From assembly GCA_902586695.1 (NCBI GenBank), contig CACIIL010000007.1, positions 1 to 48,030 on the forward strand: a stretch of DNA of 48,030 nucleotides, in the 5' to 3' direction. Below the pieces are notes generated by a model that was given only the letters and a program-made list of their open reading frames with translations, was not told the origin of the DNA and ran no database searches. The DNA comes from an uncultured Alphaproteobacteria bacterium (GTDB lineage: Bacteria > Pseudomonadota > Alphaproteobacteria > HIMB59 > GCA-002718135). Position numbers and translations under genes: made by a program. Every line of letters begins with the position of its first letter. Positions within the stretch are counted from its first letter, which is position 1. This document shows, piece after piece, positions 1-48,030 of the stretch.

Positions 1-273
1 ATCATTTATAGTAAATCTAAAGTTAATATTGTTCTCGACTCAAGTGAAAAGAAGATTATAATAAAAATCATAGATAATGGTGATGGATTTTCTAAAGATG
101 TATTAGATAAGCTAGGGGAACCTTATTTATCAAAAAACAATCAAGGCATGGGTTTAGGTATATTTATTTCAAAAAACTTAATTGAAAATATGAATGGTAA
201 TATCAATTTTTATAATTCTCAGGAAAAACATGCTACTGTTGAAATTAAATTTGAAAAAACTATTTTAGTATAA
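1..273 (+). CDS. regB: Sensor histidine kinase, C-terminal HATPase fragment (RegB/PrrB/ActS-like), truncated by the window start
   Basis: Frame 1 reads ...IIDNGDGFSKDVLDKLGEPYLSKNNQGMGLGIFISKNLIENMNGNINFYNS... ending TAA 271-273. N-box/G-box HATPase motifs; stop overlaps the start of a RegA-type regulator. Confidence 0.8.
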   Translation: MIYSKSKVNIVLDSSEKKIIIKIIDNGDGFSKDVLDKLGEPYLSKNNQGMGLGIFISKNLIENMNGNINFYNSQEKHATVEIKFEKTILV

Positions 274-800
274 TGAATAAAAACTTACTGATAGTCGATG
301 ATGATACCCCATTTAGAGAGAGATTAAGTAGATCTATGATAAAAAAAGGATTTATTGTAGAGAGTTTTGCTAATTATCATGATGGCTTAAATAGATGTCA
401 AGAAGTTGAATTTCATTATGCAATTATAGATATGAGGCTTGAAGATGGATCAGGTCTAGAATTAATTAAAAAAATAAAACAAATTTCTCCACTTACTAAA
501 TCTCTATTACTAACAGGATATGGAAATATAGCTACAGCAGTAGCAGCAATAAAAACAGGAGCTATTGATTATCTGCCTAAACCTGCAGAAATTGATCAAA
601 TCTATGATGCATTAACAAATTCTCATGAAACACTTCCACCACCTCCCGAAAATCCTATGACAGCTGATAGAATTAGGTGGGAACATATTCATAGAGTATA
701 TATTTCGTGCAAAAGGAATGTTTCTGAAACTGCTAGAAGGCTGAGAATGCATAGAAGAACCTTACAAAGAATACTTAATAAACATGCTCCAAGAGAATAA
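273..800 (+). CDS. regA: Two-component response regulator, ActR/PrrA/RegA family (REC + Fis-type HTH)
   Basis: 175 aa; LLIVDDDTPFRERL, IIDMRLEDGSGLELI, C-terminal NVSETARRLRMHRRTLQRILNKHAPRE typical of RegA/ActR. Confidence 0.9.
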   Translation: MNKNLLIVDDDTPFRERLSRSMIKKGFIVESFANYHDGLNRCQEVEFHYAIIDMRLEDGSGLELIKKIKQISPLTKSLLLTGYGNIATAVAAIKTGAIDYLPKPAEIDQIYDALTNSHETLPPPPENPMTADRIRWEHIHRVYISCKRNVSETARRLRMHRRTLQRILNKHAPRE

Positions 801-1815
801 AGTTAAATTATCAATTATTATTCCTGTTTATAATGAAGAAAATTATATTTCTAAATTATTTGAGCAATTAAAAAATTTTTTTAATGATAAAAATATAGAA
901 ATTATATTTGTTAATGATGGCTCATTTGATAATTCTAAAAATCTAATAAAAAGTTTTAAAGATCATAATGATTATATCTTTCAATATTATTTTATAGATA
1001 TTAAAAAGAATTCAGGCAAAGGAAAAGCTATTCAATTAGGACTAAATAAATCAAAAGGTAAATATGTTTTATTTTTAGATGCGGACTTGGAGTTAGATAC
1101 AAAAGATGCTTTTGATATGTATCAAATGATAGAAGATAGAAAAGAAATAAAATGTATTTTTGGAAGTAGGTATTTAACAGGCAAATTAAAAAAAAATAAT
1201 TATTTTTTTAATAATTTGGTGGGAAAAATTAATTCATTAATTTTTAATATTTTTTTCTTACAATCATTAACTGATGTTCATTGTGGTCTTAAAATTATTC
1301 ATAGAGATGTATTAAAAAAAATAAAAATAACATTAAATGATTTTGGCATTGAGTTGGATTTAGCTTCACAGATAGTTAGAAATAATTTCTTTATTTATGA
1401 ATATGGAGTATCGTATTATTTTAGAACAAAGTTACAGGGGAAAAAAATTACTTGGTTAGATGGTATAAAGTCTCTTTACTATTTATTTAAAATTAGGTTT
1501 ATTGATAATGATAGATACACTAATTTATCATTAATCTATTCAGTTATTTATATGAGTTATGTTGGTTCATATTTTGGGATGGGTTTAGGTAATACATTGT
1601 TTATAATGTTTTTTGGAATTATTGGTTCGATAATAGGCTTAAATTTTTTTATTTTATCCTCATCTATAATTTTTTTATTTATCTACATAGGTTCTCTATT
1701 TGGTCAAGGAAATGGAAAAACTCTTTCTGTAACAGTTTTCTTCTGTTTTGGAATATTTATTGCCAGATATATTAAAAAATATTTATTTAAATCTAAAGTT
1801 AGTAAATGGTTTTAG
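784..1815 (+). CDS. Glycosyltransferase family 2 (polyprenyl-phosphate glycosyltransferase-like) with C-terminal hydrophobic segments
   Basis: LSIIIPVYNEENYISKLFEQL, FVNDGSFDNS, LFLDADLELD motifs; hydrophobic C-terminus. Confidence 0.85.
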   Translation: MLQENKVKLSIIIPVYNEENYISKLFEQLKNFFNDKNIEIIFVNDGSFDNSKNLIKSFKDHNDYIFQYYFIDIKKNSGKGKAIQLGLNKSKGKYVLFLDADLELDTKDAFDMYQMIEDRKEIKCIFGSRYLTGKLKKNNYFFNNLVGKINSLIFNIFFLQSLTDVHCGLKIIHRDVLKKIKITLNDFGIELDLASQIVRNNFFIYEYGVSYYFRTKLQGKKITWLDGIKSLYYLFKIRFIDNDRYTNLSLIYSVIYMSYVGSYFGMGLGNTLFIMFFGIIGSIIGLNFFILSSSIIFLFIYIGSLFGQGNGKTLSVTVFFCFGIFIARYIKKYLFKSKVSKWF

Positions 1816-1877
1816 GTTGATCACATTATTTAACTTTAAATATTAATATACCAATTTATAAGTAGAAACTTAAATTT

Positions 1878-2591
1878 ATGCATAATCATTTTAATAAAAT
1901 AAAAAAAAAATATTTTAACAATATTGGAGATAAAATAAATTTATATAAAGAGCTAAAAAAAATTATTGACTCTCTTTTAGTTAATAAAATAGTATTAGAT
2001 ATTGGTAGTGGTGGACATTTATTTTATGATTATAGTTTAGCTAAAAAAATCATTATATTGGATTTGTCTAAAACAATGTTAGATGAATCAAGTAATAAAG
2101 AAATAGTCAAAGTGTACCAAGATGCAAGAAATATGACAAAAATAAAAGACAAATCAGTTGATATAATATTAATTATTTTTGCTTTGCATCATATTAATGG
2201 TAAAAGTTATAAAGAATCAGTTATTTCTTTAAAAAAAACTTTAAGCGAAGCTGATAAAAAATTATTACCAGATGGTGAAATATTTATAGTAGAGCCAATA
2301 TTAAACGATTTGTTATTTTTGTTTCAGAAATTAATTTATAAACTTACATTTTTTATATTAAATGTATTTAAAACTGATATGGTATTTTTCTTTAATGAAA
2401 AAACTATTAAAAAACATATTTTATCAATATTTAGCAATTCAAATTTAGAGGTTTCTAATATTAAAATTAATGGTTGGATAGATCCATTATTAGGTACATT
2501 TCCTGGTTTAATTAAGATACCCAGTTTTTTTATGCCAACTTCAATAAAATCTTTTTATGTAAAAAAACTAGGTAGCTCTAATTCTAAATAA
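1878..2591 (+). CDS. Class I SAM-dependent methyltransferase
   Basis: VLDIGSGGHLFYDYS...IIILDLSKTMLDES...SVDIILIIFALHHI motif order. Confidence 0.75.
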   Translation: MHNHFNKIKKKYFNNIGDKINLYKELKKIIDSLLVNKIVLDIGSGGHLFYDYSLAKKIIILDLSKTMLDESSNKEIVKVYQDARNMTKIKDKSVDIILIIFALHHINGKSYKESVISLKKTLSEADKKLLPDGEIFIVEPILNDLLFLFQKLIYKLTFFILNVFKTDMVFFFNEKTIKKHILSIFSNSNLEVSNIKINGWIDPLLGTFPGLIKIPSFFMPTSIKSFYVKKLGSSNSK

Positions 2592-3884
2592 ATTAGAAAT
2601 CGTAATACATAAACCTATTATAAAAAATGTTTCTATACCATGCCAGTTTTTCAATAGGCTTCCAGTAGACATAATTGGCCAAAATATTATTATTAATGCT
2701 ACAAAAGAATATTTGCTAAATTTATTTTTGTTGTAATTAAGTAAACAAATTTTAAAAACTAAAAAAATATATATTAAAAACAAACTAAAACCTATAAGTC
2801 CTGTCTCTGTTAGTGACTGTAAATAAAAATTATGTGGGTGACTCCAGCAAGTTTCTTTTTTGTATTCTTTTTTAAACAAGCAACCGTAATTAAAATTATT
2901 CATTCCTATACCTGTTAATGGATACGATTTAAACATTTCAAAGGCTAAGCTATAAGCATCATAATATGCTGATTTTGAAAAATTCTTTAGGATTACATCA
3001 ATTTTAGGTTGAACTTTTATAATTCTACTACATTCTTTCTCAATAGCACAATCTTTTTTAAATTTTTTTATAGTTAAACCTAAATGAGTAGCTTCAGATT
3101 CTATTATAGTATAGTTTTGATAATGATCATGATTTTTAAAAATCATAAATGACGAAAAAATAAATAATATAAAACTAGTTGTGAATACTAATCTATATTC
3201 TTTAACTAAAATAAACATTAAAAAAATAGCAAGCATAAATGTTGCTAAAGCCATTCTCTCTCCACTAATAAATGTAATTATACCACAGAGACTCAAGTAA
3301 GTTGTTGAAGAAAAAAATAAAAATTTTTTATCTTTAATTGTTAATATTAAAAAAATAAAACCAAATATAAAAAACTTAGATATGTAAGAGCCAGGTACCA
3401 TATCTAAAAAAGGACCTGATAAACGCCCATAAATCTCTGCTTCTCTGAAAAATATATCATTACCAAAACCTTCAAGTGAGTCATAATTTAGAAATTGATA
3501 TAGAGTGTCTATTATAACTATTAGATTTGATACAAAGATAATAAATAAAACGAATTGTATTTGTTTATTTGATCTAAATAACCAAAAATGCATTATAATT
3601 GGAATTAGAAGTATTCTTAAAAAAATAAATGATTCAGTTGTAGATTTATAAATATTTATTGAAATTAAATTTAAAACAATAAGCGAAATCCAAAAAAATA
3701 TAGAGTAAAATATAAAGTTATGAGAAATATTTATAATTTTTTTTTTAAAAATAAAATAAATAAACAAAATACATGAAATGCCTACTGAAATATCAGGTAT
3801 TGCTGGACCTGTAATTAGAGTTAAAGGGATTAATGATATTAATAAATATGGTAAACGAAAATTTTTCTCTATATCTTTAATCAT
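2568..3884 (-). CDS. O-antigen ligase/polymerase family membrane protein (WaaL/Wzy-like)
   Basis: 438 aa polytopic protein; loop ...FEMFKSYPLTGIGMNNFNYGC...CWSHPHNFYLQSLTETGLIGF typical of the O-antigen ligase domain (HNxxLxxLxExG). Confidence 0.85.
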   Translation of the reverse strand: MIKDIEKNFRLPYLLISLIPLTLITGPAIPDISVGISCILFIYFIFKKKIINISHNFIFYSIFFWISLIVLNLISINIYKSTTESFIFLRILLIPIIMHFWLFRSNKQIQFVLFIIFVSNLIVIIDTLYQFLNYDSLEGFGNDIFFREAEIYGRLSGPFLDMVPGSYISKFFIFGFIFLILTIKDKKFLFFSSTTYLSLCGIITFISGERMALATFMLAIFLMFILVKEYRLVFTTSFILFIFSSFMIFKNHDHYQNYTIIESEATHLGLTIKKFKKDCAIEKECSRIIKVQPKIDVILKNFSKSAYYDAYSLAFEMFKSYPLTGIGMNNFNYGCLFKKEYKKETCWSHPHNFYLQSLTETGLIGFSLFLIYIFLVFKICLLNYNKNKFSKYSFVALIIIFWPIMSTGSLLKNWHGIETFFIIGLCITISNLFRIRAT

Positions 3885-4815
3885 AATTTTCTTTTAAATT
3901 TGTTAATTTAATAAATGTATCTTCTAATTTGCTCTCGTAGGTATTAATTTCTGTAAATTTAATATTTTCTTCATTTAAGATTGTAATTATTTTATTTAAA
4001 TTTATTTTATTTTTATCATAAAGTATAGTTAAGATTTTTTCATTGATACTGCATTCAAATTTTTGTAAACTTTTAGGAATTGCTAAATGTTTTTCTAAAA
4101 AAAATGAAACTTTTTTTGTAGAGATAGTATTTAAAAGATTGTTTTTTGTATCATTTGCAATAATTTCGCCATCATTTAAAATGGTAATATATTCACATAA
4201 TTGTTCAGCTTCTTCTAGGTAATGAGTAGTTAAACATACTGTAGTGCCAAGTTTATTAATTTTTTTAATATATTCCCAAAGTGACTTTCTAAGATTAATA
4301 TCTACTCCAGCCGTTGGTTCATCTAGTATTAACATATCAGGATCATGGACAAGAGCTTTTCCAATTAATAACCTTCTTCTCATGCCTCCAGATAATGTTC
4401 TGGCATAAGAATCTTTTTGATCAGTTAAACCAACATTATTAATTATTTCTAATGTTTTTCTATTATTTTTTTTAATTCCATATAATCCAGCTTGTAATTC
4501 AAGTAATTCATATGGAGTAAAAAAAGGATCAATATTTAATTCTTGAGGAACTATACCAATTTTAAACTTACTTTTCTTTGTTTCTGTATCTATGTCTAAA
4601 CCACAAATTTTAATATTGCCTTTATCTTTTTTTACTAACCCACCTAGAATATTTATAAATGTTGATTTGCCAGCACCATTCGGACCTAACAAACCATGAA
4701 TAGAACCTTTCTTAATTTGAATATTGAAATTTTTTAGAGCGATTGTTTCTTTTAATTTTTTTTTAAAAGTTTTATTAACTTCTTTTGCGTCTATAGAGTA
4801 AATATAATCTGACAT
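3877..4815 (-). CDS. ABC transporter ATP-binding protein (ABC-2 exporter class, YadG/CcmA-like)
   Basis: Walker A GPNGAGKST, signature LSGGMRRRL, Walker B MLILDEPTAGVD, H-loop TTHYLEEAE. Confidence 0.9.
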   Translation of the reverse strand: MSDYIYSIDAKEVNKTFKKKLKETIALKNFNIQIKKGSIHGLLGPNGAGKSTFINILGGLVKKDKGNIKICGLDIDTETKKSKFKIGIVPQELNIDPFFTPYELLELQAGLYGIKKNNRKTLEIINNVGLTDQKDSYARTLSGGMRRRLLIGKALVHDPDMLILDEPTAGVDINLRKSLWEYIKKINKLGTTVCLTTHYLEEAEQLCEYITILNDGEIIANDTKNNLLNTISTKKVSFFLEKHLAIPKSLQKFECSINEKILTILYDKNKINLNKIITILNEENIKFTEINTYESKLEDTFIKLTNLKENYD

Positions 4816-4847
4816 TATTTTTAATTCTCTATATATTTAATTTTATA

Positions 4848-7589
4848 ATGAATAAACAAAATAGATTAATTCTAATTGATGGTTCAGCATATATATTTAG
4901 AGCATATTACGGCCTTCCCCCAATGAATAGACCTGATGGAACTCCTATAAATGCAGTTTTTGGCTTTACTAATATGTTGGTTAAATTAATTGAAGATTAT
5001 AGAGATGAAAAAATGATTGTTGTATTTGATGCAGCAAGAGAAAATTTTAGAAACAAAATTTTTAAAGAATATAAAGCTAACAGAGGTGAAACACCTGAAG
5101 ATTTAATACCACAATTCGAAATTATTCGAGAATGTGTAGATGCTTTTAAAATTCCTCAAATCGAAATTGAAGGATTTGAAGCAGACGATATTATTGCAAC
5201 GTATTGTAAATTAGCTACTAAACAAAAAATAAATTCTGTTATTGTTTCATCTGATAAAGACCTAATGCAGCTAGTGAACAAAAATGTTTCTATGCTTGAT
5301 CCTATGAAGAATATGAAAATAGGTATTGATCAAGTAATTGAAAAATTCGGCCTTCCACCTGAAAAAGTTATTCAAATACAAGCTTTAACAGGAGACAAGG
5401 TTGATAATATACCAGGTGCTCCTGGTATTGGTCCTAAGACAGCACTTCAACTTATTGAAGAATTTGGAGATGTTTACAATCTAATTAAAAATGCAAATAA
5501 AATTCCTCAAGAAAAGAGAAGAAGAGTTATTACAGATCATAAAGAAGATATTTTGATTAGTTTAGAACTTGTTAAATTAAAAAATGACGTGGATGTATCA
5601 CTTAAAATTGAAAATGTTCATACATATTCATCCATTAAGCAAAATGAAAATCTATCAAATTTTTTATCTATTCAGGGATTTAAAAGTATTGCAAAAAGGT
5701 TACAAGATAATTCTTTTATAAAATTTAATTCTTCTGATCAAAAAAAAATAAAAAAAACACAAAAAAATTATATTTTAATTAAAGATAAAAAAGATTTAGA
5801 TAAACTAATTTTTTTAATAAAAGCAGTTGGTTTTTGTGCCATAGATACAGAGACAAATTCACTTAACATTGAAAATGCTGATCTAGTAGGCATTTCAATT
5901 TCTGTAGATGAAAATTCAGCTTACTATATTCCAATAAATCATAAAAATTTATCTAATACAAAACTAATTAAAGATCAAATTAGTGAAGAAGAAATTATTA
6001 AAGCCCTTAAAATTATTTGTAATGATCCTTCTATATTAAAAATTGGTCACAATATTAAATATGATTTAAGGATACTTGAAAAATATAATGTGAAAATGTT
6101 CTCTATTGCAGATACAATGTTGCTTTCATACGCATTAGACAATGGTGTCACTAAACACAACATGGATGATTTGGCATATTTACATTTTCAGCATTCAAAT
6201 ATTAAATATAAAGAAATTGTTGGATCTGGCAAAAAAGAAATTACATTTGATTTAGTAGAAATTGATAAAGCACTTGATTATGCTGCAGAAGACGCACTTA
6301 TTACATTAAAGTTATTTAATTTTTTAAATGGAAGAGTTAAAAAAGAAAAAAATAATTTTGTTTATAATGAAATTGATTTACCTTTAATTACAGTTTTAGC
6401 TTCAATTGAAAAAAATGGAATAAAAGTTGATACAAAATACCTTGCTAAGCTTGGAAATGACTTTGAAAAAGAAAGTTTATTATTAGAAAAAAAAATTTAT
6501 AAATTAGCAGGAAAAGATTTTAACATTGGTTCCCCAAAACAACTAGGCGAAATTTTATTTATTGATCTTAAAATTGAGGGAGCTAAAAAAACAAAATCTG
6601 GAACGTATTCTACTGATGTATCTACATTATCTAGTTTATCTGAGCAAGGATATGAGATTGCAAGTTTAATTTTAGAATGGAGGGAATTAACAAAATTAAA
6701 ATCTACTTACACAGACTCACTACAAAGCCAAGCAACAAAAAATAACTCAAGAGTCCATACTTCTTACGGACTAGCTAATACACTTACAGGCAGATTAAGT
6801 TCAAATGATCCTAATCTTCAAAATATTCCAATTAGGACAGAAAAAGGTAAAAAAATTAGAAACGCATTTATAGCTGAAAATAAAAATAAACTTGTAAGTT
6901 TTGATTATTCTCAGATTGAATTAAGGTTGGCTGCTGAAATTTCAAAAGATAAAAATTTTACACAAGCATTTCTTAATGGAATAGATATTCATGCTTCAAC
7001 TGCAATAGAAATATTTAATTTAAAAGATAAAGAAATTACTTCAGATCATCGGAGAAAAGCAAAAGCAATTAATTTTGGTATTCTTTATGGAATTAGCCCT
7101 TATGGTTTAGCTAAACAATTAAGTATTACCAACAGTGAAGCAAAAAAATATATTGAAAAATATTTTGCTCGCTATCCAAAAATTAAAGAATACATGGATG
7201 ATCAAATTAGTTTTGCAAAAACAAATCAATATGTAAAAACAATTTTTGGAAGAAAATGTAATATTAGAGGTATTAATGATAAAAATTTTGCTGTTAGAGG
7301 TTTTTCTGAAAGACAATCAATTAATGCCCCTATCCAAGGAACTGCAGCTGATATAATTAAGATTGCAATGATTGAAATACAAAAAAATATTTTAGCAAAA
7401 AAACTTGACGCCAAAATGTTATTACAAGTTCATGATGAATTAATTTTTGAGATAAATGAAAAAAATATATCAGAATCTTCTATAATTATAAAAGAAATTA
7501 TGGAAAAATCACATTTGCAATATAAAGATTTTATAGTACCTTTAACTGTAGAGTATGGCATTGGTAATACGTGGGGTGAATCGCATTAA
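4848..7589 (+). CDS. polA: DNA polymerase I with 5'-3' exo, 3'-5' exo and polymerase domains
   Basis: 913 aa; N-term LILIDGSAYIFRAYYGLPP; AIDTETNSL exo motif; SFDYSQIELRLAAEIS; RRKAKAINFGILYG; LLQVHDELIFE. Confidence 0.98.
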   Translation: MNKQNRLILIDGSAYIFRAYYGLPPMNRPDGTPINAVFGFTNMLVKLIEDYRDEKMIVVFDAARENFRNKIFKEYKANRGETPEDLIPQFEIIRECVDAFKIPQIEIEGFEADDIIATYCKLATKQKINSVIVSSDKDLMQLVNKNVSMLDPMKNMKIGIDQVIEKFGLPPEKVIQIQALTGDKVDNIPGAPGIGPKTALQLIEEFGDVYNLIKNANKIPQEKRRRVITDHKEDILISLELVKLKNDVDVSLKIENVHTYSSIKQNENLSNFLSIQGFKSIAKRLQDNSFIKFNSSDQKKIKKTQKNYILIKDKKDLDKLIFLIKAVGFCAIDTETNSLNIENADLVGISISVDENSAYYIPINHKNLSNTKLIKDQISEEEIIKALKIICNDPSILKIGHNIKYDLRILEKYNVKMFSIADTMLLSYALDNGVTKHNMDDLAYLHFQHSNIKYKEIVGSGKKEITFDLVEIDKALDYAAEDALITLKLFNFLNGRVKKEKNNFVYNEIDLPLITVLASIEKNGIKVDTKYLAKLGNDFEKESLLLEKKIYKLAGKDFNIGSPKQLGEILFIDLKIEGAKKTKSGTYSTDVSTLSSLSEQGYEIASLILEWRELTKLKSTYTDSLQSQATKNNSRVHTSYGLANTLTGRLSSNDPNLQNIPIRTEKGKKIRNAFIAENKNKLVSFDYSQIELRLAAEISKDKNFTQAFLNGIDIHASTAIEIFNLKDKEITSDHRRKAKAINFGILYGISPYGLAKQLSITNSEAKKYIEKYFARYPKIKEYMDDQISFAKTNQYVKTIFGRKCNIRGINDKNFAVRGFSERQSINAPIQGTAADIIKIAMIEIQKNILAKKLDAKMLLQVHDELIFEINEKNISESSIIIKEIMEKSHLQYKDFIVPLTVEYGIGNTWGESH

Positions 7590-7712
7590 ATGGATAAAAA
7601 AAACAACAAAAAACCAAACCCTATAGCAAAAGAGCTCCGCAGTCCGAAATATAAACAAAGAACAGTTAAAAATAAAAAAGTTTATAGTAGAAAAAAGAAA
7701 AATATTAGTTAA
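7590..7712 (+). CDS. arfA: Putative short alternative ribosome-rescue factor (ArfA-like), 40 aa; below the ORF track cutoff
   Basis: Manual translation MDKKNNKKPNPIAKELRSPKYKQRTVKNKKVYSRKKKNIS*. Core NPIAKELRSPKYKQRTVKNKK-VYSRKK aligns by eye with recalled E. coli ArfA [29 protein letters not shown]. ATG immediately follows the polA stop, GGGGTGA upstream. Confidence 0.7.
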   Translation: MDKKNNKKPNPIAKELRSPKYKQRTVKNKKVYSRKKKNIS

Positions 7713-7948
7713 AAATTTTCATCAGGATTGTTAAAGGCAAGCCATTTTTCAAGTTCGTTATACGTACCAATGTGCTTATTATTAATAATGATTTGAGGAA
7801 AAGTTTTTGCATTTGGAAATTTTTGAAAAAATTCGTTTCTTGTGAAATCTTTATCAAGCATAAATATTTTTGGATTATATTTAGACAGGCGCATTTTTGC
7901 TTTATCGCAAAATATACAATTATTTTTTGAATATATTTCTGCTTTCAT
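7709..7948 (-). CDS. Glutaredoxin-like protein
   Basis: 79 aa; AEIYSKNNCIFCDKAKMRL (CxxC) and FPQIIINNKHIGTYNELEKWL (cis-Pro/GSH-binding motifs); directly downstream of nrdAB. Confidence 0.88.
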   Translation of the reverse strand: MKAEIYSKNNCIFCDKAKMRLSKYNPKIFMLDKDFTRNEFFQKFPNAKTFPQIIINNKHIGTYNELEKWLAFNNPDENF

Positions 7949-8937
7949 CAGAAAGCATCATCAAAACTAAGAGATCTATCCGTTGGCCTTTGATATTCTG
8001 AAACTCTTTTTTCAAAGAAATTTGTAACATTTTGAACATCTAGTGCACGCATAAAATCAAATGGATTTTCTGTATTAAAAACTCTTTCAAATTCAAAAAG
8101 ATCAGCAATTCTATCAGCTACTGCTTCAATATATTGACACATGAGATCTGAATTCATACCTATTAAGTCAACTGGTAATGCATCTTTTACAAACTCTTTT
8201 TCAAATGAAACTGCCTCTCTAACTATTTCTTCAAATTGTGATTGAGGTACTTCATTTTGAATTAGAGATAAGTCAGAAATATCTGAATCTGTTATTGAAT
8301 TATTTTTAAACTTATCTCTTAGTGTTTTAAACATAAGGGCTGAGAAGCTAAAATGCATACCTTCATCCCTTGCAATCCAGTCGTTTGATAAAGCTAATCC
8401 AGGAAGCAATCCTCTTTTTCTAAAATAATAAATTGCACAAAATGAACCTGCAAAAAACAAACCTTCTACTAAGCCAAATCCAATAAGCCTTGTCAGTAGA
8501 TTTTGATTGCCATTTAGCCATTTTGAAACCCATTGAGCTTTATGATTTATACATGGTACATTTTGAATAGCATCAAATAGAAGATCTTTTTCTTTTTGAT
8601 CTTTTACATAGGCTTCTATTTGTAAACCATACATTTCAGCATGAATTGATTCATTAAGCATTTGCATAGAAATAAAACACCTTGCTTCAGGTATTAATAT
8701 TTCTTTATAAAATCTGCTTGCAAGATTTTCATTTATCATTGCTTCTGAATTTGCAAAGTATGCTAATACATGTTTAATAAAATGTTTTTCACCTTCGGTT
8801 AGGGTTTCTAAATCTCTTAAGTCATCATGAAGAGAAACTTCTTCAGGTGTCCAAAAAGCTTGAATGTGAAGTTTATATCTATCCCAAATATCCTGGTGTT
8901 TTATTGGAAAAATTGATTTAACGCCTTTTGATATCAT
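7948..8937 (-). CDS. nrdB: Class Ia ribonucleotide reductase beta subunit
   Basis: 329 aa; LAYFANSEAMINENL, NESIHAEMYGLQIEAYV, VEGLFFAGSFCAIYYF, RDEGMHFSF. Confidence 0.97.
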   Translation of the reverse strand: MISKGVKSIFPIKHQDIWDRYKLHIQAFWTPEEVSLHDDLRDLETLTEGEKHFIKHVLAYFANSEAMINENLASRFYKEILIPEARCFISMQMLNESIHAEMYGLQIEAYVKDQKEKDLLFDAIQNVPCINHKAQWVSKWLNGNQNLLTRLIGFGLVEGLFFAGSFCAIYYFRKRGLLPGLALSNDWIARDEGMHFSFSALMFKTLRDKFKNNSITDSDISDLSLIQNEVPQSQFEEIVREAVSFEKEFVKDALPVDLIGMNSDLMCQYIEAVADRIADLFEFERVFNTENPFDFMRALDVQNVTNFFEKRVSEYQRPTDRSLSFDDAF

Positions 8938-8949
8938 TATTTTATAATT

Positions 8950-11709
8950 TTATGCACTGCATGTTAAACATTCTTCCGGATCATTATTTTCTGTTACTTG
9001 TGATTTAATAAAATCTTGTTTAGCTGCTTTTTCTGAAGATACAGTAACTTTTACTGCGTCAACAGCTGATCTACTTCTTAGGTAGTACATACCGGTCTTC
9101 AGGCCTTTTTTCCAAGCATACATATGCATTGAATTAACTTTACCAAAAGTAGGTGTAGAAAGCCATAAATTCATTGATTGAGTTTGATCAATAAATGGAG
9201 CTCTGTCTGCGGCCATATCGATAACAGTTTTTTGTGAGGTTTCCCAAACAGTTTTGTAAGTTTCTTTTAGATCATTTGGAAAATCAGGGATATTTTGAAC
9301 CGACCCATTTTCAAGAATTATTTTATCTCTCATTTCTTTATTCCACAATTTTCTTTTTGATAAGGCTTTAACCAAATGTCTATTCACTAATAAAAATTCT
9401 CCTGATAAAGTTTGTCTTTTATAAATATTAGATGTTTGTATTTGAAAAGTTTCTGTATTACTTAGTATTATACCGGTTGAAGCTGTAGGCATACATGCTG
9501 TTGTTAATGAATTTCTAACTCCATCTTTTTTAATTTTTTCCCTAAGCGTATCCCAATCCCACATTTCAGATGGTTTTGAATTCCATAAATCAAACTGAAA
9601 TTTACCCTCTGAAAGAGGTGATCCTTTAAAAGTTGAATATGGACCTTTTTCTTTTGCAAGTTCATGTGAAGCTTCTAAAGCTCCAAAATAGATAGTTTCA
9701 AATATCAGCTTATTTACTTCTTTAGCTTTATCACTGTCATAAGCGATTTCTAGTTCAAAAAAAACATCAGCCAGACCCTGAATACCAAGACCAATAGGTC
9801 TGTGTTTACTATTAGACTTCTCAGTTTTGTCAGTTGGATAAAAGTTTATATCTATAACTTCATCTAAATTTTTTGTAGCTAATTTAGCTGTTTTATATAA
9901 TTCTTTATAGTCGTATTCTTTTGTTTTAGCTTTATTAGATTTTTTAATAAACTTTGGTAGCGCAATAGAAGCTAGATTGCATACTGATGTTTCTGATTTA
10001 TCAGAATATTCAACAATTTCAGCACACAAGTTAGATGATTTTATAACACCAATATTTTTTTGATTTGATTTATTATTTATTGAGTCTTTGTAAAGCATAT
10101 ATGGTTGCCCAGTTTCAATTTGTGCTTCAATAATTTTTGACATTAGAGATCTTGCATTAATTTTTTCTAAATGAGGCATATCTTTTTCATATTTTTCATA
10201 CAACTTAACAAATTCCTCACCATATTTTTCAGAAAGTCCAGGACATTCATGTTCACTCATTAATGTCCAGTCTTTATCATCTTCAACTCTTTGCATAAAT
10301 AAATCTGGTATCCATAGAGCATAAAAAAGATCTCGTGCTCTAAATTCTTCAGCACCAGTATTCTTTCTTAATTCTAAAAATTTTTCTATATCAGCATGCC
10401 AAGGCTCCAAATATACTGCAAAAGAACCTTTCCTTTTTCCACCTCCTTGATCTACAGATTTTGCTGTTTCATTAAATATTTTTAAAAATGGTATTAGTCC
10501 ATTTGATTTTCCATTTGTTGATTTAATTCTACTTCCACTACCTCTGATATTATGTGCATGCATCCCTATACCACCAGCTGTCTTTGAAATGAGAGCACAG
10601 TCTTTAATTGTATTAAAGATACCCTCAATAGAGTCATCTTCCATTCCTATTAAAAAACAAGAAGATAATTGCTGCATTTTTAGACCACTATTGAATAAAG
10701 TTGGAGTTGCGTGAGTATAATATCCATTTGATAAACTATCATAGGTTTCTTTTACTTTATCAATATTAAAATTATCTCCTGAGACTGTTAATGCTACTCT
10801 CATCCATAAATCTTGAGGACGTTCAATAGTTTTATTCTCAAATTTTAATAAATATGCTCTTATTAAAGTTGTAAAAGCAAAGTAATCAAAATTATAATCT
10901 CTGTCATAATCAATTATGGATTCTATATCTTCTGCATTCGCCATTACTTTATTGTAATAATCTTTTCTCAATAGACCGTCGTCATAAAGATTTTTTGTTG
11001 AAATAATAAAACCAGGTGTATCTTTATGTAATGAATTTGCTTTTATTCTTGCGGCTAAGTATGAATAGTCTGGATGTTCAACAGTTAATGAAGCTGCTGT
11101 TTCCGCTAGGTAAGTATCAATTTCAGTTGATGTTATTTCATTATACAGACCCGGTACTGCCTTTTGTACTACAACAATAGGATCAATATTTAATCCAGTA
11201 GATAGAACCGATACTCTATTTGTAATTTTATCAAGTGATATTGGTTCTTTTATACCATCTCTTTTAGTTACCATCATGGAAGAGGCTTTCGCTCCAACTT
11301 GCTCTTTAAGTTTTTTAGTATGATATCTTGAAGCCGCTCTTTGTTCTCTGTACAGAACATATGCCCGTGCAACTTTATGGTGTTCATCCCTCATTAATGC
11401 AAGCTCAACCTGGTCTTGTATATCTTCAATATGAATCATATCACCATCAGCAATTCTTCTAGTTAGTGCAGAGACAACTTTGTGTGTTAAGATTGATACA
11501 GTTTTATGAATACCATTTTCTTGTTCCTTATCCTTATTTTTGTTATTTCTTATTTTAGTTTGAGCAAGAAATGCTTTTTTAATTGCATCAGAAATTTTAT
11601 CTGATTTAAAAGGACTAATTGATCCATCTCTTCTAACTACATTTAAACTTAATAAATTTACACTTGCTTCTGTTTCATTTTTTTCTGATACCTGTGAGTG
11701 ATCTGCCAT
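8950..11709 (-). CDS. nrdA: Class Ia ribonucleotide reductase alpha subunit with two N-terminal ATP-cone-like segments
   Basis: 919 aa; LSSCFLIGMEDDS, SNLCAEIVEYSDKSETSVCNLASIALP, C-terminal redox tail ECLTCSA; repeated ATP-cone motifs VVRRDGSISPFKSDKISDAI and VTKRDGIKEPISLDKITNRV. Confidence 0.97.
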   Translation of the reverse strand: MADHSQVSEKNETEASVNLLSLNVVRRDGSISPFKSDKISDAIKKAFLAQTKIRNNKNKDKEQENGIHKTVSILTHKVVSALTRRIADGDMIHIEDIQDQVELALMRDEHHKVARAYVLYREQRAASRYHTKKLKEQVGAKASSMMVTKRDGIKEPISLDKITNRVSVLSTGLNIDPIVVVQKAVPGLYNEITSTEIDTYLAETAASLTVEHPDYSYLAARIKANSLHKDTPGFIISTKNLYDDGLLRKDYYNKVMANAEDIESIIDYDRDYNFDYFAFTTLIRAYLLKFENKTIERPQDLWMRVALTVSGDNFNIDKVKETYDSLSNGYYTHATPTLFNSGLKMQQLSSCFLIGMEDDSIEGIFNTIKDCALISKTAGGIGMHAHNIRGSGSRIKSTNGKSNGLIPFLKIFNETAKSVDQGGGKRKGSFAVYLEPWHADIEKFLELRKNTGAEEFRARDLFYALWIPDLFMQRVEDDKDWTLMSEHECPGLSEKYGEEFVKLYEKYEKDMPHLEKINARSLMSKIIEAQIETGQPYMLYKDSINNKSNQKNIGVIKSSNLCAEIVEYSDKSETSVCNLASIALPKFIKKSNKAKTKEYDYKELYKTAKLATKNLDEVIDINFYPTDKTEKSNSKHRPIGLGIQGLADVFFELEIAYDSDKAKEVNKLIFETIYFGALEASHELAKEKGPYSTFKGSPLSEGKFQFDLWNSKPSEMWDWDTLREKIKKDGVRNSLTTACMPTASTGIILSNTETFQIQTSNIYKRQTLSGEFLLVNRHLVKALSKRKLWNKEMRDKIILENGSVQNIPDFPNDLKETYKTVWETSQKTVIDMAADRAPFIDQTQSMNLWLSTPTFGKVNSMHMYAWKKGLKTGMYYLRSRSAVDAVKVTVSSEKAAKQDFIKSQVTENNDPEECLTCSA

Positions 11710-11749
11710 TTTTTTAGTTACCTATTTCTTAAAATTTTATTGTCAAAAA

Positions 11750-11765
11750 ACACAATATGTAGTGT
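11750..11765. promoter_or_regulatory. NrdR box upstream of nrdA
   Basis: ACACAATATGTAGTGT matches the NrdR consensus acaCwAtATaTwGtgt, with one deviation in the core; about 40 bp upstream of the nrdA start. Confidence 0.8.
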
Positions 11766-11780
11766 CGCCGCAAAAAGACA

Positions 11781-11796
11781 ATACAACATTTGGTCA
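11781..11796. promoter_or_regulatory. Candidate second, degenerate NrdR box
   Basis: ATACAACATTTGGTCA: partial match (7/10 core) at exactly 31 bp from the first box, the usual paired-box spacing. Confidence 0.5.
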
Positions 11797-12002
11797 ATAT
11801 CGCAATAAGAACAATACATGAACATTAATATAATTAATATAGATGTCAAACTTTATATTTATTTGAATATTAATTTATTAAAACAAGTAATTGAATTTAA
11901 TATATTAAGTTATTAACCTAAGTCACAAATTATCAAATTCAAATTATTTTTATATTAATAAATTTAACTTAAATTTGCCATAAAATGTAAGTAAATTACT
12001 TT

Positions 12003-12716
12003 ATGACATATATAGCACTTGTTGATGATGAAAGCTCGATTCGCACTTCAGTTTCTCTTGCACTAGAATCAGAGGGCTTTAAAGTAGATGTTTTCCAAAA
12101 TGGATTAGAGGCACTTCAGGCTTTAGAAACCAAACATTATGATCTTGGTTTGTTTGATATAAAAATGCCTAAAATGGATGGAAATGAACTTTTGTCAAAA
12201 ATTAGATCTAGCAAAAATGATTCTTTGAAAGACATGCCAATAATTTTTTTAACTTCAAAAGATCAAGAACAAGATGAAATTATTGGACTTAGAATGGGCG
12301 CAGCAGACTATATAACTAAACCTTTTTCACAAAAGCTTCTTAATGAGAGAATTAGAACTGTTTTAAGAATTTATCAAAATAGAAAATCTTCAAATAAAAA
12401 AGAAGATAGACCAACAAATAATTTAAAAAAAGGAAACTTAGAATTAGATGATTTAAAACAATTATGTTTTTGGAAAAATGAAGTCATTGAGCTAACAGTT
12501 GCTGAATTTAATTTAATTAAATCACTTGCAAAATATCCTGGAGTGGTAAAAGATAGGAATCAACTAATGGATGCTATGTATGGTGATAGTATTTATGTTG
12601 ATGACAGAACAATTGATAGTCATATTAAACGATTAAGAAAGAAGTTTAAATCTTATGACCCAACATTCGACCAGATTCGTACAAGATATGGATCAGGTTA
12701 TTCGTGGCGTGAATAA
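12003..12716 (+). CDS. chvI: OmpR-family response regulator, ChvI-like
   Basis: IALVDDESSIRTSVSLALESEGFKVDVFQNGLEAL; C-terminal winged helix ...YVDDRTIDSHIKRLRKKFK...IRTRYGSGYSWRE as in ChvI. Confidence 0.9.
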   Translation: MTYIALVDDESSIRTSVSLALESEGFKVDVFQNGLEALQALETKHYDLGLFDIKMPKMDGNELLSKIRSSKNDSLKDMPIIFLTSKDQEQDEIIGLRMGAADYITKPFSQKLLNERIRTVLRIYQNRKSSNKKEDRPTNNLKKGNLELDDLKQLCFWKNEVIELTVAEFNLIKSLAKYPGVVKDRNQLMDAMYGDSIYVDDRTIDSHIKRLRKKFKSYDPTFDQIRTRYGSGYSWRE

Positions 12717-14388
12717 AAAAAATAAATTAGCTCTATATAATTTACCGCTTTCAATCCAAATTTTAACTATAAATATTTTTATAAGTTTGATTGGGTTTAT
12801 TTTTCTTATTTTTTTCAATATTTATCTAATTCAAAATGATCAAACTTTTTTAAAAAAACATATTAATGCAAATCAAAATTTAAAAACAATTCAGGCTTTT
12901 CTTGAAAAAAATTCAATTATAAGAGTTCCTCTTTTTGATGACAATTGTAAAGGTGAAAATGTTGAAACTTGTAAAAAAGAAATAAATAGTAAAATCGATT
13001 TATCTGAACCAGTTCTTGAGCCAAAAATTACTCAAGAATTTATAATGAATAATTATTTAAATTCTGATTTAAATATTAAAATTTACAACGATGATTGGAT
13101 TAGATTAGTTGATACTCATGATTTATATGACATGTCATTTGTTGAAGAAACAGAGCTTAAGGAAGATGATTTTAAGGAAAATAATTTTAATTTACTTGAA
13201 TATTTTAGTCAAAAATACTTAAGTTTTTTCTCAAATTATCACAATTATTTAATCAATAAAAAATTCCATGATTTAACATCTCCTAAAAAAGCTGATATAT
13301 TTTATGTCTCTGAAAGTATTAAAGATAAAGATATTATTGAATATAAAATAAAAGATAAGGAAAGTAACATCTTTCAATATATTACTGCTCCAATAATAAA
13401 TAATAACAAAGTATATGGAGTTATAATTTTAGATTATCCTATTACTAATCAAACATCTGATTTAGGTATTATTTCTCTTAACATTTTAAGTTTTTTTATT
13501 TTATTTGTCTTAATAATGATTTTTTTATCATTAATCTTCTCACAAAGTCTCGTTAGTCCAATTAAAAAACTTTCAAGATTAACAATTTTAGAAAGAGAAA
13601 GGGTAAATGAAAAAAAAATTGTTTATCCAAATAGAAGTGATGAAATTGGAGTTTTATCAAAGGAAATACAAAATATGTCTATTGGATTAAAAACTCAAAT
13701 TGAGCAGTTAGAAAAATTTAGTGCTGATGTATCTCATGAATTAAAAAATCCTTTAACTAGTCTCCAGTCAGCAATTGAGTTGATCGATAAAGACAGTATG
13801 TCAAAAGGGAATAAAAAAATATTGATTCAAAATATTCATAATGATTTAAAAAGAATGAATCAGCTAATAAATGATATTTCAAAGTTTACACGTTTAAAAG
13901 CTGAAATTGAATTAGAAAAAAACCAATATATTAATCTAAATAGTTTTATTGATGAAATCCCTAAAATTTTTACTAATAACAATAAGGAAATAAAATTTGT
14001 TTTGAAAAAAAATTCTGAAAATTTAGAAATTGTTGCAAATAAAAATAAACTATTTCAGGTTTTTATAAATTTAATTGAAAACAGTATTTCTCTATCTCCA
14101 AAACAATCAAAAATTCTTATAGAATTAAATAAATTAGATCAAAAAATGATTTGTATAAAAGTATATGATCAAGGTAAGGGGATTGATTTAAAAGATTCAG
14201 ACAAGGTGTTTGAAAGATTTTATAGCGATAGACAAGACAATATAAAGAATCATACAGGTCTCGGATTATCTATTGCTAGAGAAATAATTACACATATGAA
14301 TGGAAAGCTTTATTTGGATAAATCTAATAAAAGTGAGTACCCTGGTGCTTGTTTTTTTATTATTTTACCTGTAAGACACACTGCATAA
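12688..14388 (+). CDS. chvG: Sensor histidine kinase, ChvG-like (track start 12655; true start uncertain)
   Basis: HAMP region, SADVSHELKNPLTSLQSAIELI H-box, FERFYSDR...HTGLGLSIAREI; directly after chvI. Confidence 0.88.
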   Translation: MDQVIRGVNKKNKLALYNLPLSIQILTINIFISLIGFIFLIFFNIYLIQNDQTFLKKHINANQNLKTIQAFLEKNSIIRVPLFDDNCKGENVETCKKEINSKIDLSEPVLEPKITQEFIMNNYLNSDLNIKIYNDDWIRLVDTHDLYDMSFVEETELKEDDFKENNFNLLEYFSQKYLSFFSNYHNYLINKKFHDLTSPKKADIFYVSESIKDKDIIEYKIKDKESNIFQYITAPIINNNKVYGVIILDYPITNQTSDLGIISLNILSFFILFVLIMIFLSLIFSQSLVSPIKKLSRLTILERERVNEKKIVYPNRSDEIGVLSKEIQNMSIGLKTQIEQLEKFSADVSHELKNPLTSLQSAIELIDKDSMSKGNKKILIQNIHNDLKRMNQLINDISKFTRLKAEIELEKNQYINLNSFIDEIPKIFTNNNKEIKFVLKKNSENLEIVANKNKLFQVFINLIENSISLSPKQSKILIELNKLDQKMICIKVYDQGKGIDLKDSDKVFERFYSDRQDNIKNHTGLGLSIAREIITHMNGKLYLDKSNKSEYPGACFFIILPVRHTA

Positions 14389-14427
14389 CTTATATTAAAT
14401 TTTTAATTATAAATAATAGGAAGAAAA

Positions 14428-15717
14428 ATGAGCCAAGATTATAAGGTTAAAGACATAGAACTTGCTGAGTGGGGTTTAAAAGAAATAGCTATTGCAGAGA
14501 CAGAAATGCCAGGTTTAATGGCTCTTAGAGAGGAATATGGAGGAACCAAACCTCTAGATGGTGCAAGGATTGTAGGTTGTCTTCATATGACAATCCAAAC
14601 TGCTGTATTGATTGAAACTTTGGTGCATCTTGGTGCATCTGTAAGATGGAGTTCTTGCAATATATTTTCTACTCAAGATCAAGCTGCAGCAGCTATAGCA
14701 TCAAAGAACATTCCTGTATTTGCTTGGAAAGGAATGACAGATGAAGAATTCTGGTGGTGTATAGAACAAACTTTAACCGGACCTGATGGCTGGAAACCAA
14801 ATATGATTTTAGATGATGGTGGAGATGCTACACAAATAATACATGAAAAATTCCCCGAGCTTTTAAAAGATATTAGAGGCTTATCAGAAGAAACTACAAC
14901 CGGAGTTCATCGTTTAAAAGAAATGGAAAAAAAAGGATCATTAAAAGTTCCCGCAATCAATGTAAATGACTCAGTTACTAAATCAAAATTTGATAATCTC
15001 TATGGATGTAAAGAAAGTTTAGTCGATGGTATTAGAAGAGGAACTGATGTTATGATGGCAGGCAAAGTTGCGGTAGTAGCCGGTTATGGAGATGTTGGCA
15101 AAGGATCTGCAGCAAGTTTAAGAGGAGCAGGTGCAAGGGTTTGTGTTACAGAAATTGACCCCATTAATGCTTTGCAAGCGGCTATGGAAGGATATGAAGT
15201 TGTAACTATGGATGACGCCGCTTCTTATGGTGATATTTTTGTTACTGCTACAGGAAATCTAGATGTAATAACTTTAGATCATATGAGAAAGATGCGTGAC
15301 AGAGCAATCGTTTGTAATATTGGACACTTTGATAATGAAATTCAAACTGAAGCATTGCAAAACTATAAATCTGATGAAATTAAGCCTCAAGTGAGAGAAG
15401 TTGAATTTCCTGATGGAAAAAAAATATTATTGTTGTCTGAAGGTCGTCTAGTTAATTTAGGTAATGCAACAGGACATCCAAGCTTTGTAATGAGTGCTTC
15501 TTTTTCCAATCAAGTAATTGCACAAATTGAACTCTGGCACAATTACAAGAATTACGAAAATAAAGTATATGTTTTGCCAAAAAAATTAGATGAAAAAGTT
15601 GCTTTATTACATTTGAAAAAAGTTGGAGCAAAATTAACTGAGTTAAATGAAAAGCAAGCAGAATATATTGGCGTTAGTAAAACAGGACCATTTAAGGATG
15701 ATACTTACAGATATTAG
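14428..15717 (+). CDS. ahcY: Adenosylhomocysteinase
   Basis: 429 aa; [49 protein letters not shown]-terminal [20 protein letters not shown]. Confidence 0.98.
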
Positions 15718-15726
15718 GAGGAAAGA

Positions 15727-16893
15727 ATGAGATCATATTTATTTACAAGTGAATCAGTATCAGAGGGGCACCCAGATAAAGTTTGTGACAGAATATCGGA
15801 CATGGTTGTTGATAGCTATTTATCATCAGGTGATCCAAAAACTAGAGTTGCGTGTGAAACACTTACTACTACTAATAAAGTAGTTTTAGCTGGTGAGGTA
15901 AGAGGTCCAACAATACCAAAAGAGCAAATCATATCTCAAGTAAGAGACTGTATTAAGGATATTGGATATGAACAAGATGGCTTTCATTGGCAAAATTGTG
16001 AAATAGATTATCATCTACATCCTCAGTCATCAGATATAGCCATGGGAGTTGACTCTGGAAGTGATAAAGAAGAGGGCGCAGGAGATCAAGGTATTATGTT
16101 TGGTTTTGCATGTAGAGATACAGAATCTTTCATGCCAGCTCCAATTCATTATTCTCATCAAATTTTGTATAAAATGGCTCAAGCAAGAAAAGATGGATCA
16201 GCTCCTGGTTTAGAGCCTGATTCAAAAAGCCAAGTAACAATGCTTTATGAAAATGGAAAGCCTTGTAGAGTTACATCATTGGTAATTTCATCACAACACA
16301 AAGAAGGTTTATCACCGGCAGATGTAAAAGAGATTGTTAAGCCTTATGTGTATGAATGTATACCAAATGAATTACTCGAAGGTCTCAAAGATGAAGAATT
16401 TTATGTTAATCCAACTGGAAATTTTGTAATTGGAGGCCCAGATGGTGATTCTGGTTTAACAGGTAGAAAAATTATAGTAGATACTTATGGAGGTGCTGCA
16501 CCTCATGGAGGAGGAGCATTTTCAGGTAAAGACCCATCAAAAGTTGATAGATCAGCAGCATATGCGGCTAGATATTTAGCTAAAAATGTTGTTGCAGCAG
16601 ATCTTGCTGATGAATGCACAATACAATTATCTTATGCAATAGGAGTTTCAAAACCTTTATCAGTTTATGTAAGCACTAATGGTACAAATAAAATTGATGA
16701 GAAAAAAATAGAAAAATCTGTTCAAGATTTATTTGATCTTAGCCCAAGAGGAATAAGAGAGCATTTAAAGCTATCTAATGCAATTTATGTTCCAACTTCG
16801 GCTTATGGACATTTTGGAAGAGAACCAACTGATAAAGGTCATTTTACTTGGGAGAAAACAGATTTGGTAGATTCATTAAAAAGTATACTTTAA
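15727..16893 (+). CDS. metK: S-adenosylmethionine synthetase
   Basis: [65 protein letters not shown]. Confidence 0.99.
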
Positions 16894-16895
16894 AT

Positions 16896-17354
16896 TTGCA
16901 GGAAAAATCTCTTACTTTAGATTTAAAAGGTTTAGAAAATTTTTGTGAAGATGTATCCCTTAATATTAAAGTAGGAGATATTATTTGTTTATTTGGTGAA
17001 TTAGGATCGGGTAAAACAACATTTGCACGAAATCTAATAAAATCAATTTATAAGAACAATAAATTAGAAAAACCTGATTCTATAAAAAGCCCATCTTTTC
17101 CTATTCTACTTACTTATGAAGTTAATAAATTTGAAATTTATCACTATGATTTGTATCGCATTTCAAAAAGTGCTGAATTAGAAGAAATAAATATTTTTGA
17201 AGAATTAAATAACTCAATTACCCTTATTGAATGGCCTGAAATTATTTTAGATAGTTTAAAAGATTACAATATTTATTCTGTAAATATAAATATTGTTGAT
17301 GAAGTTAGAAGAAACATAAAACACAATTTAATTTTTAATTCAAATGAAATTTAA
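16896..17354 (+). CDS. tsaE: tRNA t6A biosynthesis ATPase TsaE; start ambiguous (ATG 16848 inside metK, or TTG 16896)
   Basis: LFGELGSGKTTFARNLI, SPSFPILLTYEV..IYHYDLYRI, LIEWPEI. Confidence 0.88.
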   Translation: MQEKSLTLDLKGLENFCEDVSLNIKVGDIICLFGELGSGKTTFARNLIKSIYKNNKLEKPDSIKSPSFPILLTYEVNKFEIYHYDLYRISKSAELEEINIFEELNNSITLIEWPEIILDSLKDYNIYSVNINIVDEVRRNIKHNLIFNSNEI

Positions 17355-18264
17355 TTTACAGGATGTTTATCAAATAAAAAGTGGAGCATCACATAAAAAA
17401 ATTTATAGATTTAAAAAAAAAAATGAAGCGAAGATAATTGTAGATTTTTCATATAACTATAATGATTATTCATCTTTTTTAGTAGTTAATAATTTTTTAT
17501 CAATGATGAATATTTCTGTTCCTAAAATATTTGAAACTGATGATTCACAAAACATAATCATTATGGAAGATTTTGGTGATATTAGGTATGATAAATTAAT
17601 AAATAGAATTGATCCTAAAGAAATTTTGATAGACGCCATAAATTCATTAATAGAAATTCAAAATTCACAAAAACCAACAGTAAACAGATATTTAAAACAA
17701 TATAATTTTTCTACTTTTGAAATTGAGATAGCTGAATTTGCAGATTTTTACTTACCTATAAATAATATTAGTAATGATGTTATTGATGAATTCTTTTATA
17801 TTTGGAAATCAGAGTTTGAAAATTTAAATTTTAAATGGGATTCTTTTGTTCATAAAGATTTTGAGCTATCGAATTTAATGCATCTAAAAAAGAGAAAGCG
17901 TCATTTAAAGTGTGGAATACTTGATTTTCAAAATGCATTTATTGGATTTTCAGGTTGGGATGTTTTTTCTCTTCTAGAAAATCCAAGAATATATTTTGAA
18001 GATAAGTATAATGATGAATTGCTTGAATATTTTTTTGATAATACTAATCAAAGTATATCTTTTAGAGAATTTTTAATTCAATATTATTTTCTTAATACAG
18101 CAAGGCAAACAAGAATTATTGGAAGATGGATAAATTTAGATAAAAAAAATAAAAACAATAATTATTCAAAGTATCTAAATATTACAGTTAAAAGACTTCA
18201 AAAAAGTTTATTTAATCTTCAAAATGCAAAACTTTCTAAATTATATGATAAAATAATATTTTAA
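17344..18264 (+). CDS. amgK: Aminoglycoside phosphotransferase-fold sugar kinase, AmgK-like
   Basis: IIMEDFGDIRYDKLI, FVHKDFELSNLMHLKKRKRHLKCGILDFQNAFIGFSGWDVFSLLENPR; linked to a MurU-like gene. Confidence 0.78.
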   Translation: MKFNLQDVYQIKSGASHKKIYRFKKKNEAKIIVDFSYNYNDYSSFLVVNNFLSMMNISVPKIFETDDSQNIIIMEDFGDIRYDKLINRIDPKEILIDAINSLIEIQNSQKPTVNRYLKQYNFSTFEIEIAEFADFYLPINNISNDVIDEFFYIWKSEFENLNFKWDSFVHKDFELSNLMHLKKRKRHLKCGILDFQNAFIGFSGWDVFSLLENPRIYFEDKYNDELLEYFFDNTNQSISFREFLIQYYFLNTARQTRIIGRWINLDKKNKNNNYSKYLNITVKRLQKSLFNLQNAKLSKLYDKIIF

Positions 18265-18956
18265 TGACTAGTTTTAATTTAATGATATTAGCTGCTGGAT
18301 ATGGAAAGCGAATGAAAAAATTAACTCATTCTCAGCCAAAACCTTTGTTGAAAATAAATAACAAAGAGCTAATTCGACATAATATAGATTTCTTTATAAA
18401 TTTAGGATGTAAAAAAATAATTATAAATACTCATTATCTGCATGAAAAAATTCAAAATTTTATTGAAGTCAATTATTCTAATCAAAATATTAAATTAATC
18501 TATGAGTCTACTTTATTAAATACAGGTGGGGGTATTAAAAATGCTCTAAAGTTATTAGGAAATAAAAATTTTTTAGTTTCTAATGTAGATATTCTTTGGA
18601 AAGAAGAAAATAAAAAAGATGTAATAAATTTTATTAAAAATTATCAAGAAATCCAAGCATGTAAGTTATTACTAGCTAAAGAGGAAAATTTTTTAGGTTT
18701 AAAAAAATCAATAGGTGATTTTAAATTTCAAAACAAACTAATTAAACGTTGGAAAAAAAATGATCCATATTTATATTTTACTGGTTTACAAATAATAAAC
18801 CCTCGTATTTTTGACTTAGTAGATGAAAATTCTTTTTCTATAAATATGTTATGGGATTTGCTTATAACTAATGAAAAACTTGAAGGTGAAATATCATATT
18901 CTAATATTGTTCATATAGGAGATATAAACTCATTTAATCAATTTAAAGATGATTGA
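18264..18956 (+). CDS. murU: Nucleotidyltransferase, MurU-like
   Basis: MILAAGYGKRMKKLTHSQPKPLLKINNKELIRHNIDFF...LLNTGGGIKNALKLLG; overlaps amgK stop. Confidence 0.8.
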   Translation: MTSFNLMILAAGYGKRMKKLTHSQPKPLLKINNKELIRHNIDFFINLGCKKIIINTHYLHEKIQNFIEVNYSNQNIKLIYESTLLNTGGGIKNALKLLGNKNFLVSNVDILWKEENKKDVINFIKNYQEIQACKLLLAKEENFLGLKKSIGDFKFQNKLIKRWKKNDPYLYFTGLQIINPRIFDLVDENSFSINMLWDLLITNEKLEGEISYSNIVHIGDINSFNQFKDD

Positions 18957-18993
18957 TACTTGAATATATATTTAAAGTGCTTACTTTTATCTT

Positions 18994-19314
18994 ATGAGTA
19001 CACATATTATAACAGACAGTAATTTTGATGAAGAAATTAAAAATTCTCAACTTCCGATATTAGTTGATTTTTGGGCAGAATGGTGTGGGCCATGTAAGCA
19101 AATTGGACCTATTCTTGAAGAAATAGGTGAGGCAAAAAAAAATAAGCTTAAAATTTTGAAATTAAATGTTGATGAAAATCCACAAACTCCTCAAAAATTT
19201 GGTGTTAGGGGTATACCAACTTTGATGCTTTTTAAAGATGGAAACCTTGTAGATACTAAAGTTGGAAGTTTACCAAAGAATATGCTTGAATCTTGGCTCG
19301 ATCCAAATCTATAA
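18994..19314 (+). CDS. trxA: Thioredoxin
   Basis: LVDFWAEWCGPCKQIGPILEEI...FGVRGIPTLMLFKDG. Confidence 0.97.
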   Translation: MSTHIITDSNFDEEIKNSQLPILVDFWAEWCGPCKQIGPILEEIGEAKKNKLKILKLNVDENPQTPQKFGVRGIPTLMLFKDGNLVDTKVGSLPKNMLESWLDPNL

Positions 19315-20568
19315 ATATTTTTTTCTTATTTTACCTACTAAGTAAAGTGACCCAGTAATCAAAATGTATTTGTTGGGCTCCTTTATTAATACTTTATTTA
19401 TGCTAATTAAATTTTTTTTGATTACGGTATCTAATTTGAGTTTTTTTGCAATATTATAAATCTCTTTTTGTGTATATGCATTTATTTCATTAGGTATCTT
19501 GATTGGGTACAGAGTATCTATATTTTTTTTAAGTATTGATAAAAATTCAAAAGCTCTTTTATTATTTAACATACCAAATATTATATTCGGTCGAATATTA
19601 TTTTCTTTAAGATATTTATTTAGTTTTTCTGCACCAGATAAATTATGTGAGCCATCTAAAATAATGTATTTATTCTTAAATTTTATTTTTTCAATTCTTC
19701 CAGGCCATTTTGTATTAAAAATACTTTTACCTAAAGATCTTAATTTAATATTGTAGTTATTTTGTTTGAGTATTATAGCAGTAGTTAAAGCAGTAGATGC
19801 ATTTTCGATTTGATGTAGTCCTTGCAATGAAGGTCTTCTTATAATTTCTTCAGTTTTTTGAAATTTAAATACAAATTGCTTTTTATTTATTATTTTAAAT
19901 TTATAATCATAATTAAAATGATAAACATTTTTTTGTTTTCTTAGTTTTTTTAAAATAAAATTATTAACCTCTTTATTTTGTTTAGCTATTATTACATTTT
20001 TGGTATTTTTAATAATTCCAAGTTTTTCTTTAGTAATTTTTTTTAGAGTGTTTCCAAGAAATTCTTCATGATCTATACCTATTGCAGTAATTATACTTAT
20101 AATTTTTTTTGAAATTATATTTGTTGCATCTAATCTTCCACCTAACCCTGTTTCAAGAATTAAAAAATCTGCTTTATATTTAGAAAAGAGAAAAAAGGCT
20201 GCTGCCGTAGTTATTTCAAAAAATGTAATTGGTTTATTTTTATTAACTTTTTTAACAAATTGTAAGCTCTTTAATAAACTTTTTGGACTAACTTGTTTAT
20301 TATTAATGTTTATTCTTTCACTAAACTTTTCTAAATGAGGAGATGTGTAGGTATGTACTGAATAATTATTATTTTTGAGAATATTTTTAATAAAACTTAA
20401 TGTTGATCCTTTCCCATTAGTTCCTGCTATGTGAATAGTGGGAGGTAAATTTTTGTGAGGGTTTCCTAATTTTTTAAGTAAATTTTCAAGTCGATTTAAT
20501 GATAAATCAATAAATTTTGGATGAAGATTAATAAATTCTTTTAGTAATTGATCTGTTTTAGTAACCAC
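19309..20568 (-). CDS. folC: Folylpolyglutamate synthase/dihydrofolate synthase
   Basis: IHIAGTNGKGSTLSFIKNIL, VHTYTSPHLEKFSERI, LETGLGGRLDATNII, ILDGSHN. Confidence 0.95.
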   Translation of the reverse strand: MVTKTDQLLKEFINLHPKFIDLSLNRLENLLKKLGNPHKNLPPTIHIAGTNGKGSTLSFIKNILKNNNYSVHTYTSPHLEKFSERININNKQVSPKSLLKSLQFVKKVNKNKPITFFEITTAAAFFLFSKYKADFLILETGLGGRLDATNIISKKIISIITAIGIDHEEFLGNTLKKITKEKLGIIKNTKNVIIAKQNKEVNNFILKKLRKQKNVYHFNYDYKFKIINKKQFVFKFQKTEEIIRRPSLQGLHQIENASTALTTAIILKQNNYNIKLRSLGKSIFNTKWPGRIEKIKFKNKYIILDGSHNLSGAEKLNKYLKENNIRPNIIFGMLNNKRAFEFLSILKKNIDTLYPIKIPNEINAYTQKEIYNIAKKLKLDTVIKKNLISINKVLIKEPNKYILITGSLYLVGKIRKKYL

Positions 20569-20573
20569 TTTAA

Positions 20574-21416
20574 TTAAGTGATATGACTAATAATATTTTC
20601 AAGATTATGTTTTAAATCCTTTCGGTGACAAACTATGTCAACCATACCGTGCTCTTTTAAATATTCGGCTTTTTGAAAATCAATCGGAAGTTCTTCTCTT
20701 ATAGTATCTTGTATAACTCTTTTACCAGCAAATCCTATAGTAGATCCTTGTTCTGCAATAGTTATGTCACCTAACATAGCAAAAGATGCTGTTACCCCAC
20801 CGGTAGTAGGTTCAGTTAATACTACTATATAGGGAATTTTATTTTGATTTAATAATTCTACGGCAGCGACTGTTCTTGGCATTTGCATTAAGCTAATTGC
20901 TCCTTCCTGCATTCTTGCACCTCCTGAAGATGTAAAAACAACAAAAGGACACTTTTGTTCCATTGCTATTTTTGCACCTTTTACAATTGCTCCACCAACT
21001 GCTCTACCCATTGAGCCGCCCATAAATTCAAAATTCATTAAGCCACAAACTATATCTGATTGACCAATTTTTGTATTAAGAAGAATAAAAGCATCTTCTC
21101 TTTTTGTTTTTTTTCGATATTCTTTAAGCCTATCTTTATATTTTTTTTTATCTGAAAAATTTAAGGGATCATCATTAATTTTCTCTAATTCAATTTCTTT
21201 CCTATCCTCCTTAGAAAAAAGTAAATTAATTCTATCATCTACTGACATACGAAAGTGATGATTGCATGTAATGCATACTTGTAAATTTTCTTTTAGATCT
21301 TTATGATGAATCATATTTCCACATGAAGGACAATTCTGCCATAGATTTTCTGGCACGTCTTTTCTTTTAACAAGAGCTGAAAGTTTTGGTTTTACAAAGT
21401 TTGTTAACCAATTCAT
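20574..21416 (-). CDS. accD: Acetyl-CoA carboxylase carboxyltransferase beta subunit
   Basis: Zn ribbon CPSCGNMIHHKDLKENLQVCITCNHHFRM; FTSSGGARMQEGAISLMQM; GFAGKRVIQDTIREELP. Confidence 0.97.
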   Translation of the reverse strand: MNWLTNFVKPKLSALVKRKDVPENLWQNCPSCGNMIHHKDLKENLQVCITCNHHFRMSVDDRINLLFSKEDRKEIELEKINDDPLNFSDKKKYKDRLKEYRKKTKREDAFILLNTKIGQSDIVCGLMNFEFMGGSMGRAVGGAIVKGAKIAMEQKCPFVVFTSSGGARMQEGAISLMQMPRTVAAVELLNQNKIPYIVVLTEPTTGGVTASFAMLGDITIAEQGSTIGFAGKRVIQDTIREELPIDFQKAEYLKEHGMVDIVCHRKDLKHNLENIISHIT

Positions 21417-22207
21417 TAAGCTACTCCCTGTTTTAAATCTTTTGTAAAAAGATCAATTTCGCAAATCATATTATTTTTATCATGAAGGTTGTTTTTAATA
21501 ATATTGACTATACTTGAGCCTACAACTACCCCATCTGTGAAAGAACTTATTTCCTCTACATCTTTTCTGTTTTTAATTCCAAAGCCTGCAACTATAGGTA
21601 GCTTAGTGTATGATTTAATTATTTTAATCGATTTTCTTAAATACTCAATATTTGCAGAATTTTGTCCTGTAATTCCTGTAATAGTAACATAGTATAAGAA
21701 ACCAGATGCATTATCTAGAATCGTTTTTAGTCTTTTTTCATCAGTAGTTGGTGTGACTAATCTTATAAGATCAATATTTTTTTCTTTAGTTTTTTTATAA
21801 AGTTCTGAATCTTCTTCTGGTTGTAAATCTACAATTATCAGTCCATCAATACCCACCTCAGTACATCTAGAAGTAAAATTATCAATACCAAAATTAAAGA
21901 TTGAATTATAATAACCCATCAGAATAATAGGTATTTCCTTGTTATGTTTTCTTACTTTCATAACAAGGTTAAAAATATCATTAATATTAGTTCCATTTGC
22001 AATTGATCTTAAACTTGATTCTTGAATAGTTGGTCCATCTGCCATTGGGTCTGAAAAAGGCATTCCAATTTCTATTATATCTATACTATTACCTATTATA
22101 GTGTTAAGAATTTTTAAACTTGTATCTAAGTCTGGATCTCCCCCAGTGGTAAAAGTTATCAATTTCTTTTCTTTTTTTTCAAAGATTTTTTTAATTCTAT
22201 CTGACAT
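21416..22207 (-). CDS. trpA: Tryptophan synthase alpha subunit
   Basis: FTTGGDPDLDTSLKIL, IEIGMPFSDPMADGPTIQESSLRSI, VAGFGIKNRKDVEEI. Confidence 0.97.
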   Translation of the reverse strand: MSDRIKKIFEKKEKKLITFTTGGDPDLDTSLKILNTIIGNSIDIIEIGMPFSDPMADGPTIQESSLRSIANGTNINDIFNLVMKVRKHNKEIPIILMGYYNSIFNFGIDNFTSRCTEVGIDGLIIVDLQPEEDSELYKKTKEKNIDLIRLVTPTTDEKRLKTILDNASGFLYYVTITGITGQNSANIEYLRKSIKIIKSYTKLPIVAGFGIKNRKDVEEISSFTDGVVVGSSIVNIIKNNLHDKNNMICEIDLFTKDLKQGVA

Positions 22208-23418
22208 TATAATTTAATATTTAATTCTTCTGCTATGGTGAATATATCTTTATCACCCCTGCCACACATATTCATAACTACGATTTTATCTTTACTATAT
22301 TTTTTTGCTATTCTTTTTAAAACTGCAAGTGCGTGAGAAGGTTCAAGCGCTGGTATAATACCCTCTAAATTGCAACAGTATTGGAATGCTTTTATCGCTT
22401 CATTGTCTGTTGCGGACATATATTTAACTCTTTTTTGTTCAAATAAATAAGAGTGTTCAGGACCAATTCCAGGATAATCAAGGCCAGCAGATATTGAATG
22501 TGCTTCATCAATTTGACCATCTTCGGATTGTAAAAGATAAGTTTTGTTCCCATGTAAAATACCTGGTTTTCCACCACTTAAACTTGCGGCATGTTGGCCT
22601 GAGTCAATACCATGACCAGCAGCTTCTACTGCAATCATTTCTATTTGTTTCTCATCAAGAAATTCATGAAATAAACCTAAAGCATTAGATCCCCCACCAA
22701 TGCAAGCAATTAATAAGTCAGGAAGTCTATTTTCTGCTTTTAATATTTGTTGCCTAACTTCTTCACCTATAACAGACTGAAAATCTCTTACCATTGCAGG
22801 GTATGGGTGAGGACCAGCAGCCGTACCTATAATATAAAATGTATCTCTTACATTAGTTACCCAATCTCGGAGAGCTTCATTCATTGCATCTTTTAGAGAT
22901 TTAGATCCTGTTGAAACACTTCTTATATCTGCACCAAGTAACTTCATTCTAAAAACGTTGGGTGATTGTCTCTTAATATCTTTTTCTCCCATATATACAA
23001 TACAAGGTAAACCAAATAATGCACACACTGTTGCTGTTGCAACACCATGCTGTCCAGCTCCAGTTTCTGCTATTATTCTTTTTTTGCCCATTTTTTTTGC
23101 CAAAAGAATCTGACCCATGCAATTATTTATTTTATGTGCACCAGTGTGATTTAATTCATCTCTTTTAAAATAAATTTTAGGTCCGCCTAGATCTTCAGTA
23201 ATTCTTTGAGCAAAAAAAAGAGGACTTGGTCTGCCAACATATGTTTCCATATAATAGTTTAAATCTTTTTTAAATTTTTTATCATTTTTGATTTTATCAT
23301 ATTCTTGTTCTACCTCGAGTATAAGTGGCATCAAAGTCTCAGAGACATACCTTCCACCAAAAGCACCAAAATAACCTTTGTCATTAGGTAATTGTTTAAA
23401 TGAATTCTTAATTGTCAT
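22207..23418 (-). CDS. trpB: Tryptophan synthase beta subunit
   Basis: [55 protein letters not shown]. Confidence 0.98.
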
Positions 23419-24040
23419 AAAATTTTTTAAATAAACTATTTATCTTAGTATTGCTTTTTATACCTTTTGACTCTTCTACACCTGATGAAAGATCAATTCC
23501 ATGAGGATTTATTAAATTTTGTATTTTTTTTATATTGTCTTCATTTATTCCTCCTGAAATAAACCATGGTAAATCAATTTTTTGTCCTTTTAGTAAATTC
23601 CAATCAAAAGATTTTGAATTTCCTCCAGGTAGTTCATCATTATTTGGCTTATAATCAAAAAGTAAATAATCAACATTTCTATAACTATTAACTTTATTTA
23701 AATCATTAGCATTATTGATAGATACTTTTTTAATTATTTGTAAATTAAATTTTTTTTTAATTTCATCTATGTATGATTGATCTTCCTCACCATGTAATTG
23801 AATATATTTTAAATTAAGAAATTTAATAATTTTTATTAGATCTTGAATATTATGATCAACAAAAACACCTACTGGATTAATTTTAAGTTCTTTAGAGAGA
23901 TCGACTAGAGTGTTAGCTTGACTTAAAGTAATGTTTCTTGGGCTTTTTTCATAAAAAATCATTCCAAAAAAAGCAACTTTATTTTCTTCACAACAAATTA
24001 AAGATTCTTTGTTTTTTAGTCCACAAATTTTAAAAATCAT
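23408..24040 (-). CDS. trpF: Phosphoribosylanthranilate isomerase
   Basis: [46 protein letters not shown]. Confidence 0.95.
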
Positions 24041-24041
24041 T

Positions 24042-24734
24042 TTATTGAATTGATTGATTAATTTTTTTTAATGTTTCAAGCGGGTTATTTGATTCAATAA
24101 TTGGTCTACCTATTACTAAGTAATCCGCACCAAGTTGAATAGCTTTCTTTGGTGTAAGAATCCTTTTTTGATCATCATTTTTATTAGGTAAGGTATTTTC
24201 AGGTCTTATTCCAGGAACAACTAAAATCATTTTTTTACCTACTTCTTTTCTTACTATCTCAATTTCAAGTGGGCTACAAACTAGGCCATTTAAATTATTT
24301 TGCTTTGCATACTTTGCAAATTTTTTAACTAAAATATTTAAATTTTTTTCATTGTAGTATTTTGAGGTTTGTTTATTATTTAGACTAGTTAATACAGTAA
24401 CACCCAAAACTTTTGTTTTTTTATTTTTAGCTATTCTTGAATTGATTTGCATTTGATCACCTCCACTTATGTGGATAGTTGTAAAAATTGGATTAAGCTT
24501 AGATATTGCTTTAATTCCCTTTTCTACTGTATTGGGAATATCATGAAGTTTAAGATCTAAAAATATTTTTGGGCATATTTTATAAATTTTTTTATAACCC
24601 TCAATTCCAAAATTATAAAAAAATTCGTGACCAATTTTAAAAGCAAAAACTTCTTTTTTTAATTTATTAACTAATCTTATTGCTTTTTGTAAGTTGCTTA
24701 AATCAATTGCGACAATAACTTTTTTATTCATCAC
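24042..24734 (-). CDS. pyrF: Orotidine 5'-phosphate decarboxylase
   Basis: VIVAIDLSNLQKAI, FLDLKLHDIPNTVEKGI, VVPGIRPE, ADYLVIGRPII. Confidence 0.95.
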   Translation of the reverse strand: MMNKKVIVAIDLSNLQKAIRLVNKLKKEVFAFKIGHEFFYNFGIEGYKKIYKICPKIFLDLKLHDIPNTVEKGIKAISKLNPIFTTIHISGGDQMQINSRIAKNKKTKVLGVTVLTSLNNKQTSKYYNEKNLNILVKKFAKYAKQNNLNGLVCSPLEIEIVRKEVGKKMILVVPGIRPENTLPNKNDDQKRILTPKKAIQLGADYLVIGRPIIESNNPLETLKKINQSIQ

Positions 24735-25020
24735 CTTTAAGTTTTGAATTCAATTTATTGTGAAGTATTTTCCCAATTTTAAAATGTAATTTAAAACTTT
24801 CTTTTTTAAATACTTTTTCATTTGTTTTTGGATTTCTTACTTCTTTTGCTTTATTAACTTTTTTCTTTAATGTTCCAAAGCCTCTTAATTCTACTTTCTT
24901 ACCTTCATTTAATGCATTAATAATTTTCTTTGTAAAAATGTTAAAAACTTGTTCTATGTCGTTGTCACTGAGATTTTTTTGTCTTGATTCTAATTTTTTA
25001 AGAATATCAGATTTTAACAT
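24724..25020 (-). CDS. ihfB: Integration host factor beta subunit / HU-family protein
   Basis: 98 aa; GKKVELRGFGTLKKKVNKAKEVRNPKTNEKV DNA-binding arm; directly downstream of rpsA. Confidence 0.9.
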   Translation of the reverse strand: MLKSDILKKLESRQKNLSDNDIEQVFNIFTKKIINALNEGKKVELRGFGTLKKKVNKAKEVRNPKTNEKVFKKESFKLHFKIGKILHNKLNSKLKGDE

Positions 25021-25026
25021 CTGATT

Positions 25027-26727
25027 TTAATCTTTTTTCTTTAAGAATGATCCAAGTATATCACCTAAAGATGCTCCAGAGTCGCTTGAACCATATTTTG
25101 ACAGAGCTTCTTTTTCATCAATTATTTCAATTTCTTTAATTGATAAATTTAAAGTTCTTGTTTTTTGATCAACAGATATAATGATTGAGTCGACTTTTTC
25201 ATCGATTGCAAATCGTTCAGTTTTTTGTTCATTTTTGTCTTTTGAAAGATTTGATTTTTTTATAGTTCCTAAAATATTATCATTAAGTTGAATAGATAGA
25301 AATTTTTCACTTATCTCTTTAATTTTTCCTGTAACTTTTGATTTCAAAGGATGTTTTTGTAAATATTCTTGAACAGGGTCACTTTCTAGTTGTTTAATAC
25401 CTAGGCTTATTCTTTCCTTATCAACATTTATTTCTAAAATTTTAACTTTAACTTTGTCGCCTTTCTTGAATTTTTCAAGAATTTCTTGGCATTTTTTTTC
25501 TTCCCAGCTTAGGTCAGAAACATGTACCATTCCATCAATCTCATCGTGAACTTTTACAAAAATACCAAAATCTACAATATTAACAACTTCAGTATCAATA
25601 ATGTCATTAACTTTAATTTCATCTTTTAATTTATTCCATGGATTTAATTTTGTTTGTTTTAGGCTACAATTAATTTTTTTCTTATCAGTATCTATTTCAA
25701 TTATTTTTACATTTAATTCTTCATTAACTGAAACTAATTTTGAAGGATGCGGAGGTTTTTTTAACCATGTCATTTCATTAAGAGAAATTACACCATCATA
25801 TTTGTCATTTATAAGTAAATTGATACTAGTATCATTAATTGAATTTACTTTTGCAGTGACATTTTTATCAACTTTTATTTCTGTATCAATATTATCCCAT
25901 GGATTTTCTGTAAGTTGTTTGATTCCTAAACTTAACCTTGATAACTCTTGATCAAATTTTAAAACTTTAACCTTAATATTTTCGCCTAAAGTCAAAATCT
26001 CTGAAGGAGAACTAATTTTCGTCCAAGAAATGTCAGTGATATGAACTAATCCATCCATACCTCCAAGATCAATAAATGCTCCGTAGTCAGTTAAATTTTT
26101 AACCTTACCTTCCACAATAGATCCTTCATTAATTGAACTAAGTAATTCTTCTCTTTGTTCCTTTAACTCAACTTCAGAAATAGCTTTTCTTGAAACAACA
26201 ATATTACCTCTAAATTTATCCATTTTTAAAATCATTAATTCTAGAGGTTTATTTAATAATTCCTTTGTGTCTTTAACAATTTGTCTCGTGTCTATTTGAC
26301 TTCCTGGCAAGAAGGCTACTACTCCATTTAAATCAACACTCATACCTCCTTTAACTCTATTAAAAGGTATGCCGGTTACAACTTTATTATTATCAAATGA
26401 GTCTTGAAGCTGATTCCAAGATCTTTGTTTTATTGCTTTTTCTCTTGAAAGAACTGTTTCACCATTTGCATTATCAACACTTTCAATAAATACATCAAAA
26501 GAATCACCAACACTAATTTCGGGCTTTTGACCAGGTCTATGAAATTCAGATAAAGGTATACGCCCTTCACTTTTAGAGCCCACATCAATTGTGACTAAAT
26601 CATTATCAACAGATATAACATTTCCAGAAACAATTGTTTTTTCCTTAACAATGGCATCTTTAAAAGATTTAGAAATTAAATTTTCATAGTCTTCATTAGA
26701 TAACTTATTATTAATTGTATTCACCAT
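25027..26727 (-). CDS. rpsA: 30S ribosomal protein S1
   Basis: 566 aa with repeated S1 motifs: VEGKVKNLTDYGAFIDLGGMDGLVHITDISW, VVNIVDFGIFVKVHDEIDGMVHVSDLSW. Confidence 0.97.
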   Translation of the reverse strand: MVNTINNKLSNEDYENLISKSFKDAIVKEKTIVSGNVISVDNDLVTIDVGSKSEGRIPLSEFHRPGQKPEISVGDSFDVFIESVDNANGETVLSREKAIKQRSWNQLQDSFDNNKVVTGIPFNRVKGGMSVDLNGVVAFLPGSQIDTRQIVKDTKELLNKPLELMILKMDKFRGNIVVSRKAISEVELKEQREELLSSINEGSIVEGKVKNLTDYGAFIDLGGMDGLVHITDISWTKISSPSEILTLGENIKVKVLKFDQELSRLSLGIKQLTENPWDNIDTEIKVDKNVTAKVNSINDTSINLLINDKYDGVISLNEMTWLKKPPHPSKLVSVNEELNVKIIEIDTDKKKINCSLKQTKLNPWNKLKDEIKVNDIIDTEVVNIVDFGIFVKVHDEIDGMVHVSDLSWEEKKCQEILEKFKKGDKVKVKILEINVDKERISLGIKQLESDPVQEYLQKHPLKSKVTGKIKEISEKFLSIQLNDNILGTIKKSNLSKDKNEQKTERFAIDEKVDSIIISVDQKTRTLNLSIKEIEIIDEKEALSKYGSSDSGASLGDILGSFLKKKD

Positions 26728-27362
26728 TAATTAATACTTTCCATTATTTTAACAATTTGTTTTGATGTTTGTGTAAAAGATTTAGAATTATCAATAATCT
26801 TAGAACCTCTAGGTATTACTAAAGGTGAGTTTTTTCTTGATTTATCTTTTTTATCTCTCAATTTAATATCCTCTAAAATTTTTCGGTATATAGACTTTTC
26901 CCCATTATCAATCAACTGTTTATATCTTCTTTTAGCTCTTATATTTACATCAACGTCAACATATAGCTTAAGATAGGCCTTTTTGAATACTACTGATCCA
27001 ATATCTCTTCCATCAATTACAAACCCTTTTTTATTAGATAAGGTCTTTGTAACTAATCTTTGTTGTGAGTTAACAAATTCCCTCACAAATTTATATTTTG
27101 CTATTTCTGATGCGATGAAACCAATTTTTTCTTCTCTCAATCCACTAAACTTTCTTAAAGATATTTTATCTATCTTTTTTATGAGATTTTTTATTCTTTT
27201 TTTTTCATAAAATTTAATTTTATTTTTCTCGATTTCATAAGCGAGTCTTCTATAAAATATACCTGAGTCTATGTGAAATAATTTATATTTTCTTGCTATA
27301 AATTTTGAAATTTTTTCTTTTCCAGATCCGGCGGGACCATCTACAGTAATAATTTTATTCAC
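26727..27362 (-). CDS. cmk: Cytidylate kinase
   Basis: IITVDGPAGSGKEKISKFIARKY, HIDSGIFYR, FVIDGRDIGSVVF. Confidence 0.95.
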   Translation of the reverse strand: MNKIITVDGPAGSGKEKISKFIARKYKLFHIDSGIFYRRLAYEIEKNKIKFYEKKRIKNLIKKIDKISLRKFSGLREEKIGFIASEIAKYKFVREFVNSQQRLVTKTLSNKKGFVIDGRDIGSVVFKKAYLKLYVDVDVNIRAKRRYKQLIDNGEKSIYRKILEDIKLRDKKDKSRKNSPLVIPRGSKIIDNSKSFTQTSKQIVKIMESIN

Positions 27363-28657
27363 AAAAAGATACCACCTGCATTATTATAAATTTGAATAAA
27401 ATTTGGAAAACTAGTTTTTATAGAATCAACATCCTCTATCGACAAGTTACCTACTCTGGAACCCATAACAACAAATGACATTGCTATTCTATGATCAAAA
27501 TCAGTTTTGATATTATTATCTTTGGGATTATAATTTTCTGAGGGATTAATTATAAGATCATCATTGATAACGTCACATTCGCAACCACATCTTAACAAAT
27601 TTAATCTAATTAATTCAAGACGATTACTTTCTTTTACTTTTAATTCACCTAGACCTCTAAAAATACTCCTACTGTTTGCAAAAGCTGCAGCAATAGATAA
27701 AATAGGGTATTCATCAATCATCAATTTTGCCATTTCTGAATTTAATTCACAACCTTTTAAATCAGAATATTCAACATCAATATCTGCTACAATTTCATTT
27801 GAAATAGTTCTTTTATTTTTAACAATAATTTTTGCTCCCATCATTTTTAGTGCTTTTAAAATTCCATCTCTTGTTGGATTGATATTTATATTTTTTATAG
27901 AAATTTTAGAGCCCTTATTGATTAAGGCAGCGACTATTAAGAAGGCACTACTTGATAAATCTGATGGCACATCAATATTAGTGGCCTTTAGTTCCTGTTT
28001 TCCAATAATATGAATTGAATTTTCTTTTTCAGTTTTTTTTATATCTATATTAGCATTGAAAGATTTAAGCATATTTTCAGTATGATCTCTTGTTATATTT
28101 TTTTCAATTATTGTACTTACCCCCTCAGTATTTAAAGCAGCTAATATTAATCCAGATTTTATTTGAGCAGATGCTATTTTTACTTCAATTTTTGAATTTT
28201 TAAGTTTTCTACCAATAATTTTTAATGGAAGTGTACCAGTACTATTTTCAAATTTGGCACCCATTATTTTTAATGGGTTTGTTATTCTTTGCATAGGTCT
28301 TAATGATAGAGATTTATCGCCCTCAATAACAGAATTAAAAGATTGAGAAGCAAGTAGACCTGTAAGTAATCTTGCACTTGTTCCTGAATTCCCTAAATAA
28401 ATATTTTTTTTTGGTTTTGATAGTCCATTTAAACCATTTCCATAAATTATAATTTTGTTTTGTTCATTTTTAATTTTTACTCCTAGTAATTTAAAAGCCT
28501 CTAAAGTATGGATTACATCATCTGACATTAAAATATTATTTACTTCTGATATTCCTTTTGCAATAGATGGAATAATAATTGATCTATGCGATATAGATTT
28601 ATCTCCAGGAATCTTTATATTTCCTGTTATACCAGAGCTTATTTTATCAGATATCAT
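27359..28657 (-). CDS. aroA: 3-phosphoshikimate 1-carboxyvinyltransferase
   Basis: IPGDKSISHRSIIIPSIA, LGNSGTSARLLTGLLA, RPMQRI, DHRIAMSFVVMG. Confidence 0.98.
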   Translation of the reverse strand: MISDKISSGITGNIKIPGDKSISHRSIIIPSIAKGISEVNNILMSDDVIHTLEAFKLLGVKIKNEQNKIIIYGNGLNGLSKPKKNIYLGNSGTSARLLTGLLASQSFNSVIEGDKSLSLRPMQRITNPLKIMGAKFENSTGTLPLKIIGRKLKNSKIEVKIASAQIKSGLILAALNTEGVSTIIEKNITRDHTENMLKSFNANIDIKKTEKENSIHIIGKQELKATNIDVPSDLSSSAFLIVAALINKGSKISIKNININPTRDGILKALKMMGAKIIVKNKRTISNEIVADIDVEYSDLKGCELNSEMAKLMIDEYPILSIAAAFANSRSIFRGLGELKVKESNRLELIRLNLLRCGCECDVINDDLIINPSENYNPKDNNIKTDFDHRIAMSFVVMGSRVGNLSIEDVDSIKTSFPNFIQIYNNAGGIFL

Positions 28658-29413
28658 TTATATTTTGAATTCAGAGCCTAAATAAAATTTTTTAATTTTC
28701 TCATTTGATACTGCTTCCTGTGGACTTCCTTCAAAATAAATACTTCCTTCATTTACAATATAAACTTTATTCACTATTTTTAGAGTTTCTCTAACATTAT
28801 GATCAGTAATTAAAACTCCAATATTTTTTTTAGTAAGAGTTTTGATTATTGTTTTAATTTCTTCAATTGATACTGGATCTATTCCAGTAAGCGGCTCATC
28901 CAATAGCAAAAACTTTGGTCTTGAGGCAAGTGTTCTTGCAATTTCCAACCTTCTTCTTTCTCCTCCAGATAAAACCACAGATTTAGATTTTTTAACATGG
29001 CTAATATTGAATTCATTCAATAAACCTTCAAGGATTATTTGGTGCTTATTTTTATCTTTTTCAACTACTTCTATAATTGACATAAGATTATCTTCTACAT
29101 TCATGCCTCGAAAAATAGATGGCTCTTGAGGTAAATAACCTATCCCTTTTGTGCCTCTTGAATAAATCGGAGTTTTTGTAATATCTATTTTATCAAGAAT
29201 AATAGATCCGCTATCTGGTTTTACCAATCCTACAATCATATAGAAAGTTGATGTTTTGCCAGCACCATTAGGTCCAAGTAATCCAACTATTTCTCCTCTT
29301 TGTATTGATAAACTGATATCTCTTACAACTTTTTTATTACCATAGGTTTTTGAAATTTTATTAATTATAAGACCATCATCAAGTAATTGAAATTTACTCA
29401 TCTGTTCCTGCAA
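28658..29413 (-). CDS. lptB: LPS export ABC transporter ATPase
   Basis: GLLGPNGAGKTSTFYMIVGLVKPDSG, GIGYLPQEPSIFRGMNVEDNL, LSGGERRRLEIARTLA, ITDHNVRETL. Confidence 0.97.
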   Translation of the reverse strand: MQEQMSKFQLLDDGLIINKISKTYGNKKVVRDISLSIQRGEIVGLLGPNGAGKTSTFYMIVGLVKPDSGSIILDKIDITKTPIYSRGTKGIGYLPQEPSIFRGMNVEDNLMSIIEVVEKDKNKHQIILEGLLNEFNISHVKKSKSVVLSGGERRRLEIARTLASRPKFLLLDEPLTGIDPVSIEEIKTIIKTLTKKNIGVLITDHNVRETLKIVNKVYIVNEGSIYFEGSPQEAVSNEKIKKFYLGSEFKI

Positions 29414-30158
29414 TGATTGCTTTAACTTTTTTTGAATTATTTGAGGAAACTTTATATGAATTTTTTGTTGTATTAATTATTCCGTAGTCACCTGAAATAA
29501 TTTCATTACCTCTTTTTATTAGAACATTATCAAATAATTCAATTGTTGATTTTTTTTTATCATAAACTGCTTTTTTAGAAAACATTTCTATATCATCTGT
29601 TTTAATATTTAATTTATTTTTATCTTCAACATTTAGATTGGCAATATCTCTTTTATTGTTGATTATTTCAAAAGTACCATCTATTTTTGAGCCAGTAATA
29701 TATATATTATCACTAACTAATTTTGAATTAGGTCCATCAATTAAAAAAGTACTATTAAGATTATTAACAATTATTTTACCATCTGATAACATTTCAGTAG
29801 TTTCTAAATATAATTCACTATTATTGCCATTAATAAAAATTTTTTGATCTTTTATATTAAATTTAACATTATTACCCTTGCCATTTAGATTATATAATTC
29901 AGATATAAATTCTACATTTTCACTAGCTACTAATTCTCTAATATCATAAAGATCTTTATCAAAAAATATTTTGACTAATTGCCCCTTTAGTTCTAAATCG
30001 TCTGAAAAAATCTCAACATTTTTTTTTAATAAATAATATTTTTCTTCTTGAAAAACCTCAATACCATCTTCTGTAGTTATTTCTGTTTCTCCAGCATCTC
30101 TAGAAATTGCTGAATTAAAATAAAATGTTATAAAAAAAAAAATTATTAGTTTAATCAT
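29394..30158 (-). CDS. lptA: LptA/OstA-family LPS transport periplasmic protein
   Basis: N-terminal signal-like segment, beta-rich OstA-type repeats, position between lptC and lptB. Confidence 0.85.
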   Translation of the reverse strand: MIKLIIFFFITFYFNSAISRDAGETEITTEDGIEVFQEEKYYLLKKNVEIFSDDLELKGQLVKIFFDKDLYDIRELVASENVEFISELYNLNGKGNNVKFNIKDQKIFINGNNSELYLETTEMLSDGKIIVNNLNSTFLIDGPNSKLVSDNIYITGSKIDGTFEIINNKRDIANLNVEDKNKLNIKTDDIEMFSKKAVYDKKKSTIELFDNVLIKRGNEIISGDYGIINTTKNSYKVSSNNSKKVKAIIAGTDE

Positions 30159-30604
30159 TTTAATGTTAATTTTGTTTTGCCTTTAAAGTTTATTATATTA
30201 CCATTTTCAATTATATCAAAACCAACAGAGTCTATATAAGCATTTTTTGAAACAAATATTGATTTGTTATTACTTGATGCAACCAAATTTTTTTTATTAA
30301 AGATAACATTATCACTATAGATTTTAAATTTATTTGACTTAAAAATTACATTATTTTCAAGCATAATTTTATCTTCTGTTAAAAAATTTCCTTCATTTGC
30401 GGTAACAGATATTTTTTGTTTATTACTATTTATTGAAAATTTTGGCTTAGTAATATCAGCTGTTTTTTTATTTAGTAAAATATTATTTGTTTTTGTTACA
30501 TTTGATTGCAAATAAACAAAAGAAATTAAAATAAAAATCATAAAAAAAACAAAAAATGAAAATATTAAAAATATTTTTTTATTCAATGATAGTAGGTAAT
30601 TCAA
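30155..30604 (-). CDS. lptC: LPS export protein LptC
   Basis: Single N-terminal TM segment then OstA-like beta region; context kdsD-lptC-lptA-lptB. Confidence 0.8.
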   Translation of the reverse strand: MNYLLSLNKKIFLIFSFFVFFMIFILISFVYLQSNVTKTNNILLNKKTADITKPKFSINSNKQKISVTANEGNFLTEDKIMLENNVIFKSNKFKIYSDNVIFNKKNLVASSNNKSIFVSKNAYIDSVGFDIIENGNIINFKGKTKLTLK

Positions 30605-30605
30605 A

Positions 30606-31562
30606 TCAGGTACTTAACCTCAATAAATCGTGAATATGTATTATTCCAATTGGTTTATTTTTTTCACATATAAATAGACTAGTAATTTTTTTACTATTCA
30701 TTATGTTTAATGCTTCCCCTATAAGCATATTTTTTTCACCAGTTGTTGGTTTTTTTGTCATAAGATCAACTGCTTTTAAATTGAAAAAACTATCATTCAT
30801 ACTTCTTCTTAAATCCCCATCTGTTATTATACCTACCAAGTTTTTTTTATGATTAATTACTCCAATGCATCCAAAACTCTTTTTTGTCATTGTAATAAGA
30901 GTTTTTGTCATTTTTTCATTTTCATTGGCTAATGGTATTGATTTTCCAATGTGCATTATTTCAGAAACTTGTTTTAGATCTTTGCCTAAATTTCCACCAG
31001 GATGAAATTTTTTAAATTGACTACTTTTAAAGCCTTTTAATTCTAATAATGACATAGCTATACAATCACCTATAACTAACGATAATGTTGTAGAACTTGT
31101 TGGAGCAAGATTCAAAGGGCAAGCTTCTAAAGGTTTTTTATACACAATTCCTATAGTAGAATTTTTATTTAAAGAACTTTTAATATTGCTTGAAATACTT
31201 ATGAGCGGTATGTCAAAACGTTTAGCATAATTTATAATATTATTTAGCTCAGAAGTTTCACCTGAATTTGAAATAGCTATAATGCAATCATTTTTTTTTA
31301 TTCCTCCTAAATCTCCGTGACTTGCTTCAGTAGGATGAATAAAGTAAGATGGTGTTCCTGTAGATGATAGTGTTGCTGAAATTTTATTCCCTATGTGTGC
31401 ACTCTTACCTATACCAGTAACTATTACTCTTCCCTTTACTTTGCTTAAAAGTATTACTGCTTTATAAAATTTATCATTAAAAATTTTTGTTAGGTTTTTT
31501 AATTCTTTTATCTCTATTGATAGTGTTTTTTTTGCTCTATTTATAAGTTTTGATTTATTCAT
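30606..31562 (-). CDS. kdsD: Arabinose-5-phosphate isomerase (SIS + 2 CBS domains)
   Basis: VIVTGIGKSAHIGNKISATLSSTGTPSYFIHPTEASHGDLGGI, HPGGNLGKDL, CBS motifs VGIITDGDLRRSM and IGIIHIHDLLR. Confidence 0.96.
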   Translation of the reverse strand: MNKSKLINRAKKTLSIEIKELKNLTKIFNDKFYKAVILLSKVKGRVIVTGIGKSAHIGNKISATLSSTGTPSYFIHPTEASHGDLGGIKKNDCIIAISNSGETSELNNIINYAKRFDIPLISISSNIKSSLNKNSTIGIVYKKPLEACPLNLAPTSSTTLSLVIGDCIAMSLLELKGFKSSQFKKFHPGGNLGKDLKQVSEIMHIGKSIPLANENEKMTKTLITMTKKSFGCIGVINHKKNLVGIITDGDLRRSMNDSFFNLKAVDLMTKKPTTGEKNMLIGEALNIMNSKKITSLFICEKNKPIGIIHIHDLLRLST

Positions 31563-31563
31563 T

Positions 31564-32178
31564 TTAATGTTTAAATATATCTACATCCTGCCAACCTAAT
31601 AAATCTAAATCAGCTCTATGGGAAATAAAACTAAAACAAGTATCTGCAATATTTTTTCTATTTTCTCTATCTAGCATAATATCTAATTGTTTTTTTATTT
31701 TATGCAGATAAAGAACGTCTGTAGCTGCATATTTTTTTTGTTTTGCAGAAAGTTTTCCTCCCCAGTCCGATGACTGTTCTATTTTAGAAATGGATTTATT
31801 TAATAATTCTTTACAAAGATCCTTATATCCATGCTTATCAGTATAAGTTCTTGTGAGCTTAGATGCTATTTTTGTACAATAAATATTCTCGATCTTTATT
31901 TTTAAACTATTTTTTAATACAGCTACATCAAATCTAGCATAATGAAATATTTTCATAATTTTATTATTTTCTAAAAGCTTAATAAGATTCTTTGGTTTTT
32001 TCCTCAAGTCTATTATCTTTACTAGATGACATATGTTATCTCCATTTGATAACTGCACAAGACATAATTTATCTCTTTTAGGATTTAAACCCATTGTTTC
32101 AGTATCAATAGCTACAATATTACCAAAATTTAGATTTTTAGGTAAATCATTTTCATAATACTTTATTTTCATTTGCAA
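31564..32178 (-). CDS. rnd: Ribonuclease D-like 3'-5' exonuclease
   Basis: 204 aa; VAIDTETMGLNPKRDKLCLVQLS, IFHYARFDVAVL, KYAATDVLYLHKI (DEDDy). Confidence 0.92.
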   Translation of the reverse strand: MQMKIKYYENDLPKNLNFGNIVAIDTETMGLNPKRDKLCLVQLSNGDNICHLVKIIDLRKKPKNLIKLLENNKIMKIFHYARFDVAVLKNSLKIKIENIYCTKIASKLTRTYTDKHGYKDLCKELLNKSISKIEQSSDWGGKLSAKQKKYAATDVLYLHKIKKQLDIMLDRENRKNIADTCFSFISHRADLDLLGWQDVDIFKH

Positions 32179-32237
32179 TTTATTTATTCTTTATTTCAAA
32201 TAATTAAGTTGTTATAGCATCAAACTCTATAAAAATC

Positions 32238-33134
32238 ATGAAATCTATAATTATATTTGGTGGATCAGGTTACGTTGGAAAAAACTTAATTAGAGGTTTT
32301 GCAAAAAAGGGTTATAAAATCATTGTTCCCTATCAAAAACAAATAAACGAAGCAAACCTTAGGCTTTTAGGCTCACTAGGTCAAATTGTACCTTTTCATT
32401 TTACCTCATTAAAAAATAGTAAAATTTTATCATTACTTAATGATGTCAATATTTGTATAAATCTAAAAACTTCATGGGATTCCAAAAAATCAAGATTAAC
32501 TGAATCTATTTTTAATTTTAATTCAGATTTGATTAAGATGATAAAATTATCAACTTCAATAGAAAAATTTATATTTTTTTCTGGTTTAGGTAGTGAAAAT
32601 AGATCAACTTTTCGAAATGAAATAATTTCTAAAACTGAAGATATAATATTAAATGAGTTAGATAATTCTTTTATCATTAGACCTAGTGTTATTTTAGGAA
32701 ATAGAGACCAATTTTTATCAAATTTGACGCCATTATTTAAAATGTCTTTTTTTATACCTTTATTTGGAAGTGGGAATAAAAAGTTCCAACCAGTATTGAT
32801 AGATGATATTGAAAGATTTATATCCAAGCTAATTTTAACATCCAATTGCAGTGAGAAATTATTTGAATTGGCTGGTCCGGATGTTTTTACATATAAAAAG
32901 TTTTATTCTCAAATTTCTAAAATTTTATGTAAAAAAAGAGTATTGGTTCCTATTCCTATGAAAATTGTCAAATTAGTTGTTAAAATAGCAGAAAAAACAC
33001 CTTTTTCTCCAATTAATTCAGAGCAATTGGCATTGTTCGAAACAGATAATATATTGAATAATAAATTTCCAGGCTTTGATTATTTTAATATAGTTCCAAA
33101 AAAAACAATTTCTGCAATTAAAAAATCCTTATAA
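32238..33134 (+). CDS. NAD(P)-dependent epimerase, complex I NDUFA9-like
   Basis: IIIFGGSGYVGKNLIRGFAKKGYKIIVP; IRPSVILGNRDQFLSNL; KFQPVLIDDIERFI. Confidence 0.85.
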   Translation: MKSIIIFGGSGYVGKNLIRGFAKKGYKIIVPYQKQINEANLRLLGSLGQIVPFHFTSLKNSKILSLLNDVNICINLKTSWDSKKSRLTESIFNFNSDLIKMIKLSTSIEKFIFFSGLGSENRSTFRNEIISKTEDIILNELDNSFIIRPSVILGNRDQFLSNLTPLFKMSFFIPLFGSGNKKFQPVLIDDIERFISKLILTSNCSEKLFELAGPDVFTYKKFYSQISKILCKKRVLVPIPMKIVKLVVKIAEKTPFSPINSEQLALFETDNILNNKFPGFDYFNIVPKKTISAIKKSL

Positions 33135-33153
33135 AATATAGTTTTTTTTGAAT

Positions 33154-33174
33154 TTAGTACCATATTTGTACTAA
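33154..33174. promoter_or_regulatory. Perfect 7+7 bp inverted repeat upstream of the gltD operon
   Basis: TTAGTAC-catattt-GTACTAA, 83 bp upstream of the gltD ATG. Confidence 0.5.
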
Positions 33175-33256
33175 TTATCTCTTTTTTATATTTATTTTCC
33201 TTTATATATTGTTTATTGCCATCCTTCTTTAAAATAATAGTATCATAATTGTACAA

Positions 33257-34690
33257 ATGCTAAAATTTACTTCAATAAATAAAGAAAATCCAAAGAAAAC
33301 TGATTCAAAAATCAGATTAAAAAATTTTGATGAAATTTATGCAAATTTTGCAAAACAAAAAGCAGAAGAGCAAGCATCAAGATGTTCTCAATGTGGAGTT
33401 CCATTTTGCCAGGTTCATTGTCCTCTGCAGAACAATATTCCTGACTGGCTTAAATTAACAGCAGAAAATAGATTAGAGGAAGCATATCAAGTATCAAGCG
33501 CTACTAATAACATGCCAGAAATATGTGGGAGAATATGTCCTCAAGATCGATTATGTGAAGGTAATTGTGTTATTGAACAATCAGGTCATGGAACTGTCAC
33601 TATTGGTTCTATAGAAAAATATATAACTGATACAGCTTGGGATAATGGATGGATAAAAAAAATTGAACCAAGTATTAAAAGAGATCAATCTATAGGAATT
33701 ATAGGTGCAGGTCCTGCAGGTTTAGCAGCAGCTGAAGAGTTAAGGAAACTGGGTTATAAAATTACTATATATGATCGTTATGATAGAGCAGGCGGATTGC
33801 TAATTTATGGAATTCCAAATTTTAAATTAGAAAAAGAAATTGTTAAAAGAAGAACTAAACTGCTTGAAGATGGAGGTATTGAATTTAAGTTAAACTTTAA
33901 TGTTGGGGAAGATAAAACATTAGAGGAATTGAGAAAAGATCACGATGCAATTGTTATTGCTACTGGTGTGTATAAATCAAGAGATATAAATCTTAATGAA
34001 AAAAAATTTTCTAATGTAGTTCCTGCCCTAAACTATTTAACAGCAAGTAACAAAGTTGGCCTAAAGGATAAAGTTGATGACTATGAGAGCGGATTGTTAA
34101 ATGCAAATAATAAAAATGTTATAGTAGTAGGTGGTGGTGACACCGCAATGGATTGTGTTAGAACTGCAGTTCGACAAGGTGCAAAAACAGTAAAATGTTT
34201 ATACCGTAGGGATAAAAATAATATGCCTGGATCTCAAAGAGAAGTTGAAAATGCAATTGAAGAAGGTATACATTTTAATTGGCTTACATTACCAACAGAC
34301 TACCAAGGAAAAGATAATTTAGAAGAAGTTAAAATTGTAAAAATGCAACTTGGTTCTCCTGATGAAAGTGGAAGACGAAAACCTGAAATAAAAGAAAATA
34401 GTGAAGAAATTTTAAAAGCAGATTTAGTAATTGAGGCACTAGGTTTTGAGCCTGAAGATCTACCCGTTATGTTTAATGAGCCAGCACTTAATGTTACGCA
34501 GTGGGGTACGCTTAAAGTTGATTTCAAAAATCTTATGACATCTCTTGAAGGTGTATTTGCTGCTGGTGATATTATCAGAGGTGCAAGTCTTGTTGTTTGG
34601 GGTATCAAAGATGGAAGGGATGCTGCCGGTCATATTCACAACTACCTCACCAAAAATATGCAAGAAGGTAAAAGGGTTGTTAATGAATAA
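33257..34690 (+). CDS. gltD: Glutamate synthase (NADPH) small subunit
   Basis: Fe-S Cys clusters CSQCGVPFCQVHCPL, CGRICPQDRLCEGNCV; GIIGAGPAGLAAAEEL; VVGGGDTAMDCVRTAVRQGA. Confidence 0.97.
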   Translation: MLKFTSINKENPKKTDSKIRLKNFDEIYANFAKQKAEEQASRCSQCGVPFCQVHCPLQNNIPDWLKLTAENRLEEAYQVSSATNNMPEICGRICPQDRLCEGNCVIEQSGHGTVTIGSIEKYITDTAWDNGWIKKIEPSIKRDQSIGIIGAGPAGLAAAEELRKLGYKITIYDRYDRAGGLLIYGIPNFKLEKEIVKRRTKLLEDGGIEFKLNFNVGEDKTLEELRKDHDAIVIATGVYKSRDINLNEKKFSNVVPALNYLTASNKVGLKDKVDDYESGLLNANNKNVIVVGGGDTAMDCVRTAVRQGAKTVKCLYRRDKNNMPGSQREVENAIEEGIHFNWLTLPTDYQGKDNLEEVKIVKMQLGSPDESGRRKPEIKENSEEILKADLVIEALGFEPEDLPVMFNEPALNVTQWGTLKVDFKNLMTSLEGVFAAGDIIRGASLVVWGIKDGRDAAGHIHNYLTKNMQEGKRVVNE

Positions 34691-37600
34691 TTTCGTTAAA
34701 GATTGGCAAAAAAACATGAAAATACTAAAAAAAAATCATGTTTATAAAGAATTAGATGAACATTCTTCCTGTGGCGTTGGATTAATTGCATCTCTCGATG
34801 GAAGTTATAAGCGAGAAATTGTTGAGATGGGTGTTCAAGCACTCAAAGTTTTGTATCATAGAGGGGCTGTTGATGCAGATGGAAAAACTGGTGATGGCGC
34901 AGGTATACAACTTAGTATACCTCAAGAATTTTTTAGAGAGAAAATAGAACGAACTGGTAATAAATCAAATGATCTTCCATTTGCAGTTGGAATGATATTT
35001 CTTCCTCGCACAGATTTTGTTTCACAAGAAAAATCAAGAACTATAGTTGAGTCTGAAATTATAAAAGAAGGATTGAAAATTTATGGATGGCGTCATGTTC
35101 CTATTAATTCCTCGATTATTGGAGATAAAGCTAAAGCAACACGACCAGAAATTGAACAAATACTTATTGGTAACGATACAATTCATGATGAAAAAGAATT
35201 TGATAACCTACTTTATATAATTCGAAGAAGAATTGAAAAAGAGATCAGAAAAAGCAACATCAGTAATTTTTATATTTGCTCCCTTTCTTGTCAGTCAATT
35301 GTTTATAAGGGAATGTTTTTAGCAGAACAGTTATCAAATTTTTATCCAGATATTCAAAATGAAAAATTTGTTTCACGCTTTGCCGTTTATCATCAACGTT
35401 ACTCTACAAACACTTTTCCTACTTGGCCTTTAGCTCAGCCTTTTCGTGTAATTGCACATAACGGTGAAATTAATACCCTTAAAGGAAATAAGAATTGGAT
35501 GGCTGCACACGAACCAAGGTTAGTGCATGAGAATTTTGGTGATTCAATTGAAGATTTAAAACCAGTTATTGATGATGATGCTTCTGACTCGGCTGCTTTG
35601 GACTCCACGATTGAGTTATTAGTTAAATCAAACAAATCATTACCGATGGCTAAAATATTAACGATACCAGAAGCTTGGTCACACCGTAGAGATTTTTCGC
35701 AAAAACTTAAAAACTTATATGCCTATGCAACAGCAGTGATGGAAGCATGGGATGGACCAGCTGCTATTTGTGGTGCACACGGTGATTGGGCAATTGCTGG
35801 TATGGATAGAAATGGGTTAAGACCAATAAGGTACACACTCACTTCTGAATATCTTATAGCGGGTTCCGAGACTGGCATGGTAGTGTTGCCGGAAGATCAG
35901 ATTGTTGAAAAGGGACGTGTTGGACCAGGTCAGATGATTGCAATTAATTTTACTGAAAAGAAATTTTATTCTGATTTTGAGATTAAAAAACATTTATCGG
36001 AGAATAAACCTTTTGGTAATTGGACTAAAAATATTACTCACATTGATAAGTTAGTAAAATCAGTTGATGAGGAACTTAGAGATATTGATGGTCAAGATTT
36101 AAGAAAAAGAATGTCCTCTTTTGATTGGTCTATGGAAGATATCGAACTCATACTTCATCCTATGATTATAGAGCAAAAAGAAGCAATAGGTTCTATGGGA
36201 GATGACTCACCTTTAGCGGTTCTGTCAAAAAAATATCGAGGTTTACATCACTTCTTTAGACAAAATTTTAGTCAAGTAACAAACCCCCCTGTTGACTCAC
36301 TAAGGGAGAGAGTGGTTATGTCTCTTAGAACTAGAATTGGAAATCTAAGTAACATTCTTGATGAAGATGAAAAACAATGTGATCACTTACAACTCAATTC
36401 ACCAGTACTCTCCATTAATCAATTTAAAACGATGAGACAGTACATGAAAGACACTGTTAAAATTTTAGATACAACAATGGATCTAATAGATGGAAAAAAC
36501 ACCTTTGAAATAAAATTACTTGAGCTTAATAAACAAGCAGAAGAAGCGGTAAGAGAAGGATATGTGCATATTATATTAAGTGATAAGAATTTATCAAAAG
36601 ATAGAGTTGCCTTACCAATGATATTGGCAACAAGTTCTGTTCACTCGCATCTTATTCGCCAAAATCTTCGAACTTTTATATCCTTAAATATTCAATCAGC
36701 TGAATGTTTAGATGTTCATTATTTTGCGGTGTTAATTGGGGTGGGTGCAACGAGTGTAAATGCATATGTTGCACAACAAGCAATTGCAGAGCGTCATAAA
36801 AAAGGATTGTTTGGATCTTTATCCTATGAACAGTGTGTTGAGAGATATATTAAATCTATTAATAATGGTTTGCTCAAAGTAATGAGTAAAATGGGTATCT
36901 CGGTAATTAATTCATACAGAGGCGGTTGTAATTTCGAAGCTATTGGCTTGAGTCGTACTTTAATGAGTAAATTCTTTCCATCTATGAGCTCTAAAATCTC
37001 AGGAATAGGACTAGCTGGAATTGAAAAGCGTTCTCTAGAAGCACACACGAAAGCTTTTGATGAACAGGTAACAACACTACCTGTGGGGGGGTTCTATCGA
37101 TATAGATTTGGTGGTGAACAACATGCATTTGAAGCAAAGTCCATTCATATGTTGCAATCAGCAGTGGGAAATAATAATTATTCTTTATTTAAAAAATATT
37201 CACAAATGATTGATGATATGCCACCAATCAATATCCGTGATTTACTGGGGTATAAAACAAATAACAAACCAACTAATTTAACTGAAGTAGAGTCAGCGCA
37301 AGAAATACGAAAATGTTTAGTGGCTCCCGGTATTTCACTTGGTGCTCTAAGTCCTGAAGCTCATGAGACTTTATCCATAGCAATGAACCGTATTGGTGCG
37401 AAGTCAGATTCAGGTGAGGGCGGTGAGGATGCAAACCGCTTTAGATTAAAAGCAAACGGTGATAACCCTTCTTCAAGAATAAAACAAATTGCAAGCGGAC
37501 GTTTTGGTGTAACCGCAGAATATTTAAATAATTGTGAAGAAATCGAAATCAAAGTTGCTCAAGGCGCAAAACCAGGAGAGGGTGGTCAATTACCAGGAGG

Positions 37601-39197
37601 AAAAGTAACTGAACTAATTGCTAAACTCAGACACTCAACAAAAGGAGTAACACTTATTAGTCCGCCACCGCATCATGATATTTATTCTATCGAAGATCTT
37701 GCTCAATTAATTTACGACTTAAAACAAATAAATCCAAAAGCAAAAGTGTGCGTTAAACTCGTTGCACAGTCTGGTATTGGAACAGTTGCAGCAGGTGTAG
37801 CGAAAGCAAAAGCTGATACGATACTTATTTCGGGTCATAATGGCGGTACAGGTGCTAGTCCGCAAACAAGTATCAAGTATGCAGGTCTTCCTTGGGAGCT
37901 TGGTTTAAGTGAAGTTCATCAAGTGCTCTCTTTAAACAATCTACGAGATAAAGTTATTTTACGAACAGATGGTGGTCTCAAAACTGGAAAAGATATCATA
38001 ATTGCAGCAATGCTCGGTGCTGAAGAATATGGAATTGGAACAGCAAGTTTAGTTGCTATGGGATGTATTATGGTTAGACAATGTCATTCAAATACATGCC
38101 CTGTAGGTGTGTGTTCACAAGATGAAAAATTAAGAGAAAAATTTATGGGGACACCAGAAAAAGTTATTAATCTCTTTACTTATATTGCTGAAGAAGTTCG
38201 TGAAATACTATCCGAGCTTGGCTTTAAAACATTAGAAGAAATTGTTGGAAGAGCCGATTTACTCTACCAAGTAAGTAGAGGAAGTGCTGATCTAGATGAC
38301 TTAGATCTAAATCCAATTATTCAAACAATTGATTCATCAATTGGTGATTATAAAGTTAAAAAAGATAATATTAACAAAGTTGCTGATAGTTTAGATCTTA
38401 AAATGATTGAAGATTTAAAACTTTTTTTTGAGTCAGGACAAAAAACTCAACTAAGTTATAATATCAAAAATACTGACCGTGCTCTTGGAACGAGATTAGC
38501 ATCTGAAATTACAACGAAAATTGGGATGAATAAATTAGAAGATGATCAAGTTATCATCAATCTAAATGGTTCAGCAGGCCAATCCCTTGGTGCCTTTAGT
38601 GTTAAAGGCACAACATTAAAAATACAAGGTGATGCAAATGACTATGTTGGAAAAGGACTATCTGGTGGAAAAATTATAATTACTCCATCAGAGACGTCAT
38701 CTCTTCAAACAAACAAAAATGTAATCATTGGTAACACGGTTCTTTATGGTGCTACAAAAGGCATCTTGTATGCAGCAGGAATTGCAGGAGATCGTTTTGC
38801 AGTGAGAAATTCTGGAGCTCATGCAGTCATTGAAGGATGCGGTGACAATGGATGTGAATATATGACAGGCGGAAGTGTTGTTATTTTAGGTGAAGTTGGA
38901 AATAACTTTGGTGCAGGAATGACTGGAGGAATGGCTTTCGCGTTTGATAAAGAAGGAACCCTTCCGCTTAAAATAAATCTTGATGATGTGTTCTACCAAC
39001 AACAAATGACACCATACTGGGAAGATGTTTTAAAAAATAAAATTACAACATACTTCAATGAAACGAATTCGCAGCATGCAAAAGACATTCTTGGAAACTG
39101 GGATAGAGATAAATACCTATTTTGGCAAATTATTCCAAAAGAGATGGTGAATAAGTTTGAACAACCAGTTCTTGTTGAAACATCTAAAACGGCTTAA
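34683..39197 (+). CDS. gltB: Glutamate synthase large subunit (likely start ATG 34683, overlapping the gltD stop; the track start 34545 lies inside gltD)
   Basis: SSCGVGLIASLDGS Ntn amidotransferase, FAVYHQRYSTNTFPTWPLAQPFR, GGEDANRF, GHNGGTGASPQTSIKYAGLPWELGL, CHSNTCPVGV. Confidence 0.97.
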   Translation: MNNFVKDWQKNMKILKKNHVYKELDEHSSCGVGLIASLDGSYKREIVEMGVQALKVLYHRGAVDADGKTGDGAGIQLSIPQEFFREKIERTGNKSNDLPFAVGMIFLPRTDFVSQEKSRTIVESEIIKEGLKIYGWRHVPINSSIIGDKAKATRPEIEQILIGNDTIHDEKEFDNLLYIIRRRIEKEIRKSNISNFYICSLSCQSIVYKGMFLAEQLSNFYPDIQNEKFVSRFAVYHQRYSTNTFPTWPLAQPFRVIAHNGEINTLKGNKNWMAAHEPRLVHENFGDSIEDLKPVIDDDASDSAALDSTIELLVKSNKSLPMAKILTIPEAWSHRRDFSQKLKNLYAYATAVMEAWDGPAAICGAHGDWAIAGMDRNGLRPIRYTLTSEYLIAGSETGMVVLPEDQIVEKGRVGPGQMIAINFTEKKFYSDFEIKKHLSENKPFGNWTKNITHIDKLVKSVDEELRDIDGQDLRKRMSSFDWSMEDIELILHPMIIEQKEAIGSMGDDSPLAVLSKKYRGLHHFFRQNFSQVTNPPVDSLRERVVMSLRTRIGNLSNILDEDEKQCDHLQLNSPVLSINQFKTMRQYMKDTVKILDTTMDLIDGKNTFEIKLLELNKQAEEAVREGYVHIILSDKNLSKDRVALPMILATSSVHSHLIRQNLRTFISLNIQSAECLDVHYFAVLIGVGATSVNAYVAQQAIAERHKKGLFGSLSYEQCVERYIKSINNGLLKVMSKMGISVINSYRGGCNFEAIGLSRTLMSKFFPSMSSKISGIGLAGIEKRSLEAHTKAFDEQVTTLPVGGFYRYRFGGEQHAFEAKSIHMLQSAVGNNNYSLFKKYSQMIDDMPPINIRDLLGYKTNNKPTNLTEVESAQEIRKCLVAPGISLGALSPEAHETLSIAMNRIGAKSDSGEGGEDANRFRLKANGDNPSSRIKQIASGRFGVTAEYLNNCEEIEIKVAQGAKPGEGGQLPGGKVTELIAKLRHSTKGVTLISPPPHHDIYSIEDLAQLIYDLKQINPKAKVCVKLVAQSGIGTVAAGVAKAKADTILISGHNGGTGASPQTSIKYAGLPWELGLSEVHQVLSLNNLRDKVILRTDGGLKTGKDIIIAAMLGAEEYGIGTASLVAMGCIMVRQCHSNTCPVGVCSQDEKLREKFMGTPEKVINLFTYIAEEVREILSELGFKTLEEIVGRADLLYQVSRGSADLDDLDLNPIIQTIDSSIGDYKVKKDNINKVADSLDLKMIEDLKLFFESGQKTQLSYNIKNTDRALGTRLASEITTKIGMNKLEDDQVIINLNGSAGQSLGAFSVKGTTLKIQGDANDYVGKGLSGGKIIITPSETSSLQTNKNVIIGNTVLYGATKGILYAAGIAGDRFAVRNSGAHAVIEGCGDNGCEYMTGGSVVILGEVGNNFGAGMTGGMAFAFDKEGTLPLKINLDDVFYQQQMTPYWEDVLKNKITTYFNETNSQHAKDILGNWDRDKYLFWQIIPKEMVNKFEQPVLVETSKTA

Positions 39198-39208
39198 TCA
39201 AAATAAGT

Positions 39209-41023
39209 ATGTGCGGTATTGTAGGTATAACTAGGGAAACAGACTGTGTATCTGAAATTATATCAGGTTTGCAGGCATTAGAGTACAGAGGATATGACTC
39301 CTCAGGTATAGCTTGTAGCATTAACAATAATTTAAATTATAAAAAGAGTGTTGGAAAAATCTCTAATTTAATTCATGAATTAAATCTCGACAAATTACAA
39401 GGAAATACCTCTATTGCTCATACCCGCTGGGCAACTCATGGAAAACCAAGTAAAGTAAATGCTCACCCTTTTGTAAAAGAAAATTGTGCTTTAGTTCATA
39501 ATGGTATTGTAGAAAATTATGATGATCTAATTAAATTATTTTCTTTAGATGCAAATAAATTAGAGTCTGATACTGATACTGAAGTCGTTGCTGCAATATA
39601 TTCAAAACTATTAACCCAATATGAACCTTTAGATGCTTTGATAAAATTAACAAATAAAATTCAAGGTACATATGCCTTCGCCTTTTTGGTTAAGGGATCA
39701 GATTCTATTTATGCAGTTAGAAAGGGAAGCCCCCTTGTAATAGGAATATCTGATGAGTCAAAATCTATAAGTTCTGATATACTAGGATTACCAAATTCAG
39801 TAACGCAGACAATTTTTCTTGAAGAAAATGATTTTGTTGAAATTAATTCCTCCTCTTGTTCAATATATAATAAGCAAGGTAGGCAAGTAGATCGCAGAAT
39901 ACATCCTCATGTAAGTACAAATGATTTTAACACTAAAGGAAAGTTTAAGCACTTTATGCAAAAAGAAATATACCATCAACCAAGTAGCATAGAAGATACT
40001 GTTTTAAATTATTGTGATAAAAAAACCAATAAGGTTCTACTTCCAAGATATGATGTAGACTTTAATCAGGTTCCACATATACACCTTGTAGCTTGCGGTA
40101 CTGCATATCATGCCTGTTTGATTGCGAAATATTGGTTTGAAGAATTTGCTAACCTTCATACCTCAATTGATATTGGATCTGAATATAGATATAGAAAAGA
40201 TTGGATAGATAAAGAATCTGTAGGTCTTGTGGTGTCTCAATCTGGTGAAACAATGGACACCTTTGAGTGTTTGAAAAAATTTAAACAAAAAGAATTATAT
40301 ACTATCTCCATAATCAATGTGCTTAAGAGTAGTATTGCAAGAGAGTCAGATTATATTCTTCCAACGATTTCAGGACCTGAAATTGGTGTTGCATCAACAA
40401 AAGCATTTACATCTCAATTACTTGTTTTGGCTTTACTAGCCCTACATATTCGACAGGAAAAAAATATTTATGATGAAAAAGATAAATTGATATTTCAATC
40501 ATTATTTGATTTACCTAAAATTATTCAACAAGTTTTGGAGCAAAATTCGTTTATTGAAACTGTAGGGAAAACTTTAAGAGATACTAAAAGTATTTTTTAT
40601 ATTGGTAGAGGCACAATGTATCCTCTAGCTCTGGAAGGTGCTTTAAAATTAAAAGAGATAACTTATAAACATTGTGAAGGATATGCTGCGGGTGAGTTAA
40701 AGCATGGACCTCTCGCTCTAATTGATAAGGATATAGCGGTGATTGCCTTAGCTCCTTATAATGATAACTTCTCCAAACTTTTATCAAATATTCAGGAAAT
40801 AAAAGCTAGGGAGGGTAAAGTAATTTTAATTACTGATAAGCTAGGTGCAAATAAAGCTCAAAAATATTGTGAAGAAGTTATTATTTTACCAGAAACCAAT
40901 AGTATAACTTCAGCTATTATTTATTCTATTCCAATCCAACTAATTGCTTATCACTTAGGATCAGCCCTTGGCACTGATATTGATCAACCTCGTAATCTTG
41001 CAAAATCTGTTACTGTAGAATGA
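39209..41023 (+). CDS. glmS: Glutamine-fructose-6-phosphate aminotransferase (isomerizing)
   Basis: MCGIVGITRETDCVSEIISGLQALEYRGYDSSGIA; SQSGETMDTFE; C-terminal DQPRNLAKSVTVE. Confidence 0.99.
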   Translation: MCGIVGITRETDCVSEIISGLQALEYRGYDSSGIACSINNNLNYKKSVGKISNLIHELNLDKLQGNTSIAHTRWATHGKPSKVNAHPFVKENCALVHNGIVENYDDLIKLFSLDANKLESDTDTEVVAAIYSKLLTQYEPLDALIKLTNKIQGTYAFAFLVKGSDSIYAVRKGSPLVIGISDESKSISSDILGLPNSVTQTIFLEENDFVEINSSSCSIYNKQGRQVDRRIHPHVSTNDFNTKGKFKHFMQKEIYHQPSSIEDTVLNYCDKKTNKVLLPRYDVDFNQVPHIHLVACGTAYHACLIAKYWFEEFANLHTSIDIGSEYRYRKDWIDKESVGLVVSQSGETMDTFECLKKFKQKELYTISIINVLKSSIARESDYILPTISGPEIGVASTKAFTSQLLVLALLALHIRQEKNIYDEKDKLIFQSLFDLPKIIQQVLEQNSFIETVGKTLRDTKSIFYIGRGTMYPLALEGALKLKEITYKHCEGYAAGELKHGPLALIDKDIAVIALAPYNDNFSKLLSNIQEIKAREGKVILITDKLGANKAQKYCEEVIILPETNSITSAIIYSIPIQLIAYHLGSALGTDIDQPRNLAKSVTVE

Positions 41024-41776
41024 TTATTTTTTTAAATGTCTAATATAATCTATTGATTGTGTAATCATTTTTAAATCAGTTTCAGTGGATAGACGGTGAT
41101 CACTTTCTTTGAGATAAATAATGTTAACATTTTTACCAGTTACTTTTTTAAGTATTTTCCTAGGCACATCTTCATTAACAACGTTATCTTTTAAGCCATG
41201 CATAAGAACAATTGGTTTTGTAAATCGAATTGGTTTTTGAAGAACTCTGTTTTTATCTGCTTCAATGAAAAATTTTTTAGTTAGGTTGTAACTAAAACCA
41301 TTTGAGGTATATTTAGTTATACCTTTAGTAGAAATTTCTTTTTTATTTTTTTTATTTAATGCGTTGTATAAATCTTTTCCAAAATCTGGAGCAGCAGCTA
41401 GACCAATCAATCCTTTTATTCTTTGTGGACGTGCTTTGGCAGCCAACATCATTAACCACCCACCCATACTGCTTCCTATGAGAATTTGAGGTCCTCTAGC
41501 AACATTATCGATAATATCTAATAAGTCTTTTCTCCAATCAGACATAGTAAAATCCTCAAATTTTCCCTCAGATTTGCCGTGTCCTCGGCAATCAAAACGA
41601 ACAAAATTAAGATTGTTTTTCCTGGCATATCGCTCAACGTCACGCGCTTTGCTACCGTTCATATCAGAGAGCAATCCGTGAATAAAAATGATTCCTAATC
41701 TTCTACCTTTTAGCGATTTATAAGCAATTTTATGGTTTTGTTTGTTTTTATAAAAACGCATATTATAGAATACCAA
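41024..41776 (-). CDS. Alpha/beta hydrolase (carboxylesterase-like); possible start at 41761
   Basis: IIFIHGLLSDMNGSKA, FDCRGHGKSEG, LIGSSMGGWLMM nucleophile elbow, DHRLS. Confidence 0.88.
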   Translation of the reverse strand: MVFYNMRFYKNKQNHKIAYKSLKGRRLGIIFIHGLLSDMNGSKARDVERYARKNNLNFVRFDCRGHGKSEGKFEDFTMSDWRKDLLDIIDNVARGPQILIGSSMGGWLMMLAAKARPQRIKGLIGLAAAPDFGKDLYNALNKKNKKEISTKGITKYTSNGFSYNLTKKFFIEADKNRVLQKPIRFTKPIVLMHGLKDNVVNEDVPRKILKKVTGKNVNIIYLKESDHRLSTETDLKMITQSIDYIRHLKK

Positions 41777-41788
41777 TATAAACTAATA

Positions 41789-42916
41789 ATGTCATCCTTT
41801 AATCTTGTACAAATAGTTCCCTCTCTTGATTCTGGAGGTGTCGAAAGAGGCACGGTAGATGTGGCTAATTTTTTAGCTCAGAAACAAATTAAGAATTTTA
41901 TTATCACCTCTGGTGGCAAAATGATTAAAGAACTTGATGACAATTTAGTTCATGTTCATCAATTACCTGTATCTAGTAAAAACTTTTTTTCATACCCCTC
42001 AATAGGAAGTAAAATAAATAAATTTATTAAAGCAAATAATATTAATTTAGTACATGTTCGATCTAGAGGTCCTGCTTGGATAATAAATTTAATGTCAAAA
42101 AATAATATTAAAACAATTTCTACTTTTCATAATGTATATGGTGGAAACTCTTTTATTAAAAAAATGTATAATAAGGGATTGTCTAAAATGGATCATCTAA
42201 TTGCAATATCAGATTATGTAAAAGAAACAGTTATACAAAAATATAATATTACTCATAAAAAAATATCAGTCATCAACAGGGGGATTGATACAGAATATTT
42301 TAATCAACCTATCAATAACACCTATAAAGAAGATTTTATAAAAAGACATCAAATTGACAAGTCAAAAAAAATTATTCTTTTTCCTGCAAGACTAACACGT
42401 TGGAAAGGTCAGTTGGAATTTATTGATGTTATAAAAAAAATTACCTCAGAAAGTATTTTAGTTCTTTTTGCTGGAGATACTAAAAATGAGAGTTATACAA
42501 AACAACTCCGTGAAAAAATAAATAAAAGTAATTTAAACGACACCTTCAAAATATTAGGAAGTGTTAACCAAGAGGAGATGCGTCTATTATTTGAAATTGC
42601 AGATTTATCAGTTTCGCTGCCATTGAGAGCTGAAGGTTTTGGCAGAACTATAAGTGAGTCTCTATATTGTGGAACACCGGTCATAGCTTTTAATTACGGC
42701 GGTGCAAAAAATCAGTTAGAGCACTTGAATGATTTTTTTAAATCAACACCACAAGATTATAACAGTTTACCTAACAAAATAGATCTATTATTAAATTTAT
42801 CAGAGGAACAAAAAATTAAAATTCTTCAAAATGCAAAAACAGTCATTGAAAAGAATTTTTCTAGAGAAAATATGGTTAATCAGTATTTAAAATTCTATGA
42901 GTCCACTCAATCCTAA
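41789..42916 (+). CDS. Glycosyltransferase family 4 (likely start ATG 41789)
   Basis: VQIVPSLDSGGVERGTVDVANFL; VINRGIDTEYF; FPARLTRWKGQLEFIDV; RAEGFGRTISESLYCGTPVIAFNYGG. Confidence 0.92.
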   Translation: MSSFNLVQIVPSLDSGGVERGTVDVANFLAQKQIKNFIITSGGKMIKELDDNLVHVHQLPVSSKNFFSYPSIGSKINKFIKANNINLVHVRSRGPAWIINLMSKNNIKTISTFHNVYGGNSFIKKMYNKGLSKMDHLIAISDYVKETVIQKYNITHKKISVINRGIDTEYFNQPINNTYKEDFIKRHQIDKSKKIILFPARLTRWKGQLEFIDVIKKITSESILVLFAGDTKNESYTKQLREKINKSNLNDTFKILGSVNQEEMRLLFEIADLSVSLPLRAEGFGRTISESLYCGTPVIAFNYGGAKNQLEHLNDFFKSTPQDYNSLPNKIDLLLNLSEEQKIKILQNAKTVIEKNFSRENMVNQYLKFYESTQS

Positions 42917-43841
42917 AAAAATATTAGTTATAAAACACGGCTCTCTCGGTGATATTATTTTTGCTTTAGAGCCTATCTTAGCTATTCAAAAAAAATTTAA
43001 TAATACAGTTATACATTTAGTCACAGAAGAAAAATTTATTCCTTTTTTTAAAAAGATGAACATGTTTCATCAATTTCTAATAGATAATAGAAAAGGTTTT
43101 TTTGCAACGCTTGTTCTTATTAATAAAATTGTATTTGGGAAATATGATCTAGTAATAGATTTGCAAAATTCAAAAAGAAGTAATCTTTATCATTTTTTTA
43201 TCAATACTTTTTCTAAAGCAAAAATAAATGGTTCGAGAAGCAATGCTCATTATAGATACATTATCCCTTCTCAAGGAACAGAGAGTCCAACGCAGGGTTT
43301 GCTAAATCAATTACATTTATTAGGTATCGAGCAGATTAATCCAAATTTTAGTTGGCTTGAGAATAATCGTGATCTAAATTTTGATAATAAAAATGTCGTA
43401 ATGGTTATTCCAGGTGTATCACAATCAGGTAAATATAAACAATGGGCACCAAGTAAGTTTAAAGAAATTTGTTCTTTTTTAGAAACCAAAGGGTTTCATA
43501 TTTGTTTAGTTGGCACTAAACATGATGCTGAAGCCACCGAACCAATACTAAATCACTGCACAAATATTATAAATTTAATCGATAAATCACCACCTGATGT
43601 TATTTATTCAGCTGCCTGCAAATGTAAGCTTATAATTTCAAATGATACAGGTCCTGGCCACATAGCGGCACTAAGCAATGTTAACACGTTATGGCTTGCT
43701 TTAGATAATCCTATTACAAAAGCAAACTTAAGTTTTAGAAAAAATAGCCATCTTATGCTTAAAAGTTCAATGGACGATTTGAGAGTTGATGAAGTCAAAG
43801 ATAGTTTTTCTAATAATAAGTTACTCGACAAAGTTCAGTAG
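42897..43841 (+). CDS. Glycosyltransferase family 9 (heptosyltransferase-like)
   Basis: ILVIKHGSLGDIIFALEPILAIQKKF; MVIPGVSQSGKYKQWAPSKF; CKLIISNDTGPGHIAAL. Confidence 0.9.
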   Translation: MSPLNPKKILVIKHGSLGDIIFALEPILAIQKKFNNTVIHLVTEEKFIPFFKKMNMFHQFLIDNRKGFFATLVLINKIVFGKYDLVIDLQNSKRSNLYHFFINTFSKAKINGSRSNAHYRYIIPSQGTESPTQGLLNQLHLLGIEQINPNFSWLENNRDLNFDNKNVVMVIPGVSQSGKYKQWAPSKFKEICSFLETKGFHICLVGTKHDAEATEPILNHCTNIINLIDKSPPDVIYSAACKCKLIISNDTGPGHIAALSNVNTLWLALDNPITKANLSFRKNSHLMLKSSMDDLRVDEVKDSFSNNKLLDKVQ

Positions 43842-44825
43842 TTTTTTATTGATAGCGATATCATTTGTTTCCAAGGCTAGATATTCTTTATTCCAGGGTG
43901 AATATTCTCGCATGATACTTTTTGGTAAATTATCCGAATCATAAATAACACAAAGTTTCGAATTTGTTAGTGATGCAATATGAGTACACCCACTTTCAGG
44001 TGTGATACTATAGTCCGCCTGATTAAGAAGACTTGTCCAGTTTTCAAAATCAAAATTATTACATAATAAAATTTTTTTATTATTGTTGATAAGGTCACTA
44101 GGCTTATCAGTTGAAGAATATAAAGTGAAAATTTTATCAAACTTACTTTTTGTTGTTTCATCAGTTGTTAAATAAATTCTTAAATTTTTATTTTCCAAAG
44201 TCTTTAATAATTCTAAAAAATTATCTTCTTCATAATATTTGTTAATCCATTTTGAGGATAGATGAATGACACAAACTTTTTGATCTTTTTTAATGGTCAA
44301 TGCATTTGTAAATGCAAATTTGGATTCATTATTTTTATCTAAATTAATACCGCTATTTAAAATAACTTCCATCATCATTTTGGTTTGATGGATATCATGA
44401 TTTTCTCTTAATGATTTAAATCGGTTAATTACTTTTGATTGTGAAAAAAATATTTTACTAAAAATGATTTGCCATAATTTACTAAGAAAGTTTGATTTGT
44501 AACGTGACTGTAAAATTAGCGCTGATTTGAATTTGCTTTTTGAGTAATATCCTAGACATAAGCCAAACCAGCTAGGACTAAAAGAAAAGTAATAATCATA
44601 TTTTTCATTTCTAATAGATTTTGTTAATTGTTTGAAAGCTGAATAATTATTTGTTTTTTCATAAGTTTTATTAATCAAATTAGATAATTCACATATTTTT
44701 AAGTTTTTTTTTGAAGCTACTACATCAATACTTGCTTTAGGGTTTTTTTCTTTTATCCCTTGGATGATGGGTAAAGTTAAAATCATATCTCCCATACGAT
44801 CGCTACGTTCTATGCAAATTTTCAT
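43821..44825 (-). CDS. Glycosyltransferase family 9 (heptosyltransferase-like)
   Basis: MKICIERSDRMGDMILTLPIIQGIKEKNP; VCVIHLSSKWINKYYEEDNFLEL; ADYSITPESGCTHIASLTN. Confidence 0.88.
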   Translation of the reverse strand: MKICIERSDRMGDMILTLPIIQGIKEKNPKASIDVVASKKNLKICELSNLINKTYEKTNNYSAFKQLTKSIRNEKYDYYFSFSPSWFGLCLGYYSKSKFKSALILQSRYKSNFLSKLWQIIFSKIFFSQSKVINRFKSLRENHDIHQTKMMMEVILNSGINLDKNNESKFAFTNALTIKKDQKVCVIHLSSKWINKYYEEDNFLELLKTLENKNLRIYLTTDETTKSKFDKIFTLYSSTDKPSDLINNNKKILLCNNFDFENWTSLLNQADYSITPESGCTHIASLTNSKLCVIYDSDNLPKSIMREYSPWNKEYLALETNDIAINKKLLNFVE

Positions 44826-44971
44826 TTTTTTTTACTTATAAATTAACCATTTTTTAAAAAACAGATCTTGAATTTAATTTCAATTTCATTATATCTCTAG
44901 AAAATATGAAAAAAATATTCAATTCCTAATATGCTATTTATCAATAGCTTAATCTACATAAATTAATAGTT

Positions 44972-45511
44972 TTGGCAGTAAATTTCAGAGCAAAGAAGAA
45001 TACTGGTCCAAGGACTAATGAGCAAATCACTGCTAGTGAAGTGCGCGTTATATCTAGTACTGGTAAACAATTAGGCATTATTAGTATTAGAGAAGCATTA
45101 AATCATGCCGAAGATGAGGGTTTTGATTTGGTTGAAGTATCTCCAGACGCAAACCCACCAGTTTGCAAAATAATAGATTACGGTAAATTAAAATATAGAG
45201 AGCAAAAAAGTAAAAAAGAGGCAAAAAAGAAGCAAAAAACAATTGAAGTTAAAGAAATTAAAATGCGTCCAGGCATAGATACTCACGATTATAATGTAAA
45301 GGTTAAGGCTCTTTCTAAATTTATCAATGGTGGTAATAAAGTTAAGGTTTCTATGCGTTTTCGTGGAAGAGAAATGGAGCATCAAAATCTTGGATTTGAT
45401 TTGCTTAAAAAATTAATAGAGGAAGTTGTAGAATACGCAAAGGTAGAAGTACCTCCTAAATCTGAAGGCAAGCAAATTATGATGATTTTAGTTCCTCAAG
45501 TAGCTAAATAA
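44972..45511 (+). CDS. infC: Translation initiation factor IF-3 (non-ATG start: TTG 44972 or ATA 44966)
   Basis: GPRTNEQITASEVRVISSTGKQLGIISIREAL, DLVEVSPDANPPVCKIIDYGKLKY, KVKVSMRFRGREMEH. Confidence 0.97.
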   Translation: MAVNFRAKKNTGPRTNEQITASEVRVISSTGKQLGIISIREALNHAEDEGFDLVEVSPDANPPVCKIIDYGKLKYREQKSKKEAKKKQKTIEVKEIKMRPGIDTHDYNVKVKALSKFINGGNKVKVSMRFRGREMEHQNLGFDLLKKLIEEVVEYAKVEVPPKSEGKQIMMILVPQVAK

Positions 45512-45562
45512 ATACTTATCATTGATTCTAAGAAAAATATCTTTATAAGCCCATCTAAACTA

Positions 45563-45587
45563 GCTATGGCCTGCGGGGCAGCCTAGC
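45563..45587 (+). promoter_or_regulatory. GC-rich stem-loop in the infC-rpmI spacer (candidate ribosomal-protein leader structure)
   Basis: GCTA-t-GGC-c-TGC-ggg-GCA-GCC-TAGC: ten base pairs with two single-nt bulges and a GGG loop; no downstream U-tract. Confidence 0.6.
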
Positions 45588-45611
45588 AGTAAATTTAACA
45601 AGGAGTTTAGA

Positions 45612-45812
45612 ATGCCCAAGCTTAAAACGAAAAGCAGTTTAAAAAAACGTTTCTCTAGAACTGGAACTGGAAAGATTAAGTTCAAGCTTGCTGGAAAAAG
45701 ACACGGCATGAGCAAAAGGTCTAATAAATTTATTCGTAGTACAAAAAAATCTGCAATAATGTCGCCAGGTGATGCAGCGCTTATTGATCATATGCTACCA
45801 TACAATAAATAG
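45612..45812 (+). CDS. rpmI: 50S ribosomal protein L35
   Basis: [48 protein letters not shown]. Confidence 0.98.
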
Positions 45813-45821
45813 GAGTTTACA

Positions 45822-46175
45822 ATGGCAAGAGTTTCACGAGGGGTTACAGCAAGAGCAAGACATAAAAAAGTAATAAAAAAAGCCAAAGGTTATTACGGTA
45901 GAAGAAAAAATGTATTTAGAGTGGCTGTACAAGCAGTAGAAAGAGGCATGCAATACGCATACCGTGATCGTAGAAAAAGAAAAAGTGATTTTAGAGGTTT
46001 ATGGATTCAGAGGATTAATGCAGGTGTAAGATTACACGGTATGACTTATTCTCAATTTATTTCTGGGCTAAAAAAATCATCAGTAGAAATTGATAGAAAA
46101 ATTCTAGCAGAATTGGCAGTTAATCAACCAGAAGCTTTTAAAGCTTTGGTGGAAAAAGCTCAATCAGCTAACTAG
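45822..46175 (+). CDS. rplT: 50S ribosomal protein L20
   Basis: [68 protein letters not shown]. Confidence 0.99.
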
Positions 46176-46206
46176 TATTTAATTTTTAATAATTTATACT
46201 ACTATT

Positions 46207-47265
46207 ATGTCTTTATCAGTTGATTCTGTAGATATTATAAAGAAGATCAAAAGTTGTAAAACTCTACAAGAAGTAGAAGTTATACGATTAGAGTATCTTG
46301 GTAAAAAGGGATTTATCCCATCTGAAATGAAGCTTTTAGGTAAGCTTCCAATTGACCAAAAAAAAATCAAAGGTCAGGAGTTAAATAAACTTAAAAATAT
46401 TATTGAAGATACAGTTAATGATCAAAAAATTCTAATTGAAAACAAAGATTTAGAAAAAAAATTAAAACATGAAAGTGTTGATATAACTTTACCTCATAAT
46501 GAGGAAGTAACTGGAAAAATTCACCCTATCTCACAAACAATATTTAGCATTATAGAAATTTTTGGAAATTTAAATTATACTGTTGAAGCGGGACCAGACA
46601 TAGAAAGTGATTTTAATAATTTTTCTGCTTTAAACATTCCACTTCATCATCCAGCACGTGAGATGCAAGATACTTTTTATGTAAATAATAATGGACAAGA
46701 TAATGTTTTGAGGACACATACTAGCCCAGTTCAAGTTAGAACAATGCTTAAGTCTAAGCCTCCAATAAAAATTATAGTACCTGGAAGAACATACAGAAGT
46801 GATTCAGACTCCACGCATACACCAATGTTTCATCAGGTTGAAGGATTAGTAGTAAATAAAGATGCAACAATGGCAGATCTTAAATCAACATTAATTTTAT
46901 TTTTGAAAGAATTCTTTGAGATTGATAATTTAAAATATAGATTTAGACCAAGTTATTTTCCTTTTACCGAACCAAGCGCTGAAATGGACGTTGCTTATAC
47001 AAAAAAAAATAATGTTTTAAAGATTGGCGAAGGTGATGACTGGTTAGAAATTTTAGGATGCGGAATGGTAAATCCAAAAGTTTTAGAAAACTGCAATATA
47101 GACTCCACAGCTTACCAAGGCTTTGCATTTGGGATGGGAATAGAGCGACTCTCAATGTTAAAGTATGGAATAACAGATATGCGTGGTCTTTTTGATTTAA
47201 ATGTTAAATGGCTAGATCATTATGGTTTTTCTCCACTAGATCTAAAAACGAGATCGGAAATTTAA
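46207..47265 (+). CDS. pheS: Phenylalanyl-tRNA synthetase alpha subunit
   Basis: LGKKGFIPSEMKLLGKL; HPAREMQDTFYV; LRTHTSPVQVRTM; GFAFGMGIERLSMLKYGITDMRGLF. Confidence 0.98.
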   Translation: MSLSVDSVDIIKKIKSCKTLQEVEVIRLEYLGKKGFIPSEMKLLGKLPIDQKKIKGQELNKLKNIIEDTVNDQKILIENKDLEKKLKHESVDITLPHNEEVTGKIHPISQTIFSIIEIFGNLNYTVEAGPDIESDFNNFSALNIPLHHPAREMQDTFYVNNNGQDNVLRTHTSPVQVRTMLKSKPPIKIIVPGRTYRSDSDSTHTPMFHQVEGLVVNKDATMADLKSTLILFLKEFFEIDNLKYRFRPSYFPFTEPSAEMDVAYTKKNNVLKIGEGDDWLEILGCGMVNPKVLENCNIDSTAYQGFAFGMGIERLSMLKYGITDMRGLFDLNVKWLDHYGFSPLDLKTRSEI

Positions 47266-47271
47266 GTTGTT

Positions 47272-48030
47272 ATGAAATTTACTCTTAGTTGGTTAAAAGA
47301 TCATTTAGATACTAACAAAAAGCTCGACACAATTGTTGATACATTAACAAATATAGGTCTAGAGATTGAAAGCATTGAAGACAAATCAAAAACTTTTAAC
47401 GATTTCACGGTTGCTGAAGTAGTTAAAGCTGAAAAACATCCTGATGCAGATAGACTAAAAGTATGCACTGTTAAATCAATTGATGGAACTTTCCAAGTGG
47501 TGTGTGGTGCACCTAATGCAAGAGAGGGCATGAAGGGTATTTTTGCACCTGAGAACAGCTTTATTCCTGGGACAGGAGTTAAATTAAAAAAATCTAAAAT
47601 AAGAGGAGTAGAATCATGTGGTATGCTTGTTTCAGAGAGAGAAATGGGAATATCTGATGAACATGATGGTATAATTGAAGTTGATCCAAAACATTCATTA
47701 GGAGAAAAATTTATAGAAATATTTAACCTTAATGATCCAGTAATTGAAATTAATATTACACCTAACAGAGGAGATTGTCTGTCTGTTAGAGGTGTTGCAA
47801 GAGATTTAGCGGCAGCAGGATTAGGAAAATTAAAAGAAAATAAATTAATTCAAAACATCGAAGGTACTTTTGAAAGTCCTGTTCAATGGGAAAAAGATTT
47901 TACAGGTGATGAAGAATATATTTGCCCCGGTGTTTCAGGAAGATACTTTAAAAATGTTACTAATAAAGAAAGTCCGATGTGGCTTCAAGAAAGATTGAAA
48001 GCAATTGGTTTACGACCTATTTCTGCTCTT
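47272..48030 (+). CDS. pheT: Phenylalanyl-tRNA synthetase beta subunit, N-terminal part (runs off the window end)
   Basis: Manual translation MKFTLSWLKDHLDTNKKLDTIVDTLTNIGLEIESIEDKSKTF...HPDADRLKVCTVKSIDGTFQVVCGAPNAREGMKG...ITPNRGDCLSVRGVARDLAAAG; open to position 48030. Confidence 0.97.
   Translation, partial: MKFTLSWLKDHLDTNKKLDTIVDTLTNIGLEIESIEDKSKTFNDFTVAEVVKAEKHPDADRLKVCTVKSIDGTFQVVCGAPNAREGMKGIFAPENSFIPGTGVKLKKSKIRGVESCGMLVSEREMGISDEHDGIIEVDPKHSLGEKFIEIFNLNDPVIEINITPNRGDCLSVRGVARDLAAAGLGKLKENKLIQNIEGTFESPVQWEKDFTGDEEYICPGVSGRYFKNVTNKESPMWLQERLKAIGLRPISAL

Follow-up and report, generated by a model that had tools for sequence, protein, structure and literature searches.

The spacer between infC and rpmI in the window (the whole 48,030-nucleotide stretch of DNA analysed here) carries a hairpin that, judged by comparison of sequences, appears to be a variant form of an RNA element present in most of the sampled alphaproteobacterial families. 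Across the class, this element shows covariation both in its stem and between its loop and the start codon region of rpmI. It is quite probably a near class-wide translational leader, previously uncatalogued, in which one pseudoknot strand is the rpmI start codon together with codon 2, fixing synonymous codon choice in L35. In the window, the hairpin is probably the 5' part of such a leader, an H-type pseudoknot acting in cis on the rpmI-rplT mRNA, in which the start codon would be locked and the fold would be stabilised by L20. The genes around the element are arranged as infC-rpmI-rplT-pheS, and the relevant features are as follows.

44972-45511, + strand: infC (IF3), with a probable TTG start
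45522-45549, + strand: promoter-like pair TTGATT - 16 nt - TATAAG, the pattern being kept in the genus
45563-45587, + strand: hairpin GCTATGGCCTGCGGGGCAGCCTAGC, between the infC stop (45511) and the rpmI ATG (45612), 24 nt before the ATG
45563-45566/45584-45587 (GCUA/UAGC) and 45568-45570/45581-45583 (GGC/GCC), + strand: predicted pseudoknot stem S1 with U45567 bulged; homologues with a covarying outer stem occur class-wide
45571-45575, + strand: loop L1, CUGCG, whose UGC can alternatively pair with GCA at 45578-45580 in the free hairpin
45576-45580, + strand: 5' strand of S2, GGGCA, invariant in 69 of 69 same-genus loci; its predicted partner is the rpmI start region, a pairing proposed from class-wide covariation
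45600-45605, + strand: Shine-Dalgarno sequence AAGGAG, within loop L3 of the proposed pseudoknot
45612-45812, + strand: rpmI (L35)
45613-45617, + strand: 3' strand of S2, UGCCC, from the start codon and codon 2 of rpmI
45822-46175, + strand: rplT (L20)

Conservation in the genus and across Alphaproteobacteria

The window has a GC content of 28%. A sequence-only reading had described a GC-rich bulged hairpin before rpmI that lacks a U-tract, and its position, its 24-nt distance, the missing U-tract and its exact fold were all confirmed. No terminator-like site was found at 45380-45830, and a terminator or attenuator reading was dropped. Folding energy was also discarded as evidence, being about that of shuffled sequence (z of -0.08 for the 31-nt hairpin and +0.96 for the whole spacer). 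The hairpin alone is no more stable than shuffles; the case is made by conservation. The window contains a further 8-bp complementarity between UCUAAACU (45554-45561, upstream of the hairpin) and AGUUUAGA (45604-45611, between the Shine-Dalgarno sequence and the ATG), but this pairing is not conserved across the genus (-3.69 kcal/mol for own flanks versus -3.74 kcal/mol for swapped ones).

A search of 151 genomes gave an rpmI match in 69 genomes of the same genus, including the window's own, and the hairpin is present and nearly invariant at all 69 loci. Among the 31 distinct segments, 99.4% of cells pair, and compensatory changes convert the second pair of the outer stem from UA to CG in five distinct sequences and the fourth pair from AU to GC in one. 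The block GGGCAGCC never changes. The inner UGC/GCA helix changes solely on its 5' side while GGGCA on its 3' side stays invariant, suggesting that GGGCA owes its constancy not to this helix but to something else. Codon 2 of rpmI is CCC at all genus loci, though CCC accounts for 5.3% of the proline codons in the AT-rich window.

In a sister family (f2) and other Alphaproteobacteria, the same place is occupied by an outer stem that encloses GGC, a variable loop, GGGYAU and GCC. The GGC/GCC pairs are invariant across the class, and GGGYAU has the variants GGGCU, NGGCAU and GGGCA. GGGYATGCC followed by an L35-like start was matched in 94 of 289 class genomes, compared with a handful for the reversed control, and the outer stems of 94 distinct leaders score 12.4 with their own arms versus 8.0 ± 0.37 with arms swapped between species. 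An unbiased census of 104 alphaproteobacterial rpmI upstream regions, one genome per family, found the core in 79 families as against 7.4 ± 2.6 in shuffles, family counts that ignore phylogeny. Its outer stems score 11.9 with own arms and 7.8 ± 0.39 with swapped arms; choosing the best-stem match per sequence biases the own-arm score slightly, and the gap is far larger. Pair counts in two sub-alignments likewise give a covariation score above all shuffles. The compensatory changes across relatives that the sequence-only reading had set as a check are thus found in the genus, with stem covariation class-wide.

The core forms in the census are GGGCAUGCC (42), GGCAUGCC (11), GGGCUGCC (9), GGGUAUGCC (4), several GGCAUUGCC and two copies of the genus block noted above. 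These two are the window and family f74 (L266), whose leader reads GCAUUUUC-CG-GGC-UAUAAACA-GGGCA-GCC-U-GAAAAUGC. The window copy escapes two covariance models (R1 and R2) whose training left out this genus; both models are GC-rich and specific, and they also miss most low-GC relatives. The window copy fits the descriptor GGC - loop - GGGYAU-like - GCC with GGGCA, as does f74. Since the models miss it, its assignment to the element relies on its position, its core sequence and this intermediate family.

About a quarter of the sampled families have an rpmI without the core (for example L320, L325, L331, L350 and L109), and in these families the element may have been lost or a different structure may serve instead. 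Outside Alphaproteobacteria, none of the matches listed for the strict pattern GGGCATGCC looks by eye like a start region. One metagenome-assembled genome, L180, is labelled Candidatus Marinimicrobia, but its rpmI leader is of the alphaproteobacterial type and closely resembles the one in L218 (labelled Caenispirillum); this is perhaps a binning or naming error.

Proposed pairing between the loop and the rpmI start

The common loop sequence GGGCAU complements AUGCCC, the start of rpmI, at every base. Across families, the loop's first base and the wobble base of codon 2 are G-C in 58 cases, A-T, C-G and T-A in four each, and mismatched or wobble in seven. Watson-Crick combinations thus account for 70 of 77 cases versus 47 ± 2.3 after permutation, the maximum in 20,000 permutations being 57. 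When loops with or without G are tabulated against codons that are CCC or not, the counts are 58/2/1/16 (Fisher p 1.8e-13, a value that ignores phylogeny), and 12 of the 16 cases with neither loop G nor CCC are Watson-Crick (p 0.0008). A separate search for codons other than CCC, partly overlapping the family census, yielded ten confirmed L35 starts, of which five are Watson-Crick, one is G-U and four are mismatched; none has a G loop. The loop complements AUGCCN at the start of rpmI, and there is covariation between its first base and the wobble position of codon 2; the loop and the initiation codon are therefore predicted to form an H-type pseudoknot.

The geometry agrees with such a fold. 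The loop directly adjoins GCC in most members, and the connector upstream of it can be as short as 1 nt. In H-type pseudoknots without an L2 loop, the S2 strand directly adjoins stem 1, as GGGCAU adjoins GCC here. In the window, S2 (GGGCA/UGCCC) would have 5 bp, with -7.5 kcal/mol as an isolated duplex, and would compete with the 3-bp UGC/GCA inner helix. Neither loop nor codon 2 ever varies inside the genus, so the pseudoknot of the window is assigned by homology.

Stem 1 would consist of the outer stem and the invariant GGC/GCC, and the stretch adjoining GCC on its 5' side (GGGCAU in most members, GGGCA in the window) would pair with the rpmI start. The initiation codon would be locked by this pairing, and the Shine-Dalgarno sequence would be left free in the long connecting third loop. 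When L20 is in excess of free 23S rRNA, it may bind and stabilise the pseudoknot, and translation of rpmI and of the coupled rplT would then stop. The element probably serves the cell as a switch to limit production of L35 and L20. As in other autogenous ribosomal protein leaders, it lies in an untranslated region before ribosomal protein genes that include a primary rRNA binder, and it has a conserved structure with covariation. The sequence-only reading had offered the hairpin as a possible L20/L35 operator; the covarying class-wide leader before rpmI-rplT supports the operator part and is best read as a ribosomal protein operator, possibly an uncharacterised one, with L20 as the presumed ligand. 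That reading lacked the loop/start-codon pairing, which supplies a specific translational mechanism, and the promoter-like sequence upstream.

Two other accounts of the conserved sequence were rejected on sequence variants. The window contains the short reading frame AUG GCC UGC GGG GCA GCC UAG (MACGAA), which stays open in most members of the genus. However, two members have ACG for AUG, one has lost the stop (CAA), and some changes are non-synonymous; at the class level the core is kept as a structure, and the GGGCU forms occur without any AUG, which makes it highly improbable that the frame is what is conserved. Recognition of GGCATGCC as a DNA palindrome by a transcription factor has a negligible chance of being right. 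In many members the sequence does equal its reverse complement, but the palindrome is broken in the window, f2, GGGCT and GGCATT forms. The flanking arms, moreover, show covariation as RNA, and the loop varies together with a coding position.

Candidate regulators and known L20 systems

In E. coli, bL20 represses translation of rpmI-rplT through a pseudoknot in competition with the ribosome, and in B. subtilis L20 controls this operon by attenuation (PMC10931766). L20 is the likeliest ligand in our analysis because bL20 represses through a pseudoknot in this very operon in E. coli. It is conceivable, although doubtful, that the same pseudoknot answers instead to L35, to another factor or to no ligand at all, in which case the fold would by itself keep initiation at a low rate. 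The invariant GGGYAU would be accounted for by start-codon pairing alone, making a protein unnecessary. However, the class-invariant GGC/GCC exceeds what simple pairing needs, and L20 controls the operon in both of these bacteria.

The resemblance of stem 1 to the rRNA bears on the same choice. Helix 40 of 23S rRNA, where we take the L20 site to lie, reads CAGCU-AA-GGU / ACC-GA-AGCUG in E. coli and CAGUU-AA-GGC / GCC-GA-AACUG in the genus; the leader stem set beside the latter reads GUU-AU-GGC / GCC-U-AAC. The comparison with the 23S site, proposed by the sequence-only reading, has a mixed outcome. The two consecutive G-C pairs of the 23S-mimicking L20 motif are present as the invariant GGC/GCC. 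In the window, the 5' bulge region contains AU and the hairpin lacks an unpaired AA; some relatives have CAA or GAA. Correlated change between leader stem and helix 40, which would have been strong support for rRNA mimicry, was not seen across clades, GUU in the rRNA standing beside a GCU leader. Because the rRNA is unchanged where the leader stem becomes GCU and the AA dimer is missing, this partial likeness is suggestive only, and it leaves some room for a regulator other than L20. The L20 site of 23S (L263 versus L260) carries GGU/ACC in E. coli and f2 but GGC/GCC in the genus.

At gathering thresholds, neither the window nor 18 related loci matched any Rfam family, and a permissive scan of the window region also gave no match, RF00558 included; the hairpin therefore has no existing match to another class in the scans made, a check that the sequence-only reading had named. 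The element shares with the E. coli operator its genes and would also share a pseudoknot in the message, control at the translational level and an internal promoter for the ribosomal protein genes (PMC10931766). However, the E. coli system has a long-range pseudoknot, a second site in an irregular hairpin and a promoter inside infC (PMC10931766), whereas the alphaproteobacterial structure, as examined in the spacer, is local, covering no more than about 60 nt in the window, and would have the start codon and codon 2 as its S2 strand. A pseudoknot before rpmI is thus common to both, supported by covariation in the homologues and by complementarity in the window, and its long-range form is confined to E. 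coli in this comparison. The Firmicutes L20 leader (RF00558) belongs to the same operon and would have the same ligand if L20 is right, but it precedes infC and acts by transcription attenuation (PMC10931766). In contrast, the present element lies between infC and rpmI, with no terminator at 45380-45830 and no Rfam match. A predicted L20 leader candidate of Deltaproteobacteria has two consecutive G-C pairs and an AA dimer matching rRNA, the latter being a hallmark of L20 leaders (PMC7247131). The G-C pairs are common to both, whereas AA is not required here and the main feature is the pairing with the start codon. The E. coli rpsO (S15) operator also folds its initiation region into a pseudoknot, which traps or excludes the ribosome on binding of the ribosomal protein; the gene, protein, sequence and taxon differ.

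E. coli and B. subtilis have both been shown to use L20 autocontrol, through unrelated RNA structures. If our reading is correct, the large class Alphaproteobacteria uses yet another solution, a compact one without an Rfam match in the scans made. A coding position, codon 2 of L35, would be under selection for RNA pairing, and the leader could be tested by single synonymous mutations. The complementarity of the loop to the rpmI start and its covariation with the wobble position of codon 2 are new among the open-licence literature; subscription journals may differ.

The promoter-like sequence and the start of infC

A TTG-containing hexamer followed after 16 or 17 nt by TATAAR ends 12-13 nt 5' of the hairpin in 69 of 69 same-genus loci. 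A generic promoter scan omits the TTGATT/TATAAG pair of the window because it accepts only second hexamers that end in T. The conserved promoter-like sequence suggests that rpmI-rplT also has its own transcript starting a few nucleotides before the hairpin, which would place the hairpin near a 5' end. It could then protect or process the mRNA from this internal promoter without translational control. This is very unlikely, since it leaves unexplained the invariant GGC...GGGYAU-GCC core and the covariation with codon 2.

The upstream gene shows a peculiarity of its own. The conserved N-terminus of infC lacks an ATG, and TTG is the likely start in the window and in the relatives displayed, with no obvious Shine-Dalgarno sequence. 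This start is reminiscent of the rare-codon start through which IF3 controls itself in E. coli.
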